Part shown: positions 1 to 64,000 of the stretch, piece after piece
Position numbering within the stretch: position 1 is the first letter of the stretch
How the letters are laid out: the number at the start of each line of letters is the position of its first letter
Source of the DNA: Gemmatimonadota bacterium
GTDB lineage: Bacteria; Gemmatimonadota; Gemmatimonadetes; Gemmatimonadales; GWC2-71-9
Direction: 5' to 3'
DNA: 64,000 nucleotides
NCBI GenBank assembly: GCA_040388535.1
Contig: JAZKBR010000004.1
Location: forward strand, 527,699 to 591,698
Translations under genes and position numbers: made by a program
The notes under the pieces: generated by a model
Database searches by the model: none
What the model was told of the DNA's origin: nothing
The model's input: only the letters and a program-made list of their open reading frames with translations

Positions 1-27
1 CTATATCAACGCTGAATCGTTACCGCG

Positions 28-516
28 TCAAGGAGCGTTTCCCAACTCCTTGGTCCACCGCACCAGGTGCGCCGGACGGCTCAGCTTCCCCGGATCGGGA
101 AACGGCAGGTTGCCGCCCACGGTGTAGCCAAAGCGCGAATAGAACGCCGGCAGTTCCTCGCGCAGGTTGACGACATCGATTTCCATCGCGTCGCAACCGT
201 TGGCTGCGCAGTACCGCTCGCTCCCCTCCACCAGCACACGGGCGATCCCCTCCCCCTGCCGCGCGGGATCGACCGAGAGCATGCCGAAGTATCCCCGCGT
301 TTTGCGCAACTCGACATACACCGCGCCCAGCAACAGCTCGGCGTGCAGCGGATCATCGAGCACCAGAAAGTCACCGGTCGTCCCCTCGATGCGTGCACTC
401 AGGTCGGCGGCGTTGGTGCGATCGCCATTGATGAAGAAGTCTTCGGCCCGATAGGCCGCGTTGATGACACGGATGAGTTCCGGAATGTCAGCGAGCGTCG
501 CAATCCTGAGATCCAT
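28..516 (-). CDS. GNAT family N-acetyltransferase
   Basis: A 162-residue single-domain GNAT protein that should move an acetyl group from acetyl-CoA to an amine; the substrate cannot be told. The acetyl-CoA pyrophosphate loop is visible as RQGEG (residues 86-90) after the beta-4 strand MLSVDP, and the C-terminal motif B helix is ELPAFYSRFGY (121-131). It is the last gene of a three-gene minus-strand operon: its ATG shares one base with the TAA of the DUF188 gene (TAATG), so translation is probably coupled. The family call is firm, the role unknown. Confidence 0.85.
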   Translation of the reverse strand: MDLRIATLADIPELIRVINAAYRAEDFFINGDRTNAADLSARIEGTTGDFLVLDDPLHAELLLGAVYVELRKTRGYFGMLSVDPARQGEGIARVLVEGSERYCAANGCDAMEIDVVNLREELPAFYSRFGYTVGGNLPFPDPGKLSRPAHLVRWTKELGNAP

Positions 517-977
517 TAACCCCTGTTCCTGAGCAGTCGTGTCAGCGCCCGGTCGAGTGCTCCGGCAAATGCCTGCTTGGCACGGGCGTCATAGGGAGCA
601 GGGCCGCCGGTGACCACACCGTTGCTGCGCGCCTGCTCCATGAAATCGCGAATCGAAAGACGTTCCCCGATCGTTTCCAGGGTGTGCTCATCGCCTCGGG
701 GGTCCAGCACGACGACGCCCTTGGGCACCAGCAGGGCCGCGAGCGGAATGTCCTGCGTCACTGCGAGATCGCCTGAGGCCGCTTCTGCTGCGATATGCGC
801 ATCTGCGACATCGGCGCCGCCATCCACCCAGACCGTCGTGACCAGCGGATAGCCCAGCGGTGGGCGGAGATGGCTGTTGGCGACCATCACGACCGGAAGG
901 TCGAGCCGCTTCGACGCGCGGAAGATCAACTCCTTCACATCGCGCGGCGCCGCATCGGCGTCGATCCAGATCTTCAC
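516..977 (-). CDS. YaiI/YqxD (DUF188) family protein, PIN-like fold
   Basis: About 153 residues. I chose the GTG at 977 because the family's conserved opening (IWIDADAAPRDVKE) begins directly after it and because that GTG overlaps the upstream gene's stop in a GTGA junction; an ATG at 1019 would add an unconserved tail inside the hemerythrin gene. Family landmarks are the acidic N-terminal strand, GDLAVTQDIPLA near the middle and GGPAPYDARAKQAFAGALD near the C-terminus. DUF188 proteins are related to PIN nucleases, but their biochemical role is not established. Confidence 0.88.
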   Translation of the reverse strand: MKIWIDADAAPRDVKELIFRASKRLDLPVVMVANSHLRPPLGYPLVTTVWVDGGADVADAHIAAEAASGDLAVTQDIPLAALLVPKGVVVLDPRGDEHTLETIGERLSIRDFMEQARSNGVVTGGPAPYDARAKQAFAGALDRALTRLLRNRG

Positions 978-1369
978 CCTTGGTCCACGAATCGCTTGAG
1001 CTGCACATCGATGCCGCAAATATGCTCGGCGAGCCAGAGGTCAATGGTGTTCACCAGCTCATACGCGACGACCTCGCTGAAGCCGTCGCGTGCGTAGCCC
1101 TGACGGAAGCCATCCAGTGCGGTCACAAACTCCTGGTGCGCCGCGATATTTCGGCGGCCGGCCGGACACTGGTACCGCAGCATGCACCCTTCCTCGAAGC
1201 CGAAGTGTCCCTGGGCATACAGATCGAGTGATTCGAGGAATTCAGGATAGAGCCTGGCGCCCTGCACTTCGTCCAGCGCCTCGCGATAGTCTTCGGCCAT
1301 CTTGAAGATCATCTTGTGCTGGTCGTCGATTTTGGTGATGCCAGTCGCGTAGTCTTCACGCCACTTCAC
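974..1369 (-). CDS. Bacteriohemerythrin-like protein with one altered iron ligand
   Basis: A 131-residue single-domain hemerythrin, a four-helix bundle that normally binds a di-iron centre and O2. Visible ligands are H18 (DDQH), H55 and E59 (HFGFEE), H78 (AAHQEF), and H116 with D121 (HICGID). Canonical proteins have HxxxH on the third helix; here the first position is Asn (N74-IAA-H78, codon AAT), so one His ligand appears lost. It heads the operon hemerythrin-DUF188-GNAT with overlapping stops and starts. Either a modified metal site or a recently drifted protein is possible. Confidence 0.88.
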   Translation of the reverse strand: MKWREDYATGITKIDDQHKMIFKMAEDYREALDEVQGARLYPEFLESLDLYAQGHFGFEEGCMLRYQCPAGRRNIAAHQEFVTALDGFRQGYARDGFSEVVAYELVNTIDLWLAEHICGIDVQLKRFVDQG

Positions 1370-1396
1370 GGAGCCTCCGCCTCGGGGTGCTCTAAT

Positions 1397-4024
1397 CTAC
1401 TCGCCTGAGATCACCTCCAGCGGCTTGATCCGCGCGGCCCGCACACCCGGCCGCCAGCAGGAGAGGAGCCCGGTTGCCAGCAACAGCGCGACGGCGGCGA
1501 GCAGCACCACCGGGCTGGTCGCCTCGACACGGTAGAGAAGTGCTCCGAGCCAGCGCGACTCGAACGTCACGAGCCCCAGTCCGACCAGCGTGCCCGCCCC
1601 GGCGTACCGCATCCCTCCCTGCACCACCAGCAGCCCGAGCGATCGTGGCGATGCCCCGAGCGCGAGACGAACTCCGAACTCACGGCGGCGCTGCCGGACG
1701 ACATACGACATCAGGCCGAAGATCCCCAGCGCGGCCAGCGCCATCCCCGTCATCGCGAAGGCGGAGACCACGGCGGTCCATCGCCGAGGATCACCGAGGG
1801 CCTGCTCGAGATGCTCCTGCATCGGAATCTCGGTCGGCGCCAGATCGGGATCGAGCGAGGCAACGACCGCTCGCAGCGCGCGGAAGCTCGCCCCGGCGTC
1901 GAGGCGACTGCGCACCACAAGGTTGAGCGTTCGCGGGCCATCCTGCGCGAGTGGCGCATACATCCCCTCCGTGGCCGAGGCGAGCCCGAGGTACGGGACA
2001 TCGCCGACGACACCGACTACTGTGGTCGGCGGACAGGTCGAACAGCCGCCGTTGTACAACTGCCGACCGATCGCACTCGATCGCGGATAGTATTTCGCGG
2101 CCCAGGCCCGGCTGACGATGACGACGGGCGGGGCCGTCGCCGAATCGCCCGGTGTGAAGAGTCTCCCTTCGAGCAGCGGGATCCCTAATGCCGCGAAATA
2201 GCCGGCTGAGACGGTCGACCACGGCACCACCGGCTGTGCCGTTCCGGTGGGCACCGGCCGATCGAGCAAGTCAAAATTGTTGACGTCGCCGCCGTTGTCG
2301 GGCGGGATCGACCCAGCGAGCCCAGCCGCAGTCACCCCGTTGAGCTCGCTCGCACGTGACTCGGCGAGCCGCCAGAAGGCCTGGCTCGTGGCCGGGTCAC
2401 CGTAGCGACCGCCGGGGAGTGCGATCAGCACCGCGTACACTCCAGTCGGATCAAAGCCGGGGTCCACGCGCTGCAATCGAAGGAACGACGTGAGCAGAAG
2501 CCCGGCTCCGGTAACCAGCGGTAACGCGAGCGCAAACTCCGTGGCTACGAGCACACCGCGAACGATGCCGGCCCGTCGCCCCGGGCCGGTTCGCGCGGGC
2601 GAGATCGCGAGCGATGCCGCGCCGTAGCCACGCACCAGTCGCGACGAGAGTGGTGCCAGTGAGATCAGTGCACCCGCGACAAAGGTCAGCACCAGTGCAA
2701 ATGCGACGCTGCGACCATCCACGACAAGTTCGCCGAGCCTCGGCAACGTCGGTGCGACCAGTGCGGTGCCCTTGATGGCAACGAATGCGATAACGAGTGC
2801 GAGAACCCCCGCGGCGGCCACGAGCACGAAACACTCGGTGAGCACCAGCCTGATGAGACGCCGACGTCCCGCGCCGAGCGCCACGCGAACCGATAATTCG
2901 TGCTCCCGACTCGCGGTTCGCACCAGCATCAGGGTCGCGACGTTGGCAATCGCGAGCAGGAGCACGAGTGCAACCGCACCCGCAAAGAGCTTCACCTGCC
3001 CGCCCGCGTCGCCGATGACCGCATCGCGGAGGGGATACGGCGTCAGCCGCGCTTCGCGATCCTGAAACCCGGCAACCCAGAGCGGAAAGAGCCGTTCGCT
3101 CACACCAGCGAGGTCAGCACGGGCGTCCTCCAGCGTCACTCCGGGCTTCAACCGGCCGATGGCACCGAAGCCGAATGGCCCGCGCCGCAACGGTGTGCGC
3201 AGCTGAAGAATCGGCCACGCTTCGGCAGTGATGCCGCCAAGCTCATCGCGACCAGCCGGCAATACGCCCACCACCGCGTGGGTCACACCATCGATGGTGA
3301 CCCGCCTGCCAATGGCCTGGTCAGGACCACCGAGCAATCGCGCGGCGAGTCGGTACGACACCACCACAACAGGAGCGGCCGAGGGCGAATCGTCCTGCGG
3401 CTCGAGTAGACGGCCCCGCAGCGTCGCGACCTGCAGCGTGGCGAAGAAGCCCGAGGTGGCGCGGCCGACGCGCACACGCTCAGGTGCGCCGGCGCCGGAC
3501 AATGACGCCGTCGTCGCTTGCCACGCCCCGAATGACTCCAACGTACGCTGCTGGGCGGCGATGGCCTGGAGATCCACCACCGAGAGTGACCAGCGATTGG
3601 TCGCGGAATTCTGCTGGTAGACGCGGACGAGTCGGTCAGGATCAGGATAGGGCAGCCCGGCGATCAGCACCCGCTGCACCACGGTGAAGACGACAGTTGC
3701 CGCCCCGATGGCCGCGCCGAGCACGCCAATCACGGTCAACGTGAAGCCGGCATTCCGGCGCAATGCGCGAATCGCATAGTGCACATCAGCGAACCATTCT
3801 CGCAGTGGGGCTACGCCGCTCGCGTCCCGGATCTCATCCTTGGTGCGCTCGATGCCGCCGAACGCGATCGCGGCCTCACGCGACGCCTGCGCACGGCCGT
3901 CGCGTTGCCGCGCTGCTGTCTCGCGAGCGACGTGATCGCGCATCTCCTCATCGAGCTCGGCCTCCTGTCGCGCGTGAAAGAGGAGGGCCTTGCACCGCTC
4001 GAACAGGTCACGGAGCGGGTTCAT
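1397..4024 (-). CDS. ADOP-type ABC transporter permease (FtsX/MacB-like), no ATPase domain
   Basis: An 875-residue permease in the 'acidobacterial duplicated orphan permease' layout. An N-terminal soluble segment (about 1-90, rich in Glu/Arg, with the EEMRDHV..FGG pattern) precedes TM1 (about 93-115). A MacB-like periplasmic core follows, then three FtsX helices, then a second periplasmic core and final FtsX helices ending near LEVISGE. There is no Walker A. Partner ATPases are not adjacent, which is usual for this family; substrates are unknown. The stop of the PadR gene overlaps its ATG by 4 bp, so regulator and permease form one transcription unit. Confidence 0.9.
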   Translation of the reverse strand: MNPLRDLFERCKALLFHARQEAELDEEMRDHVARETAARQRDGRAQASREAAIAFGGIERTKDEIRDASGVAPLREWFADVHYAIRALRRNAGFTLTVIGVLGAAIGAATVVFTVVQRVLIAGLPYPDPDRLVRVYQQNSATNRWSLSVVDLQAIAAQQRTLESFGAWQATTASLSGAGAPERVRVGRATSGFFATLQVATLRGRLLEPQDDSPSAAPVVVVSYRLAARLLGGPDQAIGRRVTIDGVTHAVVGVLPAGRDELGGITAEAWPILQLRTPLRRGPFGFGAIGRLKPGVTLEDARADLAGVSERLFPLWVAGFQDREARLTPYPLRDAVIGDAGGQVKLFAGAVALVLLLAIANVATLMLVRTASREHELSVRVALGAGRRRLIRLVLTECFVLVAAAGVLALVIAFVAIKGTALVAPTLPRLGELVVDGRSVAFALVLTFVAGALISLAPLSSRLVRGYGAASLAISPARTGPGRRAGIVRGVLVATEFALALPLVTGAGLLLTSFLRLQRVDPGFDPTGVYAVLIALPGGRYGDPATSQAFWRLAESRASELNGVTAAGLAGSIPPDNGGDVNNFDLLDRPVPTGTAQPVVPWSTVSAGYFAALGIPLLEGRLFTPGDSATAPPVVIVSRAWAAKYYPRSSAIGRQLYNGGCSTCPPTTVVGVVGDVPYLGLASATEGMYAPLAQDGPRTLNLVVRSRLDAGASFRALRAVVASLDPDLAPTEIPMQEHLEQALGDPRRWTAVVSAFAMTGMALAALGIFGLMSYVVRQRRREFGVRLALGASPRSLGLLVVQGGMRYAGAGTLVGLGLVTFESRWLGALLYRVEATSPVVLLAAVALLLATGLLSCWRPGVRAARIKPLEVISGE

Positions 4025-4371
4025 GCGCCACCCGGCGCGAGCTGCACTCGCAGGATCTCGTTGATCGCGCCCGATGCGCGCTGCCAGCTCGAAGTCTCAG
4101 CGGCCAGTTGCCGCTCCCCCAGGCGCGTCAGCAGGTAATAGCGGGCGCGGCGGTTGTTTTCCGACATCCGCCATTCTGCCTTGACCCATCCCTTGCGGAG
4201 CATCCGCTGCAGCGCCGGGTAGAGTGACCCCTGATGCACCTTGAAGACATCATTCGAGAGGAGGTCGATGCGCTGACCGATCCCCCAGCCGTGCATTGCG
4301 CCGAGGGAGAGGGCCTTGAGCACCAGCAGTTCGAGGGTGCCCTGCAACAGGTCGTTGGGTTCGTCGGCCAC
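4021..4371 (-). CDS. PadR family transcriptional regulator
   Basis: 116 residues with the PadR winged helix: LLQGTLELLVLKAL, then GWGIGQRI, then the signature FKVHQGSLYPALQRMLRKGWVKAEW, and NNRRARYYLLTRLGERQL in the wing and linker. The start is GTG with a GGAGG ribosome site eight bases upstream. It overlaps the ADOP permease by 4 bp and probably represses this operon. A CCAGA-N3-TCTGG palindrome overlaps its ribosome binding site. A second PadR-ADOP pair lies at 58313-61319. Confidence 0.93.
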   Translation of the reverse strand: MADEPNDLLQGTLELLVLKALSLGAMHGWGIGQRIDLLSNDVFKVHQGSLYPALQRMLRKGWVKAEWRMSENNRRARYYLLTRLGERQLAAETSSWQRASGAINEILRVQLAPGGA

Positions 4372-4379
4372 CGCTTCCT

Positions 4380-4392
4380 CCAGATTGTCTGG
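4380..4392. promoter_or_regulatory. Palindrome CCAGA-N3-TCTGG, candidate PadR operator
   Basis: A perfect 5-3-5 inverted repeat just before the GTG of the PadR gene, overlapping its Shine-Dalgarno GGAGG. PadR proteins commonly autoregulate through palindromes near their own promoter, so this is a candidate operator. It is short enough to arise by chance. Confidence 0.35.
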
Positions 4393-4421
4393 AGGGAGGA
4401 TACGCGGCCTTCTCTAGACGG

Positions 4422-5135
4422 TCAAGAGGACCTCCCGAACTGCCGGACGGCTTCCTTCCCTGTTGCCCGCGCCGCAGGATTCTCAGACGCTGCCAACTTC
4501 TTCGCCAGCTTGCCGGCCGCCGCTTTCACGCCCGGCCGCCTGCGCCCGATGGAGCGGAGCGCCCAGCTCACCCCCTTCCGGACGAAGTTCCGCTCGTCGG
4601 TCGCGGCCTTCTCGATCAGCGGCAGCGAGGCGATGAAACGCGCATCAGGCGACTCCTTATCGTGGGCGCCGAGACTCGCGAGCAGGGCGAAGCCGGCGCG
4701 CTTGACCCATTCATCCTTGCTGCCGGCCCACTTGGCAACCTTGGTCCACGCGTGCGGTGACAGGTCGAAGAGGTGAAAGCAGACCGTGTCGGTGATGCCC
4801 CAGTTGTCGAAGTCCTTGCACCAGCGATCCATTTGCGCTGGAGTCAGTTTGTCGGGCTCACCGAGAAAGGCGGCCATCATCCGCGCTTCATACCAGTCGT
4901 GCTGCCAGAGCGCGAGCGCCAGCGCATGATTGCGCCCGATCCGCTTCGCCTCCTTCTGCATCACACCGACTGCCACACCAAAGGCCTTCTCCGCCGGCAG
5001 GGCGTAGCGTGGCATCGCGTCGCGGGTCTTTTTGGTCCCCTGCTTCCTGAGCCAGGCCACCACCTCGTCGGCCGTAACCGGTGGCACTGGAGCACCCTTG
5101 GCACTCGTCTTCTTCACCGTGCGCTTGGTCGCCAC
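4422..5135 (-). CDS. DNA alkylation repair protein (AlkC/AlkD-like HEAT-repeat family)
   Basis: 237 residues, GTG start with a strong GAGGAGGA site. After a basic N-terminal tail (about 1-18) the protein is helical and matches the DNA_alkylation family: MPRYALPAEKAFGVAV, HALALALWQHDWYEARMMAAF, RWCKDFDNWGITDTVC, WVKRAGFALLASL and NFVRKGVSWALRSIGRR. Members are HEAT-like DNA glycosylases or relatives that recognise alkylated bases; activity varies among subfamilies, so the repair role here is inferred. It is monocistronic, 50 bp upstream of the PadR gene's start and on the same strand. Confidence 0.85.
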   Translation of the reverse strand: MATKRTVKKTSAKGAPVPPVTADEVVAWLRKQGTKKTRDAMPRYALPAEKAFGVAVGVMQKEAKRIGRNHALALALWQHDWYEARMMAAFLGEPDKLTPAQMDRWCKDFDNWGITDTVCFHLFDLSPHAWTKVAKWAGSKDEWVKRAGFALLASLGAHDKESPDARFIASLPLIEKAATDERNFVRKGVSWALRSIGRRRPGVKAAAGKLAKKLAASENPAARATGKEAVRQFGRSS

Positions 5136-5180
5136 GTCGTCCTCCTCAACGAGTGAGAGCCGCCGCCTACTCGTGGCGAC

Positions 5181-5927
5181 TCAAGGGTCAACACCCACAC
5201 TCGCGTAGTAGCCAGCCACCGCTGCCTGGCCACCCGCCCTGGTGTACAGATCGGACACCCTGCTCTCGATCGCGCTCGCAATCACCTCAGCCACCTGCTC
5301 GGCGGTCTGCGAGTTCGGAAACGAACGCGAGTCGGGGCCTCCACCGAGGGCATTGAGGCCGAAGTCGGTCTGGACGATCCCGGGCGAGACCAGCGTGAAC
5401 TGGATTCCGGGGTGGGTGGCCTGCACTTCTTCCCGAATCGTGGCGGTAAGCGCGTTGAGGAAATGCTTCGCGCCCGAATAGGCCGAGCGGAACATTGCCA
5501 TTGGAATCCGGCCGAGCATCGACGAGATGTTGATGACCTGCCCGGTGCCACGCTCCATGAAATGAGGCAGCACTTCCTGCATCCCGTAGAGCGCGGACTT
5601 GATATTGACCTGCATCACCTGGTCGATGTCCTCGTCGGTCAGTGCCGACGGCACGCGGGTTATCCCCTGCCCCACGTTGTTGATCCAGACGTCGATCTGA
5701 CCGAAGCGCGCCAGTGCAGTCGCGACCACTCCGCGCACTTCTGCGCGCTTCGTTACATCGGTAACCACCGCGATCGCATCTGCGCCGCATTCGGCCGCCA
5801 CCGCCTCAAGCTGTTCCCGCCGGCGGGCCACGAGGATGAGCCTCGCCCCGCGCGCGGCAAGGAGTCGGGCCGTGGCCGCTCCGATCCCTCCACTCGCGCC
5901 GGTAATTACCACCACTCGCTGGTTCAT
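5181..5927 (-). CDS. Short-chain dehydrogenase/reductase (SDR)
   Basis: A 248-residue classical SDR. The cofactor motif TGASGGIG spans residues 9-16, the NNVG motif lies at 83-86, the catalytic Ser is in ISSMLG (135/136) and the active-site pair is Y150-xxx-K154 (YSGAK). ARR after the second strand suggests NADP(H) preference. The substrate cannot be inferred. It is divergent from the DinB gene across a 150 bp gap in which I see no strong promoter consensus. Confidence 0.9.
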   Translation of the reverse strand: MNQRVVVITGASGGIGAATARLLAARGARLILVARRREQLEAVAAECGADAIAVVTDVTKRAEVRGVVATALARFGQIDVWINNVGQGITRVPSALTDEDIDQVMQVNIKSALYGMQEVLPHFMERGTGQVINISSMLGRIPMAMFRSAYSGAKHFLNALTATIREEVQATHPGIQFTLVSPGIVQTDFGLNALGGGPDSRSFPNSQTAEQVAEVIASAIESRVSDLYTRAGGQAAVAGYYASVGVDP

Positions 5928-6076
5928 TTCGCACCACCCTCTGGCTGGTCACGCGCCGGGGCGCACTGCCCTGGCGGACCCCGGAACGGAACCCTGTTCA
6001 GCGCGTTTCCGCTATCCCTCCCGGCAGGATAGACTTCCCCTACCTCGCGCCTCACTGCCCCAACTCGGGAACCGCC

Positions 6077-6586
6077 ATGCGACCGACCCCTGCCGAATAC
6101 AACCCGTACTTTGAACGCTACATCTCCCTCGTCCTCGTCGAAAAAGTGGTTCCGATCCTGGTGAGCCAGGTGACGCCACTGCGGGAATTGCTGCGCAACC
6201 TCTCCGATGACCGCGCCGGCTATCGCTACGAACCAGGCAAGTGGAGCGTCCGCGAATCGCTCGGCCACATGATCGATACCGAGCGGGTCTTCGGCTACCG
6301 CGCCCTCTGGGCGGCCCGAGGTGCGACCGCCCCGCTCCCAAGCTTCGATCAGGATGCCTTCGGGATCACGGCCCACCACGATAGCTGTTCGATCGGTGAA
6401 CTGGTCGATGAGTTCACGGCGCTGCGCGAGAGCCACATTCACATGTTCAATCACCTGCCGGTCGAGGCGTGGACGCGCACCACGATTGCTGGCGACCATC
6501 CGCTCTCCGTGCGTGCCTCGGCATTCATCATGGCCGGACACGTCATCCACCATACGGCAGTATTCCAGGAGCGCTACGGGCTATGA
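6077..6586 (+). CDS. DinB family protein (four-helix metal-binding bundle)
   Basis: A 169-residue DinB/YfiT-like protein, a four-helix bundle usually holding a divalent metal through three histidines. The family pattern is visible as YRYEPGKWSVRESLGHMIDTERVFGYRALW (His in the GHMIDTE motif) and the C-terminal MAGHVIHH. Bacterial DinB-superfamily members include thiol-dependent S-transferases; no substrate can be assigned. It starts a three-gene plus-strand operon; its TGA overlaps the next ATG (ATGA). Confidence 0.88.
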   Translation: MRPTPAEYNPYFERYISLVLVEKVVPILVSQVTPLRELLRNLSDDRAGYRYEPGKWSVRESLGHMIDTERVFGYRALWAARGATAPLPSFDQDAFGITAHHDSCSIGELVDEFTALRESHIHMFNHLPVEAWTRTTIAGDHPLSVRASAFIMAGHVIHHTAVFQERYGL

Positions 6587-7437
6587 TCACTTTTCTCGGG
6601 ACCGGGCTGCTCGGCGCGAACTTTGTGCGGGCGCTTCGCCGCCGCAAGGAAGAGGTCCACATCTGGAACCGCACCGCCGGCAAGGCCGAGGCGCTCGCGA
6701 CTGAGGTCGGCGCGACGGCGTACACCGATCCGGCCGATGCCGTGCGCGGCGCGAGCCGAGTACATCTGGCGGTCTACGACGACGAATCCGTCGATGCGGT
6801 GTTGAAGGAGGCGGAAGCCGGGATCGGACCCGACTGCATCATCGTCGATCATACCACGACGTCGCCAGCGCCGACCCTCGCGCGGATCAATGCGTGGGCC
6901 GAGCGTGGTATCCGCTTCCAGCACGCCCCAGTCTTCATGGGTCCGCCCAATGCGCTCGCGGGTACCGGGACGATGCTCGCCTCAGGTGACCGCGCGACAT
7001 TCGACATGGTGGCCCCGGCTCTCGAGCTGATGACCGGGAAGCTGGTCTACCTCGGCGCCGACCCGGTACGCGCTGCGGCGATCAAGCTGATGGGCAACCT
7101 CTTTCTGCTGGGGATGACTGCAGGGATCGCGGACATGTTTGCCCTGGGCGATGCGCTCGGTGTTGCCCCCGCGGACGCGACCCAGCTCTTTGAATGGTTC
7201 CCGATGGCCACGATGGCACAGGGCCGCGCAGCGAAGATGCGCGGCGGTGATCTCGGCCGCCCCAGCTGGACGCTCGAGATGGCCCGCAAGGACGCCCGGC
7301 TGATGATCGAGTCGGCGGAGTCGCACGGCGGGAAACTCGCGATGATCCCCGCAGTCGCCGCCGAGATGGACCGCTGGATCGCTTCGGGACACGGCCAGGA
7401 TGACTGGATGGTGATCGGTAGCGGGCCGTCGAAGTGA
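6583..7437 (+). CDS. NAD(P)-dependent beta-hydroxyacid dehydrogenase family oxidoreductase
   Basis: 284 residues, starting at the ATG that overlaps the DinB stop; an earlier in-frame ATG would lie inside DinB and lacks family similarity. The Rossmann motif is GTGLLG (residues 6-11), followed by HIWNRTAGKAEALA as in 3-hydroxyisobutyrate dehydrogenases and imine reductases. The signature HAPVFMGPPNALAGTGTML matches the substrate-binding loop, though the usual 'DAPVSGG' Gly-Gly is altered to FMGPP. The helix AAAIKLMGNLFLLG carries the expected catalytic Lys. The substrate is unknown. It overlaps the next gene by GTGA. Confidence 0.85.
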   Translation: MITFLGTGLLGANFVRALRRRKEEVHIWNRTAGKAEALATEVGATAYTDPADAVRGASRVHLAVYDDESVDAVLKEAEAGIGPDCIIVDHTTTSPAPTLARINAWAERGIRFQHAPVFMGPPNALAGTGTMLASGDRATFDMVAPALELMTGKLVYLGADPVRAAAIKLMGNLFLLGMTAGIADMFALGDALGVAPADATQLFEWFPMATMAQGRAAKMRGGDLGRPSWTLEMARKDARLMIESAESHGGKLAMIPAVAAEMDRWIASGHGQDDWMVIGSGPSK

Positions 7438-8501
7438 CCCGCTCGCGCCGAGATTTCCTTGCGTCGGCGGCGAGTGCAGCGGCATTCGTCGCGCTGCCGA
7501 CTCGCGCTGCCCGTCCTCAGCCCACAACTGCGGAGCTGCCAATCCTGGGCCGCGGAGACTTCCGGTACACCATGGACCATCACTGGGCCAAGCTGCCTGC
7601 CGGGAAAAGGTTTGGTTATACCCACGGCATCGTGGAGGATCGCGCGGGACGCTTCTACATCGCGAACCAGAGTCGTGATGCCATCGCCATCTTCGACGGG
7701 CAGGGCAACTTTCTCTCATCGTGGGGCCAGGCGTACGCGAAGGGTGCCCACGGCCTCCGACTCTCGGAGGAAGGCGGTACCGAATACCTCTACCTCGCCA
7801 ACACCTCGCTGGCCCAGGTGGTCAAGACGACGCTCGATGGCGACGTGGTGTGGCAGGCGGGTCGCCCGTACCTCGCGGGTGTCTACGCCCCGGACCGGGC
7901 GTACAGCCCGACGGAATCAGTGGTAGGGCCCAACGGGATGTTGTACGTGGCCGATGGCTATGGCCAGTCGTTGATCCACATCTACGACAGCAAGGACGGC
8001 AAGTATCTCGACTCCTTCGGCGGGCGCGGCAGCGAACCGAGCAACCTCAAGCAGCCGCACGGCATCTCGATTGATACTCGGAGCGGAACGCCGCTGTTGC
8101 AGGTCTCCGACCGGGGTAACATCCGGATTGTCAACTTCACGCTGGAGGGGAAGTACCTGGGCGAGGTGCTCACCAAGGCCGACCTGCGCTTCCCTTGCAC
8201 TTCGCTGCATCGCGGCGACCTGATGTACGTCCCCGATCTGTATGCCCGGATTTCAATCTTCGACAAGGGGAACAAGAAAGTCGCCGACCTTGGCGACTAT
8301 CTCGAAGGGAAACCGTTCCAGTCGGAGGCCGATTTCGGCACGACCTATCCCGACCTGAAGGGATATCCCAACATTCCTCCCGCAAAGCGGTTGCAGGACC
8401 ACTTCATTTCACCACACGCCCTCTGGGTCGATCGCGCCAGCAACATCTATGTCGTCGAGTGGATCGAGGACGGCCGGGTCACCAAGCTCACCAAGGTGTA
8501 A
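7434..8501 (+). CDS. Exported NHL/six-bladed beta-propeller protein with Tat signal
   Basis: 355 residues, GTG start in a GTGA overlap with the dehydrogenase. The N-terminus SRRDFLASAASAAAFVALP is a Tat-type signal (twin Arg), so the folded protein is probably exported. The body has propeller blades with repeated patterns such as GIVEDRAGRFYIANQ, GPNGMLYVADGYGQSLIHIYD, PHGISIDTRSG and HALWVDRASNIYVVEW, typical of NHL proteins. It may bind a ligand or act as a lactonase-like enzyme; no catalytic set can be assigned. Confidence 0.8.
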   Translation: MTRSRRDFLASAASAAAFVALPTRAARPQPTTAELPILGRGDFRYTMDHHWAKLPAGKRFGYTHGIVEDRAGRFYIANQSRDAIAIFDGQGNFLSSWGQAYAKGAHGLRLSEEGGTEYLYLANTSLAQVVKTTLDGDVVWQAGRPYLAGVYAPDRAYSPTESVVGPNGMLYVADGYGQSLIHIYDSKDGKYLDSFGGRGSEPSNLKQPHGISIDTRSGTPLLQVSDRGNIRIVNFTLEGKYLGEVLTKADLRFPCTSLHRGDLMYVPDLYARISIFDKGNKKVADLGDYLEGKPFQSEADFGTTYPDLKGYPNIPPAKRLQDHFISPHALWVDRASNIYVVEWIEDGRVTKLTKV

Positions 8502-8504
8502 GCC

Positions 8505-9491
8505 TTACGGCGATTTCGCGAGGTAGGCCGCGCGGATCGCCGATGCCGTCTTGTGCGCCCCGGTGTGACTCCACCCCGGGGGCATCACCAGATACGCAAC
8601 CTTGTTCTTCAGGCCGGGCGCCTGCTTCACATCGCGCGCCAGCGCAACCAGTTCCCCGAAATAGAAATCGCGGAAACTCCCCACGTCGATCGGGCGAGTC
8701 ACGCCGTACTCGGGCGGCATCGTGACTTCCTCGTGCTGTAGCGTGCCGAAGGCGCGATCCCAGACATTCAGCAGGTTGCAGAAGTTGGTGTCGATGTAGA
8801 GCGGATTGCGCGCGTGGTGCACCCGGTGGTGCGATGGCGTGAGGATGAGCCGGTTGAGCGGACCCAGCCGGCCATCGCGCAGCAGGTGTTCGCCCGCGTG
8901 GATGAAGGTCCCCCAGAAGCCGTCAATGAACATGATCAGGAAGAGCAGCGGTGGCGAGACGCCGAGGAGGATGCAGGTCGACGTCCGGACGATGTCGGCG
9001 TAGGGCGCCTCGAGGAAGAAGTGCGCCTGGCTGACAAACAGGTTCATCGTCTCCGGCGCATGATGCGTGCTGTGCAGGCACCAGAGCAGCCGGACCTTGT
9101 GGGCGAGGTAATGGTAGAAGAAGTGGCCCAGTTCCCAGACGATGTAGCCGTAGATGATCCAGTACCAGGTGATCCGGCTCTGGAAGATGGCGTAGGGCGA
9201 GAAGAGCCCGATGCAGAAGGCGAGCGCGGCGATGGAGATGAAGGTGCCGAGCACGCGGTTGAGCACGTAGGTGAAGAAGATCACCTTGTACTCGCGGACC
9301 TTGAAGTTCTTCTCGACCAGCGCGCGCACGATCTCGAACACGAGCAGCAGCGGCAGGAGCGGGCCGATCGCGCCGGTGAAGCCGTCCCAGGTCCGCAGTC
9401 GGCTGTAATCGTGCGCAGCCGCCATGTCGAGCCAGGATTGCACGCCGAAGAAATTGATGAATTCGTGCCAGATCACGACCAGTGGATGCAT
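8505..9491 (-). CDS. Sterol desaturase/fatty acid hydroxylase family membrane protein
   Basis: 328 residues with about four hydrophobic segments and the di-iron histidine clusters of the family: HFFYHYLAH (HxxxH-like), HSTHH (HxxHH), and HHRVHH late in the protein with the preceding HAGEH. Relatives hydroxylate or desaturate lipids (sterols, alkylglycerols, carotenoids). A cytosolic tail of about 70 residues follows the last His box. It converges on the propeller gene with only 3 bp between stop codons. The substrate is unknown. Confidence 0.9.
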   Translation of the reverse strand: MHPLVVIWHEFINFFGVQSWLDMAAAHDYSRLRTWDGFTGAIGPLLPLLLVFEIVRALVEKNFKVREYKVIFFTYVLNRVLGTFISIAALAFCIGLFSPYAIFQSRITWYWIIYGYIVWELGHFFYHYLAHKVRLLWCLHSTHHAPETMNLFVSQAHFFLEAPYADIVRTSTCILLGVSPPLLFLIMFIDGFWGTFIHAGEHLLRDGRLGPLNRLILTPSHHRVHHARNPLYIDTNFCNLLNVWDRAFGTLQHEEVTMPPEYGVTRPIDVGSFRDFYFGELVALARDVKQAPGLKNKVAYLVMPPGWSHTGAHKTASAIRAAYLAKSP

Positions 9492-9524
9492 TGCCAGACC
9501 CTTGAAGAGAGGCGGGAGGCGCGG

Positions 9525-10562
9525 CTATCGCGAGTCGACCCGGAAGCGGTCGATTCCGACGAACGGGTCACCGAAGGAGCGGTAGATCGATCTGCCGTCG
9601 CGCGACACGAGAAAGGCTCGTCCTCCTTCCGGCATCTTGAGGGTGCCGAGTGGCGTGCCGTCGGCGCGGGTCAAGGCGAGGTAGATATCCCACCTCGGAT
9701 GTTCAGGGTCATCCACTGTTTCGGGCCGGAGTCGTTCGAAAAGCAGTGCGTACCGGCCCTCGCTCAATTCGCCAAAGCCTCGGATCGTGGCCGGGGCGAC
9801 CCAGGTGCCGGAGGCCTTCACCTCGTGAACGGTGTTGCCCGGCACGAGCGGTTTTCCGAATACGTGCGCCGGGCTCTCCACTAGAGACCAGGTCCCGGGG
9901 TTGAAGTGCGCGATCGCGAGCTGTCCGTCGCGGAGGATCGCAGCACGGTAGCCGTTCCCAGTCCGTCCGAATGAAGCGTCTTCCTCGGTCGGGGGGAATT
10001 TCTTCTCGAGCAAGGCACCGGACGTGGAATACACCAGGACGGCCGGCGCCTCTTTCCGGAAGACGTACTGGATGAGGTGCAGCCGATCGCCGACCAGTCT
10101 GATCTGCGAGACGTAGGGCGACGCGATCGTGAATGACCGTGTGAAGGCACCACCGGCGGCAAAGACGGATATGCGCTGCTGGGCGACGTCGGCGACGAAG
10201 AGGTCGCCATTTTTGGCCACGGCGAGACTGACCGGCCGCGAGAACTCACCGGGGCCCTCGCCTTTCCCGTTGCCCATGACGCGTCGCACCGTGCCATCAC
10301 GATTGAAGACAATGACCTTGGGCGACCGGTTGTCCAGGACGTACAGCGCGCCGTCGGCGCCCTCAGCCAGATCCGCGATATTGCTCAGCATCCCGCCGTC
10401 GAGCCGGCGTTGGGCCGGAGTGCTGCCCGCAGGGCCGGCGGGATCTTCCCAGCCGAAGCGTTGCAGCGGGCTCAGGCGAAATTCCTGGGAGGGAAGCGCG
10501 GCGGCGCTGCAAGCCAGGAGAGTGAGGGCCAATGAAGCGCCGCGCCGATCTGACACTCTCAT
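9525..10562 (-). CDS. Exported six-bladed beta-propeller protein
   Basis: About 345 residues from the ATG giving MRVSDRRGASLALTLLACSA, a Sec signal peptide; an earlier start would add nine unconserved residues. Blades read as IADLAEGADGALYVLDNRSPKVIVFNRDG, PVSLAVAKNGDLFVADVAQQRISVF and GRAFLVSRDGRSIYRSF. Proteins of this type ('6-bladed beta-propeller') are abundant in Gemmatimonadota and Bacteroidota; the function is unknown. It is separated by 14 bp from the barrel-like gene upstream and may be cotranscribed. Confidence 0.75.
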   Translation of the reverse strand: MRVSDRRGASLALTLLACSAAALPSQEFRLSPLQRFGWEDPAGPAGSTPAQRRLDGGMLSNIADLAEGADGALYVLDNRSPKVIVFNRDGTVRRVMGNGKGEGPGEFSRPVSLAVAKNGDLFVADVAQQRISVFAAGGAFTRSFTIASPYVSQIRLVGDRLHLIQYVFRKEAPAVLVYSTSGALLEKKFPPTEEDASFGRTGNGYRAAILRDGQLAIAHFNPGTWSLVESPAHVFGKPLVPGNTVHEVKASGTWVAPATIRGFGELSEGRYALLFERLRPETVDDPEHPRWDIYLALTRADGTPLGTLKMPEGGRAFLVSRDGRSIYRSFGDPFVGIDRFRVDSR

Positions 10563-10576
10563 TCGGTGGCCTCCGT

Positions 10577-11170
10577 CTACCAGCGCCACTGAAGCCCACC
10601 TTCGATGTTGATCCCCGACAGGTTGAGCGGGATGCCGGGGCGATGCGACAGATCGAACGAGAGGCGATATCCAGCGCGCATTTCCACGCCGACCCCGCCC
10701 GCCAGAGAAGCACGCAGGCCACCCGCGAAGATCGCACCGCTCGCAACCCCTGATGCTTTCTCAAATCCGCAACACGAGTCGAATCGATCCTCGAGCGGAA
10801 CAAGGCTCAGCCCGGCGCCGAGAAAAGGCCGCACTCCCGCAACGACGGCCGGCCGCTCGTTGAGCAGCATCACGTCAAACGGATGCGCCGTCGCACCGTA
10901 TGCGTTATAGCCCTCATCGCCAAAGCCTCCGACATAGTCGACATATTCCGCCGAGAGACGACTCAGCCGGAACTCGATCCATTCATGAGCTCCGAGCCTG
11001 AACCCGAGCGCAGCAGCAGGCGCCGACGTCCCGAACCTCACGCCCCTGCCGCCAACCGAGGCTGAACCAAAGCCCACGTGCACATACCCCTTCGGGAGCT
11101 GCGCGCCGACGGGGGTCGTGTACATCAACAACGCCGGAAAGAGGGCGATTCCTGCCACAACACCTTTCAC
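10577..11170 (-). CDS. Predicted outer-membrane beta-barrel-like protein
   Basis: 197 residues with a signal peptide (FPALLMYTTPVGAQ, cleavage after AQ near residue 24) and alternating, glycine-rich strands: YVHVGFGSASVGGRGVRFG, FRLGAHEWIEFRLSRLS, VEMRAGYRLSFDLS, ending in GGLQWRW with a terminal aromatic as in barrel proteins. Two adjacent cysteines (SCCGF) are unusual in such proteins. I recognise no specific family. It is probably exported and inserted in the outer membrane, perhaps cotranscribed with the downstream propeller. Confidence 0.6.
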   Translation of the reverse strand: MKGVVAGIALFPALLMYTTPVGAQLPKGYVHVGFGSASVGGRGVRFGTSAPAAALGFRLGAHEWIEFRLSRLSAEYVDYVGGFGDEGYNAYGATAHPFDVMLLNERPAVVAGVRPFLGAGLSLVPLEDRFDSCCGFEKASGVASGAIFAGGLRASLAGGVGVEMRAGYRLSFDLSHRPGIPLNLSGINIEGGLQWRW

Positions 11171-11211
11171 GATTCAGCTCCCGAGGGGGGCAGGCTTCAG
11201 TCTGGGGAAAA

Positions 11212-11721
11212 TCACGTGGGCGCGGGGACACGCCCGACAACGACCCCATCGGCGTCGGCCCAGAGCCAGTCACCCGGCTTGAAATGCGCATCGCCAAAGG
11301 TGAGCTCTCCGCCTGCCTCTGACGAATCTCCCGACTCGCCGCGCCGCGGCACCGCGCCCAAAGCCCGCAGCCCAACGGCAATATTCGCGGTGAGCCCGGT
11401 GTCTCGCACGGCGCCATTTACAATGACGCCGGCCCAGCCGTTCTGCTGGGCAAGCAAGAGCGATCGCTCGCCGACGAGTGCCACGACCAGCGAACCACCG
11501 CCATCAACTACCAGCACACGCCCCTCCCCTGGGCCCTCGAGCGCGCGCCGAACCGGCCGGTAGTCCTCGTGCACCGCGAGGGTCGCGATCGGTCCGGCAA
11601 ACTTCCGGACGCCGCCAAAATCACGCAGCGGTGCGTGCACAATCTGCACCCCTCCCGGATGATCATCGGCGAGGTCAGCGGTGGCCCACTCGGGTTCGGT
11701 CACGGATTCAACTCCGTCCAT
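11212..11721 (-). CDS. RraA-like protein (ribonuclease E inhibitor RraA/HMG aldolase family)
   Basis: 169 residues covering the whole RraA fold. Landmarks are the N-terminal TADLAD, GPIATLAV, and the signature GWAGVIVNGAVRD (residues 95-107), with R106-D107 placing substrate and metal in aldolase members. The family splits into RraA regulators of RNase E and HMG/CHA aldolases; short proteins like this are named RraA but often have aldolase or oxaloacetate decarboxylase activity. A 180 bp gap lies upstream with no recognisable gene. Confidence 0.83.
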   Translation of the reverse strand: MDGVESVTEPEWATADLADDHPGGVQIVHAPLRDFGGVRKFAGPIATLAVHEDYRPVRRALEGPGEGRVLVVDGGGSLVVALVGERSLLLAQQNGWAGVIVNGAVRDTGLTANIAVGLRALGAVPRRGESGDSSEAGGELTFGDAHFKPGDWLWADADGVVVGRVPAPT

Positions 11722-11902
11722 TCGACCAGGTTCACGGCGACACGCCCGCCTGGAACTCGCCGACGAGCCGGAATGGATTGGTGCGGCCTTGAGGCACAGG
11801 GGCTCGCTGGATGTTTGCTGGGAAAGGGGTGTCGCGAGTGTTCGACCCGGACACGCAGAATTCTAGCGCCGGGCCATGCTTCTGGTAACCCCGATCGGGG
11901 CG

Positions 11903-12283
11903 TCAGACGTGCCGGATCCACTCCCGGATCACGCCCTCGACCGCCGCACGGCGCGCGGTGAGATCATCGAGGTCCCGCACGGTCAGCAGCGCACGATCCT
12001 TCGCGAGCCACTTCAGCAGCTTCTCCGGGTCGGCGATCCGCACGATGGCGCCTTCATGTACCTTCGCCCCGAGGTGGAGCACGATCTGGATCCCCTGACT
12101 CGCTCGGACGTTGATAGTCGCGAACCACTCCGAGGTGCGGAAACTCGGCGCGTTCCACTTGATCCCTTCGGCAATCGAGGAATCAACACCGAGCATGATG
12201 GTGCGCACGAGATCGAAGGCCGGGGTGTTGCGGTGTTTCAACTCGGCGAGGAAGTCTGTCACTGCGGGAGTGCGGCCGCTCAC
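11903..12283 (-). CDS. DUF1801 (YdhG-like) domain protein
   Basis: 126 residues. The family pattern is clear: VRTIMLGVDSSIAEGIKWNAPSFRTSEWFATINV, then VLHLGAKV and WLAKDRALLTV, ending with an alpha helix. The fold resembles small frataxin-like iron or phosphate-binding proteins, but no biochemical role is settled. It is the last gene of the minus-strand train that begins with the MHYT kinase; its ATG overlaps the TonB-domain gene by 4 bp. A CCCCGATCGGGG palindrome just after it has no T-tract. Confidence 0.85.
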   Translation of the reverse strand: MSGRTPAVTDFLAELKHRNTPAFDLVRTIMLGVDSSIAEGIKWNAPSFRTSEWFATINVRASQGIQIVLHLGAKVHEGAIVRIADPEKLLKWLAKDRALLTVRDLDDLTARRAAVEGVIREWIRHV

Positions 12284-12837
12284 TGCGGCGGCCCCAGAGG
12301 TGGCATACCCGCCGCAGCCCGGTTGCGCGCAACCTGATCGCGGGGGACCAGTGGTGCGGCACAGTCCGTGATCCGGATGATCGACATTCTGGAGGTTTCA
12401 GGCCAGGTCAGCTTACTCGTCCGCGGTCCAACGCAAGTCTCACCTTGCTGGAACTGCACCCGGATGGCCATCGTGACGGGGCGTGTCCGCTGGCCCACGC
12501 GCAGAGGCGCCAGTCGCCATTTGGACACTGCATGGACCGCTGGCCGCACGAACGCGGTGTTGGTGCTGCTCAGGACCTTGATCGAAGCGCTGTCCACCGC
12601 CCCAGCCACGTTGACGACAAAGTTGAGTGCCACCTCGCCTTCGACGCCTGCCGAGCGGAGGACCGGTGGATAGAGCGGCAGCGGATTGGAGTCGTTCCAC
12701 GCCATGGCGCTCGTCGTGCCGCAACCACTCCGGTTATCACAAATCGGTAGCAGGACGACACCTTGCACCGGCACCGCGCGGGCGCAGCCCGCGACAGCGA
12801 ACACTCCCAGCAGGATCGGCGCAATCGTTCGCATCAC
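12280..12837 (-). CDS. Lipoprotein with lone TonB C-terminal domain
   Basis: 185 residues. The signal ends in the lipobox FAVAGC (lipidation Cys18). The TonB_C-type core is PPVLRSAGVEGEVALNFVVNVAGAVDSASIKVLSS followed by AVSKWRLAPLRVGQRTRPVTMAIRVQF. There is no membrane anchor helix or Pro-rich linker, so this is not a classical energy transducer. Stand-alone TonB-type domains are common in Gemmatimonadota lipoproteins; the role is unknown. A C-terminal tail of about 50 residues is unrelated. It overlaps both neighbours by 4 bp. Confidence 0.8.
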   Translation of the reverse strand: MMRTIAPILLGVFAVAGCARAVPVQGVVLLPICDNRSGCGTTSAMAWNDSNPLPLYPPVLRSAGVEGEVALNFVVNVAGAVDSASIKVLSSTNTAFVRPAVHAVSKWRLAPLRVGQRTRPVTMAIRVQFQQGETCVGPRTSKLTWPETSRMSIIRITDCAAPLVPRDQVARNRAAAGMPPLGPPQ

Positions 12838-13106
12838 AACCTCCGGCGCACTGAGGCGCCCTTGGGCCAGTAGGCAAACTCCGGCTCATACACTGCGGCC
12901 TCGAGATCCACCAGCCGATCGCGCAGGTAGGTCTGCGCATCCGACACCGCCGCGTTGTAGACTGACGGGGCCACTTCCTTGAGGAAGAAATCGAGCAGGA
13001 GCCCCGCCTCGATATCACTGAGTTCTGCCTCGATGTTCTCCGAACAGTACCGCTTGATCGACGCGAGCGCCTGCTTTCGGGAATCGTCAGTGAGGGCGAT
13101 TGGCAT
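12834..13106 (-). CDS. DUF2164 family small protein
   Basis: 90 residues from the ATG at 13106, with a GGGAGA site nine bases upstream. The sequence ALTDDSRKQALASIKRYCSE, then EAELSDIEAGLLLDFFLKEVAPSVYN and DAQTYLRDRLVDLEA, is the DUF2164 pattern, an all-helical small cytoplasmic protein of unknown function. It is positioned between a cupin (4 bp away) and the TonB-domain lipoprotein (overlap) in the operon led by the MHYT kinase. Confidence 0.85.
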   Translation of the reverse strand: MPIALTDDSRKQALASIKRYCSENIEAELSDIEAGLLLDFFLKEVAPSVYNAAVSDAQTYLRDRLVDLEAAVYEPEFAYWPKGASVRRRL

Positions 13107-13110
13107 GATT

Positions 13111-13467
13111 TCAGATCTCCCGCCGCACCGCAGCGGTCGCGGCATCACCGGTATTCGGCGTTCCGGCACGCTCGATGATCATCAGGTGCACTTCCTCGGC
13201 GGCCACGGGTCGGTGCTCGACTCCCTTGGGCACCACGAAGAACTCGCCGGGCTCGAGCGTGACACTCCGATCGCGCATCTCGATCACCAGTTCGCCCTTG
13301 AGCACCAGGAAGAAGTCATCCGTGTCATCGTGATGATGCCAGACGAATTCTCCCTGCGCCTTGACCACCATCAGGTCGTGGCCGTTGAACTGCCCCACGG
13401 TGCGAGGCTGCCAATGTTCGCTGAAGCTGGCGAGTTTGTGCTCGAGGTTCACGACATTACCGCCCAT
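13111..13467 (-). CDS. Cupin domain protein
   Basis: 118 residues, one cupin barrel. Motif 1 is GEFVWHHHDDTDDFFLVLKGEL (three His and the acidic residues of the metal site), motif 2 is PGEFFVVPKGVEHRPVA. The histidines suggest a mononuclear metal. The substrate is unknown; such proteins are often small isomerases or dioxygenase-like enzymes. The ATG lies inside the last 11 bases of the kinase gene, with GGAGG upstream, indicating translational coupling to the kinase. Confidence 0.87.
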   Translation of the reverse strand: MGGNVVNLEHKLASFSEHWQPRTVGQFNGHDLMVVKAQGEFVWHHHDDTDDFFLVLKGELVIEMRDRSVTLEPGEFFVVPKGVEHRPVAAEEVHLMIIERAGTPNTGDAATAAVRREI

Positions 13468-15754
13468 CCAGCACCTCCCGTACCTTGGTCAGCAAGTCAC
13501 TCATCGCCCACGGCTTGTGCAGGAAAGGTACCTCCGGCTCGAGCTCGATCGATTCGTGGACTTCCCGGGCAGCATAGCCACTGGTGTAGAGGAACGCGAC
13601 ATCGACCGCGTCACGCCGGAGCGCCCGATACAGTTCCCGCCCACCCATGTTTGGCATCACCACATCAGAAATCACCAGATCCAGGGCATCGCCGAGTTCC
13701 GCCACGCGCTGTAACGCCTCCTCGCCGTCAACGGCCGTGAATACCTGATAACCGAAGCGCTCGAGTACCCGCGTAGCCGAACGGCGAATGGACTCTTCGT
13801 CATCGGCCACCAGGATCGTTTCGGTCCCGCCGCGGAGGGGAACGTCCGCCGCCACGAGTACACCGGGTTCCGGTTGCATGATCGCCGGGAAATAGAGCCG
13901 CACGGTCGTGCCCTGGCGCGATTCACTGTAGATGTTGGCGTATCCCTCGTGTTGTCGCATCAACCCGTAGACCATCGAGAGGCCGAGACCGGTGCCGACG
14001 CCCTGTGGCTTGGTGGTGAAGAACGGATCGAAGACCCGTTCGAGATTCGCGGCATCAATCCCGATTCCGGTGTCGCTTACCGAGAGACAGAGGTACCGCC
14101 CCGGCTTTCCCCAACCCTGGGCCGTGCACCACTCCTCATCAAGCAGGCTCGAGGTCGCCCGGAGGACGAGCAACCCACCATCCGGCATGGCATCGCGCGC
14201 GTTGGTCGCGAGGTTGAGCACGATCTGCTCGATCGCTCCAGCGTCGCCCATTACGCCGGGGAGCTCGGGGTCGGTCTCGATCACCACCCGGATGGTGGCC
14301 GGAAGGAGCCGACTGAGCGTCGACCTCCACTCCTCACAGAGGGCCCCGATCGCGAGCGGGCGGAGGTTTACCATCTCCCGCCGCGAGAAGGCGAGGAGCT
14401 TGCGCACCATCTCGGCTCCACGGCTGGCGGCACCGCGGAGCTCAAGCACATCCTGTCGCAATTCCTCCTGTTCCGCCGGAAGACTTTCAACCAGAAGATC
14501 ACTGTTCGCGAGGATCACGGTGAGGATGTTGTTCAGATCGTGCGCTATGCCGCCGGTGAGCTGACCGATCGCTTCCATCTTCTGCGCCTGCCGGAGCTGA
14601 TCCGCCAACTGCTTGCGATCCGTGATCTCGGCGGAGACGCCGAGGACCTGCACGGCACTGCCATCTCCCGGATCGAGCGGGACCTTCACCGACTCGAACC
14701 ACCGGAGGGTTCCGTCGACCGGAGAGGTGAGCTGCTCCTGGAAGATGCGCCGGGCGCCGCCGGTTGCGATCACCTCGCGATCGGCGGCGAGGTACTTGCT
14801 GACTTCATCCGGATCAAGATTGAAGTCGGCATCGGACTTCCCCACCAGCCCAGCCGGGGTTGTCCCATAGACCTCGGCCATCGCGCGATTCACGAGGGTG
14901 TATCGCCCGGACTGATCTTTCACAAAGATCAGGTTCGGGTCCGCATCAATGACCTGGCGGAGAAACGCCTCCTGTACCCGGAGCTTCGCGGCGATTTCGC
15001 GAGTCGCCTCGAGTACGCGCAGGCTCACCCGACGATGCACGGCGGCAGCGCCGAGGGCGGTCGCGAGCACCAGCATGGAGCCGAAGGTGACCGACGCCGT
15101 GAGCGCGGAACCAGTCAGCAGGAGATGGCTGTCCGGCAGTTCGCCGCCGGGCAGCGGCGTAAAGTGCGCCGCTGCCATCGCCGTGAAGTGCATCCCCACG
15201 ATGGCCGCTCCCATCAGCATGGCGCTCACGACCTTGCCCACCTCGGCCGCGCGAGTCGTTGGCAGACGGTAATGGTGGGCGAGCCATAATGCCGCCGCCG
15301 CGGCACTGATCGCGACGGCGATCGATGCCAGTACGAGGAGCGGATCGTAGCTGGTGATGACGCCGGCCCGCAGCGCCGACATGCCGAGGTAATGCATGCC
15401 GGCGATGGCGGTGCCCATCAGCAGGGCACCGATGAGCAGCGAGGCAACCCCGAGTGTGGTGCGTGCTGAAACGCTGAGTGCGATGAGGGAGGCGACGAAG
15501 GCAACGAGGACCGAGAGGAGCACGCGGGGAATGTCGTAACCGATCGGCACAGCGAGCGAAAACGCGAGCATCGCGACGAAGTGCATGCTCCAGATCCCTA
15601 CGCCCATGGCGAACGCCCCGGCGATCAGCCAGAGCATCCGTTGGCGACCGGCAGACGCCGCCACACGCCCGGCGAGATCGAGGGCGGTATAGGACGCCGC
15701 GATCGCGATCAGCAGGGAGAGTGCCACCAGAAACGGATCGTAGCTACCTGACAC
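13457..15754 (-). CDS. MHYT-PAS hybrid histidine kinase with C-terminal receiver
   Basis: 765 residues, GTG start. An N-terminal MHYT sensor of about seven helices carries the diagnostic MHFVAML, MHYLGMS and MHFTAMA motifs, thought to bind copper and sense O2, CO or NO. A PAS domain (about 265-385), the HisKA helix with [11 protein letters not shown] (phospho-His), and HATPase boxes ([27 protein letters not shown]) follow. A receiver with [11 protein letters not shown] closes the protein. It is the head of a five-gene operon with cupin, DUF2164, TonB-domain and DUF1801 genes. A dedicated downstream response regulator is not adjacent. Confidence 0.92.
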
Positions 15755-15887
15755 GGGGGCCTGTCACTCCTTCCATCCTACGAGCGATTGGGGGCTGCTC
15801 GTGGAACCGGTACTGTTCGCAGAGATGGAGCGGAGTCGCGCCCGAGGCTGCGAGCCGTGGAACTACACCTGCACAGGATCGGTAAAC

Positions 15888-15965
15888 ATGTCGACACTAA
15901 TGATAGTAATCATTGTCGTGATCGTATTCGGCGGCGGCTGGGGCTGGTCGCGCCGGGGTCGCTAA
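15888..15965 (+). CDS. 25-residue single-pass membrane peptide
   Basis: A short frame encoding MSTLMIVIIVVIVFGGGWGWSRRGR is hidden in the 200 bp gap after the MHYT kinase. It has an AGGA site nine bases before its ATG, one hydrophobic helix (residues 4-14), a GGGWGW turn and a basic tail SRRGR that would face the cytoplasm. Small proteins of the 'MSTLLIII..GGGG..R' kind are common but poorly described. Its TAA overlaps the stop of the convergent GNAT gene by 4 bp (CTAA). It is AT-richer than its surroundings. Expression is unproven. Confidence 0.6.
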   Translation: MSTLMIVIIVVIVFGGGWGWSRRGR

Positions 15966-16384
15966 AGCGCCTTGCCGAAGCGGCGACCCGTTTCCTGCAG
16001 CCCGACCCGCTGGTAGAACGCGCGGGCGCCATGTAGCGATTCATAGGTGGTGACCGAGAGGCGCTCGCAACCAGACTCGCGAGCCCGGGCCTCGACTTCC
16101 GCGACCAGACGACGGCCGACCCCGGCCCCGCGCGACGCAGCATCGACCACCAGCGCAGTCAACCACGCCACGTCGCGCGCGCGATTGAGCACACCGATGA
16201 TGTGCATTGTGGCGAGCCCGAGAATCTCTCCATCGCGAACGGCCAGCAGGGTACGAACACCGCCGCGACTGAGTCGTTCCAGTCGCCCCGGGATCTCCTC
16301 GGGCAACACCGCATAGCCGAGCTGCGTCAACAGGCCGGCAACGGCGTCGGCATCCGCGGGCGTCGCGTCGCGGATTACAACCAT
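15962..16384 (-). CDS. GNAT family N-acetyltransferase
   Basis: 140 residues of the GNAT fold. The N-terminal strand VVIRDATPADADAVAGLL, the motif A strand LTALVVDAASRGAGVGRRLV (acetyl-CoA loop RGAGVG) and the C-terminal CERLSVTTYESLHGARAFYQRVGL are all clear. The acceptor substrate is unknown. Its start lies 10 bp inside the end of the leucine-rich repeat gene upstream, so the two are translationally linked. It converges on the 25-residue peptide gene. Confidence 0.85.
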   Translation of the reverse strand: MVVIRDATPADADAVAGLLTQLGYAVLPEEIPGRLERLSRGGVRTLLAVRDGEILGLATMHIIGVLNRARDVAWLTALVVDAASRGAGVGRRLVAEVEARARESGCERLSVTTYESLHGARAFYQRVGLQETGRRFGKAL

Positions 16385-18090
16385 CGCTGCACCGTGACCC
16401 CTGGCCCGAACGCCGCGCCAACGCCAGCGGTGATGCCCTGCCCTGATACGCTCAACTCACGTAGCCGTGGCAGACGCGCGAGGTGCGCGATGCCCGCATC
16501 GGTGAGCTGAGCAACACTGTCAAACGTCACGCTTTCCAGCGACTCGATGCCGGCGAGCAGTTCCGGCGTTCGATCTGTGGCCCTGGTATAGCTTGCGAAG
16601 TATTTCTTCAACGACGGCAGGTCGGTGAGATGTGCCGTTGCCTCGTCGCCCGTTTCACGGCAGTACATCAGCACCAGAGACTCGAGTCTGCTGCACTTCC
16701 CGATGTGCCGATATCCTGCATCCGGGAGATCGATCGGCATCAGTTCACGCAGCGCGGGAAAGTCAGGGAGCGTCGCCACGGCTTCGTCCGCCACGTTGAC
16801 GCAACTCACCGACAGCGACTCCAGCGCTGGCATCGTCGCCATCGCCGCGAAGCCACGAGTGCCGAGGTTGCGACAGTGCCGGCCCCAGATATAGGCGATC
16901 GACTGCGACCGACTCAGTGCGACGAAGCCATCGTCGCCCGCCGGCGCATCCTGACATCCGAGGAAGCGGAGTCGTGGCATTGCCGCGATGTGAGGCATAT
17001 GCGCATCGGTGGCATCGACTCCGAGCCAGCCGAGATTTGCCAGCGATACCAACGGTGCCATACCGGCCGCGGTGATCGCGAGTTCCCGAGCATCGAGGTT
17101 GAGGGCGTAGAGGCCGTCGAGCCCGCGCAATTGCGCAAGACCCTGGTCCGTGAACGAACCGCGCAGCAGCAGGTAGTTGGGCTGGGCGTCGTAACTGGTC
17201 AGACTCATCACCGCGTCGCCCCCCTGCCATTGCGCGAACACCGGATACTCGTGCAGCACTGCGAGCCCGCGGTCGGTGACTCCGTTGCCGCTGCGCAGCG
17301 CCTTGAGCCCCATTTTCCCGGCGAGGGCACGGAGCGCCCCGTCGGCGGTCGGTGTCCCCTGCAGGTTGACCTCCTGAAGGTGATGGCACCCAGCGGCGAA
17401 CTGTATACCGGCATCGCTGACCGGTGTCCCCGCGAGCGAGAGCCACTCGAGTGCCGGAAGTTCCCGCAGCACCGCGAGCCCGCGGTCGGTCACGCTGGTC
17501 CCGCTGAGATCGAGTTGACGTAGTCCTGGCAGGCGTGCGAGCGTCAGGACGCCGGCATCGGTCACCTGCGCTGATCCATCCAGCCTGAGAGAAGTCAGCG
17601 AGCCGATGCGGGAGAGTGCCTCGACCATGGTATCGGTGACCTGACCGCCGCTTTCGAACCCGATCGCACCGCGCTCACTCATAACTGCAATCGCGGCGCT
17701 CCAGTCGCGGGACTCCTCACGCGAGGCATCCGGGAAATGCGTTCGCACCGGCCGCTGCATCAGCCGCGCCGAGTCGGCGGTCAGGCCTTCGCAATGCCGA
17801 ACGAGAGCAGCCCAGTCCTCGAAGCGATGTTCTCGGGCAATCAGGAAGCGGGCATCGTCGAGAGTGATGTCGGCGTCGATCCCGGGTGACCCTGCCGGGC
17901 GCCCCAGATCGAGCTGGACATAGCTGCGCATCGCACGCCAGGCGCGCCGATGCCAGGTGAGGGCGTAGTGCCGCTCCATCGCGTCGGGAGTTCCCAGGTG
18001 ATACGCGTCCAGCAACGCCACAACCTTTTCATCAAACTCGGCCCGTGCTCGTGCCTGCGGCGTCGCCACCCCCTCGTTGCTCATCACCAC
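16375..18090 (-). CDS. Leucine-rich repeat protein with N-terminal helical domain
   Basis: 571 residues. The first about 120 are a helical region ending in DITLDDARFLIAREHRFEDWAALVRHCEGL, a segment also found before ankyrin repeats in other bacteria. From about residue 150 onward run repeats of the TDAGVLTLARLPGLRQLDLSGT type, roughly 23-25 residues each, spaced to the C-terminus. These are the cysteine-containing or 'GTD' LRR class known from Planctomycetes and Gemmatimonadota. No signal peptide. Probably a protein-interaction scaffold; its overlapping partner is a GNAT enzyme. Confidence 0.83.
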   Translation of the reverse strand: MVMSNEGVATPQARARAEFDEKVVALLDAYHLGTPDAMERHYALTWHRRAWRAMRSYVQLDLGRPAGSPGIDADITLDDARFLIAREHRFEDWAALVRHCEGLTADSARLMQRPVRTHFPDASREESRDWSAAIAVMSERGAIGFESGGQVTDTMVEALSRIGSLTSLRLDGSAQVTDAGVLTLARLPGLRQLDLSGTSVTDRGLAVLRELPALEWLSLAGTPVSDAGIQFAAGCHHLQEVNLQGTPTADGALRALAGKMGLKALRSGNGVTDRGLAVLHEYPVFAQWQGGDAVMSLTSYDAQPNYLLLRGSFTDQGLAQLRGLDGLYALNLDARELAITAAGMAPLVSLANLGWLGVDATDAHMPHIAAMPRLRFLGCQDAPAGDDGFVALSRSQSIAYIWGRHCRNLGTRGFAAMATMPALESLSVSCVNVADEAVATLPDFPALRELMPIDLPDAGYRHIGKCSRLESLVLMYCRETGDEATAHLTDLPSLKKYFASYTRATDRTPELLAGIESLESVTFDSVAQLTDAGIAHLARLPRLRELSVSGQGITAGVGAAFGPGVTVQRWL

Positions 18091-18135
18091 CTTCCTCCAC
18101 TCGAATGCAACTGGCTGAATCCCGTGGCCGTCGCG

Positions 18136-18471
18136 CTACTCCAGATTCTCCTGGATAAACGTCGGGGAAAGATGAACATCGACCTGGACGAGGGGCGTCT
18201 CGCCGATGTTACGGAACGAATGAATCTCGCCGGCCTTGATCACGAAGATGTCGCCCGCACCGCCTTCGAACTCCACGCCGTCGACGTTCCACAGCCCCCG
18301 CCCTTCGCGGACGAACTGCACCTCATCGTACGGATGACGATGCGGTCCAGGACCCCGTCCGGGCAAGGCACTCAACAGGAACACCGAAATGTTGACGTCG
18401 CCCTGGTTGGCGCCGATGAACTGATGGGAACTGCCGACAAAGGGAAGTTCCTCCTGCCGCACGTGATGCAT
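18136..18471 (-). CDS. Cupin domain protein, divergent from the B12 regulator
   Basis: About 111 residues from the ATG at 18471, preceded by GGAGG; a longer frame would run through the promoter region. The cupin metal site is PGPHRHPYDEVQFVREGRGL plus the second motif GEIHSFRNIGETPLVQVDVHL. It is divergent from the CarH-like gene across about 85 bp that contains the TGTCTAGACA palindrome, so the two promoters may be coordinately controlled. The substrate is unknown. Confidence 0.85.
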   Translation of the reverse strand: MHHVRQEELPFVGSSHQFIGANQGDVNISVFLLSALPGRGPGPHRHPYDEVQFVREGRGLWNVDGVEFEGGAGDIFVIKAGEIHSFRNIGETPLVQVDVHLSPTFIQENLE

Positions 18472-18496
18472 CGCTGCCTCCAAGACTTCGAGTGTT

Positions 18497-18506
18497 TGTC
18501 TAGACA
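18497..18506. promoter_or_regulatory. Perfect palindrome TGTCTAGACA in divergent cupin/carH promoter
   Basis: Ten-base perfect inverted repeat in the intergenic region between the cupin and the CarH-like gene; a TTGACA hexamer lies 15 bp away at 18521. MerR-type regulators bind such elements, but this one lacks the 11-bp repeat geometry seen at 24869. Its function is unknown. Confidence 0.35.
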
Positions 18507-18556
18507 CAGGGGTAATTTGATTGACATTCCCTCGACACAACGACACCTTTCAGCCG

Positions 18557-19507
18557 ATGACTTCTCCCGCGGCAGGCCAGCACAAACACCCGATGCGTCT
18601 GGTGATCCGGCAGAGCGGGCTCTCCGCCGATGTCCTGCGCGCCTGGGAGAAACGATATCAGGCGGTCACACCCGAGCGCTCCGCCGGTGGCCAGCGTCTC
18701 TACTCCGACGACGACCTCGTTCGCCTCTCGCTGCTGCAGCAGCTCACCACTTCCGGTCGCAACATCTCTCAAGTGGCACGACTCTCAGCGGTCGAGCTGC
18801 GAACCATGCTCGCGAGTACGACCGGCCAGCGCCCCTCGCCGGCCTCGGCCGAAGATCCTGACGAGAACGGGATCCAGGTACTGCAGGCCCGGATGCTCGA
18901 CGCGACCTCGCGGCTCGACGACCAGGAACTCGATCGCCTGCTGGGGCCGGTGGCACTCCGGTTCGGCGCCATGACTGCGATCGAGCGGGTGATTGTTCCG
19001 TTCCTTCACGAGATCGGCGCACGCTGGCATCGCCACGAATTGAACCCGGCCCACGAACATCTCGCCACTGCCGTCGTGCAGCGGGCGCTGCATCGCATTC
19101 GGGAGGGAACGACGCCCCCGGAACACGCCCTGCGTCTGGTCGTTGCGTCGCTGCAAGGGGAACGTCACGAACTCGGACTCCAGATCGTCGCGGCCGTCGC
19201 GGCGAGTGAGGACTGGCGCGTCATCTTTCTGGGGGCCGACCTTCCTACCCGCAGCCTGGTCGAAGCGGCCGCGAGCGCCGATGCCAGGGTGCTCGCGATC
19301 AGCATCGTATCGAGCACGCCCAGCACGCCAGTGGTGGCGGAGTTGACGGAGCTGCGTCGTGCCCTTTCACCGGGAGTCGCACTCGTAGTGGGTGGCGCTG
19401 GGGCGGCACAGTTCCACGATCAGCTGCAGCCGCTCGGCATCCACGTGCTCGGCGACCTCACCCAGCTGCGGGCGTTGTTGCACACCTTCCACGACCGGGA
19501 TCGCTAA
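18557..19507 (+). CDS. CarH/LitR-type MerR regulator with cobalamin photoreceptor domain
   Basis: 316 residues from the ATG at 18557 (an alternative start is residue 13). A MerR helix-turn-helix (about 14-60: IRQSGLSADVLRAWEKRYQAV..GGQRLYSDDDLVRLSLL) is joined to a helical-plus-Rossmann B12-binding domain. The adenosylcobalamin residues known from Thermus CarH (W131, H132, E141, H142, H177) align: W157-H158, E167-H168 in WHRHELNPAHEH, with identical spacing, and H204 in GERHELG as lower axial ligand, 36 residues later (35 in CarH). I infer a light-sensitive repressor. It converges on the lipid operon with a 4 bp CTAA overlap. Confidence 0.85.
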   Translation: MTSPAAGQHKHPMRLVIRQSGLSADVLRAWEKRYQAVTPERSAGGQRLYSDDDLVRLSLLQQLTTSGRNISQVARLSAVELRTMLASTTGQRPSPASAEDPDENGIQVLQARMLDATSRLDDQELDRLLGPVALRFGAMTAIERVIVPFLHEIGARWHRHELNPAHEHLATAVVQRALHRIREGTTPPEHALRLVVASLQGERHELGLQIVAAVAASEDWRVIFLGADLPTRSLVEAAASADARVLAISIVSSTPSTPVVAELTELRRALSPGVALVVGGAGAAQFHDQLQPLGIHVLGDLTQLRALLHTFHDRDR

Positions 19508-19965
19508 GGCGCCACCCCGAACCGCCGCGCGAGCGCCGCCGTGCGGAAATCGAAGATCGCCTCCAGTTGTCGCCGCACCATGACACGATGCGCCAACGCG
19601 CCGGCCCACCCCAGTGGCAGCGCATACTCCACTCGATCCGCGACCAGTACGCCGCCCGGCACCGCACGGAATGCGTGACGATGCAACCATCGGGCGTAGG
19701 GCCCGACCAGCATCCGGTCGGCGAAGTGTGCCCCCTCGACATACTCCTCGATCACCGACTCCCAGCGCATTGGCAGTCCGAGCCAGCGGATTCGATACTG
19801 AATCCGCGTGCCGTTCCGGACCGTTGGGTCGCTCGCCGCGCGGACCTGGAAATTGAGCCAGCGCGGCGTGAGCTCGGAGAGGTTGTGCGGGTCCTTGAAG
19901 AAGGCAAACACCGCTTCGAGACTCCCGGGCACGACGAGTTCGCGCTCAAGCAATTGCGTCGTCAC
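19504..19965 (-). CDS. SRPBCC (START/Bet v1-like) family protein
   Basis: About 153 residues from the GTG at 19965 that overlaps the DUF1295 stop (GTGA). The polyketide-cyclase/ligand-binding fold shows as LEAVFAFFKDPHNLSELTPRWLNF, an internal strand region and the long C-terminal helix ALAHRVMVRRQLEAIFDFRTAAL. Members bind hydrophobic ligands. It is the last gene of the lipid operon, so it probably carries or processes a lipid product. Its stop overlaps the CarH-like gene's stop. Confidence 0.85.
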   Translation of the reverse strand: MTTQLLERELVVPGSLEAVFAFFKDPHNLSELTPRWLNFQVRAASDPTVRNGTRIQYRIRWLGLPMRWESVIEEYVEGAHFADRMLVGPYARWLHRHAFRAVPGGVLVADRVEYALPLGWAGALAHRVMVRRQLEAIFDFRTAALARRFGVAP

Positions 19966-20729
19966 GCCGCTTTCCGGAACCAGGGGATGAAGATGCTGAC
20001 CTGCCGCTGATAGCGCCGGTATGCATCGCCACGACTCCGCAACGCCTGCGCTTCGGTATGCGGGATGCCGGTAAGTCGAAAGAGGAAGAGGAGCATGGCG
20101 ACAGGCCCCACCCAGGTCAGTACCGTGCCACCACCGATCAACACGTAGGCCCACCAGTGCAACCACTCAAAGAAGTAGTTTGGATGCCGGGTGTAGCGCC
20201 ACAACCCCACCTCGCACACCATTCCCCGATGGCAAGGGTCAGCGCGGAAATGGGCGAGCTGACCGTCGGCAATCGTCTCGCCACAGACCGCGACTGCCCA
20301 CACCAGCACGCCACACCACGCCAGCAGCGTGAGCGGGCCGCCGTGCATCGCCCCAAAAATCGGCAGGGAGAAGGTCAGGGCGAAGCCGGCCTGCGCCTGA
20401 TAGAAGAAGAAGTACCCCAACGGAGCACGGGCGCCCCAATGTTTCCGCAGGTAGGCATACCGGCCATCCTCGCCGCGCGACGGGAGAACCCGGTCGCGCC
20501 AGAGGAAGAGGGCGAGCCGCAGGGCCCAGAGTGCAGCGATACTCGCCACCACCACCTTGCGCTGAGTATCCGCCTCGACGAACCACGGATAGAAGAGGGC
20601 CAGGAATCCGAGGCCCGCCGACCAGGCCACATCCACGCTGGTGGCGTCACGGGTGCGCAGTTGCACGGCCCAGAGCAGAATCATTGCGATCGCGATGATC
20701 AGCCAGCCATACCAGAGTGGCTGACTCAT
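19962..20729 (-). CDS. DUF1295 family membrane protein (steroid 5-alpha-reductase-like)
   Basis: 255 residues with about six hydrophobic segments. The reductase-like core is WALRLALFLWRDRVL..DGRYAYLRKHWG and the conserved GLWRYTRHPNYFFEWLHWW, ending RYQRQVSIFIPWFRK; the Tyr-Arg-His-Pro-Asn-Tyr signature identifies DUF1295. The start overlaps the methyltransferase stop by ATGA. Likely an NAD(P)H-dependent lipid or isoprenoid double-bond reductase, inferred from family resemblance. It is the fifth gene of the desaturase-led operon. Confidence 0.9.
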   Translation of the reverse strand: MSQPLWYGWLIIAIAMILLWAVQLRTRDATSVDVAWSAGLGFLALFYPWFVEADTQRKVVVASIAALWALRLALFLWRDRVLPSRGEDGRYAYLRKHWGARAPLGYFFFYQAQAGFALTFSLPIFGAMHGGPLTLLAWCGVLVWAVAVCGETIADGQLAHFRADPCHRGMVCEVGLWRYTRHPNYFFEWLHWWAYVLIGGGTVLTWVGPVAMLLFLFRLTGIPHTEAQALRSRGDAYRRYQRQVSIFIPWFRKAA

Positions 20730-21958
20730 GCGGCGACTCGGACCGGCATGACTGCCCCTGCCTCGACGTGCGTCATTGCGCGGGGCATCGCGAAGATCAG
20801 CTGGACGCTGCCGATGACCGCCTCGCGGAAGCCACCCTCGCAATAGCAGAAGTAGAAGCGCCAGAGCCGTCGGAATTCATCGTCGAAGCCCATCGCCGCA
20901 ATCCTCGACCAGTTGAGTTCGAACGCCATCCGCCACCGCGCCAGGGTTTCGGCGTAGTGCGGCGTGAGGTCTTCGAGCTGCACCATCCTGAGCGGCGTGT
21001 CTCGCGCCGCCCAAGCCAGGGTCGAGATCGAAGGGATGCAGCTGCCAGGGAAAATGTACCGCTTGATGAAGTCCATCTCGCGGCGTGCCGAGTCATAAAA
21101 GCGGTCCTGGATCGTGATGGCCTGGATCGCGGCCATCCCGTCGTCGGTCAGCAGCCTCGCACAGGTCGCGAAGTAGTCCTGGTAGAACTCGTGCCCCACA
21201 GCCTCGATCATCTCGATGGACACCAGCTTGTCGAACGTTCCGGTGAGATCGCGATAGTCCTGGAAGAGCACGCTGACACGATCGGCCAGACCGGCCGCGG
21301 TCACTCGCGCGAGCGCCAGTTGATGCTGCTCGGCCGAAATGGTAGTCGTCGTCACCTGACAGCCATAGGTCGCAGCTGCGTAGATGGCGAAGCCGCCCCA
21401 CCCGGAGCCGATCTCGATGACACGATCCTGCGGCTGCAGATCGAGCTTTCGGCAGAGCCGATCGTACTTCGCGATCGACGCCTCGCGCATGCTCGCCTCG
21501 GGGTCTTCGAAGATGCCGGCCGAGTAGGTGAGCGTGTCATCGAGGAACGCGGCAAAGAACTCGTTTCCCAGATCATAGTGCGCGGTGATGTTCTTGCGAC
21601 TCCCCTGCCGCGTGTTCCGACTGAACCAGAGGGCAAGCCGCCGTACCGGTATGAGAAGTCGAGCCGGCCCCCGCTCGAGACCCTCGATCGACTCGCGGTT
21701 GCGCGCCATCAGTTGGATCACCGCGGTGAGGTCCGGGCAACTCCACCACCCCTGGCCATATCCCTCGGCGGCGCCCAGATGGCCGCCCAGCGCGATCGCG
21801 CGATAGAACCGCGGGTCGCGGACCTCGATCGTCGCCGCCGGCCCAGCGCCATCGCCCACCGTCCACAACTGAGGCCCGTCAATCAGGGTGAGTTGACCGG
21901 CGTTCAGACCCGTGAGCCTGGAGATCACCAGGCGCTTCCAGAGACCAGTCGCGTTCAT
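20726..21958 (-). CDS. cfa: Cyclopropane-fatty-acyl-phospholipid synthase family methyltransferase
   Basis: 410 residues; start chosen at the ATG overlapping the DUF1365 stop (ATGA). The N-terminal lid region is followed by [28 protein letters not shown] and the SAM-binding motif [14 protein letters not shown], then the family's [14 protein letters not shown] and [14 protein letters not shown]. Such enzymes add a methyl or methylene from SAM to unsaturated acyl chains of membrane lipids. Because a desaturase and an FAD oxidase are encoded in the same operon, the product might be methylated or furan fatty acid rather than cyclopropane. Confidence 0.93.
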
Positions 21959-22716
21959 CGCTTTGCTTCCACGGATGGATGGGAATGGAACGGCACGCGC
22001 TTCAGCCACAACCGGAATGCCTGCCAGTAGATCCCGGCGGCCACGACCATCGTCATGAGCGGAAACCGGATCATCGTCGCGGCGAGATGTCGGGCGGTGA
22101 GGGGTTCCCGGTGCAAGGCGAGCGCGGCATCGAAGACACGGACCCCTGCCTCTTCACTCGCCATATACACGCCGATCCGCTCACCGGGCGCACTGAAGCT
22201 CCACTCATAACCTTGCGTCATCGACATGAACGGAGAGACGTGAAAGGCCTTGGCGAATCGGTGCAGGTGGCGCTCGAGCGTGTCACCGTGCCCGCGGCAA
22301 TCCATCACATAGGCGTGCCGTTCGCGCCACGGCGTGTTGGTGACCTCTGCAACGATCGCTTCGAGGATCGCGCCAGTCGCATCGTAGCAGTAGTAGAAGC
22401 TCACCGGATTCATCGAGACGCCGACATACCGCAGGTGCGTCAGCAGGTGGATTGGCCCGGTCGGTGCGAAGCCGAGTCGCGACGCGACCAGCGCGCACAC
22501 GGCATCGGCGAGGGGTATCTCGGCGCTGCCGAGATAATCGGCGCGACGGAATCGGATCGGCGCGGGGCGCGTCGTCGACCAGAACCAGCGGCGCTGGAAC
22601 AGCGTCGGCAACTCGTCCAGGTCGAGATAGAGCATGAACAGCGGCAAGCGGAAGGTGTGCGACAGTGGCCTGAGGCGCCGGTGCACGACGTGGCCGCAAT
22701 AGATCGCGCTTCTCAC
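21955..22716 (-). CDS. DUF1365 family protein
   Basis: 253 residues. The family opening [36 protein letters not shown] and the middle [26 protein letters not shown] are diagnostic; [12 protein letters not shown] is also conserved. DUF1365 genes are almost always next to CFA-type methyltransferases and FAD-dependent amine oxidase-like genes, as here (4 bp overlaps on both sides). A hydrophobic stretch near the C-terminus suggests membrane association. The chemistry is unknown. Confidence 0.93.
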
Positions 22717-23939
22717 GCCCCCGCCTCGATGGCCGCGACCACCCGGTCGGCACTGCGGACACCGTCTTCGTGGAAGCCGTATCCCCAGTAGGCACCGCAG
22801 TAGTGCGTGCGACCGGTACTGATTTCATGGTGGCGTGCCTGGGCTGCCATCCCGGCAACGGTGTAGACCGGATGGCGATACCGGAGGCGGCGGTAGACAG
22901 ACTCCGGACGGATCCGCTCACTCGCGTTCAGTGACACGCAAAAGGTGACCGGCGCCTCCAGCCCCTGCAGCATGTTCATGTTGTACGTGACGATAGCAGG
23001 TGCGTCGGCCTCGTTGCCAACGAGATAGTTCCAGCTTCCCCATGCGGCGCGACGTTTCGGCAGCAATGAATCGTCGGAGTGGAGGACGACGTCGTTCTCC
23101 TGGTAAGGGAGCGCGCCAAGAACTTCGTTCTCTGCGCTCGTCGGGTCGGCCAGCATTGCCAATGCGTCGTCGCTGTGACAGGCCAGCACCACCTGGTCGA
23201 ACCGTTCGCCGTTCACCGTGACGCAGCCTGCGGAGCGACGCACCGCAGTGACGCGTGTTTCCAGACGGATGCGGTCTCGGAACGGCGCCACCAGCGCATC
23301 GACATATCGCTGCGAGCCTCCGGACACCACCCGCCACTCTGGGCGTCGGTTGACCGAGAGCATGCCGTGATTGCTGAAGAACTGGACAAAGAAGACCACC
23401 GGCATCTCGAGCACGCTGGCGGGTGGGAGCGACCAGAGCGCTGAGCCCATCGGGATGAGGTAGTCACGCCGGAGTTCGATGCCGTATCGATTGGCATCGA
23501 GGTACTCGCCGAGGGTGCCTGTTGCCCTGCCCGACTCGACATCGCGTGGCGCGGCACGATTGAAGCGGGCGATGTCGCGCAGCATCCGGTAGAAGGAAGG
23601 CCGCACCAGATTGCGTCGCTGGACGAAGAGCTGTTCGATAGAGGAGCCGTTGTACTCGAGGTCAGTCGCATCGGCGCGAACCGAGAAGCTCATCGACGTG
23701 GGCTCTGTCGCGACGCCGAGCTCCGCAAGCAGCGCCGTGAAGCGGGGATAGTTCGTCTCGTTGTAGACAATGAAACCGGTGTCGACGTTGCGCAGGGCGC
23801 CGAACCCGGCAAGCGGCACCGTGTGCACGTGCCCGCCAATCCGGTCGTCGGCCTCGAACAGGGTCACCTGATGGCGTGGGTGCAGCCGATGCGCTACCAC
23901 GAGCCCCGCGACTCCGCTGCCCACCACGGCGATCTGCAC
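22713..23939 (-). CDS. FAD-dependent amine oxidase-like protein of the CFA/DUF1365 cluster
   Basis: 408 residues from the GTG at 23939, one base after the desaturase stop. The FAD motif [15 protein letters not shown] is at the N-terminus, followed by the second dinucleotide signature [48 protein letters not shown] and [19 protein letters not shown] near the C-terminus are characteristic of the DUF1365-linked amine oxidase family. It probably oxidises or dehydrogenates a modified acyl chain made by its neighbours. Confidence 0.92.
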
Positions 23940-23940
23940 G

Positions 23941-24846
23941 CTATGCACCCGCCTCGAGAATCCGGCGTGGCACGGGTCGCAGATCGTGAATGACACCGAG
24001 ACGCGCGAGGATCCAAAGGAGGTAGTAGGTGAGGTCGAACTCCCACCAGTAGAAGCCCTGGCGCGCCGATCCCGGAAAGCGATGATGGTTGTTATGCCAC
24101 CCTTCGCCGAAGGTGATCAGGGCGAGTGCGAGGGAGTTGCGGCTCTCGTCGTCGGTTGCATACCTGCGGCCGCCGAGGGTGTGAGCCAGCGAGTTGATGA
24201 GGCAGGTCGCATGGAAGAGCACGACCGTGCTGACAAAGAAGCCCCAGACGACGAACGACCATCCCCCCAGGGCGAACAGTGCCGCCGCGAGCAACGCCGG
24301 GACCACGATGTCGAATCGGTCGAGCCAGCGGAGTTCGGGGAAGCGGGCCAGGTCGCGCACTTCGTGGAGGTCGGTCGGGAAATTCACCGCGGCCGTGATC
24401 CATCCCATATGACTCCACCAGAAGCCATGCTGCACCGGCGAGTGCACATCGTCGGCGGTGTCGGCGTGACGGTGGTGCTTGCGATGATGCGCCGCCCACC
24501 AGAGCGGACCACGCTGCACCGCGCTCGCGCCCATCAGCGCCAGGCCGAACTGCACACCCCGGGATGCTCGAAACGCGCGGTGGGAGAAGTACCGATGATA
24601 GAAGCCGGTGATGGCGAACATTCGGATGCCATACAGTGCGAGCGCTACCAGCATCGCGGAGCGATCGAAACCCACCACCAGCACGCCGAGGCAGGCCACA
24701 TGCATCGCGACGAAAGGGAGCACCCGGACCCAATCGACCCCGCGCGACAGGATGACCTCGGCCGCGGGGAGCGCACCGGCGTCAAACCAGGCTCGGATCC
24801 CCCGTCGCCAGGATGAGACGGGATCAGCAGGTGTCGGATTACCCAT
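23941..24846 (-). CDS. Membrane acyl-CoA/acyl-lipid desaturase (delta-9-like)
   Basis: 301 residues, several transmembrane segments. The three His boxes of di-iron fatty acid desaturases are H84-RYFS-H89, HHRKHH at 120-125, and HNNHH late in the chain (WHNNHHRFPG). The ATG has no Shine-Dalgarno and the predicted promoter's start site lies at or next to it, so a leaderless transcript is possible. It heads a six-gene minus-strand operon and is divergent from DUF2177. The three-repeat operator lies directly upstream. Confidence 0.92.
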   Translation of the reverse strand: MGNPTPADPVSSWRRGIRAWFDAGALPAAEVILSRGVDWVRVLPFVAMHVACLGVLVVGFDRSAMLVALALYGIRMFAITGFYHRYFSHRAFRASRGVQFGLALMGASAVQRGPLWWAAHHRKHHRHADTADDVHSPVQHGFWWSHMGWITAAVNFPTDLHEVRDLARFPELRWLDRFDIVVPALLAAALFALGGWSFVVWGFFVSTVVLFHATCLINSLAHTLGGRRYATDDESRNSLALALITFGEGWHNNHHRFPGSARQGFYWWEFDLTYYLLWILARLGVIHDLRPVPRRILEAGA

Positions 24847-24851
24847 GCGGG

Positions 24852-24881
24852 AGGATAGCTACGCTGTCTAGCTATTGTCAA
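24852..24881 (-). promoter_or_regulatory. Predicted sigma-70 promoter of the desaturase operon
   Basis: Reading the minus strand: -35 TTGACA (24881-24876), an 18 bp spacer, -10 TATCCT (24857-24852), which puts the start site about at the ATG (24846). There is no Shine-Dalgarno, which agrees with a leaderless message. Two repeats (24869-24879 and 24880-24890) cover the -35 box. Confidence 0.5.
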
Positions 24882-24901
24882 GCTAATTCATAGATATATA
24901 T
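24856..24901. promoter_or_regulatory. Three 11-bp direct repeats, candidate CarH-type operator
   Basis: Repeats with consensus WAGMTA begin at 24869, 24880 and 24891, exactly 11 bp apart (first halves TAGCTA, AAGCTA, TAGATA). A further TAGCTA begins at 24856. They lie across the shared -35 region of the two divergent promoters. As I recall, Thermus CarH binds three 11-bp direct repeats head-to-tail. The matches between repeats are only about 5-6 of 11 positions, so the spacing is the stronger evidence. The region is markedly AT-rich for this genome. Confidence 0.55.
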
Positions 24902-24902
24902 T
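24875..24902 (+). promoter_or_regulatory. Predicted sigma-70 promoter of the DUF2177 gene
   Basis: Plus-strand -35 TTGTCA (24875-24880), 16 bp spacer, -10 TATATT (24897-24902), which predicts a start near 24909, 26 bases before the GTG. Its -35 overlaps that of the desaturase promoter, so one bound tetramer could shut both. Confidence 0.45.
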
Positions 24903-24934
24903 GACTTTTGCCTACTACACTCCGCGAGGCACCT

Positions 24935-25348
24935 GTGTCGGCCACCACCATCCTCAAGCTCTATCTCGCGTCCCTCCTGGTCTGCTTCGGGCTCGACCTC
25001 CTCTGGCTCGGGGTCATCGCGCGCGGCTTCTACCAGCACCAGCTTGGAGCACTCCTTCGCCCCGACGTCCGCTGGGGCCCTGCCGTCGCTTTCTACCTCC
25101 TCTTCGTGGTTGGGCTCATGGTGTTTGTGATCGTTCCTGCGCTCGACCGCGGCTCGGTGGGCCGGGCGATCTGGTCCGGGGCGCTCTTCGGTCTCGTGGC
25201 CTACGCGACCTACGATCTCACCTCACTCTCGCTGGTGCGCGACTTCCCGGCGCCGGTGGCCGTCGTCGACATGGCATGGGGGGCAACGGTGGCCGCCCTG
25301 GTGTCGGCTGCGGGCTACGGCGCCGGTCGCTGGCTTACCGCGACCTGA
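24935..25348 (+). CDS. DUF2177 family membrane protein
   Basis: 137 residues, four transmembrane segments. The GTG at 24935 follows a GCGAGG site with five-base spacing; the upstream TTG gives an unconserved extension. The family pattern LLVCFGLDLLWLGVIARGFYQHQLGALLRPDVRWGPAVAFYLLFVVGLMVFVI is clear. DUF2177 genes often accompany CFA/DUF1365/light-regulator clusters. It is divergent from the desaturase operon and appears to share its operator. Confidence 0.9.
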   Translation: MSATTILKLYLASLLVCFGLDLLWLGVIARGFYQHQLGALLRPDVRWGPAVAFYLLFVVGLMVFVIVPALDRGSVGRAIWSGALFGLVAYATYDLTSLSLVRDFPAPVAVVDMAWGATVAALVSAAGYGAGRWLTAT

Positions 25349-25370
25349 GCGACCGCGTACTATCCACGCC

Positions 25371-26321
25371 ATGGATCCGCTCTCCGATGTGCTCCGGGTC
25401 GTCCGGCTCGATGGCGCATACTTCTACCCCGTCGAGGCGGCGGCCCCCTGGCGGGTAGAGGCGGAGGCCGCCAAGCAGCTGCTGCCCCGGATCCTGCCGC
25501 GAGCGCAGCACCTGATTTCCTACCACGTCCTCACCGAGGGAGTCTGCTTCGGTGGACTCGCCGGCGAGGCGATGGTCGAACTCGCGCCGGGAGATGTGAT
25601 CGTCTTCCCCCACGGCGATGCCCACGTGATGGCGAGCGCGCCCAGCTTGCAGGTCGGCGTCGATCGCCGCAGCTCGGCGCCCGACCGCTATCCCACCACG
25701 GTGATCCTTGGCGAGGGTGGACCGACCACCGCCACCTTCGTCTGCGGCTTTCTCGGCTGCGACCTCCAGCCCTTCAATCCGCTCCTCGCGTCCTTGCCTC
25801 GCCAGATGCATATCCGCGGAATGTCGAGCGGCTGGCTCGGCGGCTCGACCCGACTGATGACCGACGAAGCCCGACATGATCGAGCCGGCGCCAGTGAAGT
25901 GCTCACGCGGATGGCGGAGCTGATGTTCATCGAAGTGGTGCGTCGCTATCTGGAGGAGTTGCCGCAAGGGCAGCGCGGCTGGCTCGCCGGCCTGCGCGAC
26001 GAGGTCGTGGGTCGCGCACTCGCACTGCTGCATGCCGATCCGGGGCACGCCTGGACTCTCGCGACGCTGGCGCAGGCCGTTGCCTCGTCCCGCTCCAAGC
26101 TCGCCGAGCGATTTACCCATCTGGTCGGTCAACCGCCAATGCAATACCTCACGCAGTGGCGAATGCAGGTCGCCTCAACCCTCCTGCTCCAGGGTGGCTG
26201 GAAGGTCGCGTCGGTCGGTGGTCATGTCGGCTACGATTCCGAAGCCGCCTTCAGCCGCGCCTTCAAGAAGTCGACCGGACTCGCTCCCGGGGCCTGGCGA
26301 GAAGCACGTCGCAGCGGCTAG
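25371..26321 (+). CDS. AraC family regulator with cupin ligand-binding domain
   Basis: 316 residues. The N-terminal cupin (about 10-190) has YHVLTEGVCFGGLAGEAMVELAPGDVIVFPHGDAHVM and a Cys in TFVCGFLGCDLQP typical of the cupin_6 AraC family. The C-terminal AraC helix-turn-helix pair is HAWTLATLAQAVASSRSKLAERFTHLVGQPPMQYL and VASVGGHVGYDSEAAFSRAFKKSTGLAPGAWR. It lies 22 bp after DUF2177 on the same strand and may be cotranscribed; a regulatory link is not shown. Confidence 0.9.
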   Translation: MDPLSDVLRVVRLDGAYFYPVEAAAPWRVEAEAAKQLLPRILPRAQHLISYHVLTEGVCFGGLAGEAMVELAPGDVIVFPHGDAHVMASAPSLQVGVDRRSSAPDRYPTTVILGEGGPTTATFVCGFLGCDLQPFNPLLASLPRQMHIRGMSSGWLGGSTRLMTDEARHDRAGASEVLTRMAELMFIEVVRRYLEELPQGQRGWLAGLRDEVVGRALALLHADPGHAWTLATLAQAVASSRSKLAERFTHLVGQPPMQYLTQWRMQVASTLLLQGGWKVASVGGHVGYDSEAAFSRAFKKSTGLAPGAWREARRSG

Positions 26322-26438
26322 GCACGATGGACGCTGGCACAAGAGCAGTGGACGATCAGTCATTGGCGCTCTCGCCTGGTCCCGACAGAATCCGCACACG
26401 TGAATTGATGACCGTGCCATTTTCTGTTGAGGAGTCCG

Positions 26439-27305
26439 ATGCCCCCGAAGCGCCCCCCCTCACCGACACTCGCTGCCATTCCCACCGTTCCGCTGCCGAC
26501 CTGGTCCGAAGACCCGCTCGCTGCGCGGGCGCGATCGATCTGGGGAGCGGCCGATTTCCTCCCGATCGCGCGCTCCTTCGAGCCGGGCGCCCGCGAATTC
26601 ATCTCGCGACTGGCCCTGCGCGTCGGTCAGTCGGTGCTCGACGTGGCCTGCGGCACCGGCAATCTTGCCATTCCGGCAGCCAGCGCCGGCGCACGGGTCA
26701 CCGGCGTCGACATCGCCCCGAACCTGATCGCCGCCGCGCGCGCCGAAGCACGTGCCGCCGGTGTGCCGGTGCAGTTCGACGTCGGTGACGTCGAGCTGCT
26801 CCCCTACGCCGACCAGCAATTCGACGCGACGATCACGATGTTTGGCGCGATGTTCGGGGCGAGGCCGGACCGGGTCGCCGCCGAGCTGCTGCGGGTGACG
26901 CGGTCTGGCGGGCGCATCGCCATGGCAAACTGGATGCCGTCCGGATTCGTGGTAGATCTGCTACGCGCCCATACGGCGATCGTGCCGCCTCCTGCGGAGC
27001 TGCCAAGTCCGCTCCTCTGGGGCGACGAGGCAACGGTGCGCCTGCGGTTCGGCAATGCGGTGACAGCGTTCACGTGTGTACCGCGAAGCATCCATCTCCG
27101 ATTCGAGATTCCGCCAGCCGCGGTCTCGGAACTCTTCGCCACCTGCTATGGCCCGACTGTGGCCACCCTGAAGGCCGCCGAGACGGTGAGTCGGCAGGCC
27201 CTGCGAGATTCCCTCACGCGCCTCTTCGAGAAGCACAACATCGCGGGGGCTGGGGCAACAGAAGTCGTGGGAGAATATCTCGAGGTCTATGCCCGGGTCG
27301 CGTAG
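26439..27305 (+). CDS. Class I SAM-dependent methyltransferase
   Basis: 288 residues; start at the ATG five bases after GAGGAG. The Rossmann SAM motif is SVLDVACGTGNLAIPAASAG, then the acidic VTGVDIAPNLIAAARAEA and the motif II DVGDVELLPYADQQFDATITMFGAMF. Typical of ubiquinone/menaquinone or small-molecule methyltransferases (UbiE-like); the substrate is not inferable. It ends 30 bp from the convergent TPR kinase. Confidence 0.86.
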   Translation: MPPKRPPSPTLAAIPTVPLPTWSEDPLAARARSIWGAADFLPIARSFEPGAREFISRLALRVGQSVLDVACGTGNLAIPAASAGARVTGVDIAPNLIAAARAEARAAGVPVQFDVGDVELLPYADQQFDATITMFGAMFGARPDRVAAELLRVTRSGGRIAMANWMPSGFVVDLLRAHTAIVPPPAELPSPLLWGDEATVRLRFGNAVTAFTCVPRSIHLRFEIPPAAVSELFATCYGPTVATLKAAETVSRQALRDSLTRLFEKHNIAGAGATEVVGEYLEVYARVA

Positions 27306-27334
27306 CGGACGCCAAGTCCAGGCGGCGCCCGGAA

Positions 27335-30049
27335 TCACCCCGCCCGGGGTTGCTCCAGCAGTTGCTGAATCGCAGCGAGCAGTTCGGAGTTGAGGAATGG
27401 CTTCGACAGAAATTCGACCCGTTCCCGCTCCCGGACCCGCTCGTGGACCATCTCGCTGCTGAAGCCGCTGATCACGACAAACGGCACGTCGGATCGCAAT
27501 TGTCGCATCGCGGTCATCGCCTCCTCGCCGTCCAGACGCGGCATGACCAGATCCATGACCACGAGCGCCACCGCGGCGAGGTGCTGCTGAAAGAGTTCGA
27601 CCCCATCCTGCCCGTCCACCGCCGTGATGACCTGGAATCCGGCGCGCTCGAGCACTCGCTTCGCGATGGACCGGATAACCGCTTCGTCGTCAACGACGAG
27701 GATCAAGCTGTGTCCCTGATCGCGGAATGCGCGCTCTGCATCGACGATGGCGGCGGCGCCGGTGACGGCCACGGTGTGGGCCACGACCGCCGGGAAGTAG
27801 ACCCGGAAGGTGCTGCCGCGACCGAGTTCGCTCTCGACCTGCACGCCCCCGTGATGACCCCGCAACATCCCGAGCGCGGCTGCGAGTCCGAGACCGCGGC
27901 CCACGAAGCGGGTCGTGAAGAACGGGTCGAAGATCCGGGAGACCGTCTCAGGCGTCATCCCTTCGCCGGTGTCCTCAACCTCCACCACCACGTAGTCGCC
28001 TTCTGTCAGCGTACCGTGCAGATCAAGGCGGGCGATCTCGGCCGTCGCGAGGTGAACTCGCGACGTGCGGACGGCAATCATCCCGCCGCGGGACCCCAGC
28101 GCCTCGGTGGCATTCGTGAGCAGCTTGTTCACGATGCGCCCGATCTGCTCCGCGTCACCAAGAATCAGCGGAATGCTGGTGGCCAGCTCCGTGCGCAACT
28201 CGACCGCAGGGGGCAGGGAATCCTTCATGGCGTCAACCACCTGGGCAACGACCACCGACAGGTGCAGCTGCTGTCGGTCGACCTCGGCCTTGCCGGTGTA
28301 GGCAAGCATCTGCCGCGACAGCTCGGCGGCGCGCTGCGCCGAGATCTCGATCTCGCCGATGTAGTCGAGCACCGGAGAATTCGCCGGCAGGTCGTCGCGG
28401 GCAAAGGTCGCGTTGCCCGTGATGCCAAGCAGCAGGTTGTTGAAATCGTGCGCGATCCCGCCGGCGAGCACACTCAGGCTCTCGAGTTTCTGTGCGCGCC
28501 GCAGGTGAGCGTCGGTACGCTTCCGCTCGGTGATGTCACGCGCCATCCCGATGGTGCCTGCGACCGCGCCATCGGTCGCAAAGAGCGGGCTCACAGTTGT
28601 CTCCACGACGCGCGTGACACCATCGACGTCGTGCTCATGATCGGCACTGATCGTGGCCCGCGACTCGATGGCGCTGCGGGTCTGCCCCGGCACGGCGGCC
28701 AGACGGTCGCCAATGCCCAGCTCGTCGTTCGTGTGCCCTTCGATTTCGGCACTGTTCCGCTGCACGAAGCGACAGAAGGCATCGTTTACGGCGGTGTAGC
28801 GCCCCTCGACGTCCTTCACCCACATCAGGTCGGAGACGTTGTCGAGAATCGCGCGCTGACGACGGACGCTCTCGGCCAGCGCCGCCTCTGATGCGCGGAT
28901 CTGAGCGAGCTGGTCGGCGAGCAGGCCATTCACGCTGGCCTGTCGACGCCGCTGCACGAAGAGCGAGAGCCCGATATAGAAGGCGAGCAGGAGTCCGGCA
29001 GCGGTCGCAATGACGGCGTAGCGCGAAACCCGCAGCCGGCCCCGAAGCGTCTCGTTCTCTGCCGCCGTCTGATTCGTTTCGTAGATGACCTGCAGATTCT
29101 TCAGGATCCGGAACCGCTCGTCATTCTCGACGCTATCCTGCACCGCAGTGCCCTGGGCGGAGTAGCGATAGGCCTTCGCCCAGTCCCCTTTTGCGGCGTA
29201 GGCGGAGGCCAGGTGACGCATGATTTCGACATCGCCCTCCCCGCCTGCCACCTTTTCCAGGCCGACCTCAATGGCCTTGTCGGGCTGGTGCAGTTCGAGG
29301 TAGACGCGCGCCAGATCGTTGTAGTCATGCAGCTTGATCGCGCGCGGGACGGAATCGGAATTCACGATCGCCAGCAGCTGGGTCAGCGCCCGCTGGTAGT
29401 CGCCCTTTCCTTCATAGGCGATCGCGACGCTGCGCAACGCGGTCAGCCCGTTCGCGGTCCGATGCAGCGCGGCCCAGTAGGCGCTGGCCTCCCGCGCTTC
29501 GGCAATTGCCTCGTCATAGCGCTTGAGGAAGTTGTAGACCTCGCTCAGCCGGACGTGCACATAGGCCAGTGCACTGGAATCACCGGTCGTTTTCTGGACG
29601 GCGAGCGCCTGCTGAGCATACTCGAGGGCCTTGGCGCCGTCGCCATCCAGCAGCAGCAGCGAGGCAATGTTGTTGAAGGCGTAGCCCTTCTCGAGCGGGA
29701 TGTTCGCGCTGTCGGCGACGCCGAGCGCCAGGAAGAAATGGCGGGAGGCAGCCCGATTCTCGCCGAGCCACTGGTACTCAACGCCGATGAAGTTGAGCGC
29801 CTGGGCCTCGCCGCGCCGGAAGCCGATCTGCCGCGCGAGCGTGAGTGCCTGCTGCCCCATGGCGATGGCAGCAGCCTGGTCGTTGCGGCGCAGCTCCCAC
29901 GACTGGGCATTGAGTCGCAGGACCTTGGCGGTATCGGGGAGGGAGGCGAACGAGGTGTCGGCAGGCGCCTGCCCCCTGCCCCGGGCCGCGACGGCCAGGG
30001 TCAGGAGGACCGCAATACGAAATGCGAGTGGTGCGCCAGGTCGCGCCAT
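27335..30049 (-). CDS. TPR-PAS hybrid histidine kinase with receiver
   Basis: 904 residues from the ATG at 30049, where MARPGAPLAFRIAVLLTLAVAARGRGQA forms a signal peptide. The extracytoplasmic region is a TPR array (about 40-330), then a transmembrane helix (about 345-367), coiled coil, PAS, HisKA with GGIAHDFNNLL, HATPase (NKLLTNATEAL, EDTGEGM, RGLGLAAALG) and a receiver with LVVMDLVMPRLDG. A TPR module as sensor implies binding of a periplasmic protein or peptide. No adjacent response regulator. Confidence 0.92.
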   Translation of the reverse strand: MARPGAPLAFRIAVLLTLAVAARGRGQAPADTSFASLPDTAKVLRLNAQSWELRRNDQAAAIAMGQQALTLARQIGFRRGEAQALNFIGVEYQWLGENRAASRHFFLALGVADSANIPLEKGYAFNNIASLLLLDGDGAKALEYAQQALAVQKTTGDSSALAYVHVRLSEVYNFLKRYDEAIAEAREASAYWAALHRTANGLTALRSVAIAYEGKGDYQRALTQLLAIVNSDSVPRAIKLHDYNDLARVYLELHQPDKAIEVGLEKVAGGEGDVEIMRHLASAYAAKGDWAKAYRYSAQGTAVQDSVENDERFRILKNLQVIYETNQTAAENETLRGRLRVSRYAVIATAAGLLLAFYIGLSLFVQRRRQASVNGLLADQLAQIRASEAALAESVRRQRAILDNVSDLMWVKDVEGRYTAVNDAFCRFVQRNSAEIEGHTNDELGIGDRLAAVPGQTRSAIESRATISADHEHDVDGVTRVVETTVSPLFATDGAVAGTIGMARDITERKRTDAHLRRAQKLESLSVLAGGIAHDFNNLLLGITGNATFARDDLPANSPVLDYIGEIEISAQRAAELSRQMLAYTGKAEVDRQQLHLSVVVAQVVDAMKDSLPPAVELRTELATSIPLILGDAEQIGRIVNKLLTNATEALGSRGGMIAVRTSRVHLATAEIARLDLHGTLTEGDYVVVEVEDTGEGMTPETVSRIFDPFFTTRFVGRGLGLAAALGMLRGHHGGVQVESELGRGSTFRVYFPAVVAHTVAVTGAAAIVDAERAFRDQGHSLILVVDDEAVIRSIAKRVLERAGFQVITAVDGQDGVELFQQHLAAVALVVMDLVMPRLDGEEAMTAMRQLRSDVPFVVISGFSSEMVHERVRERERVEFLSKPFLNSELLAAIQQLLEQPRAG

Positions 30050-30100
30050 AGCGCGGCAATATAGGGGAGCCGGGTGCGGTCGCCCTAGTTCTCCGGCCGG

Positions 30101-30127
30101 GGCGTGGCCCCGCAAGGGGGCCACGCC
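30101..30127. terminator. Strong 11-bp hairpin after the CsbD gene
   Basis: A perfect 11 bp stem (GGCGTGGCCCC with GGGGCCACGCC) around a 5-base loop lies 11 bp past the CsbD stop and 52 bp before the TPR kinase start, all on the minus strand. Its position suggests termination or mRNA end protection of the DUF1328-CsbD transcript. No T-tract follows on either strand, so intrinsic termination is uncertain. Confidence 0.5.
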
Positions 30128-30138
30128 ATGGTTCTGAG

Positions 30139-30369
30139 CTATGGCGTGCGACCGGCCTGATCTGCGGCCTCGTAATCGGCCTCGTTCCATTCATCGAGCT
30201 GGCGCTCGACCGAGTCCTTGGCCTCGCCATAGTGCTTCTGGATCAACCCGACGAGCTGGTCCCGCTTCCCTTCGAGGACGTCGAGTTCGTCGTCGGTGAT
30301 CTTCCCCCACCGCTCCTTGACCTTCCCCTTCAGGATCTTCCAGTTGCCCTTCGTGATATCGGAATCCAT
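30139..30369 (-). CDS. CsbD family stress-response protein
   Basis: 76 residues with the family opening DITKGNWKILKGKVKERWGKITDDELDVLEGKRDQLVGLIQKHYG. CsbD-like proteins are small, highly charged and induced by general stress; their role is unknown. It follows the DUF1328 gene by 24 bp and the two are probably cotranscribed. The hairpin at 30101-30127 lies just beyond. Confidence 0.92.
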   Translation of the reverse strand: MDSDITKGNWKILKGKVKERWGKITDDELDVLEGKRDQLVGLIQKHYGEAKDSVERQLDEWNEADYEAADQAGRTP

Positions 30370-30393
30370 GGACGTTGCTCCTGGTTCAAGTCG

Positions 30394-30567
30394 TTACACG
30401 ATTTTCCTGGCGGCAGTGACACCGAGCACGAGCGCAATCACGAACATCACCAGGAAAATGAAGAAGAGGGTCTTGGCGATCCCGGCCGAAGCGGCGGCAA
30501 TGCCACCGAACCCGAACAGGGCCGCGACGATGGCCACGACCAGAAAAATCATTGCCCAGCGTAACAT
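30394..30567 (-). CDS. DUF1328 (YtjA-like) small membrane protein
   Basis: 57 residues from the ATG preceded by GGAGGG at eight bases. [49 protein letters not shown] is the DUF1328 pattern with two transmembrane helices and a basic C-terminal AARK. These proteins accompany CsbD in stress operons. It is divergent from ku over a 171 bp gap that holds a CGCATCGATGCG palindrome. Confidence 0.92.
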
Positions 30568-30659
30568 CAGACTACCCTCCGAGACGGGGGATGAGGGCCG
30601 AACGGTGCTGCGATTGCAAAGTGTGTGACGGTCAGCGCGTGCGATGGTGCACATGACTT

Positions 30660-30671
30660 CGCATCGATGCG
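30660..30671. promoter_or_regulatory. Perfect palindrome CGCATCGATGCG between DUF1328 and ku
   Basis: A 12-base perfect inverted repeat in the divergent stress/end-joining promoter region, 67 bp before ku and 93 bp before the DUF1328 start. Could be an operator for a stress regulator acting on both; no known regulator's box is recognised and a 12-mer can occur by chance. Confidence 0.25.
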
Positions 30672-30738
30672 TTGCAACCCGTGCAACGGCGCGCCCGACG
30701 TACCGTCTCCGTCAGGATCGCACTGACCGGAGAGAGAG

Positions 30739-31563
30739 ATGGCACGCAGCATCTGGAAAGGAACGCTCGGGTTCGGCCTGGTGACCATCGGCGTTGAACT
30801 CTTCAGCGCGGAGGCCCCCGAGCGACTCGATCTCGACCTGCTCGACAAACGGGACATGGGTCGGATCGGCTACCTGAAGATCAACAAGACTACGGGGAAG
30901 CCCGTCCCGAAGGAGGAGATCGTCCGCGGCTTCCCGGTTTCCGCCAACAAGTACGTCGTGCTATCGGACGCGGACCTCAAGGAAGCCAATCCCGTAGCAA
31001 CCCGACTGCTCGAAGTCCTCGGCTTCGTCCCCGTCGGCGCGATTCCTCCGCTGTACTTCGCGAAGCCGTACTTCGTGGCGCCCGTGAAGGGGAGCGAGAA
31101 GGCCTACAGTCTGCTACGTGACACACTGGCAGAGGCCGGGCAACAGGCCATCGCCCAGGTGGTCATCCGGACACGGCAACACATCACCGCGGTCTATCCC
31201 CATGAGCGGCTGCTGATGGCCCAGATCCTTCGCTACGACGATGAACTGCAGACTCCTGAAGACCTCGGCGTGGCACCGCCCAGGAAAGGGGTGGCCACGG
31301 CGCCGCGGCCGGCCGAGCTGTCGATGGCGAAAAAGCTGGTGCACGAGATGGCGATCGACTGGACGCCGCGCGCGTACCACGATGAGTACCGGAATGATCT
31401 GCTGAAGCTCATCAAGCGACGCACCAAGGGCGCGAGGACATCCAAGGAGCCGGCCGAAGCGCCGCGAGAGACCAAGGTGCTCGATCTGATGGAGGCGCTT
31501 CGCAAGAGCGTCGGCGCGCCGCATCGGAAGAGCGGCGCGAAACGGGCCCGCCGGAGCGCCTGA
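30739..31563 (+). CDS. ku: Non-homologous end-joining protein Ku
   Basis: 274 residues, a typical bacterial homodimeric Ku. The N-terminal ARSIWKGTLGFGLVTIGVELFSA and the conserved KRDMGRIGYLKINKTTGKPV, with SANKYVVLSDADL, are diagnostic; the core ends near LLKLIKRRTKG, and the C-terminal tail is basic (RKSGAKRARRSA), a DNA-binding extension. Ku rings load on double-strand ends and recruit LigD. It is the first gene of a Ku/PE/LigD operon whose stop overlaps the next start (TGATG). The ATG follows GGAGAGAGAG. Confidence 0.95.
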   Translation: MARSIWKGTLGFGLVTIGVELFSAEAPERLDLDLLDKRDMGRIGYLKINKTTGKPVPKEEIVRGFPVSANKYVVLSDADLKEANPVATRLLEVLGFVPVGAIPPLYFAKPYFVAPVKGSEKAYSLLRDTLAEAGQQAIAQVVIRTRQHITAVYPHERLLMAQILRYDDELQTPEDLGVAPPRKGVATAPRPAELSMAKKLVHEMAIDWTPRAYHDEYRNDLLKLIKRRTKGARTSKEPAEAPRETKVLDLMEALRKSVGAPHRKSGAKRARRSA

Positions 31564-32042
31564 TGGCACTCGACGAGTACCGTCGCAAGCGCAGCTTCTC
31601 GCACACGACAGAGCCTCGCGGCAGGAAGGCGAAGTCGGCAGGTGGCAATTCGTTTGTGGTGCAACATCACCTCGCGTCGCACGAGCATCACGACTTCCGC
31701 CTGGAACTCGACGGCGTGCTGAAAAGCTGGGCCGTGCCCAAACTCGTGAGCAACACTGCCGGGGTGCGCCGCCTCGCCGTGGAAGTCGAGGATCATCCGC
31801 TGGCCTATGGGTCATTCGAAGGGGAGATCCCGGCGGGGCAGTACGGTGCGGGCACCGTGCGCATCTACGATCATGGGACCTGGGAGCCCGAGGGCGATCC
31901 GCACGAAGGACTGCGCGAAGGCAAACTCACTTTCTCACTCCACGGCAAGAAACTGAAGGGGCGCTGGGTGCTGGTGCGCACCGAAGCGAGTGAGGGGCGC
32001 TCCAAACCGCAGTGGCTGCTCATCAAGCGAAAGCGCGAGTGA
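31563..32042 (+). CDS. Stand-alone LigD 3'-phosphoesterase domain protein
   Basis: 159 residues consisting only of the PE domain: FVVQHHLASHEHHDFRLELDGVLKSWAVPK, EVEDHPLAYGSFEGEIPAGQYGAGTV and RWVLVRTEASEGRSKPQWLLIKRK. The His-rich active site resects 3'-phosphates and ribonucleotides at broken ends. In many bacteria this domain is the N-terminal part of LigD; here it is separate and overlaps ligD by 4 bp (GTGA), so the two products are made together. Confidence 0.93.
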   Translation: MALDEYRRKRSFSHTTEPRGRKAKSAGGNSFVVQHHLASHEHHDFRLELDGVLKSWAVPKLVSNTAGVRRLAVEVEDHPLAYGSFEGEIPAGQYGAGTVRIYDHGTWEPEGDPHEGLREGKLTFSLHGKKLKGRWVLVRTEASEGRSKPQWLLIKRKRE

Positions 32043-33919
32043 GTACCCGCGCCCGATTTCTTCCCGTGCAGCTCGCCACCCTGGTCGAGATCGCCCCTGA
32101 CGACAGCGGCTGGACCTGGGAAACCAAGTACGATGGCTATCGCCTCGAGGCAGTTGTCCGACGAGGCGCTGCGACGCTCTACACGCGCAATGGCAACGAC
32201 TGGACCGACCGCTTCCCGACCATCGCAGCAGCATTCGCCGACATCACAGCCGCCTCGGCCGTTATCGATGGCGAAGTTGTGATCCTCTCGGCCCGCTCCG
32301 CCAACTTCCGCAAGTTGCAGGATTTCCTGGGAGGCGATCAATCGCTCCGGCCGGTCTACTTCGCGTTCGACCTGCTCGAACTCGACGGCCGTGATCTCCG
32401 GGGTCTCCCGCTCGCCGCGAGACGCGTTCAACTCGACCGTTTGCTCAAGGGCGCCACTGGCGACGTGCGGATTGGCCAGCGCCTGCGCGGGGCACCCGCA
32501 ACGCTTCTCGCAAGGGTTTGCGCACAGGGCCGTGAAGGGATCATCGGGAAGCGTCTCGACGCGACATACCACGCCGGCCGGGATTCGTCGTGGATCAAGC
32601 TGAAGTGCGGCAAGCGGCAGGAATTCGTCATCCTGGGCTATACCGCTCCGAAGAATTCGCGCAGCGGATTTGGCTCGCTGTTGCTGGGAGTACACGATGC
32701 AACCGGGCTACGCTATGCCGGCCGGGTTGGCTCCGGCTTCAGTGACGCGCTGCTGCGATCGATGCACCGAACCCTCGAGTCGCTCGCCGTCGCCAAGGCG
32801 CCAACGATTCACTTCCCGGAGCGTCCACCCCGGGGCGTGCACTGGGTCAGGCCGAAACTCGTCGCCGAGGTCTCGTTCAGCGAATGGACGGCAAGCGGCT
32901 CGTTGCGACATCCGGTCTTCATCGGCCTGCGACAGGACAAGCCCGCTCACCACATTCAGAAAGAGGTCGCCGCAATGACCCGCTCCCCCGCGGCCACGAC
33001 GCACCGGCGACAGGCCAAGCCCGATTCGGGCACCACAGTCGCCGGAGTCGAGATCAGCCACCCCGATCGGATCGTCTATCCCGAGGCCGGCATTACCAAG
33101 CTGGAGCTCGCGCGCTTCCTTGAGCGGTTCGCGCCGCTGATGCTGCCGCACGTCGGCAATCGGCCGCTATCGCTGGTGCGCTGCCCGGAGGGGATCGCCG
33201 AGGAGTGCTTCTTCCAGAAACACTGGACGGGCAAGCTTCCGGATAGCCTCACCTCGGTGGCGATCACCCAGTCCGACCGAGCGAAACATCCCTATGTCGT
33301 AGTGAGGGACGCGCGCGGCCTCGTCACCCTCGCACAGTGGGGTGTCATGGAAATACACCCCTGGGGGGCTCGCGCAGATGCTCCCGAGCGCCCCGATCGG
33401 ATCCTCTTCGATCTCGATCCCGGTCCCGGCGTGAGCTGGGATGACGTCCGGAGCGCCACCTTCGGCCTCCGTTCACTCCTCGATGAGCTGGGCCTCGACT
33501 CGTGGGTCAAGACCAGCGGAGGCAAGGGCCTGCACATCATGGTGCCGATCGCGCGAACCGCGACCTGGAAAGAGGTTGCCTCCTTCGCGCAGGCGGTGGC
33601 GGTGCATATGGCAACACATTTCCCGGATCGATTCATCGCCAAGGCGTCGAAGGCCGCGCGACGCGGCGTGATCTTCGTGGACTGGCTCCGGAATACGCGC
33701 GGTGCCACGGCGGTGGGGACCTGGTCGCCGAGGGCGCGGGTCGAGGCGGGGGTCTCGGTGCCGATCTCCTGGCGGGCCCTGGCCAGCATCGCGAGCGGCA
33801 ACCAGCATACGCTACCGACGCTGCAGGATGCACCGTTGCCGAGAAGTGACCCGTGGCGCGCTGTCCTGGAGAGTCGTCAGCGTCTCACGAAGGCGATGCG
33901 CAAGCAGATCGACGTGTAA
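32039..33919 (+). CDS. ligD: DNA ligase D, ligase-polymerase form lacking the phosphoesterase domain
   Basis: 626 residues from the GTG that overlaps the PE stop. ATP-dependent ligase domain: K30-YDGYR (motif I, adenylated Lys), then DGEVVIL and the C-terminal OB-fold. From about residue 330 the polymerase (AEP primase) domain: the metal-binding motif D458-LD460 in FDLDPGPG, SGGKGLHI (S493, H499) and D548 in FVDWLRN. Order is ligase then polymerase, as in Pseudomonas-type LigD minus PE. Works with Ku and the separate PE protein in NHEJ. Confidence 0.95.
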   Translation: MSTRARFLPVQLATLVEIAPDDSGWTWETKYDGYRLEAVVRRGAATLYTRNGNDWTDRFPTIAAAFADITAASAVIDGEVVILSARSANFRKLQDFLGGDQSLRPVYFAFDLLELDGRDLRGLPLAARRVQLDRLLKGATGDVRIGQRLRGAPATLLARVCAQGREGIIGKRLDATYHAGRDSSWIKLKCGKRQEFVILGYTAPKNSRSGFGSLLLGVHDATGLRYAGRVGSGFSDALLRSMHRTLESLAVAKAPTIHFPERPPRGVHWVRPKLVAEVSFSEWTASGSLRHPVFIGLRQDKPAHHIQKEVAAMTRSPAATTHRRQAKPDSGTTVAGVEISHPDRIVYPEAGITKLELARFLERFAPLMLPHVGNRPLSLVRCPEGIAEECFFQKHWTGKLPDSLTSVAITQSDRAKHPYVVVRDARGLVTLAQWGVMEIHPWGARADAPERPDRILFDLDPGPGVSWDDVRSATFGLRSLLDELGLDSWVKTSGGKGLHIMVPIARTATWKEVASFAQAVAVHMATHFPDRFIAKASKAARRGVIFVDWLRNTRGATAVGTWSPRARVEAGVSVPISWRALASIASGNQHTLPTLQDAPLPRSDPWRAVLESRQRLTKAMRKQIDV

Positions 33920-33991
33920 TGCTCCACGCGGCTGAGTCGTCACCGTCTTGGTACGAACTCAACACGACTCTGTTCGCGTCAGGAGCATCGC

Positions 33992-34372
33992 ATGTCACGC
34001 ATCGCTTTCGTCGCCGGTCTCCTTGCCCTCTCCGGGAGCGCCGGCTTTGCCTCAGGATACAGCATCTCGATTCCACGCGCCGCCGCCGGAGTACGTTTCA
34101 CCAATCATCTGTCGGACACGCGGTCGGTTTCCCTCGAAGCCAACAAGCATGTGGTGTTTACCAATGTTGCTGCGGGCGCATCCACGGGTGAGTTGCTGGT
34201 GCAGGACACCGTCGTGACGTTCGACCTGAAATGGACCGGCTCCGACAGCGTGGTGGCGACCAGCAACTCGTCGCTGGCAAGCGGCGGCCACTACTCGGTC
34301 ACGGCCACCCGGGCCAATGGAACGACGCCGATCCTGATCGTGCTGCGCGACACAGTGAGGCTGCTCAAGTAG
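33992..34372 (+). CDS. Secreted hypothetical protein
   Basis: 126 residues; signal peptide MSRIAFVAGLLALSGSAGFASG. The mature part is beta-rich, with VRFTNHLSDTRSVSLEANKHVVFTNV and FDLKWTGSDSVV, and looks like a small immunoglobulin-like or sandwich fold. AGGAG lies six bases before the ATG. No recognised family. Its stop overlaps the convergent gene by 8 bp. Confidence 0.6.
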   Translation: MSRIAFVAGLLALSGSAGFASGYSISIPRAAAGVRFTNHLSDTRSVSLEANKHVVFTNVAAGASTGELLVQDTVVTFDLKWTGSDSVVATSNSSLASGGHYSVTATRANGTTPILIVLRDTVRLLK

Positions 34373-34733
34373 CCTGCGTACGTGCCATTGCGTCGCGGAT
34401 CATCGCGACCGTGGCTGCCGGATCTTCGACCTCGATCACGAGACGCGCGAAATGCTCGTGATCGAGTTCCAGCACGACCGCGTGTTCCGGATCCTGGATA
34501 TCATAGAACACGGCCCCTTCGTGCTGGTAAAAGGTCCCCGCCGTGAGAATGCCCGGGATATTTGTCCCCGGCATCTTCATCCCGTGCCACCATCCGCGCG
34601 CCGCTTCCGCGTCGTGGCGGACACTGCGCACGTGCGCGAGCGGAAATTCCAGCTGACTCCGCAACGCCCAGAGCTTGTGCCAGCCTTGCACGTCGCATCG
34701 GATGGTATCGCCTGTGATAGTGACCTCGACCAC
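34365..34733 (-). CDS. Small protein resembling a bacterial PH-like domain
   Basis: 122 residues, GTG start. The pattern of strands VTITGDTIRCDV, LWALRSQLEFPLAHVRSVRHD, AGTFYQHEGAVFYDIQDPEHAVVLEL and a C-terminal helix ARLVIEVEDPAATVAMIRDAM fits the YdjO/bPH fold in which a beta barrel is capped by one helix. The likely role is unknown. It lies 73 bp upstream of nothing on its own strand except the C39 protein, so it may be monocistronic. Confidence 0.55.
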   Translation of the reverse strand: MVEVTITGDTIRCDVQGWHKLWALRSQLEFPLAHVRSVRHDAEAARGWWHGMKMPGTNIPGILTAGTFYQHEGAVFYDIQDPEHAVVLELDHEHFARLVIEVEDPAATVAMIRDAMARTQAT

Positions 34734-34806
34734 GACTCCCTCCCTTGTGTGGAACTCACATGATCAGCCGATGGCGCACGCCAGGAGCAGCGGATCCGGC
34801 AGGTCG

Positions 34807-36867
34807 CTATGGCATCCAGCGGAGACGCAACGGCCAGGGCTGTTCGACTCCCACCGAGACACCCCACCGCTTCTCGGCGAGGAGGCTGCGCGCAAGATCG
34901 ACGCGAAGTGCCCCGAGGCGAGCGCCAGGCAGGTCAATCCGGATGCCGGCCCCGGCATCGAGATAGTCGCGACGATCGCTTCCCCCGGCAGGGGAGCTCA
35001 TGACCCTCGCCGCATCGACAAATGCACCGACCCCGAGACCAGCAAGCCCGATCCTTCCAACCCTGCGATCAATCGAGAGGCCACCGTGCAGAATGGTGCG
35101 ACCCAGTCGCTGCGTCGGTCGGCGTTCGCTCGGGCTCATCCGGTGCGCGCGCAGCGGAATCGCCCAGGTGAGGTTGCCGCCGGCGAGTGGCCATACGCCT
35201 TCAGGCGCATCTGCCGAGGCCCAGTCGCCACCCGCACGCGCGGCGAGTTCAATGCTCGCGGGCCCGCGAGGGGCTTTCCAGGATAGCCGCGCCTGGACTC
35301 GCTGATACGCCGGCTGCTGCCGTAGCGGCGCCGCCTGCTCTCCCTGCAAGGACATTACCACACGATCCCGCGCCGAGTGCACGGCTCCGCCGAGGGCGAC
35401 TGCGACGTAGTCCGCCTCGACCCAACGCTCGTACCGTATCGCACTCATCAACTCGAGATGAGGGCTCAACCAACCGGCGATACCGACGGTGGTGGCTCGC
35501 CGTCGCTGACGAGGGATCCCCGAATCCGGGGCAACCTCGGTGAACCGATACTCCTCCCTGCTCTCCTCGACGCTCAGTACGGCCGGGATTCCTACCTTTG
35601 CCGGCAGCTCCACACGAAGCGCCAGCCGGGGATGACCGGCGTCCCAGCGCCACTGTCCTGACCAAAGCTCACCAGCGCGGAATGGCGATGCCACGGCGAG
35701 GTCGACCTCGCGGAATGAGAGGGCGCTGATGGCATTCATCAGGATCAACCGGCGGGGAGGATCGATGATCGGTCGCTCGACAACGGCGGCCTGAACTTCT
35801 GCCACTCCGCCCGACACCGGCGCATACCGTACCGAGCCAATTCCAACAGCCGGTATGTCGCGCAACCGGCGCTCCGCCACGCCACGATTCTCCATCGTGA
35901 GCAGGCCGCCCGCCCGGATTCCGATGGCATCCGCGAAGACAGTGAACCTGATCCGCCGAACTCCGACCACGTTCACGAAATCGACCGTGAGCCGGCCGAT
36001 ATGATTCCACGCTGCGAGCGCGCCATCACGATCGCCGGCGAGGTATCGGCTGCTGGCGAGTAGTTGCCATCCGAGAGTGTCAGTGGGGACTTGCGCGAGG
36101 TATGCCTGCGCGATGTTCACGGCTTCCGGGTAGAGACCTTGGCGGAAGCGGACCCCCGCGAGTTCCCGGAGCACCAGGGCTTCGCCCGGGCATGCCTGTC
36201 GCGCCTTGCCAAGCAGCGAGTCCGCGCGGACGAGCTGATTCTCGCCCGCCTCGGTCACCGCTGCATCAAGCCAGGGACGGCAAGGCAGCGAATCAACGGT
36301 GATCGGGGGAAGGTGCGATGGCACCACAGCCGCAACCGGCGGCGGACGGATCAGTAAGGCCCAGCGATCAGCCCCATTCCAGCGCTTCAGAAACGTTTCG
36401 ATAGCGACCGAGGCGAATGGCGCAACGGCGGGATCATGATAGACCACCCGTGAGTCACTCCAGCCGACAACGACAACGTAGTGGAAGCGATTGCGACCAA
36501 CCTGGATCAGCGCGATCACGGGAATACTGTCGCGCAACGATTGCATCACTGCATCGGGAGTGCCGGCGATCGCCTGCGTCTGCCAGCCGCGCGACGCAGT
36601 CGTTGCGACCAGCTCATCGGTCCGGATCCCCCCTTCGCTCGGCCGCACCAGCGCACCGAACTCCTCCGGGGAGACGCCGCGTTTCCCCCACCAGCGCTCG
36701 ACCATCGCGACGGCCGCGCCGCCACAGAGCAATTCCGACTGCGCAAGGTAGGGGACCTGCAGTACTGCCGGAGCGCCGCGAGACTGGGCGAGAAGAGCCT
36801 GGGGGATACCCGCGATGAGCCCGGACAGCGCGGAGAGTCGCAAGACCAGCCGTGTGCCCGGGCGCAT
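34807..36867 (-). CDS. C39-like (PA2778-type) cysteine peptidase with TPR and barrel-like C-terminus
   Basis: 686 residues, signal peptide (about 1-28, cleavage after LLAQ). The papain-like C39 domain has Cys48 (LLCGGAAVAMVERWWG), His129 (FHYVVVVGW) and Asp145 (YHDPA). After about residue 175 a TPR-like section (about 180-290) follows, then a beta-rich region of about 380 residues ending in VSVGVEQPWPLRLRWMP, reminiscent of outer-membrane barrels. Closest idea: the PA2778 family, whose partner PA2779 is encoded immediately upstream here too. Substrate or export target unknown. Confidence 0.75.
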   Translation of the reverse strand: MRPGTRLVLRLSALSGLIAGIPQALLAQSRGAPAVLQVPYLAQSELLCGGAAVAMVERWWGKRGVSPEEFGALVRPSEGGIRTDELVATTASRGWQTQAIAGTPDAVMQSLRDSIPVIALIQVGRNRFHYVVVVGWSDSRVVYHDPAVAPFASVAIETFLKRWNGADRWALLIRPPPVAAVVPSHLPPITVDSLPCRPWLDAAVTEAGENQLVRADSLLGKARQACPGEALVLRELAGVRFRQGLYPEAVNIAQAYLAQVPTDTLGWQLLASSRYLAGDRDGALAAWNHIGRLTVDFVNVVGVRRIRFTVFADAIGIRAGGLLTMENRGVAERRLRDIPAVGIGSVRYAPVSGGVAEVQAAVVERPIIDPPRRLILMNAISALSFREVDLAVASPFRAGELWSGQWRWDAGHPRLALRVELPAKVGIPAVLSVEESREEYRFTEVAPDSGIPRQRRRATTVGIAGWLSPHLELMSAIRYERWVEADYVAVALGGAVHSARDRVVMSLQGEQAAPLRQQPAYQRVQARLSWKAPRGPASIELAARAGGDWASADAPEGVWPLAGGNLTWAIPLRAHRMSPSERRPTQRLGRTILHGGLSIDRRVGRIGLAGLGVGAFVDAARVMSSPAGGSDRRDYLDAGAGIRIDLPGARLGALRVDLARSLLAEKRWGVSVGVEQPWPLRLRWMP

Positions 36868-36886
36868 CGAGAGTGGGTCGAACCGC

Positions 36887-37249
36887 TTACTTGAGGAGCA
36901 GGATCAGGATCAGCAGAGCGATGATGATGGCCGTAGTGCTGATCACGACGGTGCTGCTGCCACCGGCACGGATCTTTGCGGCGTAGTCGTTCACGGCCGC
37001 GTCATCAAGCGCAGCAACGCGGGCCGAGAGCTGTTCGGCGCTGACGCCCATCTTGCCGGCGGTCGCAATGGCAGCAGGCGTCGCGAGCGTGGTGTTCACC
37101 AAGGTACGATTGGTCGCGCTTGGGGGCGTGGTGGTCGCGGCTTCGAGCGTGGTAGTGGAGACGGTGCTCCGCGCCTGGGCCGAGAGCGGGGCGGCTGCCG
37201 TGATCGTGACGAGCGCGGCAATCAGGGGCAATGCAGAAATCTTGGACAT
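36887..37249 (-). CDS. PA2779-like small secreted/membrane protein
   Basis: 120 residues; signal peptide ending APLSAQ, then Thr-rich linker and the conserved helix AGKMGVSAEQLSARVAALDDAAVNDYAAKI, followed by a C-terminal membrane helix VVISTTAIIIALLILILLLK. The 'MGV..AQ..ARVAALTD..V' pattern is that of PA2779. It precedes the C39 peptidase gene by 19 bp on the same strand, as in Pseudomonas; the peptidase may process or export it. Confidence 0.7.
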   Translation of the reverse strand: MSKISALPLIAALVTITAAAPLSAQARSTVSTTTLEAATTTPPSATNRTLVNTTLATPAAIATAGKMGVSAEQLSARVAALDDAAVNDYAAKIRAGGSSTVVISTTAIIIALLILILLLK

Positions 37250-37375
37250 GGGGACTCCTCAGGACGGCTGTCGCGCCACCGAAGGTGGTGCGTCTGTGAA
37301 CGATATCCCGGCCCCTTCCGACGAGATATCCGTCATTGGGATGAGCCGGTGCTGCGTTCCAAGGGACGAGTGGCG

Positions 37376-37588
37376 TCAGCCACGGTGCACAGCCCCGCGG
37401 CCTCGCCAGCATCGCACACTTCCCCAGCCGAAGAGCAGGGCCAGGAGCGGAAAGACTGCCGCTCCGATGAACGCGCCCTGACCACCCACCCGGGTCTGTT
37501 GCAGGAAATGCGTCACGACCAGCAGGCGAACTGTATAGAACGCGAAGAACGTGCTCAGGGCACCCAGGAGAATTGCGAGCAGTCGCAT
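37376..37588 (-). CDS. Small two-helix membrane protein, unknown family
   Basis: 70 residues from the ATG at 37588 (MRLLAILLGALSTFFAFYTVRLLVV): two hydrophobic segments, a Gln-Gln-Thr linker and a basic tail (RCWRGRGAVHRG). It lies between the PA2779-like gene and the divergent secreted protein at 37639. I see no known family; the longer reading frame would run back through the divergent gene's start region. Real but weakly supported. Confidence 0.5.
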   Translation of the reverse strand: MRLLAILLGALSTFFAFYTVRLLVVTHFLQQTRVGGQGAFIGAAVFPLLALLFGWGSVRCWRGRGAVHRG

Positions 37589-37638
37589 GACACCCTTACC
37601 GTTGGAGGTTGATCTCCAGCCACCTTCAGGGAGGTGCC

Positions 37639-38562
37639 ATGCGCACCCGCCTTCGACTCGTTGCTCCGCAAGTTCTCCTCGCGGTCGTCGCCCATTCGCT
37701 AGCCGCTCAGCAGGTCTCCGACACCCTCTTTCAGCCGAGGGTGGGCATTCAAGCATACCCGAAAGGTGCCGGGCCCGCCGTCCTGATTGACGAGGCGCAC
37801 GTCAACTTCCACACGGTGGAGGGGCGTTACCTGACCTTTGCGCGCCTGCTTCGCAATGATGGCTATGTCGTGAGCGCCAATCGGGTTCCCTTCTCGAGAG
37901 CGTCACTGGCGCGGGCCAAGGTGCTGGTCATCGCCAACGCCCTCAACCGGCGCAATGAGTCTCGCTGGGAGCTTCCGACCCCGTCGGCCTTCACCATCGC
38001 CGAGGTGGCTGCAGTGAAGTCGTGGGTCGCAGGCGGCGGGTCGCTGCTGCTCATCGCCGACCATATGCCGTTCCCTGGTGCCGCGGCCGAACTCGCGGCG
38101 GCCTTCGGCGTCGCCCTCACCAACGGCTTCGTGACCGATTCCATCAGCGGCGAGGGAAACCTCGGCTTCACGCGTGCCACCGGACTGGCCGATCACGTCA
38201 TTACTCGCGGCCGGACTCCTTCGGAACGCATCGATTCGATCGTGGCATTCACTGGCGAAGCCTTTCGCTTGACCGGACCGGGCAGCGCGCTGATCACCTT
38301 CGGGCCGCACACCACCAACTTCTACCCCAGGGAATCTTTCGAGGTCAAACCGGATACTCGACGCGAGCCTGCTCGCGGAATGCTGCAAGGCGCGGCAATC
38401 GAATTCGGTGCGGGCCGCGTGGCCGTGTTTGGCGAGGCAGCAATGTTCTCGGCCCAATTGGGCGGACCTGACCACGATCGGATCGGAATGAACGCACCCA
38501 ACGCTCCGCAGAATGCGCAATTCGCACTCAACGTTGTGCACTGGCTGAGCAAGCTGCTCTAG
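37639..38562 (+). CDS. Secreted DUF4350-like protein
   Basis: 307 residues from the ATG after AGGGAGGTGCC; an upstream ATG at 37609 has no such site. Signal peptide to about residue 23 (AAQQVSD). The body reads LIDEAHVNFHTVEGRYLTFARLLRNDGYVV, AKVLVIANAL, VKSWVAGGGSLLLIADHMPFPGAAAELAAAFG, IEFGAGRVAVFGEAAMFSAQL: a glutamine-amidotransferase/ThuA-like sandwich as in GldG/DUF4350 proteins, probably a non-catalytic binding fold. Stop codon is adjacent to the convergent hydrolase's stop. Confidence 0.7.
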   Translation: MRTRLRLVAPQVLLAVVAHSLAAQQVSDTLFQPRVGIQAYPKGAGPAVLIDEAHVNFHTVEGRYLTFARLLRNDGYVVSANRVPFSRASLARAKVLVIANALNRRNESRWELPTPSAFTIAEVAAVKSWVAGGGSLLLIADHMPFPGAAAELAAAFGVALTNGFVTDSISGEGNLGFTRATGLADHVITRGRTPSERIDSIVAFTGEAFRLTGPGSALITFGPHTTNFYPRESFEVKPDTRREPARGMLQGAAIEFGAGRVAVFGEAAMFSAQLGGPDHDRIGMNAPNAPQNAQFALNVVHWLSKLL

Positions 38563-40374
38563 TCAGGGCATCACCCGCACGGCGATATGCGACGGCCATG
38601 CGGGCGTGTGCCAGACCCGATGCTCCGACGGCTGGAAGTCGCCCACCCGCGCCTCGAAGATGTTGGCAACGAAGCGCTGGGGATTCCGGTCATACATCGG
38701 GAACCAGCTGCTCTGCACCTGGACCATGATCCGATGTCCCTTCAGGAAGCGATAGAGCTGCTCGTGCAGATCCACCTGATAGGGAATCACCCGGTTTGCT
38801 GGAATCGGTGTTGCGCGCTCAAACCCCTTCCAGTAGCGCCCGCGCAGGATGTCGGCGTTCACCATGAACTGGTAGCCGCCCATCTGCGGGTGGTCCGCCA
38901 CCTCTTCGGGGTAGACGTCGATGAGCTTGACGACCCAGTCGGCGTCCGTCCCCGTCGTGGAAGCAAAGAGGTGCGCCACCACGTTGCCGACAACCGTGAT
39001 GTCGCTCGTCAGAGCTGCGGAGACCCAGGTGAGCACATCGGGTCGACCGTCCACGAAACGCTGGTCCTGTTGCAGCCAGCTGCTCGCGGCCGACCCATCG
39101 TCGGGGCGCGGGGTGTTGGGCACGGGATGCGCCGGGTCAGCACGATAGGCGTCGAACGCCTCCTTTCCCGGCTTCGGCGGATCAAACGACAACACCCCCT
39201 GCGCGTGCAGGTAGAACTTCTTCGAGGTCGACTCGCGCGCGGGCCACGCATCAAAGGTCCGCCACTTGTTCGCCCCGGTCTCGAACGCCCAGACTTCGGG
39301 GAAGTGACCATCACCCTTGCCGTGCAGGTACCAGGCAAACCAGGGCCGCTGGATCTTGTCACGGAAGTAGTCCCCCGTGGCGCTCCCCAGGGCGATCGGC
39401 CCCAGCGAATCGGCACTGCCGCGCGCCCACGCGCCATGTGACCAGGGACCAAGCACCAGCCGGTTGAGCCCCTTGGCGTCGTGCGCTTCCAGTGTGCGAT
39501 ACCCGATCGAAGCGCCGAGGATATCCTCCTCGTCCCACACGCCGCCCACGAAGAGCGTCGGGACCTCGGAGCTGGTGAGGACGCGCTGCATCGCGCGCGC
39601 CTGCCAGTAGGCGTCGTACGCGGGATGCGACCGGAACCCGACCCACGAAGGCAACTCGGCGACGCCGGCCGTCTTGCCGATGTTGCTCAGGGTCGCCTGT
39701 CGCAGGTAGAACTGGAACTGGTCGTAATCCGGAATGGCGAGGCCATTTGTCCCCTCGATGTATGCCGAGTAGATCACGCCCTGGGTCTGGCGAAAAGCGC
39801 CCTGGTGAAAGAAGTCGTCGCCCAGCCAGGTGTCGGCGCTGGGCGCCTGGGGCGAGATCGCTTTCAATGCGGGATGCGGGTGCACACCGGCAAGGCCGGC
39901 GAGCCAGCCGCGATACGAAACGCCGAGGACGCCGACCTTGCCGCTGTTGGCGGGAAGCTGCTTGATGAGCCAGTCGATCGTGTCCCACGCATCCGTCGAT
40001 TCATCGACGCCGCGGGGGTCGCGCGGATCGGCCATTGGTCGACTGGTGACGAAGGTGCCCTCTGATCCGAAGCGCCCACGAATGTCCTCGGTCACGAAGA
40101 TGTAGCCATCTTCTCCGAGCTCGCGCAGCGAGGCCGGCAGATCAGCTGTGCGGAACTCGCGTGCGGCGCTGAAGGCAGTGCGGATCAGCAGGATGGGAAG
40201 TGGCCCCGTGGCGCCCTTCGGGATCAGCGCAACGGCGAAGTGCAGGGTGCCGTCCCGCATCGGGATGCTGAGTTCCTTGCGCTCGTATGTTGTCGATGCG
40301 AGTGGGTTCGCTGCAGCGGCTGGGAATGCAGCGCCAACAGCGAGAACGGCGCAGAGTCGGAACATCAGGCGCAC
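38563..40374 (-). CDS. Exported CocE/NonD family alpha/beta hydrolase
   Basis: 603 residues; signal peptide (AFPAAAANP). The CocE-type signature is PMRDGTLHFAVALIPK early and the nucleophile GVSYRGW (Ser153), followed by cap and C-terminal jelly-roll domain (TSDITVVGNVVAHLFASTTGTDADWVVKLIDVYPEE). Relatives include cocaine esterase and X-Pro dipeptidyl-peptidase; the substrate is likely a peptide or ester, unproven. The Asp/His partners follow in YDRN/HRIMVQVQSSW-type segments. Confidence 0.9.
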   Translation of the reverse strand: MRLMFRLCAVLAVGAAFPAAAANPLASTTYERKELSIPMRDGTLHFAVALIPKGATGPLPILLIRTAFSAAREFRTADLPASLRELGEDGYIFVTEDIRGRFGSEGTFVTSRPMADPRDPRGVDESTDAWDTIDWLIKQLPANSGKVGVLGVSYRGWLAGLAGVHPHPALKAISPQAPSADTWLGDDFFHQGAFRQTQGVIYSAYIEGTNGLAIPDYDQFQFYLRQATLSNIGKTAGVAELPSWVGFRSHPAYDAYWQARAMQRVLTSSEVPTLFVGGVWDEEDILGASIGYRTLEAHDAKGLNRLVLGPWSHGAWARGSADSLGPIALGSATGDYFRDKIQRPWFAWYLHGKGDGHFPEVWAFETGANKWRTFDAWPARESTSKKFYLHAQGVLSFDPPKPGKEAFDAYRADPAHPVPNTPRPDDGSAASSWLQQDQRFVDGRPDVLTWVSAALTSDITVVGNVVAHLFASTTGTDADWVVKLIDVYPEEVADHPQMGGYQFMVNADILRGRYWKGFERATPIPANRVIPYQVDLHEQLYRFLKGHRIMVQVQSSWFPMYDRNPQRFVANIFEARVGDFQPSEHRVWHTPAWPSHIAVRVMP

Positions 40375-40448
40375 AACGCCTCCTTGGGCGGTCGGCTGGG
40401 TGACGCCTTGATGTTACCTGTATCGCTGTCGTTCATCCAAGCGGGATG

Positions 40449-41504
40449 CTAGCGGAGGTACTCCTGCGCCGCCGCGGTAAAGTCAGCTGGCCGGCTGCTG
40501 GCACCGAGGAAGAACTCGACCTTGATGCGATCGGCGGCGGTCATCTGCACCAGCATCCAGCCGTAGGTCTCGGTCGCACCAGGGCGACGGATCTGGTAGC
40601 CGACGACTCCAGACGCAGGAGTTACGGTGGCGGGATCGGGATCTGAAACACCGATGTTGCCAAAGAACGGTGCTGCGATGGTGCCACCAACCGACACCTG
40701 CGGCGCGCCGCTGAAATAGTCGTATACGAATCCGATCGACTTCGCCCACCCTGCCGGGCTCCCCGCGCTCTGGGCATTGACCGGCAGCGAGCTGTGAAAC
40801 CAGTCGCCCACCAGCTTGCCGGCAATGCCGAAATCGATGCGCCCGTCGCGGTTCGCGGGCACGCCGTCAAAGGTGCGTGAGCGAGCGTAATAGAGAGCAC
40901 GGAGCGGTTCGGTGAAATACTTGTAGGGCGATACCGCGTGCCGGGTGTTCTCGCCGTAACGCGCCGGATTGACGAGGCCGGGCAGCGTTACGTCGTAGTC
41001 GTAGGCGCCCAGGTCAAACGACGGACAAAACCCCGTGGTCGTGCCGATCTGCTGGCCCGCGGTGACGTGGGTTCCCGGAATCATTCCCGATGCAAGCAGC
41101 ACGTGATCGTAGTAGTAGTGGAAGGTCTTCGTCATCTGGATATCGACCTTGGTGTCGCCGCGGTCTTCGGTGACCAGCACGAAGGTGATGACTCCACTAC
41201 CGGCAGCATAGATCGGCCGCTTGCTGCAATCGTTGTTCTGCTGATTGCCGCCGTATGCATCGACAAACGAGATGTAGACGTGGTCGGTCGGCAGCACGTG
41301 CCCCGGAGGGCCCAGCTTGCCGAGGGGCGTGGTCGAGATCACCCAGGCGGTGTCGATCGGAGAGACGGAGAGGACCCCCGGGCCAGTGGTGGTGAGCCCG
41401 TAGGGATTGTTGCCATCGGGGTCGGTCGGGCCGGTGCTCCCGTCACCACAGGCCGGGAGGGCGAGCAGCAGCGCGGCGATGAACGGGCGGAGGCGAGTCG
41501 TCAT
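40449..41504 (-). CDS. Lipoprotein with M23-like fold lacking catalytic residues
   Basis: 351 residues. LLLALPACGDGSTGPTDPDG is a lipobox with Cys19 and an acidic Gly/Thr-rich linker. The region HYYYDHVLLASGMIPGTHVTAGQQIGTTTGFCPSFDLGAYD resembles the M23 'H..N...V..GQ.IG..G' segment, but the final HxH motif reads FDLGAYD, so zinc catalysis is unlikely. Other cysteines (NNDCSKR, GFCPSF) may form disulfides. Function unknown; possibly a substrate-binding relative of lysostaphin-like peptidases. Confidence 0.65.
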   Translation of the reverse strand: MTTRLRPFIAALLLALPACGDGSTGPTDPDGNNPYGLTTTGPGVLSVSPIDTAWVISTTPLGKLGPPGHVLPTDHVYISFVDAYGGNQQNNDCSKRPIYAAGSGVITFVLVTEDRGDTKVDIQMTKTFHYYYDHVLLASGMIPGTHVTAGQQIGTTTGFCPSFDLGAYDYDVTLPGLVNPARYGENTRHAVSPYKYFTEPLRALYYARSRTFDGVPANRDGRIDFGIAGKLVGDWFHSSLPVNAQSAGSPAGWAKSIGFVYDYFSGAPQVSVGGTIAAPFFGNIGVSDPDPATVTPASGVVGYQIRRPGATETYGWMLVQMTAADRIKVEFFLGASSRPADFTAAAQEYLR

Positions 41505-41546
41505 CCCGCAATTATCGGCAACTGTCGGGCCGGGGTGAGTGGCGTG

Positions 41547-41924
41547 CTACCTCCGCCCCTGCAGTCCCCGACCGATGCCGATCCCCAGCAGTACCCCGGC
41601 GGCCACCAGCGCGCAGGCCACGACGGGGAGGATCGGGTTAGCAAGGTGGGCCATTGCGATTGGTGCCGCGACGGTGAATCCAACCACACCGCCGATCAGC
41701 GCACCAGCGCGATCCTTGATCGGCAGCCAGCCACGTCGGGTGGCGATCCAGAGCGCCAGGGCGAGGCCAGTCACACCACCGGCAAGGCCGCCGTCATGGA
41801 GCCACTGCTTGCCAGAACGCCCGCCGATCAGGGCGCCCGCGACCGCCCCCGCTGCGGTGAGTCCCCAGGCGAGAAAGAAGGTGCGCAATCGTTTGAGCGA
41901 GCCCTGCGGAATAGTGACTGACAC
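41547..41924 (-). CDS. Small membrane protein with multiple glycine-rich helices
   Basis: 125 residues from the GTG at 41924, five bases after AGGGGAG. Four hydrophobic segments: TFFLAWGLTAAGAVAGALIGG, GGLAGGVTGLALALWIAT, GALIGGVVGFTVAAPIAMAHL and LPVVACALVAAGVLLGIGIG. Earlier starts would only extend into non-membrane sequence. No recognised family; possibly a glycine-zipper type membrane protein. Confidence 0.6.
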   Translation of the reverse strand: MSVTIPQGSLKRLRTFFLAWGLTAAGAVAGALIGGRSGKQWLHDGGLAGGVTGLALALWIATRRGWLPIKDRAGALIGGVVGFTVAAPIAMAHLANPILPVVACALVAAGVLLGIGIGRGLQGRR

Positions 41925-42013
41925 GCGTCTCCCCTCGGGTGAATGCAGGACTTCGGGGGTTGTGACGACGGCGATGCAGTTCGCGCGCACGCGCGGCGGT
42001 CTCTCCAGCCGTG

Positions 42014-42442
42014 TTACGGTTTTTCCGACGAGATCACCAGAGTGAAGCCATCGGGATCCCTGAGCCGGAATACCCGCACCCCCCAAGGCATATCGGCCGG
42101 TTCCGACGCGAGCATGCCGCCGTGCGCCCGCACCCGCTTCGCGATCGAGTCGATACTCTGCGCCGTGGTGAATTGCAGGGAAAACCCCTGCCCCTTTTCG
42201 CGATCGATTCCTTTCGCGCCGTCGTCCTGGCCGAGCAGGAGTTCCACCGCGCCGGCCTTGAGCGCCACGGCGACCGGCCTGCCCTCGCGTTCGTAGACTT
42301 GGCCCACGTGGAAACCGAGCACGTCACGATACCAGGCGAGACTCACCTGCAGATCCTTGACGGTGAGTGACGCGGACGACTTCCGTGCCCGGAAGGATTC
42401 CGGTTCAGTGCGGCGGACGGGGCGGTTCGGCTCGTCGGTCAT
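42014..42442 (-). CDS. VOC (glyoxalase/bleomycin resistance) family protein
   Basis: 142 residues with the paired beta-alpha-beta-beta-beta of the VOC fold: SLTVKDLQVSLAWYRDVLGFHVGQVYEREGRPVAVALKAGAVELLLGQDD in the first half and MPWGVRVFRLRDPDGFTLVISS in the second. The conserved Glu before 'LL' and the RDPDGF loop are present. Substrate not inferable. It ends 90 bp from the membrane protein on the same strand. Confidence 0.87.
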   Translation of the reverse strand: MTDEPNRPVRRTEPESFRARKSSASLTVKDLQVSLAWYRDVLGFHVGQVYEREGRPVAVALKAGAVELLLGQDDGAKGIDREKGQGFSLQFTTAQSIDSIAKRVRAHGGMLASEPADMPWGVRVFRLRDPDGFTLVISSEKP

Positions 42443-42476
42443 CAGAACTCCGCGATCTGGGCTGGGGCGTGGTCAA

Positions 42477-43034
42477 TCAACGCAATGAGATGCGATACCG
42501 CAGGGCCTCGCCGCTACCGAAAGCCTCCGGCAGCTGGAAGCGTTCGAGCAACACGCCGCCATTTGCTTCGATTACCCGCTGCGACGGCACGTTGTCAGGC
42601 AATGTCGTGAGCTCCACATACCGCAACGGCAGCGCCTGGATTTCCACGAGCATCAGGCGAAGTGCTTCACTCGCGTAGCCACGCGCCCGCTTCCACGACA
42701 CCACCGTATACCCCAGATGCCCGAGGCAGGTCGGCGGGAGCGCCTCACCTCCCGGTTGCCATCGAAAACCTATGGCGCCACAGAACTCACCGTCCCACAG
42801 CCAGCGGCGGAAGCCAGGGAGGCGAGCGGTCGTGCTGCCGTCAGGGAGGTGGATCGGCGGCCCCTTCGCGTCGAGATCGTCGTGGCTCTCGAGAAACCGG
42901 GTGACATCGGCATCGATCAACGCCAGTTCGTCCGCGGATGACTCCGGCCGGGTGTTGTCCGGATACCAGCCGCGCGTCAGCGCGTCGCGGTAGCTCTCGA
43001 GATGTTCAGTCGCCGGGCGAACGAGGCGCATCAA
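42477..43034 (-). CDS. RimJ/RimL-like GNAT acetyltransferase
   Basis: 185 residues. GNAT elements: MRLVRPATEHLESYRDALTRG, LGHLGYTVVSWKRARGYASEALRLMLVE (acetyl-CoA loop RARGYA), VELTTLPDNVPSQRVIEANGGVLLER and the terminal RYRISL strand. This is the RimJ-type with internal insertions. Its ATG overlaps the end of the upstream gene by about 29 bp, an unusually long overlap that may mean a later start is used. Confidence 0.85.
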   Translation of the reverse strand: MMRLVRPATEHLESYRDALTRGWYPDNTRPESSADELALIDADVTRFLESHDDLDAKGPPIHLPDGSTTARLPGFRRWLWDGEFCGAIGFRWQPGGEALPPTCLGHLGYTVVSWKRARGYASEALRLMLVEIQALPLRYVELTTLPDNVPSQRVIEANGGVLLERFQLPEAFGSGEALRYRISLR

Positions 43035-43698
43035 CGCGGGTTCCCGGTCCGGCCAGAAAGTTCATTACTCGCCTGAACTGCTCCCGACGACGTGCGGCCC
43101 ACGCCGGCAGTTGCACCGCGCCAAAGGCAAACACGCCGACACCGATCGCCGCCATCAACCCGACCCCAGTGACGTTGGCAGTCGTGCCGATCCCCGCTGC
43201 GATTGCCGTCGCGAGCGACACACCGGAGAGCGCCAATCCGCTGATCATCATGGTACGCGAATCGCCCTTCACGGTGCGAAGGCGAAGCCGGAAGCCGCCA
43301 GCCGTGGGCTCGACCAGCGCCTGCAGATTGCCGTTGGTCCACTCGCGAAAGGCGCCATCCTGGCGCATCCGCCCCTTGGCATTGAAGGTATCTCGCAGAT
43401 GGGCAACGAGTCGCCCCCAATCGTCGTCGGTAAACGGTCGGTCGAATTCCGCTGTCTCGCCGACGCCGAGGGTCAGGCCGAGCAGTTGCTGCGAGGTCGA
43501 CCCGCGCGCGACATCGAGTGAGCGTGCGGCGTGCGAAATCGCCTCGGGTGAGAAGCCTGCCTCGCGGCCGATTTCGTGGAGGGCGGCGAGTGTCAACCCG
43601 TTCGCCTCCTGCGGCACCGGCGACAGCGCACTCTCGCTCTTCGCGGCCCGCTCGAAGATCGTGGCGATTTCCTCATCGGTGTAGCGTCGCTCACTCAT
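43006..43698 (-). CDS. Hypothetical 'YTDEEI' protein with two membrane helices
   Basis: 230 residues. The opening SERRYTDEEIATIFERAAKSE followed by GLTLAALHEIGREAGFSPEAISHAARSLD is a helical motif frequent in Gemmatimonadota hypotheticals; a middle soluble domain (about 70-140) precedes TM helices MMISGLALSGVSLATAIAAGI and GVGLMAAIGVGVFAFGAV. Function unknown, possibly a membrane-anchored regulator. It is cotranscribed with the GNAT gene downstream. Confidence 0.6.
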   Translation of the reverse strand: MSERRYTDEEIATIFERAAKSESALSPVPQEANGLTLAALHEIGREAGFSPEAISHAARSLDVARGSTSQQLLGLTLGVGETAEFDRPFTDDDWGRLVAHLRDTFNAKGRMRQDGAFREWTNGNLQALVEPTAGGFRLRLRTVKGDSRTMMISGLALSGVSLATAIAAGIGTTANVTGVGLMAAIGVGVFAFGAVQLPAWAARRREQFRRVMNFLAGPGTRVDAPRSPGD

Positions 43699-43741
43699 GG
43701 CCGAAGAAGCTCACCGGGAGCGGGAGGGGAGTCAATGGAAC

Positions 43742-44353
43742 TCAACGCGGCGGCTCCTGCCGCGCTGCCCGATCCACCGCGTCCACCGCCGCCTGCACCT
43801 CGGCAGCCGAGGGGCGCGGCGCCACTTCAGCGTCGGCCAGCCCCAGGCTCCAGCTCGCGCGCTCGATCACCGCGGCGCCACGCTCGGCGGGCAGCGACTC
43901 GCCGAACGCCAGCTCGACCCGGCGACAGATGCGCTCCTCGCGCGGGGGGTCGGGGAAGGTGTGGTTGGGTGCACCACGATGGATCCGGGCGTGCGTCGCC
44001 TCGTGAATCAGGCTCGACGCGACGACCTCGACACCAATGTCGCGTCGGGCGAGGAAGGTCAGCTCGGTGAGAATGGTGCGGTATGCCGGCAGGTAGGCAC
44101 CGCGACAGCCATAGCGCTCGACAATGATCTTCTCGACATCGCGCCGCATGTGCCTGAGCCGAATCGGCTGGTATTCCTCGAGCATGCCGATCGCGTCGTC
44201 GAGTCGCGCGAGCACATCGGCGGTAGCGATTTCAGGTCGAGTGTTCGTGACCTCGACCAGGAAGCCGCGCACCTGATGCACCTCGGCCAACGTCGCGCCG
44301 GCTGCCCGGGCCAGTCCCAGGAATGCATGGTTGAAGCGCTCGCGCAGGCCCAT
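43742..44353 (-). CDS. Metalloprotease-like protein with HExxH motif
   Basis: 203 residues from the ATG at 44353; longer frames would add only unconserved sequence. SLIHEATHARIH contains a zinc-protease HEATH helix, preceded by a helical domain (RHMRRDVEKIIVERYGCRGAYLPAYRTILTELTF). No signal peptide. The third zinc ligand cannot be identified with certainty (candidate Glu after 'REERICRRVELAFGE'). It may be a minor intracellular peptidase or an inactive relative. Confidence 0.6.
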   Translation of the reverse strand: MGLRERFNHAFLGLARAAGATLAEVHQVRGFLVEVTNTRPEIATADVLARLDDAIGMLEEYQPIRLRHMRRDVEKIIVERYGCRGAYLPAYRTILTELTFLARRDIGVEVVASSLIHEATHARIHRGAPNHTFPDPPREERICRRVELAFGESLPAERGAAVIERASWSLGLADAEVAPRPSAAEVQAAVDAVDRAARQEPPR

Positions 44354-44492
44354 CGGTCCTCCCCTTGAACTCCCGTGACGCCTCCAAGAATACTGCTGTG
44401 CGGGCCGCGGTCCCGCTGTCGTCATTGGATAGGTTACCGGATCCCGCATCCCGGTTATTTTCAGACTTCACTCGCCCAACTCCAGCAACGCG

Positions 44493-47400
44493 ATGGCCCG
44501 ACCCGCCATCACTCCTGCTCCCGCCCCCGGGACAGAGGCTTCGATGGACCAGGCCGGTTTCCCCATTGTCGGTATCGGCGCCTCAGCCGGCGGTCTCGAA
44601 GCGTTCCGAAGCTTCTTCGAGCGGATGCCTGCCGATAGCGGGATGGCCTTCGTCCTCATCCTGCACCTGCCGGCCGATCGCAAGAGTCTCCTCCCGGAGA
44701 TTCTCGGGCGCTGGACCTCGATGCGGGTGATCGAGGCCACCAACGACACCCGGGTCATGCCCGATTGCGTCTACGTGCCCCTGCCGCACTCGCTGGTCAG
44801 CTTCGAAGCGGGAAGCCGCCAGCTCCAAGTGGTCCACATCGACGACAACAAGCTTTTCCGACCGATCGATACCTTCTTCGACTCGCTCGGCGCTGCGATG
44901 GGCGACCGCGCTGTCGGAATCGTCTTGTCGGGCACGGGGAGCGACGGCTCCCTCGGTCTCAAGGCCATCAAGGAGCGAGGCGGGCTCACCTTCGCGCAGG
45001 GGAGCGATGGCACCGCCCCGCAACACGCCGGGATGCCCGCCGGTGCCATTGCGACCGGTGCCGTCGACGTCATCGCCTCGGTCGAGGAGATCCCCGCGCA
45101 CCTCCTGCGGCTGCGCGGGAGTCGACTCTCGGTCCTCGACTCACCCTTCGACTCGGCCAGTCAGGTCGAGGCCGCCCGACTCGCGATCTGCGACATCCTC
45201 CGGTCCCAGTTGGGACACGACTTCAGTGGTTATCGCGACAAGACCTTCCTGCGCCGGGTGCAGCGCCGGATGCAGGTGGTAGGCGTCACCACGCTCGAGC
45301 AATACATCTCGCGCCTGCTGACCGACCACGAAGAGGTTGTTTCCCTGTTCCGGGACCTGCTGATCCGGGTGACCTCGTTCTTCCGGGACAAGGAGACGTT
45401 CGATGTCCTTGAAGCGGACGCTATCCCGCGCCTCTTCGCCGGCAAGGGGGCGGACAATACGGTGCGCGTCTGGGTCCCAGGGTGCGCGACCGGTGAGGAG
45501 GCCTACTCGATCGCCATCCTGCTGCGCGAGCAGATGGATCGTCTCGTTGGTGCCCCGCGGGTACAGGTGTTCGCGACCGACATCGACGAAGCCGCGATCG
45601 ACGCGGCGCGTCTTGGTCGCTACCCGGCAACGCTCCTCGAGGGACTCTCACCCGAACGCCGCGAGCGATTCTTCAAACCTTCGCGCGGGAGCTTCGTGGT
45701 CAGCAAGGAGATCCGTGATCTCTGCATCTTCTCGACACATAACCTGCTGCGTGATCCGCCGTTCTCCCGAATGGACCTGGTCTCGTGCCGGAATCTGTTG
45801 ATCTACCTCGATACCACGCTGCAGGCGAGCGTGATCCCGGTGCTGCACTACGCCTTGCGCCCAGGCGGCGTCCTGCTGTTGGGCGGCTCCGAATCGACCA
45901 GCAAGCACACCGATCTCTTCGACCCGGTCGACAAAGCCCGGCGGATCTTCCGTCGCCGGGATGGCCGCAGTCAACCGTTGCAGCTCTCCGCTACCGACCT
46001 CGGGGCCGCCGTCTCACGAGGGGTGACCGGAGACTCTGCGAGCTCATTCTCCCGCTTCACGGATTCGCGCATGCCTGATCATCACGAGCCGCGTTCGCCA
46101 CTCGCCGGTCCGGGAGGCGCGCCGCTCTCTGATCCGAATCCTCCGGACCGCCCCGGCGGCGAGCATCGCGGCACCAGCGGTGCGCTGTCCCGATTCTGGC
46201 GACGACTCACGCCCTACAGGAAGAGTTCAAAGCGGCTCGAGAGCGACCTCTACAGCACGCAGGAGGCCCTGCAGTCGCTGGCCGAGGAACACCAGACGGC
46301 CCTCGAGGAGCTGCGCAGCTCGAACGAGGAACTGCACTCGGTCAACGAGGAGATGCAGTCCACCAACGAGGAACTCGAGACCTCGAAGGAGGAGCTGCAG
46401 TCGCTCAACGAGGAGCTGCACACGGTCAACGGCCGCCTGACCGAGAAGGTGGACGAACTCGACGCTGCCAATAGTGATTTGCGCAACCTGTTCGAGAGCA
46501 CCGAAATAGCGATGGTCTTCCTCGATCGCGATCTGGTGATCCGCAGCTTCACGCCAGCGATCGCCGCGCTCTACAATCTCCTGCCTGGCGATCACGGTCG
46601 CCCACTCACGGACATCGTGAGCCAGCTCGAGTATGACAGCCTGCTCCCCGATGTCGAACAGGTCCTGAGTACGCTGCAACCACTCGAGCGACGCGTTACC
46701 CTGAATGACCATTCGCGCCATTACATCATGCGGATCCTGCCGTACCGGGAGCCCGATCGTGCCGTAAGCGGAGCGCTCGTGACGTTTGTCGACGTCACGA
46801 CGATCGTGCAGGCGGAGGTGGCGCTGCGCGAGGCTGAACTCCGCAAGGATGCCTTCATCGCGACGCTTTCGCACGAGCTCAGGAATCCCCTGGCACCGAT
46901 CCGCACGGCCGCCGCGATGCTGGTGACCTCGAATCTCGGATCGGAGCAGCTTGGCAAGGCGCAGTCGATCATCGCCCGGCAAGTCCTCCACCTGACTTCC
47001 CTGCTCGATGACCTGCTCGACGTCTCGCGAATCGCCCGCTCCGCGGTCGTGCTCCGGAAGCATCCGGTGGCGCTCCAGACCATCCTGAACGACGCCGTCG
47101 AGACGATCCAGCCGACGATCGACGCCAAGCACCAGACGCTTGAAGTTGCCCGACTCGAAGAACGCATCGCCCTCGAGGTTGATCCGGTCCGGCTGACACA
47201 GGTCGTCAGCAACCTGCTCAACAACGCGGCGAAGTACACGCCGTCGGGCGGCCATATCACGCTGAGCTGTCGGCTCGATGCGGAGTGGCTGCACCTCGTC
47301 GTCCGCGACGACGGGATCGGCCTCGCCCCCGAGATGCTGCAGAAGGTCTTCCACATGTTTGCCCGCGCCGACGTCGCGATCGATCGGGCCGAACAGGGCC

Positions 47401-47951
47401 TCGGTATCGGACTCGCACTGGTGAAGGGACTTGTCGAACTGCACGGCGGGAAGGTCATTGCGCGGAGTGCTGGGCTGGGCAAGGGGTGCGAGTTTGAGGC
47501 GTCGCTACCGCGGTCACTCGTGGTACCCTACGACCGGATTCCGACAACCTCATCGACTGCCACCCACCCAGACGTTCTGCCCCGCGTGCTGATCGCCGAC
47601 GATAACGAAGACGGCGCCGAGGCATTGCAAATGCTGCTGGCACTCGACGGCTACGAGGTCCATGTGGCGAATGGAGGCGAGCAGGCGCTTGCGCTCGCGG
47701 CGAAGGTTCACCCCGACGTCTGTGTCTTCGATATCGGCATGCCGGGGATGACCGGCTACGAACTCGCCAAGCGAGTCCGGCGCGAACCCTGGGGAAGCCA
47801 GCTCACCCTCATCGCCGTGACCGGCTGGGGCCAGGAGCGGGATGTGCGCAGCGCCCGCGAGGCCGGCTTCGACCACCACCTGACCAAGCCAGTCGACCCC
47901 GATCGCCTTCGCGCGCTCTTCCCGCCGCCACTGAGCCGCGACGAAGGCTAG
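44493..47951 (+). CDS. CheB-CheR-PAS-histidine kinase-receiver fusion
   Basis: 1152 residues. CheB methylesterase: Ser31 (GIGASAGG), His58 (LILHLP) and Asp151 (SGTGSDGSLG). CheR methyltransferase: HDFSGYRDKTFLRRVQRRM and VWVPGCATGEEAYSIAILL. A strong coiled coil (LQSLAEEHQTALEELRSSNEEL..EEMQSTNEELETSKEEL) leads to a PAS domain, HisKA with SHELRNPLAP, HATPase and a receiver with D in VCVFDIGMPG. Such fusions are called CheB/CheR hybrid kinases; no chemotaxis operon is nearby, so the target is unclear. It converges with the next kinase via CTAG. Confidence 0.93.
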   Translation: MARPAITPAPAPGTEASMDQAGFPIVGIGASAGGLEAFRSFFERMPADSGMAFVLILHLPADRKSLLPEILGRWTSMRVIEATNDTRVMPDCVYVPLPHSLVSFEAGSRQLQVVHIDDNKLFRPIDTFFDSLGAAMGDRAVGIVLSGTGSDGSLGLKAIKERGGLTFAQGSDGTAPQHAGMPAGAIATGAVDVIASVEEIPAHLLRLRGSRLSVLDSPFDSASQVEAARLAICDILRSQLGHDFSGYRDKTFLRRVQRRMQVVGVTTLEQYISRLLTDHEEVVSLFRDLLIRVTSFFRDKETFDVLEADAIPRLFAGKGADNTVRVWVPGCATGEEAYSIAILLREQMDRLVGAPRVQVFATDIDEAAIDAARLGRYPATLLEGLSPERRERFFKPSRGSFVVSKEIRDLCIFSTHNLLRDPPFSRMDLVSCRNLLIYLDTTLQASVIPVLHYALRPGGVLLLGGSESTSKHTDLFDPVDKARRIFRRRDGRSQPLQLSATDLGAAVSRGVTGDSASSFSRFTDSRMPDHHEPRSPLAGPGGAPLSDPNPPDRPGGEHRGTSGALSRFWRRLTPYRKSSKRLESDLYSTQEALQSLAEEHQTALEELRSSNEELHSVNEEMQSTNEELETSKEELQSLNEELHTVNGRLTEKVDELDAANSDLRNLFESTEIAMVFLDRDLVIRSFTPAIAALYNLLPGDHGRPLTDIVSQLEYDSLLPDVEQVLSTLQPLERRVTLNDHSRHYIMRILPYREPDRAVSGALVTFVDVTTIVQAEVALREAELRKDAFIATLSHELRNPLAPIRTAAAMLVTSNLGSEQLGKAQSIIARQVLHLTSLLDDLLDVSRIARSAVVLRKHPVALQTILNDAVETIQPTIDAKHQTLEVARLEERIALEVDPVRLTQVVSNLLNNAAKYTPSGGHITLSCRLDAEWLHLVVRDDGIGLAPEMLQKVFHMFARADVAIDRAEQGLGIGLALVKGLVELHGGKVIARSAGLGKGCEFEASLPRSLVVPYDRIPTTSSTATHPDVLPRVLIADDNEDGAEALQMLLALDGYEVHVANGGEQALALAAKVHPDVCVFDIGMPGMTGYELAKRVRREPWGSQLTLIAVTGWGQERDVRSAREAGFDHHLTKPVDPDRLRALFPPPLSRDEG

Positions 47952-50900
47952 TTCACTGCCGGGAAGGAGGCGGCCAAGAGGCGCAGGAGTGCGCCGTGGT
48001 CGATCGGCTTCACCAGATGGCTGTCGAAGCCTTCTTCGCGTGACCGACGGCGGTCCTCCTCCTGGCCCCATCCCGTCTGCGCAATCACCACCATCTCCTT
48101 CCCCCAGCTCTGCTCCCGAATCGTCCGGCAGACTTCATAGCCGTTGAGCTTGGGGAGGCCGATGTCGAGCAGGACCAGCTCCGGTCTGAACGATTCCGCC
48201 CGAACCAGCGCGTCCTGACCGTCGTAGGCGGTTTGCGTCTCGTGCCCCTCAAGTTCGAGCAGCATGGCGAGACTGTCGGCACTGTCGCGATTGTCGTCCA
48301 CGACCAGCACCCTGCGCCCGGCGCTCCGCTCAACACGCGTGCTCGTCGCTTGCTCCGCCGGCGCTGCGGACTGATCCTGCAGGATTGGGAGCCGCAGCTC
48401 GAACTCACTGCCGCGCCCGAGACCTTCGCTGCGCGCAGTCACCGTCCCCTGGTGCAGTTCGGCGAGGCGTTTCACCAGTGAGAGACCAATACCAAGGCCG
48501 CCCTCATCACCGCCCTCGGCACGATCCGCCTGAGTGAAGAGATCAAAGATCTGGGGCAGCATCTCGGCGGAAATCCCGACGCCATTGTCGCGGACGCTGA
48601 TCATCACGGCGCCGTTGCCACAACTGGCAGTGAGCGAGATGCGGCCACCCGGCGGTGTGTACTTGCAGGCGTTGATCAACAGGTTGCCCAGCATCTGCGT
48701 CAGTCGCACCGGGTCGGCATCGAGGTATACCGGCTCGGGGGGCAGGTTGGTCGTGAGTTCGTGTCCCGCCCGCTCGCACAAGTGCCGAACTCCGTCGACC
48801 GCATGATGCACGACCGACGCCAGTTCGACCCGGCCGCGCTTGAGCTGAAGCCGGTCGCGGGTGATCCGGCTCACGTCGAGCAGGTCGTCGACCAGTCGGA
48901 CCAGCTGCGAGAGCTGACGCTCGATCGCGCCACGCGACTGCGCGATAAGGTCGGGGTCGGCGCCAGCACGCTTCATCAGTGCCAGCGAGTTGGAGATCGG
49001 TGCGAGGGGATTGCGCAACTCGTGCGCAAGCGTCGCCAGAAACTCGTCCTTCCGGCGATCTGCCTTCTGCAATTCGCCGTAGAGCTGGGAATTCTCGATC
49101 GCGATCCCGGCGCGGCGAGCAAGGTCGCTGGCGACGGCGAGATCCCGCTCGTCGTATCGGTGTCCCGACTCCGCCGTGATGAAGGTGATGGCGCCGAGGG
49201 TCCTGCCGCGAACGGTGAGCGGCACCCCGATGTAGGAGCGCAGCCCCAATTCGCGAGCGATGCGCAGTTGCTCGACATCCCTGACCGAGCGCTCCAGCAA
49301 ATCGTCAGAAATGAAGGGCACCAACTCCGCCTGACCCGTGCGGAGGATGTTGCCGACACCCTGCGGTTGCGAGAGGTCCGGCGGATATCGCCGGTGGAGA
49401 TCCTCGGCGAGTTCCAGTTTCCTGGGATCCACGTGCGCCGTGGCGATCCGGCGCAGTGAGCCATCCGGTTCGAGAAAGTCGACCGAGATCCAGTCGGCAA
49501 AGTACGGTACGCCGAGGGCCGCCACGTTCTGCAGGATCGTATCGAGGTCGGTGGGAACCGCGAGCGCCGCGCTCGCGTCGGCCAGGAACTGCGACGTCTG
49601 CTGCGCCCGCTTGCGTTGCGTGACATCGAGCCCGATGCCGATCATCCGTTCCGACTGTCCCGCCGTGCCAGGCAGGGCGCGCCCAGTCCCGGCAATCCAG
49701 GCAATGTCGCCATTCGGCCGTGGGTTGCGGAATTCCACATTGAAGCCGGAGCCCGACTCGACGGCGCGGCCGATCGCTTCACTCACGCGAGGGCGATCGG
49801 CCTCGAGGATCAATTCCTGGAACGCCTCGAAAGTGCCGCCAAAAGTGCCCGGTGCCAGTCCGTGCAGTGGCTCGAGCTGTTCGGTCCAGGAGAGCGCGCC
49901 GGTCTTGATATTCCAGTCCCAGACACCCATGCCACCAGCCTCGAGCGCCAGTCGGAGTCGCTCCTCGCTGGCACTGAGCCTCACTTCGCTTTCCTTCCGT
50001 TCAGTGACGTCCTCGGCCACAAAACAGAAGCGCGTCCGCCCCGACGGACCCACCCCAATCGGGCAAACCGTCGCGGAGAGCCAGCGAACGCCATCGGGTC
50101 GATCGAAGCGTTGCTCGAAGTGCACCGGTTCTCCGAGCCGCTCACTTTCGGCGTAACGGACGAGCCGGCCTTGCAATTCTATCGGATCGACCCCGATGTC
50201 AGCGAGTGAACGCTTTCCTTCCAGCGTGCCTGGATCGGCGCCGAAGAATCGGCAGCTGGCCGGATTGTCGTAGATGTGGAGCAGGTCGCCCTCGGCGGTC
50301 GGCTCCACGATTCCCATGCAGGCAGGGGAGGTGTCGTAGAAGGCGCGGAGGGTCGCCTCGCTTTCGCGCATCGCAGCCGCAGCAGCGTTGCGCGCGGTCA
50401 CGTCGAGCGTGAAGCAGCGGGTATGAATGAACTCGCCGTTTTCGAAGAGCACGTTCGAGCTGATGAGCACTTCGCGGATCGAGCCATCCTTGTGCCGGAG
50501 CCGGGCGGGGTATTCGTGCAGGGATTCCCCGATGGCAAGGCAGCGAAGGATCTCCGCAATGGCGTCATCGTCGGCGTGGAAGTCCGCAACCTTGCGACCG
50601 ATAAAGTCCTCGCGCGCGTAACCCAGCAGGTCCAGCTCCGCCTGGTTGACCCGCAGAACGGTGCCATCCGGGCCGACCCAGTGCAGGCCGATCGAGGCAT
50701 TGTCAAAGAGATCGCGCAGTTCGAGTTCACTCCGTTGCAGCGCCGCCTGCTGGCTCCGACGCTCGGCAATATCCCGGAACATCAGCGCGGTGCCCACCGA
50801 CTCGCCGCTGTCATTCTTGATCGTGGCGCAGCTCTCCTCGATGAGACGCTCGGTACCATCCCGAGCAATCAGGATGGGATGGAGTGGTCCCTTGGGCCCC

Positions 50901-51469
50901 ACCGGCCGACTCGCTCCGGGTGCGAGGCATTCGACCGGCTGCCGGTGCTCCTCGTGCACGATGCGAAAGACCACGTCGAGTGGCTGACCGATGGCGGCGC
51001 GATTGGTCCAGCCGGTGAGCGCTTCAGCGGCAGGGTTGATCCTGGTGATCAGGTCTTCTGTATCGGTGGTAATGATGCCATCGCCGATGCTGGCGAGTGT
51101 GATCCGTAACAGGTCACTCTCGGTCTCCGAGCGAATTCGTGCCCGGCGCTGGGTATGGACGAGCCAGATGGCTGCAAGCCCCAGCAGCACGAACGCCCCG
51201 AGTCCGATCGCCTGCGCTTCCGTGCGGATCGCGAAGGTGTACGTCGGCACGAGCAGCAGGTAGTCGACGCCAAGGCCGCCGACCACCAGCGCAAACAACC
51301 CCGGCCCAGTGCCGCCATACCAGGCAGCAAAGGTGATGGCGATAAGCGTGAGCGTGAACGGCACCGTCTCGCCCAGAATCGGCGTCAACGAGAGCCGCAC
51401 GCCGACCGCTGTGACCACAGCGGCAAGGGCTACACCATAGGCCGCCAGAGACTTACGGAGCGCCATCAC
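47948..51469 (-). CDS. DUF4118-PAS-GAF hybrid histidine kinase with receiver
   Basis: 1173 residues. N-terminal DUF4118 membrane module with four helices (SLTPILGETVPFTLTLIAITFAAWYGG..GLGVDYLLLVPTYTF); a chain of about five PAS domains (for example ITTDTEDLITRINPAAEALTGW, DLFDNASIGLHWVGPDGTVLRVNQAEL); a GAF domain (VAALGVPYFADWISVDFLEPDG..IGVPLTVRGRTLGAITF); HisKA with AHELRNPLAPIS, HATPase and a C-terminal receiver (ELVLLDIGLPKLNG). Likely a multi-signal hub. Its stop overlaps the CheB/CheR fusion's stop. Confidence 0.93.
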   Translation of the reverse strand: MMALRKSLAAYGVALAAVVTAVGVRLSLTPILGETVPFTLTLIAITFAAWYGGTGPGLFALVVGGLGVDYLLLVPTYTFAIRTEAQAIGLGAFVLLGLAAIWLVHTQRRARIRSETESDLLRITLASIGDGIITTDTEDLITRINPAAEALTGWTNRAAIGQPLDVVFRIVHEEHRQPVECLAPGASRPVGPKGPLHPILIARDGTERLIEESCATIKNDSGESVGTALMFRDIAERRSQQAALQRSELELRDLFDNASIGLHWVGPDGTVLRVNQAELDLLGYAREDFIGRKVADFHADDDAIAEILRCLAIGESLHEYPARLRHKDGSIREVLISSNVLFENGEFIHTRCFTLDVTARNAAAAAMRESEATLRAFYDTSPACMGIVEPTAEGDLLHIYDNPASCRFFGADPGTLEGKRSLADIGVDPIELQGRLVRYAESERLGEPVHFEQRFDRPDGVRWLSATVCPIGVGPSGRTRFCFVAEDVTERKESEVRLSASEERLRLALEAGGMGVWDWNIKTGALSWTEQLEPLHGLAPGTFGGTFEAFQELILEADRPRVSEAIGRAVESGSGFNVEFRNPRPNGDIAWIAGTGRALPGTAGQSERMIGIGLDVTQRKRAQQTSQFLADASAALAVPTDLDTILQNVAALGVPYFADWISVDFLEPDGSLRRIATAHVDPRKLELAEDLHRRYPPDLSQPQGVGNILRTGQAELVPFISDDLLERSVRDVEQLRIARELGLRSYIGVPLTVRGRTLGAITFITAESGHRYDERDLAVASDLARRAGIAIENSQLYGELQKADRRKDEFLATLAHELRNPLAPISNSLALMKRAGADPDLIAQSRGAIERQLSQLVRLVDDLLDVSRITRDRLQLKRGRVELASVVHHAVDGVRHLCERAGHELTTNLPPEPVYLDADPVRLTQMLGNLLINACKYTPPGGRISLTASCGNGAVMISVRDNGVGISAEMLPQIFDLFTQADRAEGGDEGGLGIGLSLVKRLAELHQGTVTARSEGLGRGSEFELRLPILQDQSAAPAEQATSTRVERSAGRRVLVVDDNRDSADSLAMLLELEGHETQTAYDGQDALVRAESFRPELVLLDIGLPKLNGYEVCRTIREQSWGKEMVVIAQTGWGQEEDRRRSREEGFDSHLVKPIDHGALLRLLAASFPAVN

Positions 51470-51545
51470 ACGTTCCTTGTGGGAGATCGGGGTCAGCTGG
51501 CTTCGCGCCGTATGGCCCCGGACGATGCATGCCGCGAACTGCCAG

Positions 51546-51971
51546 TCAACGATCCAGTCCGGGAGAGCCCGGTGGCGGCAGCTCGTTCCCGCGGAAACAG
51601 AACCGCTCGACGTTCGAAAGCAATGCCTCGAGCGTGATCGGCTTGGGCATCACTTCGGCGCCGACCGGGGCGCGCGAAGGATCCGAGGTCGACACGAGCA
51701 CCGGCACCGAAGCCAGCGCCGGGTCAGTCTTCATGATGGCATAGACCGCATTCCCGTCGAGAATCGGCAAGACCAGGTCGAGGATCACAAGGCACGGCTT
51801 GACCGGTGCCTCACGCATGTAGATGAGTGCGTCGCGACCATTGCTGACCGTTCGCACGTTGAATCCCTCGTCGACGAAGACGTCGCGCAGGGTCTGCACC
51901 AGGTCGTACTCGTCGTCCACCACGAGGACGGTGCACAGCCCCTCGTGGGCGTGAAGCGAGTGGGTGAGCAT
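51546..51971 (-). CDS. Single-domain response regulator
   Basis: 141 residues: CTVLVVDDEYDLVQTLRDVFVDEGFNV, phospho-Asp in CLVILDLVLPILDGN, and the KPITL loop. No output domain, so it acts through protein contacts or as a phosphate relay. Its ATG shares an A with the MEDS kinase stop (TGATG), making a two-gene kinase-regulator unit. Confidence 0.9.
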   Translation of the reverse strand: MLTHSLHAHEGLCTVLVVDDEYDLVQTLRDVFVDEGFNVRTVSNGRDALIYMREAPVKPCLVILDLVLPILDGNAVYAIMKTDPALASVPVLVSTSDPSRAPVGAEVMPKPITLEALLSNVERFCFRGNELPPPGSPGLDR

Positions 51972-53395
51972 CAGGCGGCCACATCGACAGTCGCATGCCG
52001 AGGCAACTCGACCCGGATCACCGTGCCGCCCGCCTCGCTCGAATGCACCGCAATCTCGCCCCCGTGCGCGAGGACCAGTTGGCGCGTGAGATAGAGCCCG
52101 AGGCCGAGGCCCTGGGTGTGCTCCCCCTTGCGCCCATCGTGCACCGGTTCGAAGAGCGCTGGCAGGATTCCCGGCGGTACCGCGCCGGCGTTGCGCACCG
52201 AGAGCGCCAGCATCTCCGCATCGGAGCCGTCGATATCCACCCGCACCTGGGTCGCGTCCTCACCGTACTGTACTGCGTTGGTGAGCAGGTTCGAGAGCAC
52301 CTGCAACATCCGCCCGGCGTCCATCTCTCCGACCACATTGCCCCGCGGCGCCACCACGATCTTGTGACCGGGGTGGTCGGCCTCGACACCGGCGGCGACC
52401 ACGTGGCAGAGCTGATGCAGGTCGGCCGGTGCGCGCACCAGCCGGAGGCCCGCGCCGACACGTATCCTGGTGAAGTCGAGCAGTTGCTCGATCATCCGTG
52501 CCATCCGCAACGAACTCGAGGTGATCCGCTTGGCAGCGGCAAGCAGCTTCGGGTCGGTGCTGAGGCGGGAGATGTAACTCGCCGTGGTCACGATGGCATT
52601 CAGCGGATTTCGCAGGTCGTGCCCGAGCATTCTCGTGAACATCTCGTTATAGCGTACCGTTTCTTCGGCAACCGCGCCCGCTTCCGTGGCTGCCAGCAGC
52701 GCCTGGCGCAGCTCATCTTCCAGCGACGTATGCCGTGCGACTTCGAGCGACAGCACCGCAGCGCGCTGCTGCAGCAGGGTCAGTTCCCGCAGTTGGCCGT
52801 CTGTGTTTGACTGTCCATCACTCTGCTCCGATGGCACGGTATGGTCATGCGCCTGGCAGACGGCCGCCACCCCGGCCATGCGGTCGTCCGCGTCGAAGTG
52901 CGTGATGTTGTAGGCGCAGAGCAGCGATAGCGACTCGCGCCCGCAGAGCACGCCCCAGAGCGATTCGAGCTCGAGCGCTGCAGCCGGGTTCCCCTCACCC
53001 CACAGCAGATCGACCATCTCATCGAAGACCCGGATTCGCACACCTGGCCGCGAGCGCTGCAACGCAGCAATGCGCGATCCGACCGTCGCCATGAATTTCG
53101 CAGCATCGGGGCTGCCTTCGACCTTGAAGCCCGCGATGGTATCCCGCGCATCGAACTCGGTGTAGAGGCCTGCCGCCTGTGCCCGCTCAAGATCGAAGGC
53201 CCTGCCGGTAAGGTGCCGCCAGAAAGCACCGCGATGGGCGGCCGTCGCAATGACGACCACCATCTCACCGGTGGCGAGCCCCGTCCCGAGGAACTGCGAC
53301 ACCGCGTCCTCGAGCGACTCCTCACTTTCGAAGAACTGCACCATGTGGCAGGAGTCGCTCGACGGCACGGGGTGATCGATCACAAGAACGCTCAC
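51971..53395 (-). CDS. MEDS-domain histidine kinase
   Basis: 474 residues, GTG start directly after the small gene's stop. N-terminal MEDS domain, as in DcmR sensors: HMVQFFESEESLEDAVSQFLGTGLATGEMVVVIATAAHRGAFW..VRIRVFDEMVDLLWGEGNPAAALELESLW. C-terminal HisKA (RMLGHDLRNPLNAIVTTASYI, with the His in GHDLRNP) and HATPase (LSNLLTNAVQYG, GLGLGLYLTRQLVLAHGGEI). MEDS is linked to sensing small metabolites in methylotrophs. Operon: small proteins, this kinase, receiver. Confidence 0.92.
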   Translation of the reverse strand: MSVLVIDHPVPSSDSCHMVQFFESEESLEDAVSQFLGTGLATGEMVVVIATAAHRGAFWRHLTGRAFDLERAQAAGLYTEFDARDTIAGFKVEGSPDAAKFMATVGSRIAALQRSRPGVRIRVFDEMVDLLWGEGNPAAALELESLWGVLCGRESLSLLCAYNITHFDADDRMAGVAAVCQAHDHTVPSEQSDGQSNTDGQLRELTLLQQRAAVLSLEVARHTSLEDELRQALLAATEAGAVAEETVRYNEMFTRMLGHDLRNPLNAIVTTASYISRLSTDPKLLAAAKRITSSSLRMARMIEQLLDFTRIRVGAGLRLVRAPADLHQLCHVVAAGVEADHPGHKIVVAPRGNVVGEMDAGRMLQVLSNLLTNAVQYGEDATQVRVDIDGSDAEMLALSVRNAGAVPPGILPALFEPVHDGRKGEHTQGLGLGLYLTRQLVLAHGGEIAVHSSEAGGTVIRVELPRHATVDVAA

Positions 53396-53647
53396 CTACC
53401 ACGCCCGAGGGTGAGCCAGGTGTTCGCCATCTCGACGCAGAGCCGAGTACCGCCACTGCGGTCCCGGATCGATCCGCCACCGACGGTTGAAGAAGAAATG
53501 CAGCAGCAGGAGCAATACGAAGCTCACGGCAAAGAAGACGTCGACCAGCTGAAGCAACAGCGCCGGGGCGCCGGTGAGTCCGGCGCCATACGCGGGTGGT
53601 GCCAGCAGCAACGACATGATGAGCGCATTGCGGATCGGATAGTTCAT
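53396..53647 (-). CDS. Small membrane protein of the MEDS-kinase operon
   Basis: 83 residues: signal-like helix NALIMSLLLAPPAYGAG and a second helix LLLQLVDVFFAVSFVLLLLLHFFF, then a basic RRWRIDPGPQWRYSALRRD. Its stop is immediately followed by the GTG of the MEDS kinase, and its ATG overlaps the 70-residue gene by 4 bp. Such placement suggests a role with the kinase, for example as a membrane partner. Unknown family. Confidence 0.6.
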   Translation of the reverse strand: MNYPIRNALIMSLLLAPPAYGAGLTGAPALLLQLVDVFFAVSFVLLLLLHFFFNRRWRIDPGPQWRYSALRRDGEHLAHPRAW

Positions 53648-53856
53648 AGCAGCCTCAGCACGTTCTGATCGTTGAGACGGCGAAAGATCCCGATGCGCGA
53701 GAGGCGACGGCTCGCCGGCTCCACTTCGGGATGGCAGGTGAAGCCGTCGCCAGCTTCCGTGAACGCTGCTTCGGGTGCATCGGTTGTGAATCGCATGAAG
53801 TCGCCCATCCCTTCGTTCGGCTTCAGCGGGGGCAGTTCATCGTATCTCGGAGTCAT
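53644..53856 (-). CDS. Small hypothetical protein of the MEDS-kinase operon
   Basis: 70 residues from the ATG at 53856 with AGGAGACCCCC upstream; the longer frame starts in the terminator region. MTPRYDELPPLKPNEGMGDFMRFTTDAPEAAFTEAGDGFTCHPEVEPASRRLSRIGIFRRLNDQNVLRLL is soluble and unlike any family I know. It is the first gene of the four-gene unit leading to the kinase and receiver. Confidence 0.5.
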   Translation of the reverse strand: MTPRYDELPPLKPNEGMGDFMRFTTDAPEAAFTEAGDGFTCHPEVEPASRRLSRIGIFRRLNDQNVLRLL

Positions 53857-53890
53857 GGGGGTCTCCTGTACGGATCGGTTCAGTGAAAAC

Positions 53891-53937
53891 AAAAAAGGCG
53901 CGACCACGATTCCCCCGGAGGAGAGTGATCACGCCTT
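53891..53937 (-). terminator. Intrinsic terminator downstream of the receiver gene at 54048
   Basis: On the minus strand a 13-bp stem (AAGGCGTGATCAC pairing with GTGGTCGCGCCTT, two wobbles) encloses a 17-base loop and is followed by TTTTTT. It sits 110 bp after the 54048-54779 receiver gene and before the MEDS-kinase operon, so it separates the two units. This is the only convincing Rho-independent terminator I see in the window. Confidence 0.75.
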
Positions 53938-54047
53938 CGTCTCGGAACGCCAGAAATCGTTCGCGACAAGGCTACTGCCGATTGGACCTGCAAGGACAAG
54001 CTTACACCGCGACCCGACGGCGTCAAGTGCCGACTGGCAGCCTCGCG

Positions 54048-54779
54048 CTAGACGTGCTGCAGCAACAACTCCAGCTGCTGGCGCAGGTCGCCCAGCTGTT
54101 TCGACTTGAACGATCCCTTGGTTTCCTCGAGCACCGCGACAGTCTCGCGGACCGCTGCCTGGAGCTGGGCCCCCCGCGGGCAATTCATCAGCTGGCAGGG
54201 GTTAGCACCGGCCTGCCGGCCGGTCAGCGCCTGGCCAAGCAGGCCGAGGTCACTCAGTGAACCCATCACGTTACGGAGGGTCAGCGCGAGGAAGGCATCC
54301 ACTGACGGCGTCCCCCGAGCCGGGGTGAGCGACGTGGTTGTGATCTGGCCGAGTTCGTGGCGCCACTGCTCCATCCGCTGCTCGGTTTCGCGCATGGTGC
54401 GGTAGGTGTGGAAGCGGCCGATTGCTGTGGCGGCCTTCTCGAAGAGCGTGGGGAGGTCGACCGGCTTGAGGAGATAGGCGCTCACGGGCAGATCGATCGA
54501 CGCCACGGCGGAGTCGATGGTTGGCAGCCCGGTCAGGATGATCACCGGCAGACCACCAGCCTCGGAAGCGACGTCCCGCACCAGCTTCAACCCTTCGTTG
54601 CCCGGCATCTCAAGATCGCTGATGAGCAGATCGTAGCTCCCCAGTCGAACCGACGCCATCGCGGCGGCCGCGTCGGGCGCCGTGTCCACCGTGTACCCCT
54701 CGCAGCGGAGAAGATCTGCGGTGGCCTCGCGAAAAGTCGCGTCATCATCGGCGATCAGGATCGAGCCTTCGTGTGGCAT
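54048..54779 (-). CDS. Response regulator with C-terminal helical domain of unknown function
   Basis: 243 residues. Receiver: SILIADDDATFREATADLLRCEGYTV, Asp in YDLLISDLEMPGNEG, ILTGL and the KPVDL Lys. The rest (about 130-243) is helical, with a cysteine pair (PCQLMNCPRG) and a C-terminal coiled-coil-like DLRQQLELLLQHV. No DNA-binding motif is visible. It lies 6 bp after the degenerate kinase and is therefore the natural phosphate acceptor of that gene. Confidence 0.8.
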   Translation of the reverse strand: MPHEGSILIADDDATFREATADLLRCEGYTVDTAPDAAAAMASVRLGSYDLLISDLEMPGNEGLKLVRDVASEAGGLPVIILTGLPTIDSAVASIDLPVSAYLLKPVDLPTLFEKAATAIGRFHTYRTMRETEQRMEQWRHELGQITTTSLTPARGTPSVDAFLALTLRNVMGSLSDLGLLGQALTGRQAGANPCQLMNCPRGAQLQAAVRETVAVLEETKGSFKSKQLGDLRQQLELLLQHV

Positions 54780-54785
54780 CCCTGG

Positions 54786-55472
54786 TTACTCCACGGGTGC
54801 GAGAGCGGGCAACAGCATCTGGATAGATCCAGCGAGACCGTCGGGTGGGGCCACGTGCAGCTCACCACCGAGAGCCCGCACCAATTGTAGAGAGAGTGTC
54901 AAGGCGAGGCCGGGCGGCGCCGAGCGGGGCAATTTCTCGGCGCTGGGCCCGGAGGCGCTCCACGACACGGAGAGGGCAATCATGCCGCCATCCGCTCGTC
55001 CCGCGATCCGTACTTCGTCCGAGGTCGAGCACTCTTCAATGGCATGTTGCAGCACGTGCCGGATCGCAGACTGCCCCACCTCGGACACCGCCGGATGGGG
55101 CTCCGAGAGTCCAGGACCATGGGGAGAGATCGTCACGCCTCGCCCCTCGGCGAGGGCCTTCAGCACCGTTACGGCAGAGCCGATCGCCCATCCCAGCGGC
55201 ATCGCCCCGGCGTGGGCCTCGTTGAAGTCGTAGCATTGCTGAAGCCGGTGGGTAAAGCCGCTCGCCTTCGCAATTTCACGTTCAATTGCCCCAACGTAGC
55301 GATGGTGCGGGTGATCGGATGGGATCAGGCGTTGCAGTAGCGCGAAGGAGGTGTGGATCCCCCCGAGCGAGTTGTTGAGCTCATGGGCGACCCAGCCGGT
55401 GAGCTGACTCATCCGCCGGAGAGTGGCCCGCGCCTCGCCCAGTTTTTGTTCCGATGTGTCATCCTGCGCCAT
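54786..55472 (-). CDS. Degenerate histidine kinase, ChpT-like phosphotransferase candidate
   Basis: 228 residues from the ATG at 55472. A HisKA-like helix carries H30 (GWVAHELNN) but the ATP-binding half is eroded: the N box reads IRHVLQHAIEE (Asn to H143), the D-x-G-x-G G1 box is missing (LSVSWSASG), while the G2-like PPGLALTLSLQLVRALGGEL remains. This combination matches histidine phosphotransferases of the ChpT type (kinase-derived dimer with degenerate Bergerat fold). The next gene is a receiver. A GATTCGAATC-type palindrome is upstream. Confidence 0.7.
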   Translation of the reverse strand: MAQDDTSEQKLGEARATLRRMSQLTGWVAHELNNSLGGIHTSFALLQRLIPSDHPHHRYVGAIEREIAKASGFTHRLQQCYDFNEAHAGAMPLGWAIGSAVTVLKALAEGRGVTISPHGPGLSEPHPAVSEVGQSAIRHVLQHAIEECSTSDEVRIAGRADGGMIALSVSWSASGPSAEKLPRSAPPGLALTLSLQLVRALGGELHVAPPDGLAGSIQMLLPALAPVE

Positions 55473-55527
55473 CGACTCGTCCTTTTGATCTGGGCACCGG
55501 AAAGGTATCTCCGAATACCCCCTTGCG

Positions 55528-55539
55528 CGATTCGAATCG
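55528..55539. promoter_or_regulatory. Palindrome CGATTCGAATCG upstream of the degenerate kinase gene
   Basis: A perfect 12-base inverted repeat in the 240 bp divergent region between the degenerate kinase and the FMN split-barrel gene, 56 bp before the kinase start. It may be an operator; no consensus promoter is clear around it. Low specificity. Confidence 0.25.
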
Positions 55540-55713
55540 GCATCGCATAGTAGGTGAGCTTCAAAAAATGACGGGAAGGATCGCTTCCTGTCCGTTCGAT
55601 CGCTCGGGACCTGGGTCCCGGAAGATGCGGGCGCGACCACTGGACTTCACCGTCCGCTGGCGTGCCCGTTTTTGCGTTGTACACACAATACCCTTCCCCC
55701 CTCGGGGCTCGAC

Positions 55714-56349
55714 ATGGAACAGGCACTCGATTTGGCTCGGCTCGATGTACTCCCGCTCCCCACCGGCGCTCGCGAGGGCCGCTCGGCAATGCGGCAGCCA
55801 GAGGCGGCCCCGCCGACCGCCGCTCGCCGCCGCTCCCCCAACCTCCGTCTGCTCGACGACGGTGACGACGGGGTACAGCGCAAGGCAGGGGCATGGGCCG
55901 CGATGGTCGAACTCGGTCGCTGGGCCGCGCACACCTTCCGGGTCGCGATGTGGACGGCGCCGACCGCCGGCGATTGCCTCCATGCCGATCCGGCCACCCT
56001 GCGCGGGCTCATTCGCAAGAGCCGCGTCGCGCTGCTGACGACCAGGGACCGCGGTGGCAAGCTGCATACCCGCCCAATGGCTCCCACGCGGCGGCTCTTC
56101 GATGGCGAGATCTGGTTTGCCACCCCCGATGCGGACCCGCTCCTCGACCATGTTCGCGCCCGTGCCCCGGTCCAGGTGACCTATCTCGATCGTGAGACGA
56201 ACCGTTCGCTGGTGCTCAACGGTGTGGCGCGCGTCTGCCAACGGGCGACCCACGGCGCCGGCTTCTCCGCAATGATGCCGCGTCGCCAGACCGCTGCACC
56301 GATCACCTTCATCCGGGTCGATGTTCTGAGCGCCGACGTATGGGAGTGA
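55714..56349 (+). CDS. Pyridoxamine 5'-phosphate oxidase-like protein (general stress protein 26 type)
   Basis: 211 residues from the ATG at 55714. An N-terminal region rich in Ala/Arg/Pro (about 1-80) precedes the FMN split-barrel: TLRGLIRKSRVALLTTRDRGGKLHTRPMAPTRRLFDGEIWFATPDAD and VQVTYLDRETNRSLVLNGVARV. Members bind FMN, F420 or heme; which is unclear. Its end overlaps the second split-barrel gene by 10 bp, so the two may act together. Confidence 0.75.
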   Translation: MEQALDLARLDVLPLPTGAREGRSAMRQPEAAPPTAARRRSPNLRLLDDGDDGVQRKAGAWAAMVELGRWAAHTFRVAMWTAPTAGDCLHADPATLRGLIRKSRVALLTTRDRGGKLHTRPMAPTRRLFDGEIWFATPDADPLLDHVRARAPVQVTYLDRETNRSLVLNGVARVCQRATHGAGFSAMMPRRQTAAPITFIRVDVLSADVWE

Positions 56350-56768
56350 CCCTGACCCCCTGGGCCAACCCCGAGGCCGACTCGCGTGCCCTGCTGGGCC
56401 ACCTGGCAGGCATCGTGCGCACGATCCCGGCGGCACTCATCACCACGGTCGACTCGACCGGCGTCATTCATACGCGACTGCTGCCGAATACCAACACCGA
56501 CTGCGAACGGGAGCTGTACTTCCTCGCACCGGGTGACATGCCGATCGTGCGCGAGATCCGCCGGCAGCCAGACGTGCTGGTGACCTTCAGCGCGCCCGGC
56601 TCCGATCGCTTCATCGTGGTCAACGGGACGGCCCGCGTCGAACACGATACGGAACTCGCGGAGCGACTCTGGCATCCCGCCATCGCCTCCTGGTTCCCCA
56701 CCGGTGAAGGCGAGGCCGCGCTCGCCGTCCTGAAAGTCGCCGTCGCTGGCGTAGAAGTGTGGGATTGA
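56340..56768 (+). CDS. Second FMN split-barrel (PNPOx-like) protein
   Basis: 142 residues. TIPAALITTVDSTGVIHTRLLPNTNTDCERELYFLAPGDMPIVREIRRQPDVLVTFSAPGSDRFIVVNGTARVEHD has the split-barrel pattern. It overlaps the preceding gene by 10 bp in another frame and ends 2 bp before the next gene. Paired split-barrel genes may form a heterodimer; that is a guess from proximity. Confidence 0.7.
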   Translation: MGVTLTPWANPEADSRALLGHLAGIVRTIPAALITTVDSTGVIHTRLLPNTNTDCERELYFLAPGDMPIVREIRRQPDVLVTFSAPGSDRFIVVNGTARVEHDTELAERLWHPAIASWFPTGEGEAALAVLKVAVAGVEVWD

Positions 56769-56769
56769 G

Positions 56770-57027
56770 ATGACATCCCTCCGCATCGCATTCCCGGTGC
56801 TTCCGCGTCGCCATCATCGCCGGCGTCCCCACCTCCGTCTGCCGAGCCCGCGCTGGATTGCCCTCGCCGCCTTGGGAGCGATGCTGGGCGCCATTGGCGG
56901 CACTTCGCTGTTCGAGATGATCGCGATGATGCTGCTCCGTGTGCTCTTCATTGCCTTTTCGACCGCGTTCCTCATCATCTTCTTTGTCGTCGGCATGGCC
57001 TGGGCGCGGAAGGCTTCCAGCGCCTAG
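56770..57027 (+). CDS. Small membrane protein with histidine/arginine-rich head
   Basis: 85 residues. A basic cytoplasmic head (PRRHHRRRPHLRLPSPRW) precedes two hydrophobic stretches (ALAALGAMLGAIGGTS and IAMMLLRVLFIAFSTAFLIIFFVVGM). No family recognised. It follows the split-barrel pair by 2 bp, so it belongs to the same transcript. Its stop shares CTAG with the convergent CPBP gene. Confidence 0.55.
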   Translation: MTSLRIAFPVLPRRHHRRRPHLRLPSPRWIALAALGAMLGAIGGTSLFEMIAMMLLRVLFIAFSTAFLIIFFVVGMAWARKASSA

Positions 57028-57713
57028 GTGTGCGGCATCATGAAAGTCGCGCCGAGCATCGCGAGCACGTCGCTGAACGCGTGCGCTGAAATCACCTCCA
57101 ACGCTGATCGCCGCCGCAAGTAGACCAGACAGAAGACCAGCCCCGAGATTCCGGTCGATATCACGGCCGCCGTTCCCTGATACATGTGTCCCAGCCCGAA
57201 CATCGCAGAGCTCAGCACCGCACCCAGAATCAGCCCGCGTCGGCCGAGCCACTGCTCGAAGCGCGTGAGTATGAAAATGCGCTCCAGCTCTTCCACCACG
57301 CCGCCCCCGAAGATGCCGATCGGCAGCCATGCGAAGAGATTGCGCGGGTCGGCGAAATACACGTTGATGGATGGGCCGGTGGTCGGCGCCGACGGAATGA
57401 TCGCGCGCATCGCCGAGTCGAGGGCCACGTTGAGCGCGAGAAACATCACGACGCCGATGCCGATGCCCCGCGCAACCTGCCCCGCCCAGCCGTCCCATCG
57501 CACACCCAGGTCACGAGCACCCTGCCCCTGCAATCGCATCAAACCGATCAGCAGGACGGAGACCACGAGCTTCGCCGCGACGATCGAGCGAACGACTTCG
57601 GCGAAAGTGTCGGGGACAATTGCAGCGGCTTGCTGATTGGCGATCTGGTAGATCCAGCCTGCCAGGATCACCGTGAGCGAGATTCCGAGCGCGGTGCGTT
57701 TCGACAGCGCCAC
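57024..57713 (-). CDS. CPBP family intramembrane protease-like protein with altered motif
   Basis: 229 residues, about seven transmembrane segments. The CPBP/Rce1 (ABI) motifs are present in part: VVEELERIF at the position of EExxxR, which reads V-E-x-x-x-R, so the first Glu appears to be Val; MFGLGHMY (FxxxH) and SAHAFSDVL (HxxxD) follow. With the first Glu missing the enzyme might be inactive or have shifted chemistry. Functions of the family range from prenyl-protein processing to bacteriocin immunity. Confidence 0.75.
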   Translation of the reverse strand: MALSKRTALGISLTVILAGWIYQIANQQAAAIVPDTFAEVVRSIVAAKLVVSVLLIGLMRLQGQGARDLGVRWDGWAGQVARGIGIGVVMFLALNVALDSAMRAIIPSAPTTGPSINVYFADPRNLFAWLPIGIFGGGVVEELERIFILTRFEQWLGRRGLILGAVLSSAMFGLGHMYQGTAAVISTGISGLVFCLVYLRRRSALEVISAHAFSDVLAMLGATFMMPHT

Positions 57714-57818
57714 AAGCCACTCCGTACGTTACCAGCTCCACCGCAAGAATATTCTACGTCACTTGTTGCGTTGACGCGGTGTGCCGGTGGTACGTGCGTG
57801 CGCACGGGAAGTTACAGG

Positions 57819-58235
57819 CTACTCCGCATGCTCCCCGAGTCCCTGGCTGATGCGAAAGACGTGGCCATCGGGATGGCGCACGTGCATCTCGCGCACGTCC
57901 CAGGGCATGTCGGTTGGCGGCCAGGTCACGTCGAGCCCCTGCTCGAGGCAGCGCGCGTGCACGGCGTCGGCGCTGTCGACCCAGACCGACATCCAGACGC
58001 CCTTGTCGCCGCTCTCATCGCCTGTGGGGCCGAAGGTCGCCGAATGTGGCCCGCGACCGCGACCGCCCTGGCCATCCTGACAGAGAAAGATCTCGCACTT
58101 GCCGGAACAGACACCGCCGAACGTTGCCGGCTCGCCCCATTCCCACCCTTTGCTCCAGCCGAGCTTCTCGAACCAGGCAAAGCTCTCCTGGATGTTCGAT
58201 ACGTTGAGGATCGGTGTCAGGGCGTGGGCGAGCAT
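57819..58235 (-). CDS. VOC family (glyoxalase-like) protein
   Basis: 138 residues from the ATG at 58235 with GGAGG nine bases upstream. VOC halves: HALTPILNVSNIQESFAWFEKLGWSKGWEWG..GGVCSGKCEIFLCQDG and VWMSVWVDSADAVHARCLEQGLDVTWPPTDMPWDVREMHVRHPDGHVFRIS. This is the bleomycin-resistance-like subtype. The conserved Asp-Gly-His loop is intact. It precedes the CPBP gene by about 100 bp on the same strand and is 77 bp downstream of the ADOP permease stop. Confidence 0.86.
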   Translation of the reverse strand: MLAHALTPILNVSNIQESFAWFEKLGWSKGWEWGEPATFGGVCSGKCEIFLCQDGQGGRGRGPHSATFGPTGDESGDKGVWMSVWVDSADAVHARCLEQGLDVTWPPTDMPWDVREMHVRHPDGHVFRISQGLGEHAE

Positions 58236-58312
58236 CTCGGCAACCTCCGGAGCAGAATTGACAGACCCTCCGGCAAAGTGACCTCCGGTTCGCCCGCGAG
58301 GCAAGCGCGTGG

Positions 58313-60970
58313 CTACTCGCCACGGAGCGTCTTGCTCGGATCGAATCGGGCCGTGCGGCGCGCCGGCAGGAAACTCGCGATCCAGGTCGTGCAGGCCAGC
58401 GTCGCGGCAGCGGCCCCGAAGGTGAAGGCATCGGCCGCGCTGACGCCGAAGAGCAGCGACTGAATCCAGCGAGTCGCCACCTCAGCGAGTGCCACGCCGC
58501 CGGCGAGGCCCACCCCCAACGGAATCATGGCCTCGCGCTGCAGCAGTCGCCGTACCTGTGATGGGGTCGCGCCCACGGCGAGCCGGATTCCCATCTCACG
58601 CACCCGGCGGGAGATCACGAACGAGGAGACACTCCAGATGCCGACCGCGCTCAACACCAGGGCGAGCGACGCGAAGACGCCGAGGATGGTGAGGATGAAC
58701 TGGCGGTCGGCAGTTCCGCGACCGAGTCGCTCGGGCAGGGTACTGATGCGAAGTGGCACATTCGGGTCGACCGCAGCGAGTGCCTGGCGGATCGCTTGTG
58801 GCGCCACCATACCCTTGCTCCCGCGGATCACGAGATTCCCGCCCATCACGCCGAGAAACGTTGGCCGCTGCCGATAGTTGACGTAGTACATCACTTGCGC
58901 ACCTTCAGCGACATTCCACGGCCTGGCGTCGGCCACAACCCCGACCACGGTGAGCCAGGCGTCCCCGAAGCCATCCATTCCGGGAATGCTGAACCGTTTG
59001 CCGATGGCGTCAGCGTTTCCCCAGAACTGTTTTGCCATTGCGCTGTTGATCACCGCCGCGTGTTCGGTATTCTCGCGATCACGATCATCGAACAGGCGTC
59101 CGCGCAACAGCGGAATCCTGAGCGCCTTGAAATACCCTTCGTCGGCAATGCGATACTGTGCGATCAGATCCTTGGTATCGCGCCCTTCGAGATGCACCGG
59201 GCCAGCAACGCTGCTCGCACCAGGAAGGGGGAGAATGATGTTGACCCCGGCCTCCTGCACCCCCGGCACCGCGCGGAGTGTTGCGAGCGCGCGTTCGAAG
59301 TATCCTGCCAGCGAGGCGTTGTCGTGATACTTGTCCGCCGGCAACGTCGCCTCCACAGTCGCGACATCCGTCGCGTCAAAGCCGGTTTCGACCGAGGCAA
59401 TGCGCCAGAGACTCCGCCCCAGCAACCCGGCCACGATCAGGAGCGTGAACGCCAGCGCCACCTCTGCCGCAAGGAGCGCTCGCCAGACGGCGCGTTGTCC
59501 TGGCTGCGCTGTGCTGCCGCGCACGCGAAGCCCCGCCGCTCCCCATTGCGTGGTGAGCAAGGCGCTGCTCACGCCGAACAACCCGACCCCCGCCATCGCG
59601 AGCAGTGCCGACACGAGCAGCAGGCCGGGCCACCCTGGCGCCACCTGCTGCAACCGCGGCATCACCGTTGGGTCAACCTTTGCGAAGAGGGTGAAGAGCC
59701 CCTTTGCCACGATCGACGCGGCGATCGCCGCCATCCCCGCGAGCACCGCGCTTTCGGCGATCAGCTGACCGATGAGCCTTCCCCGCCCCGCACCGAGCGC
59801 CGTGCGCAAACGCATTTCAGGCTGTCGGGCAATGCCGCGCGCCAGCAGGACTCCCGCCACATTGGTGAACGCGATCAGCAGCAGCAAGGCGGCACTGCCG
59901 AGCAGCAGCAGGAGCGGCTGGCGGACCGGCCCGAGAATCTCGTCGGCCAGCGGCTGCACCGTCACGCCGAGGGCGTCGATCCTCGGATCCTCGGCGCGGA
60001 TCGACGCCTGCACGGCATTGAGTGAGGCCGACGCAGTCGCGAGCGGCACGCCGGGCCTGAGGCGTGCGATCACTGCGACGGTGTGATTGCGCACATTCCA
60101 GGGCACGCCGCGCTCAAGCGGGAGGTAGAGCTGGGCCGACCCGAGCAGATCAAACTCCGGCGGCATCACGCCGACGACCTGATACTGCTCACTGCGATTG
60201 AGGAGATCGGCCACGGTGATGCGTGCCTGATCCAGCGAGGCCGGGCTCCCGAGCGTCTCACGCCAGAAGCCGTGGCTCACGACCACCACCGGGAGGGCGC
60301 CCTCGCGGTTCTCGTCCGCGCCATATGCCCGCCCCTTGAAGAGCTGGACGCCCGCGACGCGGAAGAAGTCGGCGGTCACGAACAGCGCCGGTACACGCGT
60401 CGGTTCACTGATTCCGGTCACGGCGATGTTGCGGTGCACCGCCGCCGCCATTGCGGAGATTCCGGTGGCGCGCTCACGCCAGTCGGTAAAGGTGAGGACA
60501 GAGGTCTCGATCGACGGCGCATTTGCCGTTCGCTCACTCAGTCGCACCAGTTGCTCGGGCTCGGGATACGACAGCGGCTTGAGCAGCACTCCGTTCACGA
60601 CCAGGGCCATTGCGCTGGCCAACCCGATGCCGAGTCCGAGCGTGAGCACAACCGGGAGGGTGAACCCGGGGCGCGCCAGCAAGGTGCGGAACGCGGAACG
60701 CAGGGTGTAGCGAAGGGTGCCCATCGAATCGCTCGGCGGAGTGGGGGTGAGAGATGGTGCGCGGGGGCGCAATTGGAAGCGTTCGGCGGTTCCCTGGACC
60801 ATCAGGTCGGCAATCGCACTGATCCAGAGTCGCACGCGAGCAACGCGGTTCGGCGCCATCGCCATTTGCATCACGAACAGCTCCCCCATCTCGGCGCCGA
60901 ACCGGAGTCGGAAGGGGCGCGGCAGGAGGTGGAGCAGTGCGCGGTAGAGCGCCGGCGTGGGCTCAGGCAT
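58313..60970 (-). CDS. ADOP-type ABC transporter permease (second copy)
   Basis: 885 residues from the ATG at 60970 that overlaps the PadR stop by 8 bp; a longer frame would lie inside PadR. Same architecture as the 1397-4024 protein but with a longer N-terminal soluble region and MacB_PCD domains around FtsX helices (SAFRTLLARPGFTLPVVLTLGLGIG; LLIAFTNVAGVLLARGIARQPEMRLRTALGAGRGRLIGQL). No ATPase domain or neighbour. Controlled by its own PadR. Confidence 0.9.
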   Translation of the reverse strand: MPEPTPALYRALLHLLPRPFRLRFGAEMGELFVMQMAMAPNRVARVRLWISAIADLMVQGTAERFQLRPRAPSLTPTPPSDSMGTLRYTLRSAFRTLLARPGFTLPVVLTLGLGIGLASAMALVVNGVLLKPLSYPEPEQLVRLSERTANAPSIETSVLTFTDWRERATGISAMAAAVHRNIAVTGISEPTRVPALFVTADFFRVAGVQLFKGRAYGADENREGALPVVVVSHGFWRETLGSPASLDQARITVADLLNRSEQYQVVGVMPPEFDLLGSAQLYLPLERGVPWNVRNHTVAVIARLRPGVPLATASASLNAVQASIRAEDPRIDALGVTVQPLADEILGPVRQPLLLLLGSAALLLLIAFTNVAGVLLARGIARQPEMRLRTALGAGRGRLIGQLIAESAVLAGMAAIAASIVAKGLFTLFAKVDPTVMPRLQQVAPGWPGLLLVSALLAMAGVGLFGVSSALLTTQWGAAGLRVRGSTAQPGQRAVWRALLAAEVALAFTLLIVAGLLGRSLWRIASVETGFDATDVATVEATLPADKYHDNASLAGYFERALATLRAVPGVQEAGVNIILPLPGASSVAGPVHLEGRDTKDLIAQYRIADEGYFKALRIPLLRGRLFDDRDRENTEHAAVINSAMAKQFWGNADAIGKRFSIPGMDGFGDAWLTVVGVVADARPWNVAEGAQVMYYVNYRQRPTFLGVMGGNLVIRGSKGMVAPQAIRQALAAVDPNVPLRISTLPERLGRGTADRQFILTILGVFASLALVLSAVGIWSVSSFVISRRVREMGIRLAVGATPSQVRRLLQREAMIPLGVGLAGGVALAEVATRWIQSLLFGVSAADAFTFGAAAATLACTTWIASFLPARRTARFDPSKTLRGE

Positions 60971-61319
60971 TGCGGAGCAACCCCTTGCTGCGGGCCAGTG
61001 CCAGGGCGCCCTGCAGTCGCCGCGCCTCCGCTTGCGCGACGCGCTTGCCAAGCGGCGTGATGCGGAACTCCCGTCGCCGGCGTGGATCGTCGTGCACTGG
61101 CCTCTCGGCGATCAGCTCCTGCTCGAGCATGTCGCGAATGCGCCGGTAGAGATTCGCGGGCATGACCAGTTGGCCAGTCGGCGACTGCTCGGCGAGCTGC
61201 TTGACGATCAGGTAGGCGTGGGCTGGCCCGTCGAGGAGCAGTAGCAGGATCTCGAACGACAGCGGGTGCAGCGGGAGGAGTTCCTGCGGGTCGAGTGGCA
61301 TCGGCGGCCCCGGCAGCAT
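60963..61319 (-). CDS. PadR family transcriptional regulator (second copy)
   Basis: 118 residues. PadR core: LPLHPLSFEILLLLLDGPAHAYLIVKQLAEQ, LVMPANLYRRIRDMLEQELIAERPVHDDPRRRREFRITPLGKRVAQAEARRLQ. Less canonical than the first copy (no YPAL but NLYRRI) yet the winged-helix order is the same. ATGs at 61319 and 61301 are both possible. Cotranscribed with the permease (8 bp overlap). Confidence 0.85.
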   Translation of the reverse strand: MLPGPPMPLDPQELLPLHPLSFEILLLLLDGPAHAYLIVKQLAEQSPTGQLVMPANLYRRIRDMLEQELIAERPVHDDPRRRREFRITPLGKRVAQAEARRLQGALALARSKGLLRNA

Positions 61320-61321
61320 AG

Positions 61322-61334
61322 TGTCACGGTGACA
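61322..61334. promoter_or_regulatory. Palindrome TGTCAC-g-GTGACA at the PadR start
   Basis: A perfect 6-1-6 inverted repeat, followed by an extra GTGTCA half site, located two to fifteen bases upstream of the PadR ATG. A good autoregulatory operator candidate for the PadR dimer. It differs in sequence from the 4380 palindrome of the first PadR, so the two regulators would recognise different sites. Confidence 0.4.
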
Positions 61335-61444
61335 GTGTCAGCCGAATGCTGTTGGACTCGGAGGCCTGGGGCAAGGGCGGCAGGCGGAATTCGTGCGAGG
61401 AGGGTGGAAAATGTGCGGCAGCCCCCGCGGTCTCGAGTGCGCGG

Positions 61445-62434
61445 TCAGCGAGACTCCCGCAGGCAGTTTTTTCGGGTCCACGCGGTTGCGCTGTTCACCG
61501 TGTCGACCTCGAGGCCCCGTCCAGACGGCATTCCCCGCTTGATCCTCGGATTTGGTTGCGAGAGCATCCCCTGAAGCACGACGTAGAATGATTTGATCGT
61601 AGTAGTGTCGCTGGGAGGGGAGTGGTACCAGAGCGAGTCGAGATTTCCGTCGGTCCTCCACCGGTCGGTCGAGCCGCACGCGACAAAAGTGGCGCCCCTG
61701 CGAGCCCGCACGCTGAGCCGCCCCCGATAGGTATGCGTGTGATCCGATGGCGGCACCAGATCCCACACCGCGCTTGCTGCAGCCATAATCTTCGTGGCGA
61801 GGCTGTCTTCGGGTCGCTTGTATGCGTCGGGATTGTTGTAGCTGTAGGACCTGTAGTGGCTGCCACTGCGCACTTCGACCACCATCCCCCAGCCGTCGAG
61901 GATCCCTCGCCCATCACTTGGCAAGCTCGATTGATCGGGAAGCATCCAGATGGAGAGTTTCGTCAGGGTGTCCCACAGCGCTTCCCAGCCTGGACGTCGG
62001 ATGAGTCGCACTTCGCACCCCTCGAGACGTCCTGTCCGAGTGAATGGCTTGCACTGACCTGACCGCTGGTAGCGATAGGTCGCGTCGATGGAGGTCCAGA
62101 CAGACTTCGGGTCCAGCGGCCAGTGCCACGCAGCAGTTCCTTCTACCTGATCGCCATCGCGGAAGAGTCGTACCAGATCGCCGCCAGCAATGATTCCCCA
62201 TCCGTGCCAGATCCTGATTTCCGCGCTGCCTTCGGGGAGCTTGAGGCGTCGCAGCGGCGTGAGCCCCAATGCAGCCGCCTTGGGGTCATCAGGGGGGAAA
62301 TACCGATGCGGCACGGTATCCGCTTCAGCGAACGCAGCAAACGCAGGCGGCACCGCCGTCACCGGTGGAGCCGCCTGCGCAGAGATCACCATCGGAATGA
62401 CGTGGAGCAGTATCACATGATATGCGCGCACCAT
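61445..62434 (-). CDS. Secreted hypothetical protein
   Basis: 329 residues from the ATG at 62434: signal peptide VRAYHVILLHVIPMVISAQA. The mature region mixes strands and Trp-rich segments (EIRIWHGWGIIAGGDLVRLFRDGDQVEGTAAWHWPLDP, RYQRSGQCKPFTRTG, ATFVACGSTDRWRTDGNLDSLWYHS) with few cysteines. No family recognised; probably periplasmic or outer-membrane bound. Confidence 0.6.
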   Translation of the reverse strand: MVRAYHVILLHVIPMVISAQAAPPVTAVPPAFAAFAEADTVPHRYFPPDDPKAAALGLTPLRRLKLPEGSAEIRIWHGWGIIAGGDLVRLFRDGDQVEGTAAWHWPLDPKSVWTSIDATYRYQRSGQCKPFTRTGRLEGCEVRLIRRPGWEALWDTLTKLSIWMLPDQSSLPSDGRGILDGWGMVVEVRSGSHYRSYSYNNPDAYKRPEDSLATKIMAAASAVWDLVPPSDHTHTYRGRLSVRARRGATFVACGSTDRWRTDGNLDSLWYHSPPSDTTTIKSFYVVLQGMLSQPNPRIKRGMPSGRGLEVDTVNSATAWTRKNCLRESR

Positions 62435-62517
62435 CGACTCCCGGGGGAAGGGCGAGTGCTGGAACCGTCTTCGCCTCACGGCGACAGTCGAATGCTACTC
62501 GCCCTCCCGCCGCTCCG

Positions 62518-62988
62518 TCACCCCACCGCCGCCCGCGGCAACGCCTTCCCCGTCTCCAGCAACGTCTTCATGTTCGACAACACCAGCGGCCAGCCACCCG
62601 AGATCCCCTCAAGCATCTTCGGATCCTTGGCGAGATCCTCGTGCGCCACGGTGAGCTTGATCAGCCCCGCCTCGACCGGCTCGATATCAAACCGCACCCG
62701 CGAATGCTTCGCCGTCTCGGCCTCCTCAGCGGGCCGTGCCCAGGTGATCAGGAGATGCTTCGGCGGGTCGCTCTCCACGACTCGACCCACCATATCCACG
62801 ATGTTGCTGCCATCGGCCCGCACATGCTCCCAGCGCGAGCCGACCTTCCAGTCGGAGACATTCACGCGTGTCGGCCCCTTGGAGCCACCCCAGTACTCCC
62901 GAGCGATTGCCGGGTCGGTCACGGCTTGCCACACCTTCTCGGCCGTTGTTGCGATGTACGTCACGTAGACGTAGTCAGGCTTGTTCAT
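62518..62988 (-). CDS. SRPBCC (AHSA1-like) domain protein
   Basis: 156 residues from the ATG at 62988. AHSA1/START fold: VYVTYIATTAEKVWQAVTDPAIAREYWGG, VSDWKVGSRWEHV, VVESDPPKHLLITW and a C-terminal helix SGGWPLVLSNMKTLLETGKAL. The partner of the overlapping ArsR regulator; such pairs are widely conserved but the ligand is unknown. Overlaps the regulator by 14 bp. Confidence 0.88.
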   Translation of the reverse strand: MNKPDYVYVTYIATTAEKVWQAVTDPAIAREYWGGSKGPTRVNVSDWKVGSRWEHVRADGSNIVDMVGRVVESDPPKHLLITWARPAEEAETAKHSRVRFDIEPVEAGLIKLTVAHEDLAKDPKMLEGISGGWPLVLSNMKTLLETGKALPRAAVG

Positions 62989-63319
62989 CGTTCTCTCCTT
63001 CCAGTGAGTTCTTGATCTTGCGCAACGCGCCGAGGCGGTTGAGCTCGAATTTCTCGATCCAGCGCTTGTGGATTTCAAACAGCGGCACGGCGTTGAGGTA
63101 GTGCAGCTTCTCCCGGCCCTGCCAGACGATCGCGACCAGGTCGGCATCCTCGAGCAGCTGCAGGTGCTGGGTCACGGCCTGGCGCGTCATATCCATATGC
63201 TCGCAGAGCGCCGACAGTGTCTGGCCATTCTCCAGATGCAGCTGATCGAGCAGACGCCGGCGGGTGGGATCCGCCAGCGCCTTGAAGACCTTGTCGATGT
63301 TCACTTTCCCTTTGGACAA
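62975..63319 (-). CDS. ArsR family transcriptional regulator
   Basis: 114 residues: VFKALADPTRRRLLDQLHLENGQTLSALCEHMDMTRQAVTQHLQLLEDADLVAIVWQGREKLHYLNAVPLFEIHKRWIEKFE, the SRPBCC-linked ArsR type without a metal-binding Cys set. Start is TTG at 63319 or GTG at 63304; neither has a strong ribosome site. It stands between two SRPBCC genes in one transcription unit. Confidence 0.9.
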   Translation of the reverse strand: MSKGKVNIDKVFKALADPTRRRLLDQLHLENGQTLSALCEHMDMTRQAVTQHLQLLEDADLVAIVWQGREKLHYLNAVPLFEIHKRWIEKFELNRLGALRKIKNSLEGENDEQA

Positions 63320-63359
63320 TCTCAGTGCACTCCAGCGTGTTCGAGGCGCCAGCCCGGCA

Positions 63360-63809
63360 TCAGTTCCAGTTGTCGATCTTGGTGTCGTAGGGCTCGGGAC
63401 TGCCGGTGCCCGACTCCACCAGCGACTTGAGACTCATCAGGAAGATCGCCCACTTGGTGCTGCAATGGTGCATGAACTCGACCGGGGCTGGCCACCCCTG
63501 ATGCTTGAAGAGGACCACGGCGTAGTCGCCTTCCTGTTTGAGGTCGAAGCCAATCGTGGTGCCGACCCACTCTGGCGGCCCATCAACGACGTGCCACGAG
63601 ACCCGCTGCTCCGGTGCCAGCTCTGTCACCCTCATCCGGAAACCGTGCTCCCCCGCCGCGCCGAAACGGAACTCCAGCTCACCACCGACCCGGCTCTCAC
63701 CAGTGGTCTTCTTCGTCCACCACCCTGCCACACCTTCGCGGGTGGCGAGGGCCTGATATACGTCCTTCAGGGGCGCCTTGACGCCCACGCGATGCAGAAT
63801 GTCCACCAT
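63360..63809 (-). CDS. SRPBCC (AHSA1-like) domain protein, first gene of the ArsR unit
   Basis: 149 residues from the ATG at 63809 after AGGAG. MVDILHRVGVKAPLKDVYQALATREGVAGWWTKKTTGESRVGGELEFRFG, APEQRVSWHVVDGPPEWVGTTIGFDL and the C-terminal helix WAIFLMSLKSLVESG are typical. It is driven by the strong promoter at 63891-63920 and is followed by ArsR and another SRPBCC gene. Confidence 0.88.
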   Translation of the reverse strand: MVDILHRVGVKAPLKDVYQALATREGVAGWWTKKTTGESRVGGELEFRFGAAGEHGFRMRVTELAPEQRVSWHVVDGPPEWVGTTIGFDLKQEGDYAVVLFKHQGWPAPVEFMHHCSTKWAIFLMSLKSLVESGTGSPEPYDTKIDNWN

Positions 63810-63890
63810 ATGCCACTTCTCCTGAGGGGGCCGCCAGGGGCGACCAGAGTTGAGAAAGAATGGTGCGCTCAGGTCTCGAGAACCTGAGAA

Positions 63891-63920
63891 ATAATATGCA
63901 AGTATTTTCTTGCCTGTCAA
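63891..63920 (-). promoter_or_regulatory. Strong promoter with GCAAG-N6-CTTGC operator
   Basis: Minus-strand -35 TTGACA (63920-63915) and -10 TATTAT (63896-63891), 18 bp apart. The palindrome GCAAG-N6-CTTGC (63898-63913) fills the spacer, where a bound ArsR dimer would block polymerase. It lies about 80 bp before the first SRPBCC gene. This is the clearest promoter in the window. Confidence 0.72.
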
Positions 63921-64000
63921 CCCGCAACTCCTGCCTCCCCCAACGCCCCGTTACTCCCCGATCAGGAGGTTGTGACAAGGCTGTGGAGGGCGGCATCTAA

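Follow-up and report, generated by a model that had tools for sequence, protein, structure and literature searches.

A class I LitR/CarH-type regulator beside a predicted furan fatty acid operon in a Gemmatimonadota bacterium

In a Gemmatimonadota bacterium, a gene for a MerR-type regulator lies convergent to an operon for the modification of acyl chains, thereby raising the questions whether the regulator controls this operon, which signal it perceives, and which lipid is formed. We analyzed a stretch of 64,000 nucleotides (positions 527,699 to 591,698 of contig JAZKBR010000004.1, assembly GCA_040388535.1), here called the window, together with the genome and further genomes of the phylum. 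An earlier note on this DNA had tied a CarH/LitR-type regulator to the acyl-chain operon and proposed light- or singlet-oxygen-responsive control.

Regulator gene and operon structure

The regulator of 316 amino acids contains a MerR domain (PF13411), a B12-binding_2 domain (PF02607), and a B12-binding domain (PF02310), all above the Pfam cut-offs, i.e. a DNA-binding domain combined with a four-helix B12_2 and a B12 Rossmann domain. The residues holding adenosylcobalamin (AdoCbl) in Thermus CarH, which we take to be W131, H132, E141, H142, and H177, align with W157/H158, E167/H168, and H204, so that the full set of five reported in the earlier note was recovered. From the equal spacing claimed along with it, the interval from W-H to E-H (10 in both proteins) holds, while the second His and the lower-ligand His are 36 residues apart instead of 35 as in Thermus CarH. 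With NCBIfam model NF052513 for the CarH equivalog, the protein scored 103 bits at a curated cut-off of 400 bits; it is therefore a distant CarH relative and was filed as class I LitR/CarH-type and not as CarH equivalog. Class II LitR is marked by a single B12 domain, and the window regulator has both. Judged by its sequence, it is a class I (B12-type) LitR/CarH-type repressor, for which AdoCbl binding and release by light would be expected from the family. A gene for a PduO-type cobalamin adenosyltransferase is present in the genome. Since an Rfam search of the window gave no match, no cobalamin riboswitch is indicated there.

Six genes on the minus strand (24846-19504) form the operon, and its last gene, encoding the SRPBCC protein, meets the regulator gene tail-to-tail with an overlap of 4 nt. 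The genes for the DUF1365 protein, the methyltransferase, the DUF1295 protein, and the SRPBCC protein each start with a 4-nt overlap (GTGA/ATGA) with the preceding gene. Two GTG codons come into question as start of the FAD enzyme, 23948 with an overlap of 8 nt up to the desaturase stop, and 23939 with a one-base gap. The description as a translationally coupled operon convergent to the regulator thus stands with regard to gene positions, overlapping junctions, and Pfam assignments (Table 1), and so does the divergent orientation of the DUF2177 gene.

Table 1. Genes and predicted regulatory elements of the locus, with positions in the window
Feature	Position	Strand	Basis or remark
Small cupin protein	18136..18477	-	PF07883; divergent from regulator
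Predicted CarH-type operator, regulator's own promoter, TTGACATTCCCTCGACA	18521..18537	+	Two tandem 11-bp repeats
Class I LitR/CarH-type MerR regulator	18557..19507	+	Pfam; best PDB sequence relatives Thermus CarH (3whp, 7e-22)
SRPBCC (Polyketide_cyc2) protein, last operon gene	19504..19965	-	PF10604
DUF1295 membrane protein (steroid 5-alpha-reductase-like)	19962..20729	-	PF06966, PF02544
UfaM-like SAM methyltransferase, CMAS family	20726..21958	-	PF02353; 6bqc alignment; His-to-Gln exchange in homologues
UfaO-like DUF1365 protein	21955..22716	-	PF07103 (272 bits); UfaO carries DUF1365 (PMC7380195)
UfaD-like FAD enzyme (Amino_oxidase/NAD_binding_8)	22713..23948	-	Pfam; description of UfaD (PMC7380195)
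Acyl-CoA desaturase, SCD1 kind, operon gene 1	23941..24846	-	PF00487; mouse SCD1 (4ymk, 1e-25)
Predicted operon promoter	24852..24881	-	-35 TTGACA 24881-24876, -10 TATCCT 24857-24852, spacer 18; consensus scan only
Predicted CarH-type operator, operon promoter, TTGACAATAGCTAGACA	24865..24881	-	Two tandem 11-bp repeats
Predicted DUF2177 promoter	24875..24902	+	-35 TTGTCA, -10 TATATT; consensus scan only
DUF2177 membrane protein, divergent from operon across shared operator	24935..25348	+	PF09945

A desaturase within the same transcript had been pointed out as a feature of this locus. It is indeed found at the operon head, but it is not special to the window: desaturase-headed operons are widespread, with examples in Xanthomonadales, further gamma- and betaproteobacteria, and elsewhere. 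The clusters on Acinetobacter plasmid p1AsACE and in Xanthomonadales share the desaturase-headed order (desaturase-FAD-DUF1365-CMAS-DUF1295-MT) with about 34-64% protein identity to the window, differ by a second methyltransferase after DUF1295, and had no CarH gene found beside them; the operon on the Acinetobacter plasmid adjoins a photolyase gene. The operon is therefore ordinary and its controller the variable part. The genome of the Gemmatimonadota bacterium contains two more desaturase genes outside this locus.

Predicted operators and their conservation in Gemmatimonadota

CarH operators consist of tandem 11-bp nnnnTnnACAn repeats (PMC9304148), and sites with two repeats in register (TnnACA-n5-TnnACA) were searched for. 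One predicted operator begins 36 nt before the regulator ATG and another one, at a distance of 6.3 kb, 35 nt before the desaturase ATG; neither had been described in the earlier note. The latter is located where the promoters of the desaturase and DUF2177 genes diverge, contains the predicted -35 element of the operon, and overlaps that of DUF2177, so that transcription in both directions could be shut off by a single bound repressor. The operon transcript may be leaderless, with a predicted start at or next to the ATG. As the 79-bp intergenic region with the regulator-promoter operator is shared by the small cupin gene, this gene is a possible third target. Two features count against repression by a CarH-type protein: each site comprises two full repeats only, and the consensus scan of the regulator's own promoter revealed no good -10 element.

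In the window, the tandem motif matched three times, compared to 0.37 matches expected by shuffling. When each 175-bp promoter region was shuffled 20,000 times, a site on the correct strand appeared 51 and 17 times (0.26% and 0.09%), and multiplication of these rates gives about two in a million for both sites by chance. The 3.72-Mb genome contains 16 matches versus 4 for the reversed control, two of them at the two predicted promoters, and the stricter form TTGACANNNNCTNGACA, which was derived from these sites, was found nowhere else in the genome. The other genomic matches are mostly inside ORFs; four do not fall within any ORF of the initial call, and of these one overlaps with an alternative start and another is near an EF-Tu gene. 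The third match of the degenerate motif in the window (54886-54902, minus strand) falls within a histidine-kinase-like ORF and is probably fortuitous.

For the phylum, 298 Gemmatimonadota genomes were surveyed; regulator homologues with E 1e-20 or better were found in 117 of them, a DUF1365 gene in 42. The regulator is located close to the operon, often divergent from it, in 14 of 40 fetched DUF1365 loci, and other named Gemmatimonadota records contain the same locus. In the linked set, consisting of these 14 loci and the window, an exact tandem operator was present within 200 bp upstream of the regulator in 14 of 15 cases (expected from shuffles, 0.145; maximum, 2). Among the phylum loci, no tandem operator was found upstream of the genes for DUF1365 (0/40), the methyltransferase (0/39), or SRPBCC (0/20). 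At ufa promoters without an adjacent regulator gene, the motif occurred in 4 of 25 cases, all four in genomes with the regulator elsewhere, and it was absent from all ten ufa promoters in genomes without the regulator.

An unrelated MerR regulator placed beside a lipid operon by chance would agree with the downstream, convergent position of the gene, which is a poor one for operon membership, and with the many genomes in which both are unlinked. Linkage in 14 further loci and the shared operators make such a coincidence scarcely credible. Likewise, the operon could be driven by the singlet-oxygen-responsive sigma-E/ChrR system with the CarH-type neighbor being incidental, as furan genes belong to the core sigma-E regulon of Rhodobacter (PMC6852236) and an Aminobacter ufaD-ufaO pair adjoins genes for sigma-E/ChrR and DUF2177. 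This is very unlikely with CarH-type operators that cover the operon -35 and recur across the phylum; moreover, the genome yielded just two weak Cupin_7 matches with no sigma-factor-like gene visible alongside. Control by the CarH-type repressor is supported by the operators at both promoters, the conserved linkage, and the operators across the phylum, which bears out the connection drawn in the earlier note. On this sequence evidence we conclude that a class I LitR/CarH-type repressor controls the ufa operon, well supported as wiring.

Predicted product of the operon

In Rhodopseudomonas palustris, RPA2571-2570-2569 are ufaD, ufaO, and ufaM, which suffice for formation of the methylated furan fatty acid 9M5-FuFA; UfaD is a phytoene-desaturase-like FAD protein and UfaO a DUF1365 protein (PMC7380195). 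In line with this, the earlier statement that related gene sets make furan fatty acids in Rhodobacter holds, UfaO of the furan pathway being a DUF1365 protein. The window shows the R. palustris order, i.e. FAD enzyme, DUF1365 protein, and CMAS methyltransferase, and in comparison with the R. palustris and Rhodobacter sphaeroides gene sets adds the desaturase, DUF1295, and SRPBCC genes. The names UfaD, UfaO, and UfaM were assigned to the window proteins by domains, gene order, and descriptions. For the DUF1365 protein, no relative was found among PDB sequences. Its predicted fold has good confidence (pLDDT 89) and matches just generic lipid barrels (nitrobindin-like, fatty-acid-binding-like) with Z scores not above about 7, which is insufficient for conclusions on its chemistry.

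The bicarbonate site of Escherichia coli Cfa is presumably formed by Cys139, Glu239, His266, and Tyr317. In an alignment with 6bqc, the window methyltransferase has Ala147, Glu252, Gln279, and Tyr335 at these positions and thus lacks the Cfa set. The His266 position is Gln in 111 of 111 homologues, while the cysteine position is mostly occupied by Ser, Cys, or Ala. The second methyltransferase, which accompanies the operon in most relatives and is absent from the window operon, retains the His in nearly all cases. Because of the replacement of the bicarbonate His by Gln, the window enzyme is set apart from true cyclopropane synthases and looks like a methylase of the UfaM type. The previous label "CFA-type" may thus hold for the CMAS family rather than for the reaction.

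These residues also bear on a different outcome of the same wiring, namely cyclopropane or plain methyl-branched chains with the DUF1365 and FAD proteins otherwise employed. The enzyme belongs to the CMAS family and has NCBIfam cyclopropane synthase matches, it is the single methyltransferase in the operon, and cyclic acids were likewise obtained on overexpression of a Halomonas ufaM in E. coli (PMC12089945). Against these points stand the Gln at the bicarbonate position, the His kept by the second methyltransferase, and the requirement of both ufaD and ufaO for furan formation in Rhodobacter (PMC7380195) along with the gene order common to R. palustris and the window. We regard such products as a minor, rather unlikely option; given its gene content, furan fatty acids are the probable product of the operon. 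The precise furan could be another one than the known compound, since R. sphaeroides UfaM acts on cis-vaccenate (11Z) and an SCD-like enzyme is expected to yield 9Z.

Light as putative signal and significance for light protection

Class I LitR proteins known as CarH from Thermus thermophilus, Bacillus megaterium, and Myxococcales share the domain order and the five AdoCbl residues with the window regulator, and their tandem 11-bp operator overlaps the -35 element, as predicted here. Their known targets are mainly carotenoid genes, whereas the target in the window is a ufa-type lipid operon. LitR-family repression of ufaM has a counterpart in Pseudomonas putida and Pseudomonas mendocina, where class II LitR (PplR/PmlR) controls light-inducible ufaM and its neighbors for an FAD oxidoreductase and a photolyase (PMC9758184), in agreement with the initial remark on LitR-type control of DUF1365/CFA clusters. 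Class II LitR acts through LOV proteins and is thought to be unable to bind B12 (PMC9758184); it differs from the window regulator by its one B12 domain and by its TGTACA-N12-TGTACA site, which does not occur in the window.

Such a need for a partner photoreceptor, or sensing of B12 supply instead of light, could also apply to the window regulator. Across the phylum, almost every regulator retains the Trp, Glu, His, and lower-ligand His, whereas the histidine at the H132 position varies and is lost in most of those beside ufa operons, which may mean differences in photochemistry within the group. Together with the LOV partner in Pseudomonas, this loss lends the alternative some weight, but we consider it unlikely for a protein in which neither B12 domain nor any of the five residues is missing, as class II retains just one of the two domains and no match to its operator TRTACA-N12-TGTAYA was obtained in the window, even when one mismatch was allowed. 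As to the two signals originally proposed, light/B12 is favored by the evidence as the direct one in preference to singlet oxygen.

Taken as a whole, the best explanation is a CarH-type repressor acting in the dark, its release by light, and protection by furan lipids, which we consider fairly probable. It is based on the genes, cofactor residues, operators, and their conservation as read from the sequence; AdoCbl binding, repression, and light release would follow the CarH family. In the dark, the AdoCbl-loaded regulator would assemble on the tandem 11-bp repeats overlapping the -35 elements and block RNA polymerase at its own promoter and at the divergent promoters of the desaturase operon and DUF2177. 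Light would break the Co-C bond, the regulator would leave the DNA, and regulator, operon, and DUF2177 would be co-induced. The order of reactions and the protection are likewise deduced from the families, with phospholipid acyl chains as the expected substrate. The SCD-like desaturase would provide a cis-monoene, the UfaM-like enzyme would transfer a methyl group from SAM onto the acyl chain, the UfaD-like flavoenzyme would produce a conjugated diene, and the UfaO-like DUF1365 protein would insert oxygen, giving a methylated furan fatty acid that may scavenge singlet oxygen. A genome search revealed no photosynthetic reaction centre, which counts against this explanation with respect to a source of singlet oxygen; protection of a non-phototroph is therefore implied.

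The absence of photolyase and carotenoid genes from the window, as stated before, holds for PF00875 and PF00494 (phytoene/squalene synthase), since the only matches to both in the genome are on another contig. The class II photolyase and phytoene/squalene synthase loci of the genome contain no exact tandem site, and the lipid operon is therefore the clearest target of the regulator in the genome. Tentatively, and with somewhat less confidence than in the explanation above, we propose for Gemmatimonadota that the main or only recognizable target of the AdoCbl photoreceptor is a complete light-to-lipid module, in which one repressor would co-switch desaturation, methylation, furan formation, and DUF2177, and furan lipids rather than carotenoids would be the light-protection output of CarH.

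Depending on the lineage, one and the same lipid module appears to have come under another light or singlet-oxygen controller, with sigma-E/ChrR in Rhodobacter and Aminobacter, class II LitR in Pseudomonas, a LitR-like protein in Salinivibrio, and class I CarH in the present locus. On a Salinivibrio plasmid, a LitR-like gene without the B12 residues is followed by ufaD-ufaO-ufaM, with class II-type TGTACA-N12-TGTACA sites upstream, and some beta- and gammaproteobacterial assemblies contain class-I-type regulators with the B12 residues near the operon. LitR control of ufaM by the B12-independent class II is already known from Pseudomonas, and the putative class I, B12-type controller is new; a literature search with partial coverage revealed no description of ufa genes under the control of a B12-type CarH, and as far as this search shows, no such AdoCbl-lipid link has been described for Gemmatimonadota. 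The predicted operators are given to the exact base and are thereby open to direct testing. AdoCbl photoreception would be extended from pigments to membrane lipid chemistry, and the locus suggests that light would trigger a protective remodelling of membrane lipids, either in place of the usual pigments or in addition to them.

Operator spacing and intergenic sequence

In many loci, the -35-like TTGACA of the operator lies 34-36 nt upstream of the ATG (both predicted CarH-type operators of the window, and the relatives' loci L081, L082, L084, L085, and L087-L090), and from this spacing leaderless transcripts are predicted at these loci. The cupin/regulator intergenic region also contains the near-palindrome TGTTTGTCTAGACACA with one TAGACA repeat.

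Gene neighborhood in the window and elsewhere

In several relatives (L077, L080, L083, and L087), a fasciclin-domain gene adjoins the regulator gene. Among these loci, some have the two genes in divergent orientation with a predicted CarH-type operator adjacent, and in some the fasciclin-domain gene is the first gene of the operon. Photolyase-related genes, DPRP-type and CPD-photolyase-like, are further neighbors of the regulator in L077, L082, and L085; unlike in these relatives, no photolyase-related gene adjoining the regulator was found in the window.

Coordinates of the features considered
Feature	Location	Remark
Hybrid histidine kinase-like protein	window 13457-15754	one side of region; large, with receiver domains; judged from translation
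Hybrid histidine kinase-like protein	window 27335-30190	other side of region; large, with receiver domains; judged from translation
Cupin/regulator intergenic region	window 18478-18556
Operator to ATG, regulator	window 18521-18557
Operator to ATG, desaturase	window 24846-24881
SRPBCC	window 19504-19965
DUF1295	window 19962-20729
CMAS methyltransferase	window 20726-21958	UfaM-like
UfaO/DUF1365	window 21955-22716
Photolyase-related genes	L077:11832-13982; L082:5149-6633; L085:4564-6129	next to regulator

Putative ufa-type clusters were also found under the titles Bordetella parapertussis and Klebsiella pneumoniae (L133 and L177; plasmid records NZ_CP129856.1 and CP125156.1). Two of the sources are assembled bins, which may be mislabelled; the other two are K. 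pneumoniae records from a plasmid collection, one of them 5.4 Mb long.

Enzymes of the operon

For UfaO/DUF1365, structure prediction gave a small beta-barrel that carries a helix at its C-terminus (pLDDT 89). The modeled fold weakly resembles fatty-acid-binding proteins and nitrobindin, at a Z of about 7, which is no higher than noise. Most relatives carry a second, 25%-identical CMAS methyltransferase 3′ of DUF1295, whereas the window operon is without it at the DUF1295/SRPBCC junction. In the methyltransferase family (the window protein and its homologues in loci L077-L203), a His-to-Gln change is invariant (111/111) at the bicarbonate site of E. coli Cfa. This change could be used as a sequence marker of UfaM-type enzymes.
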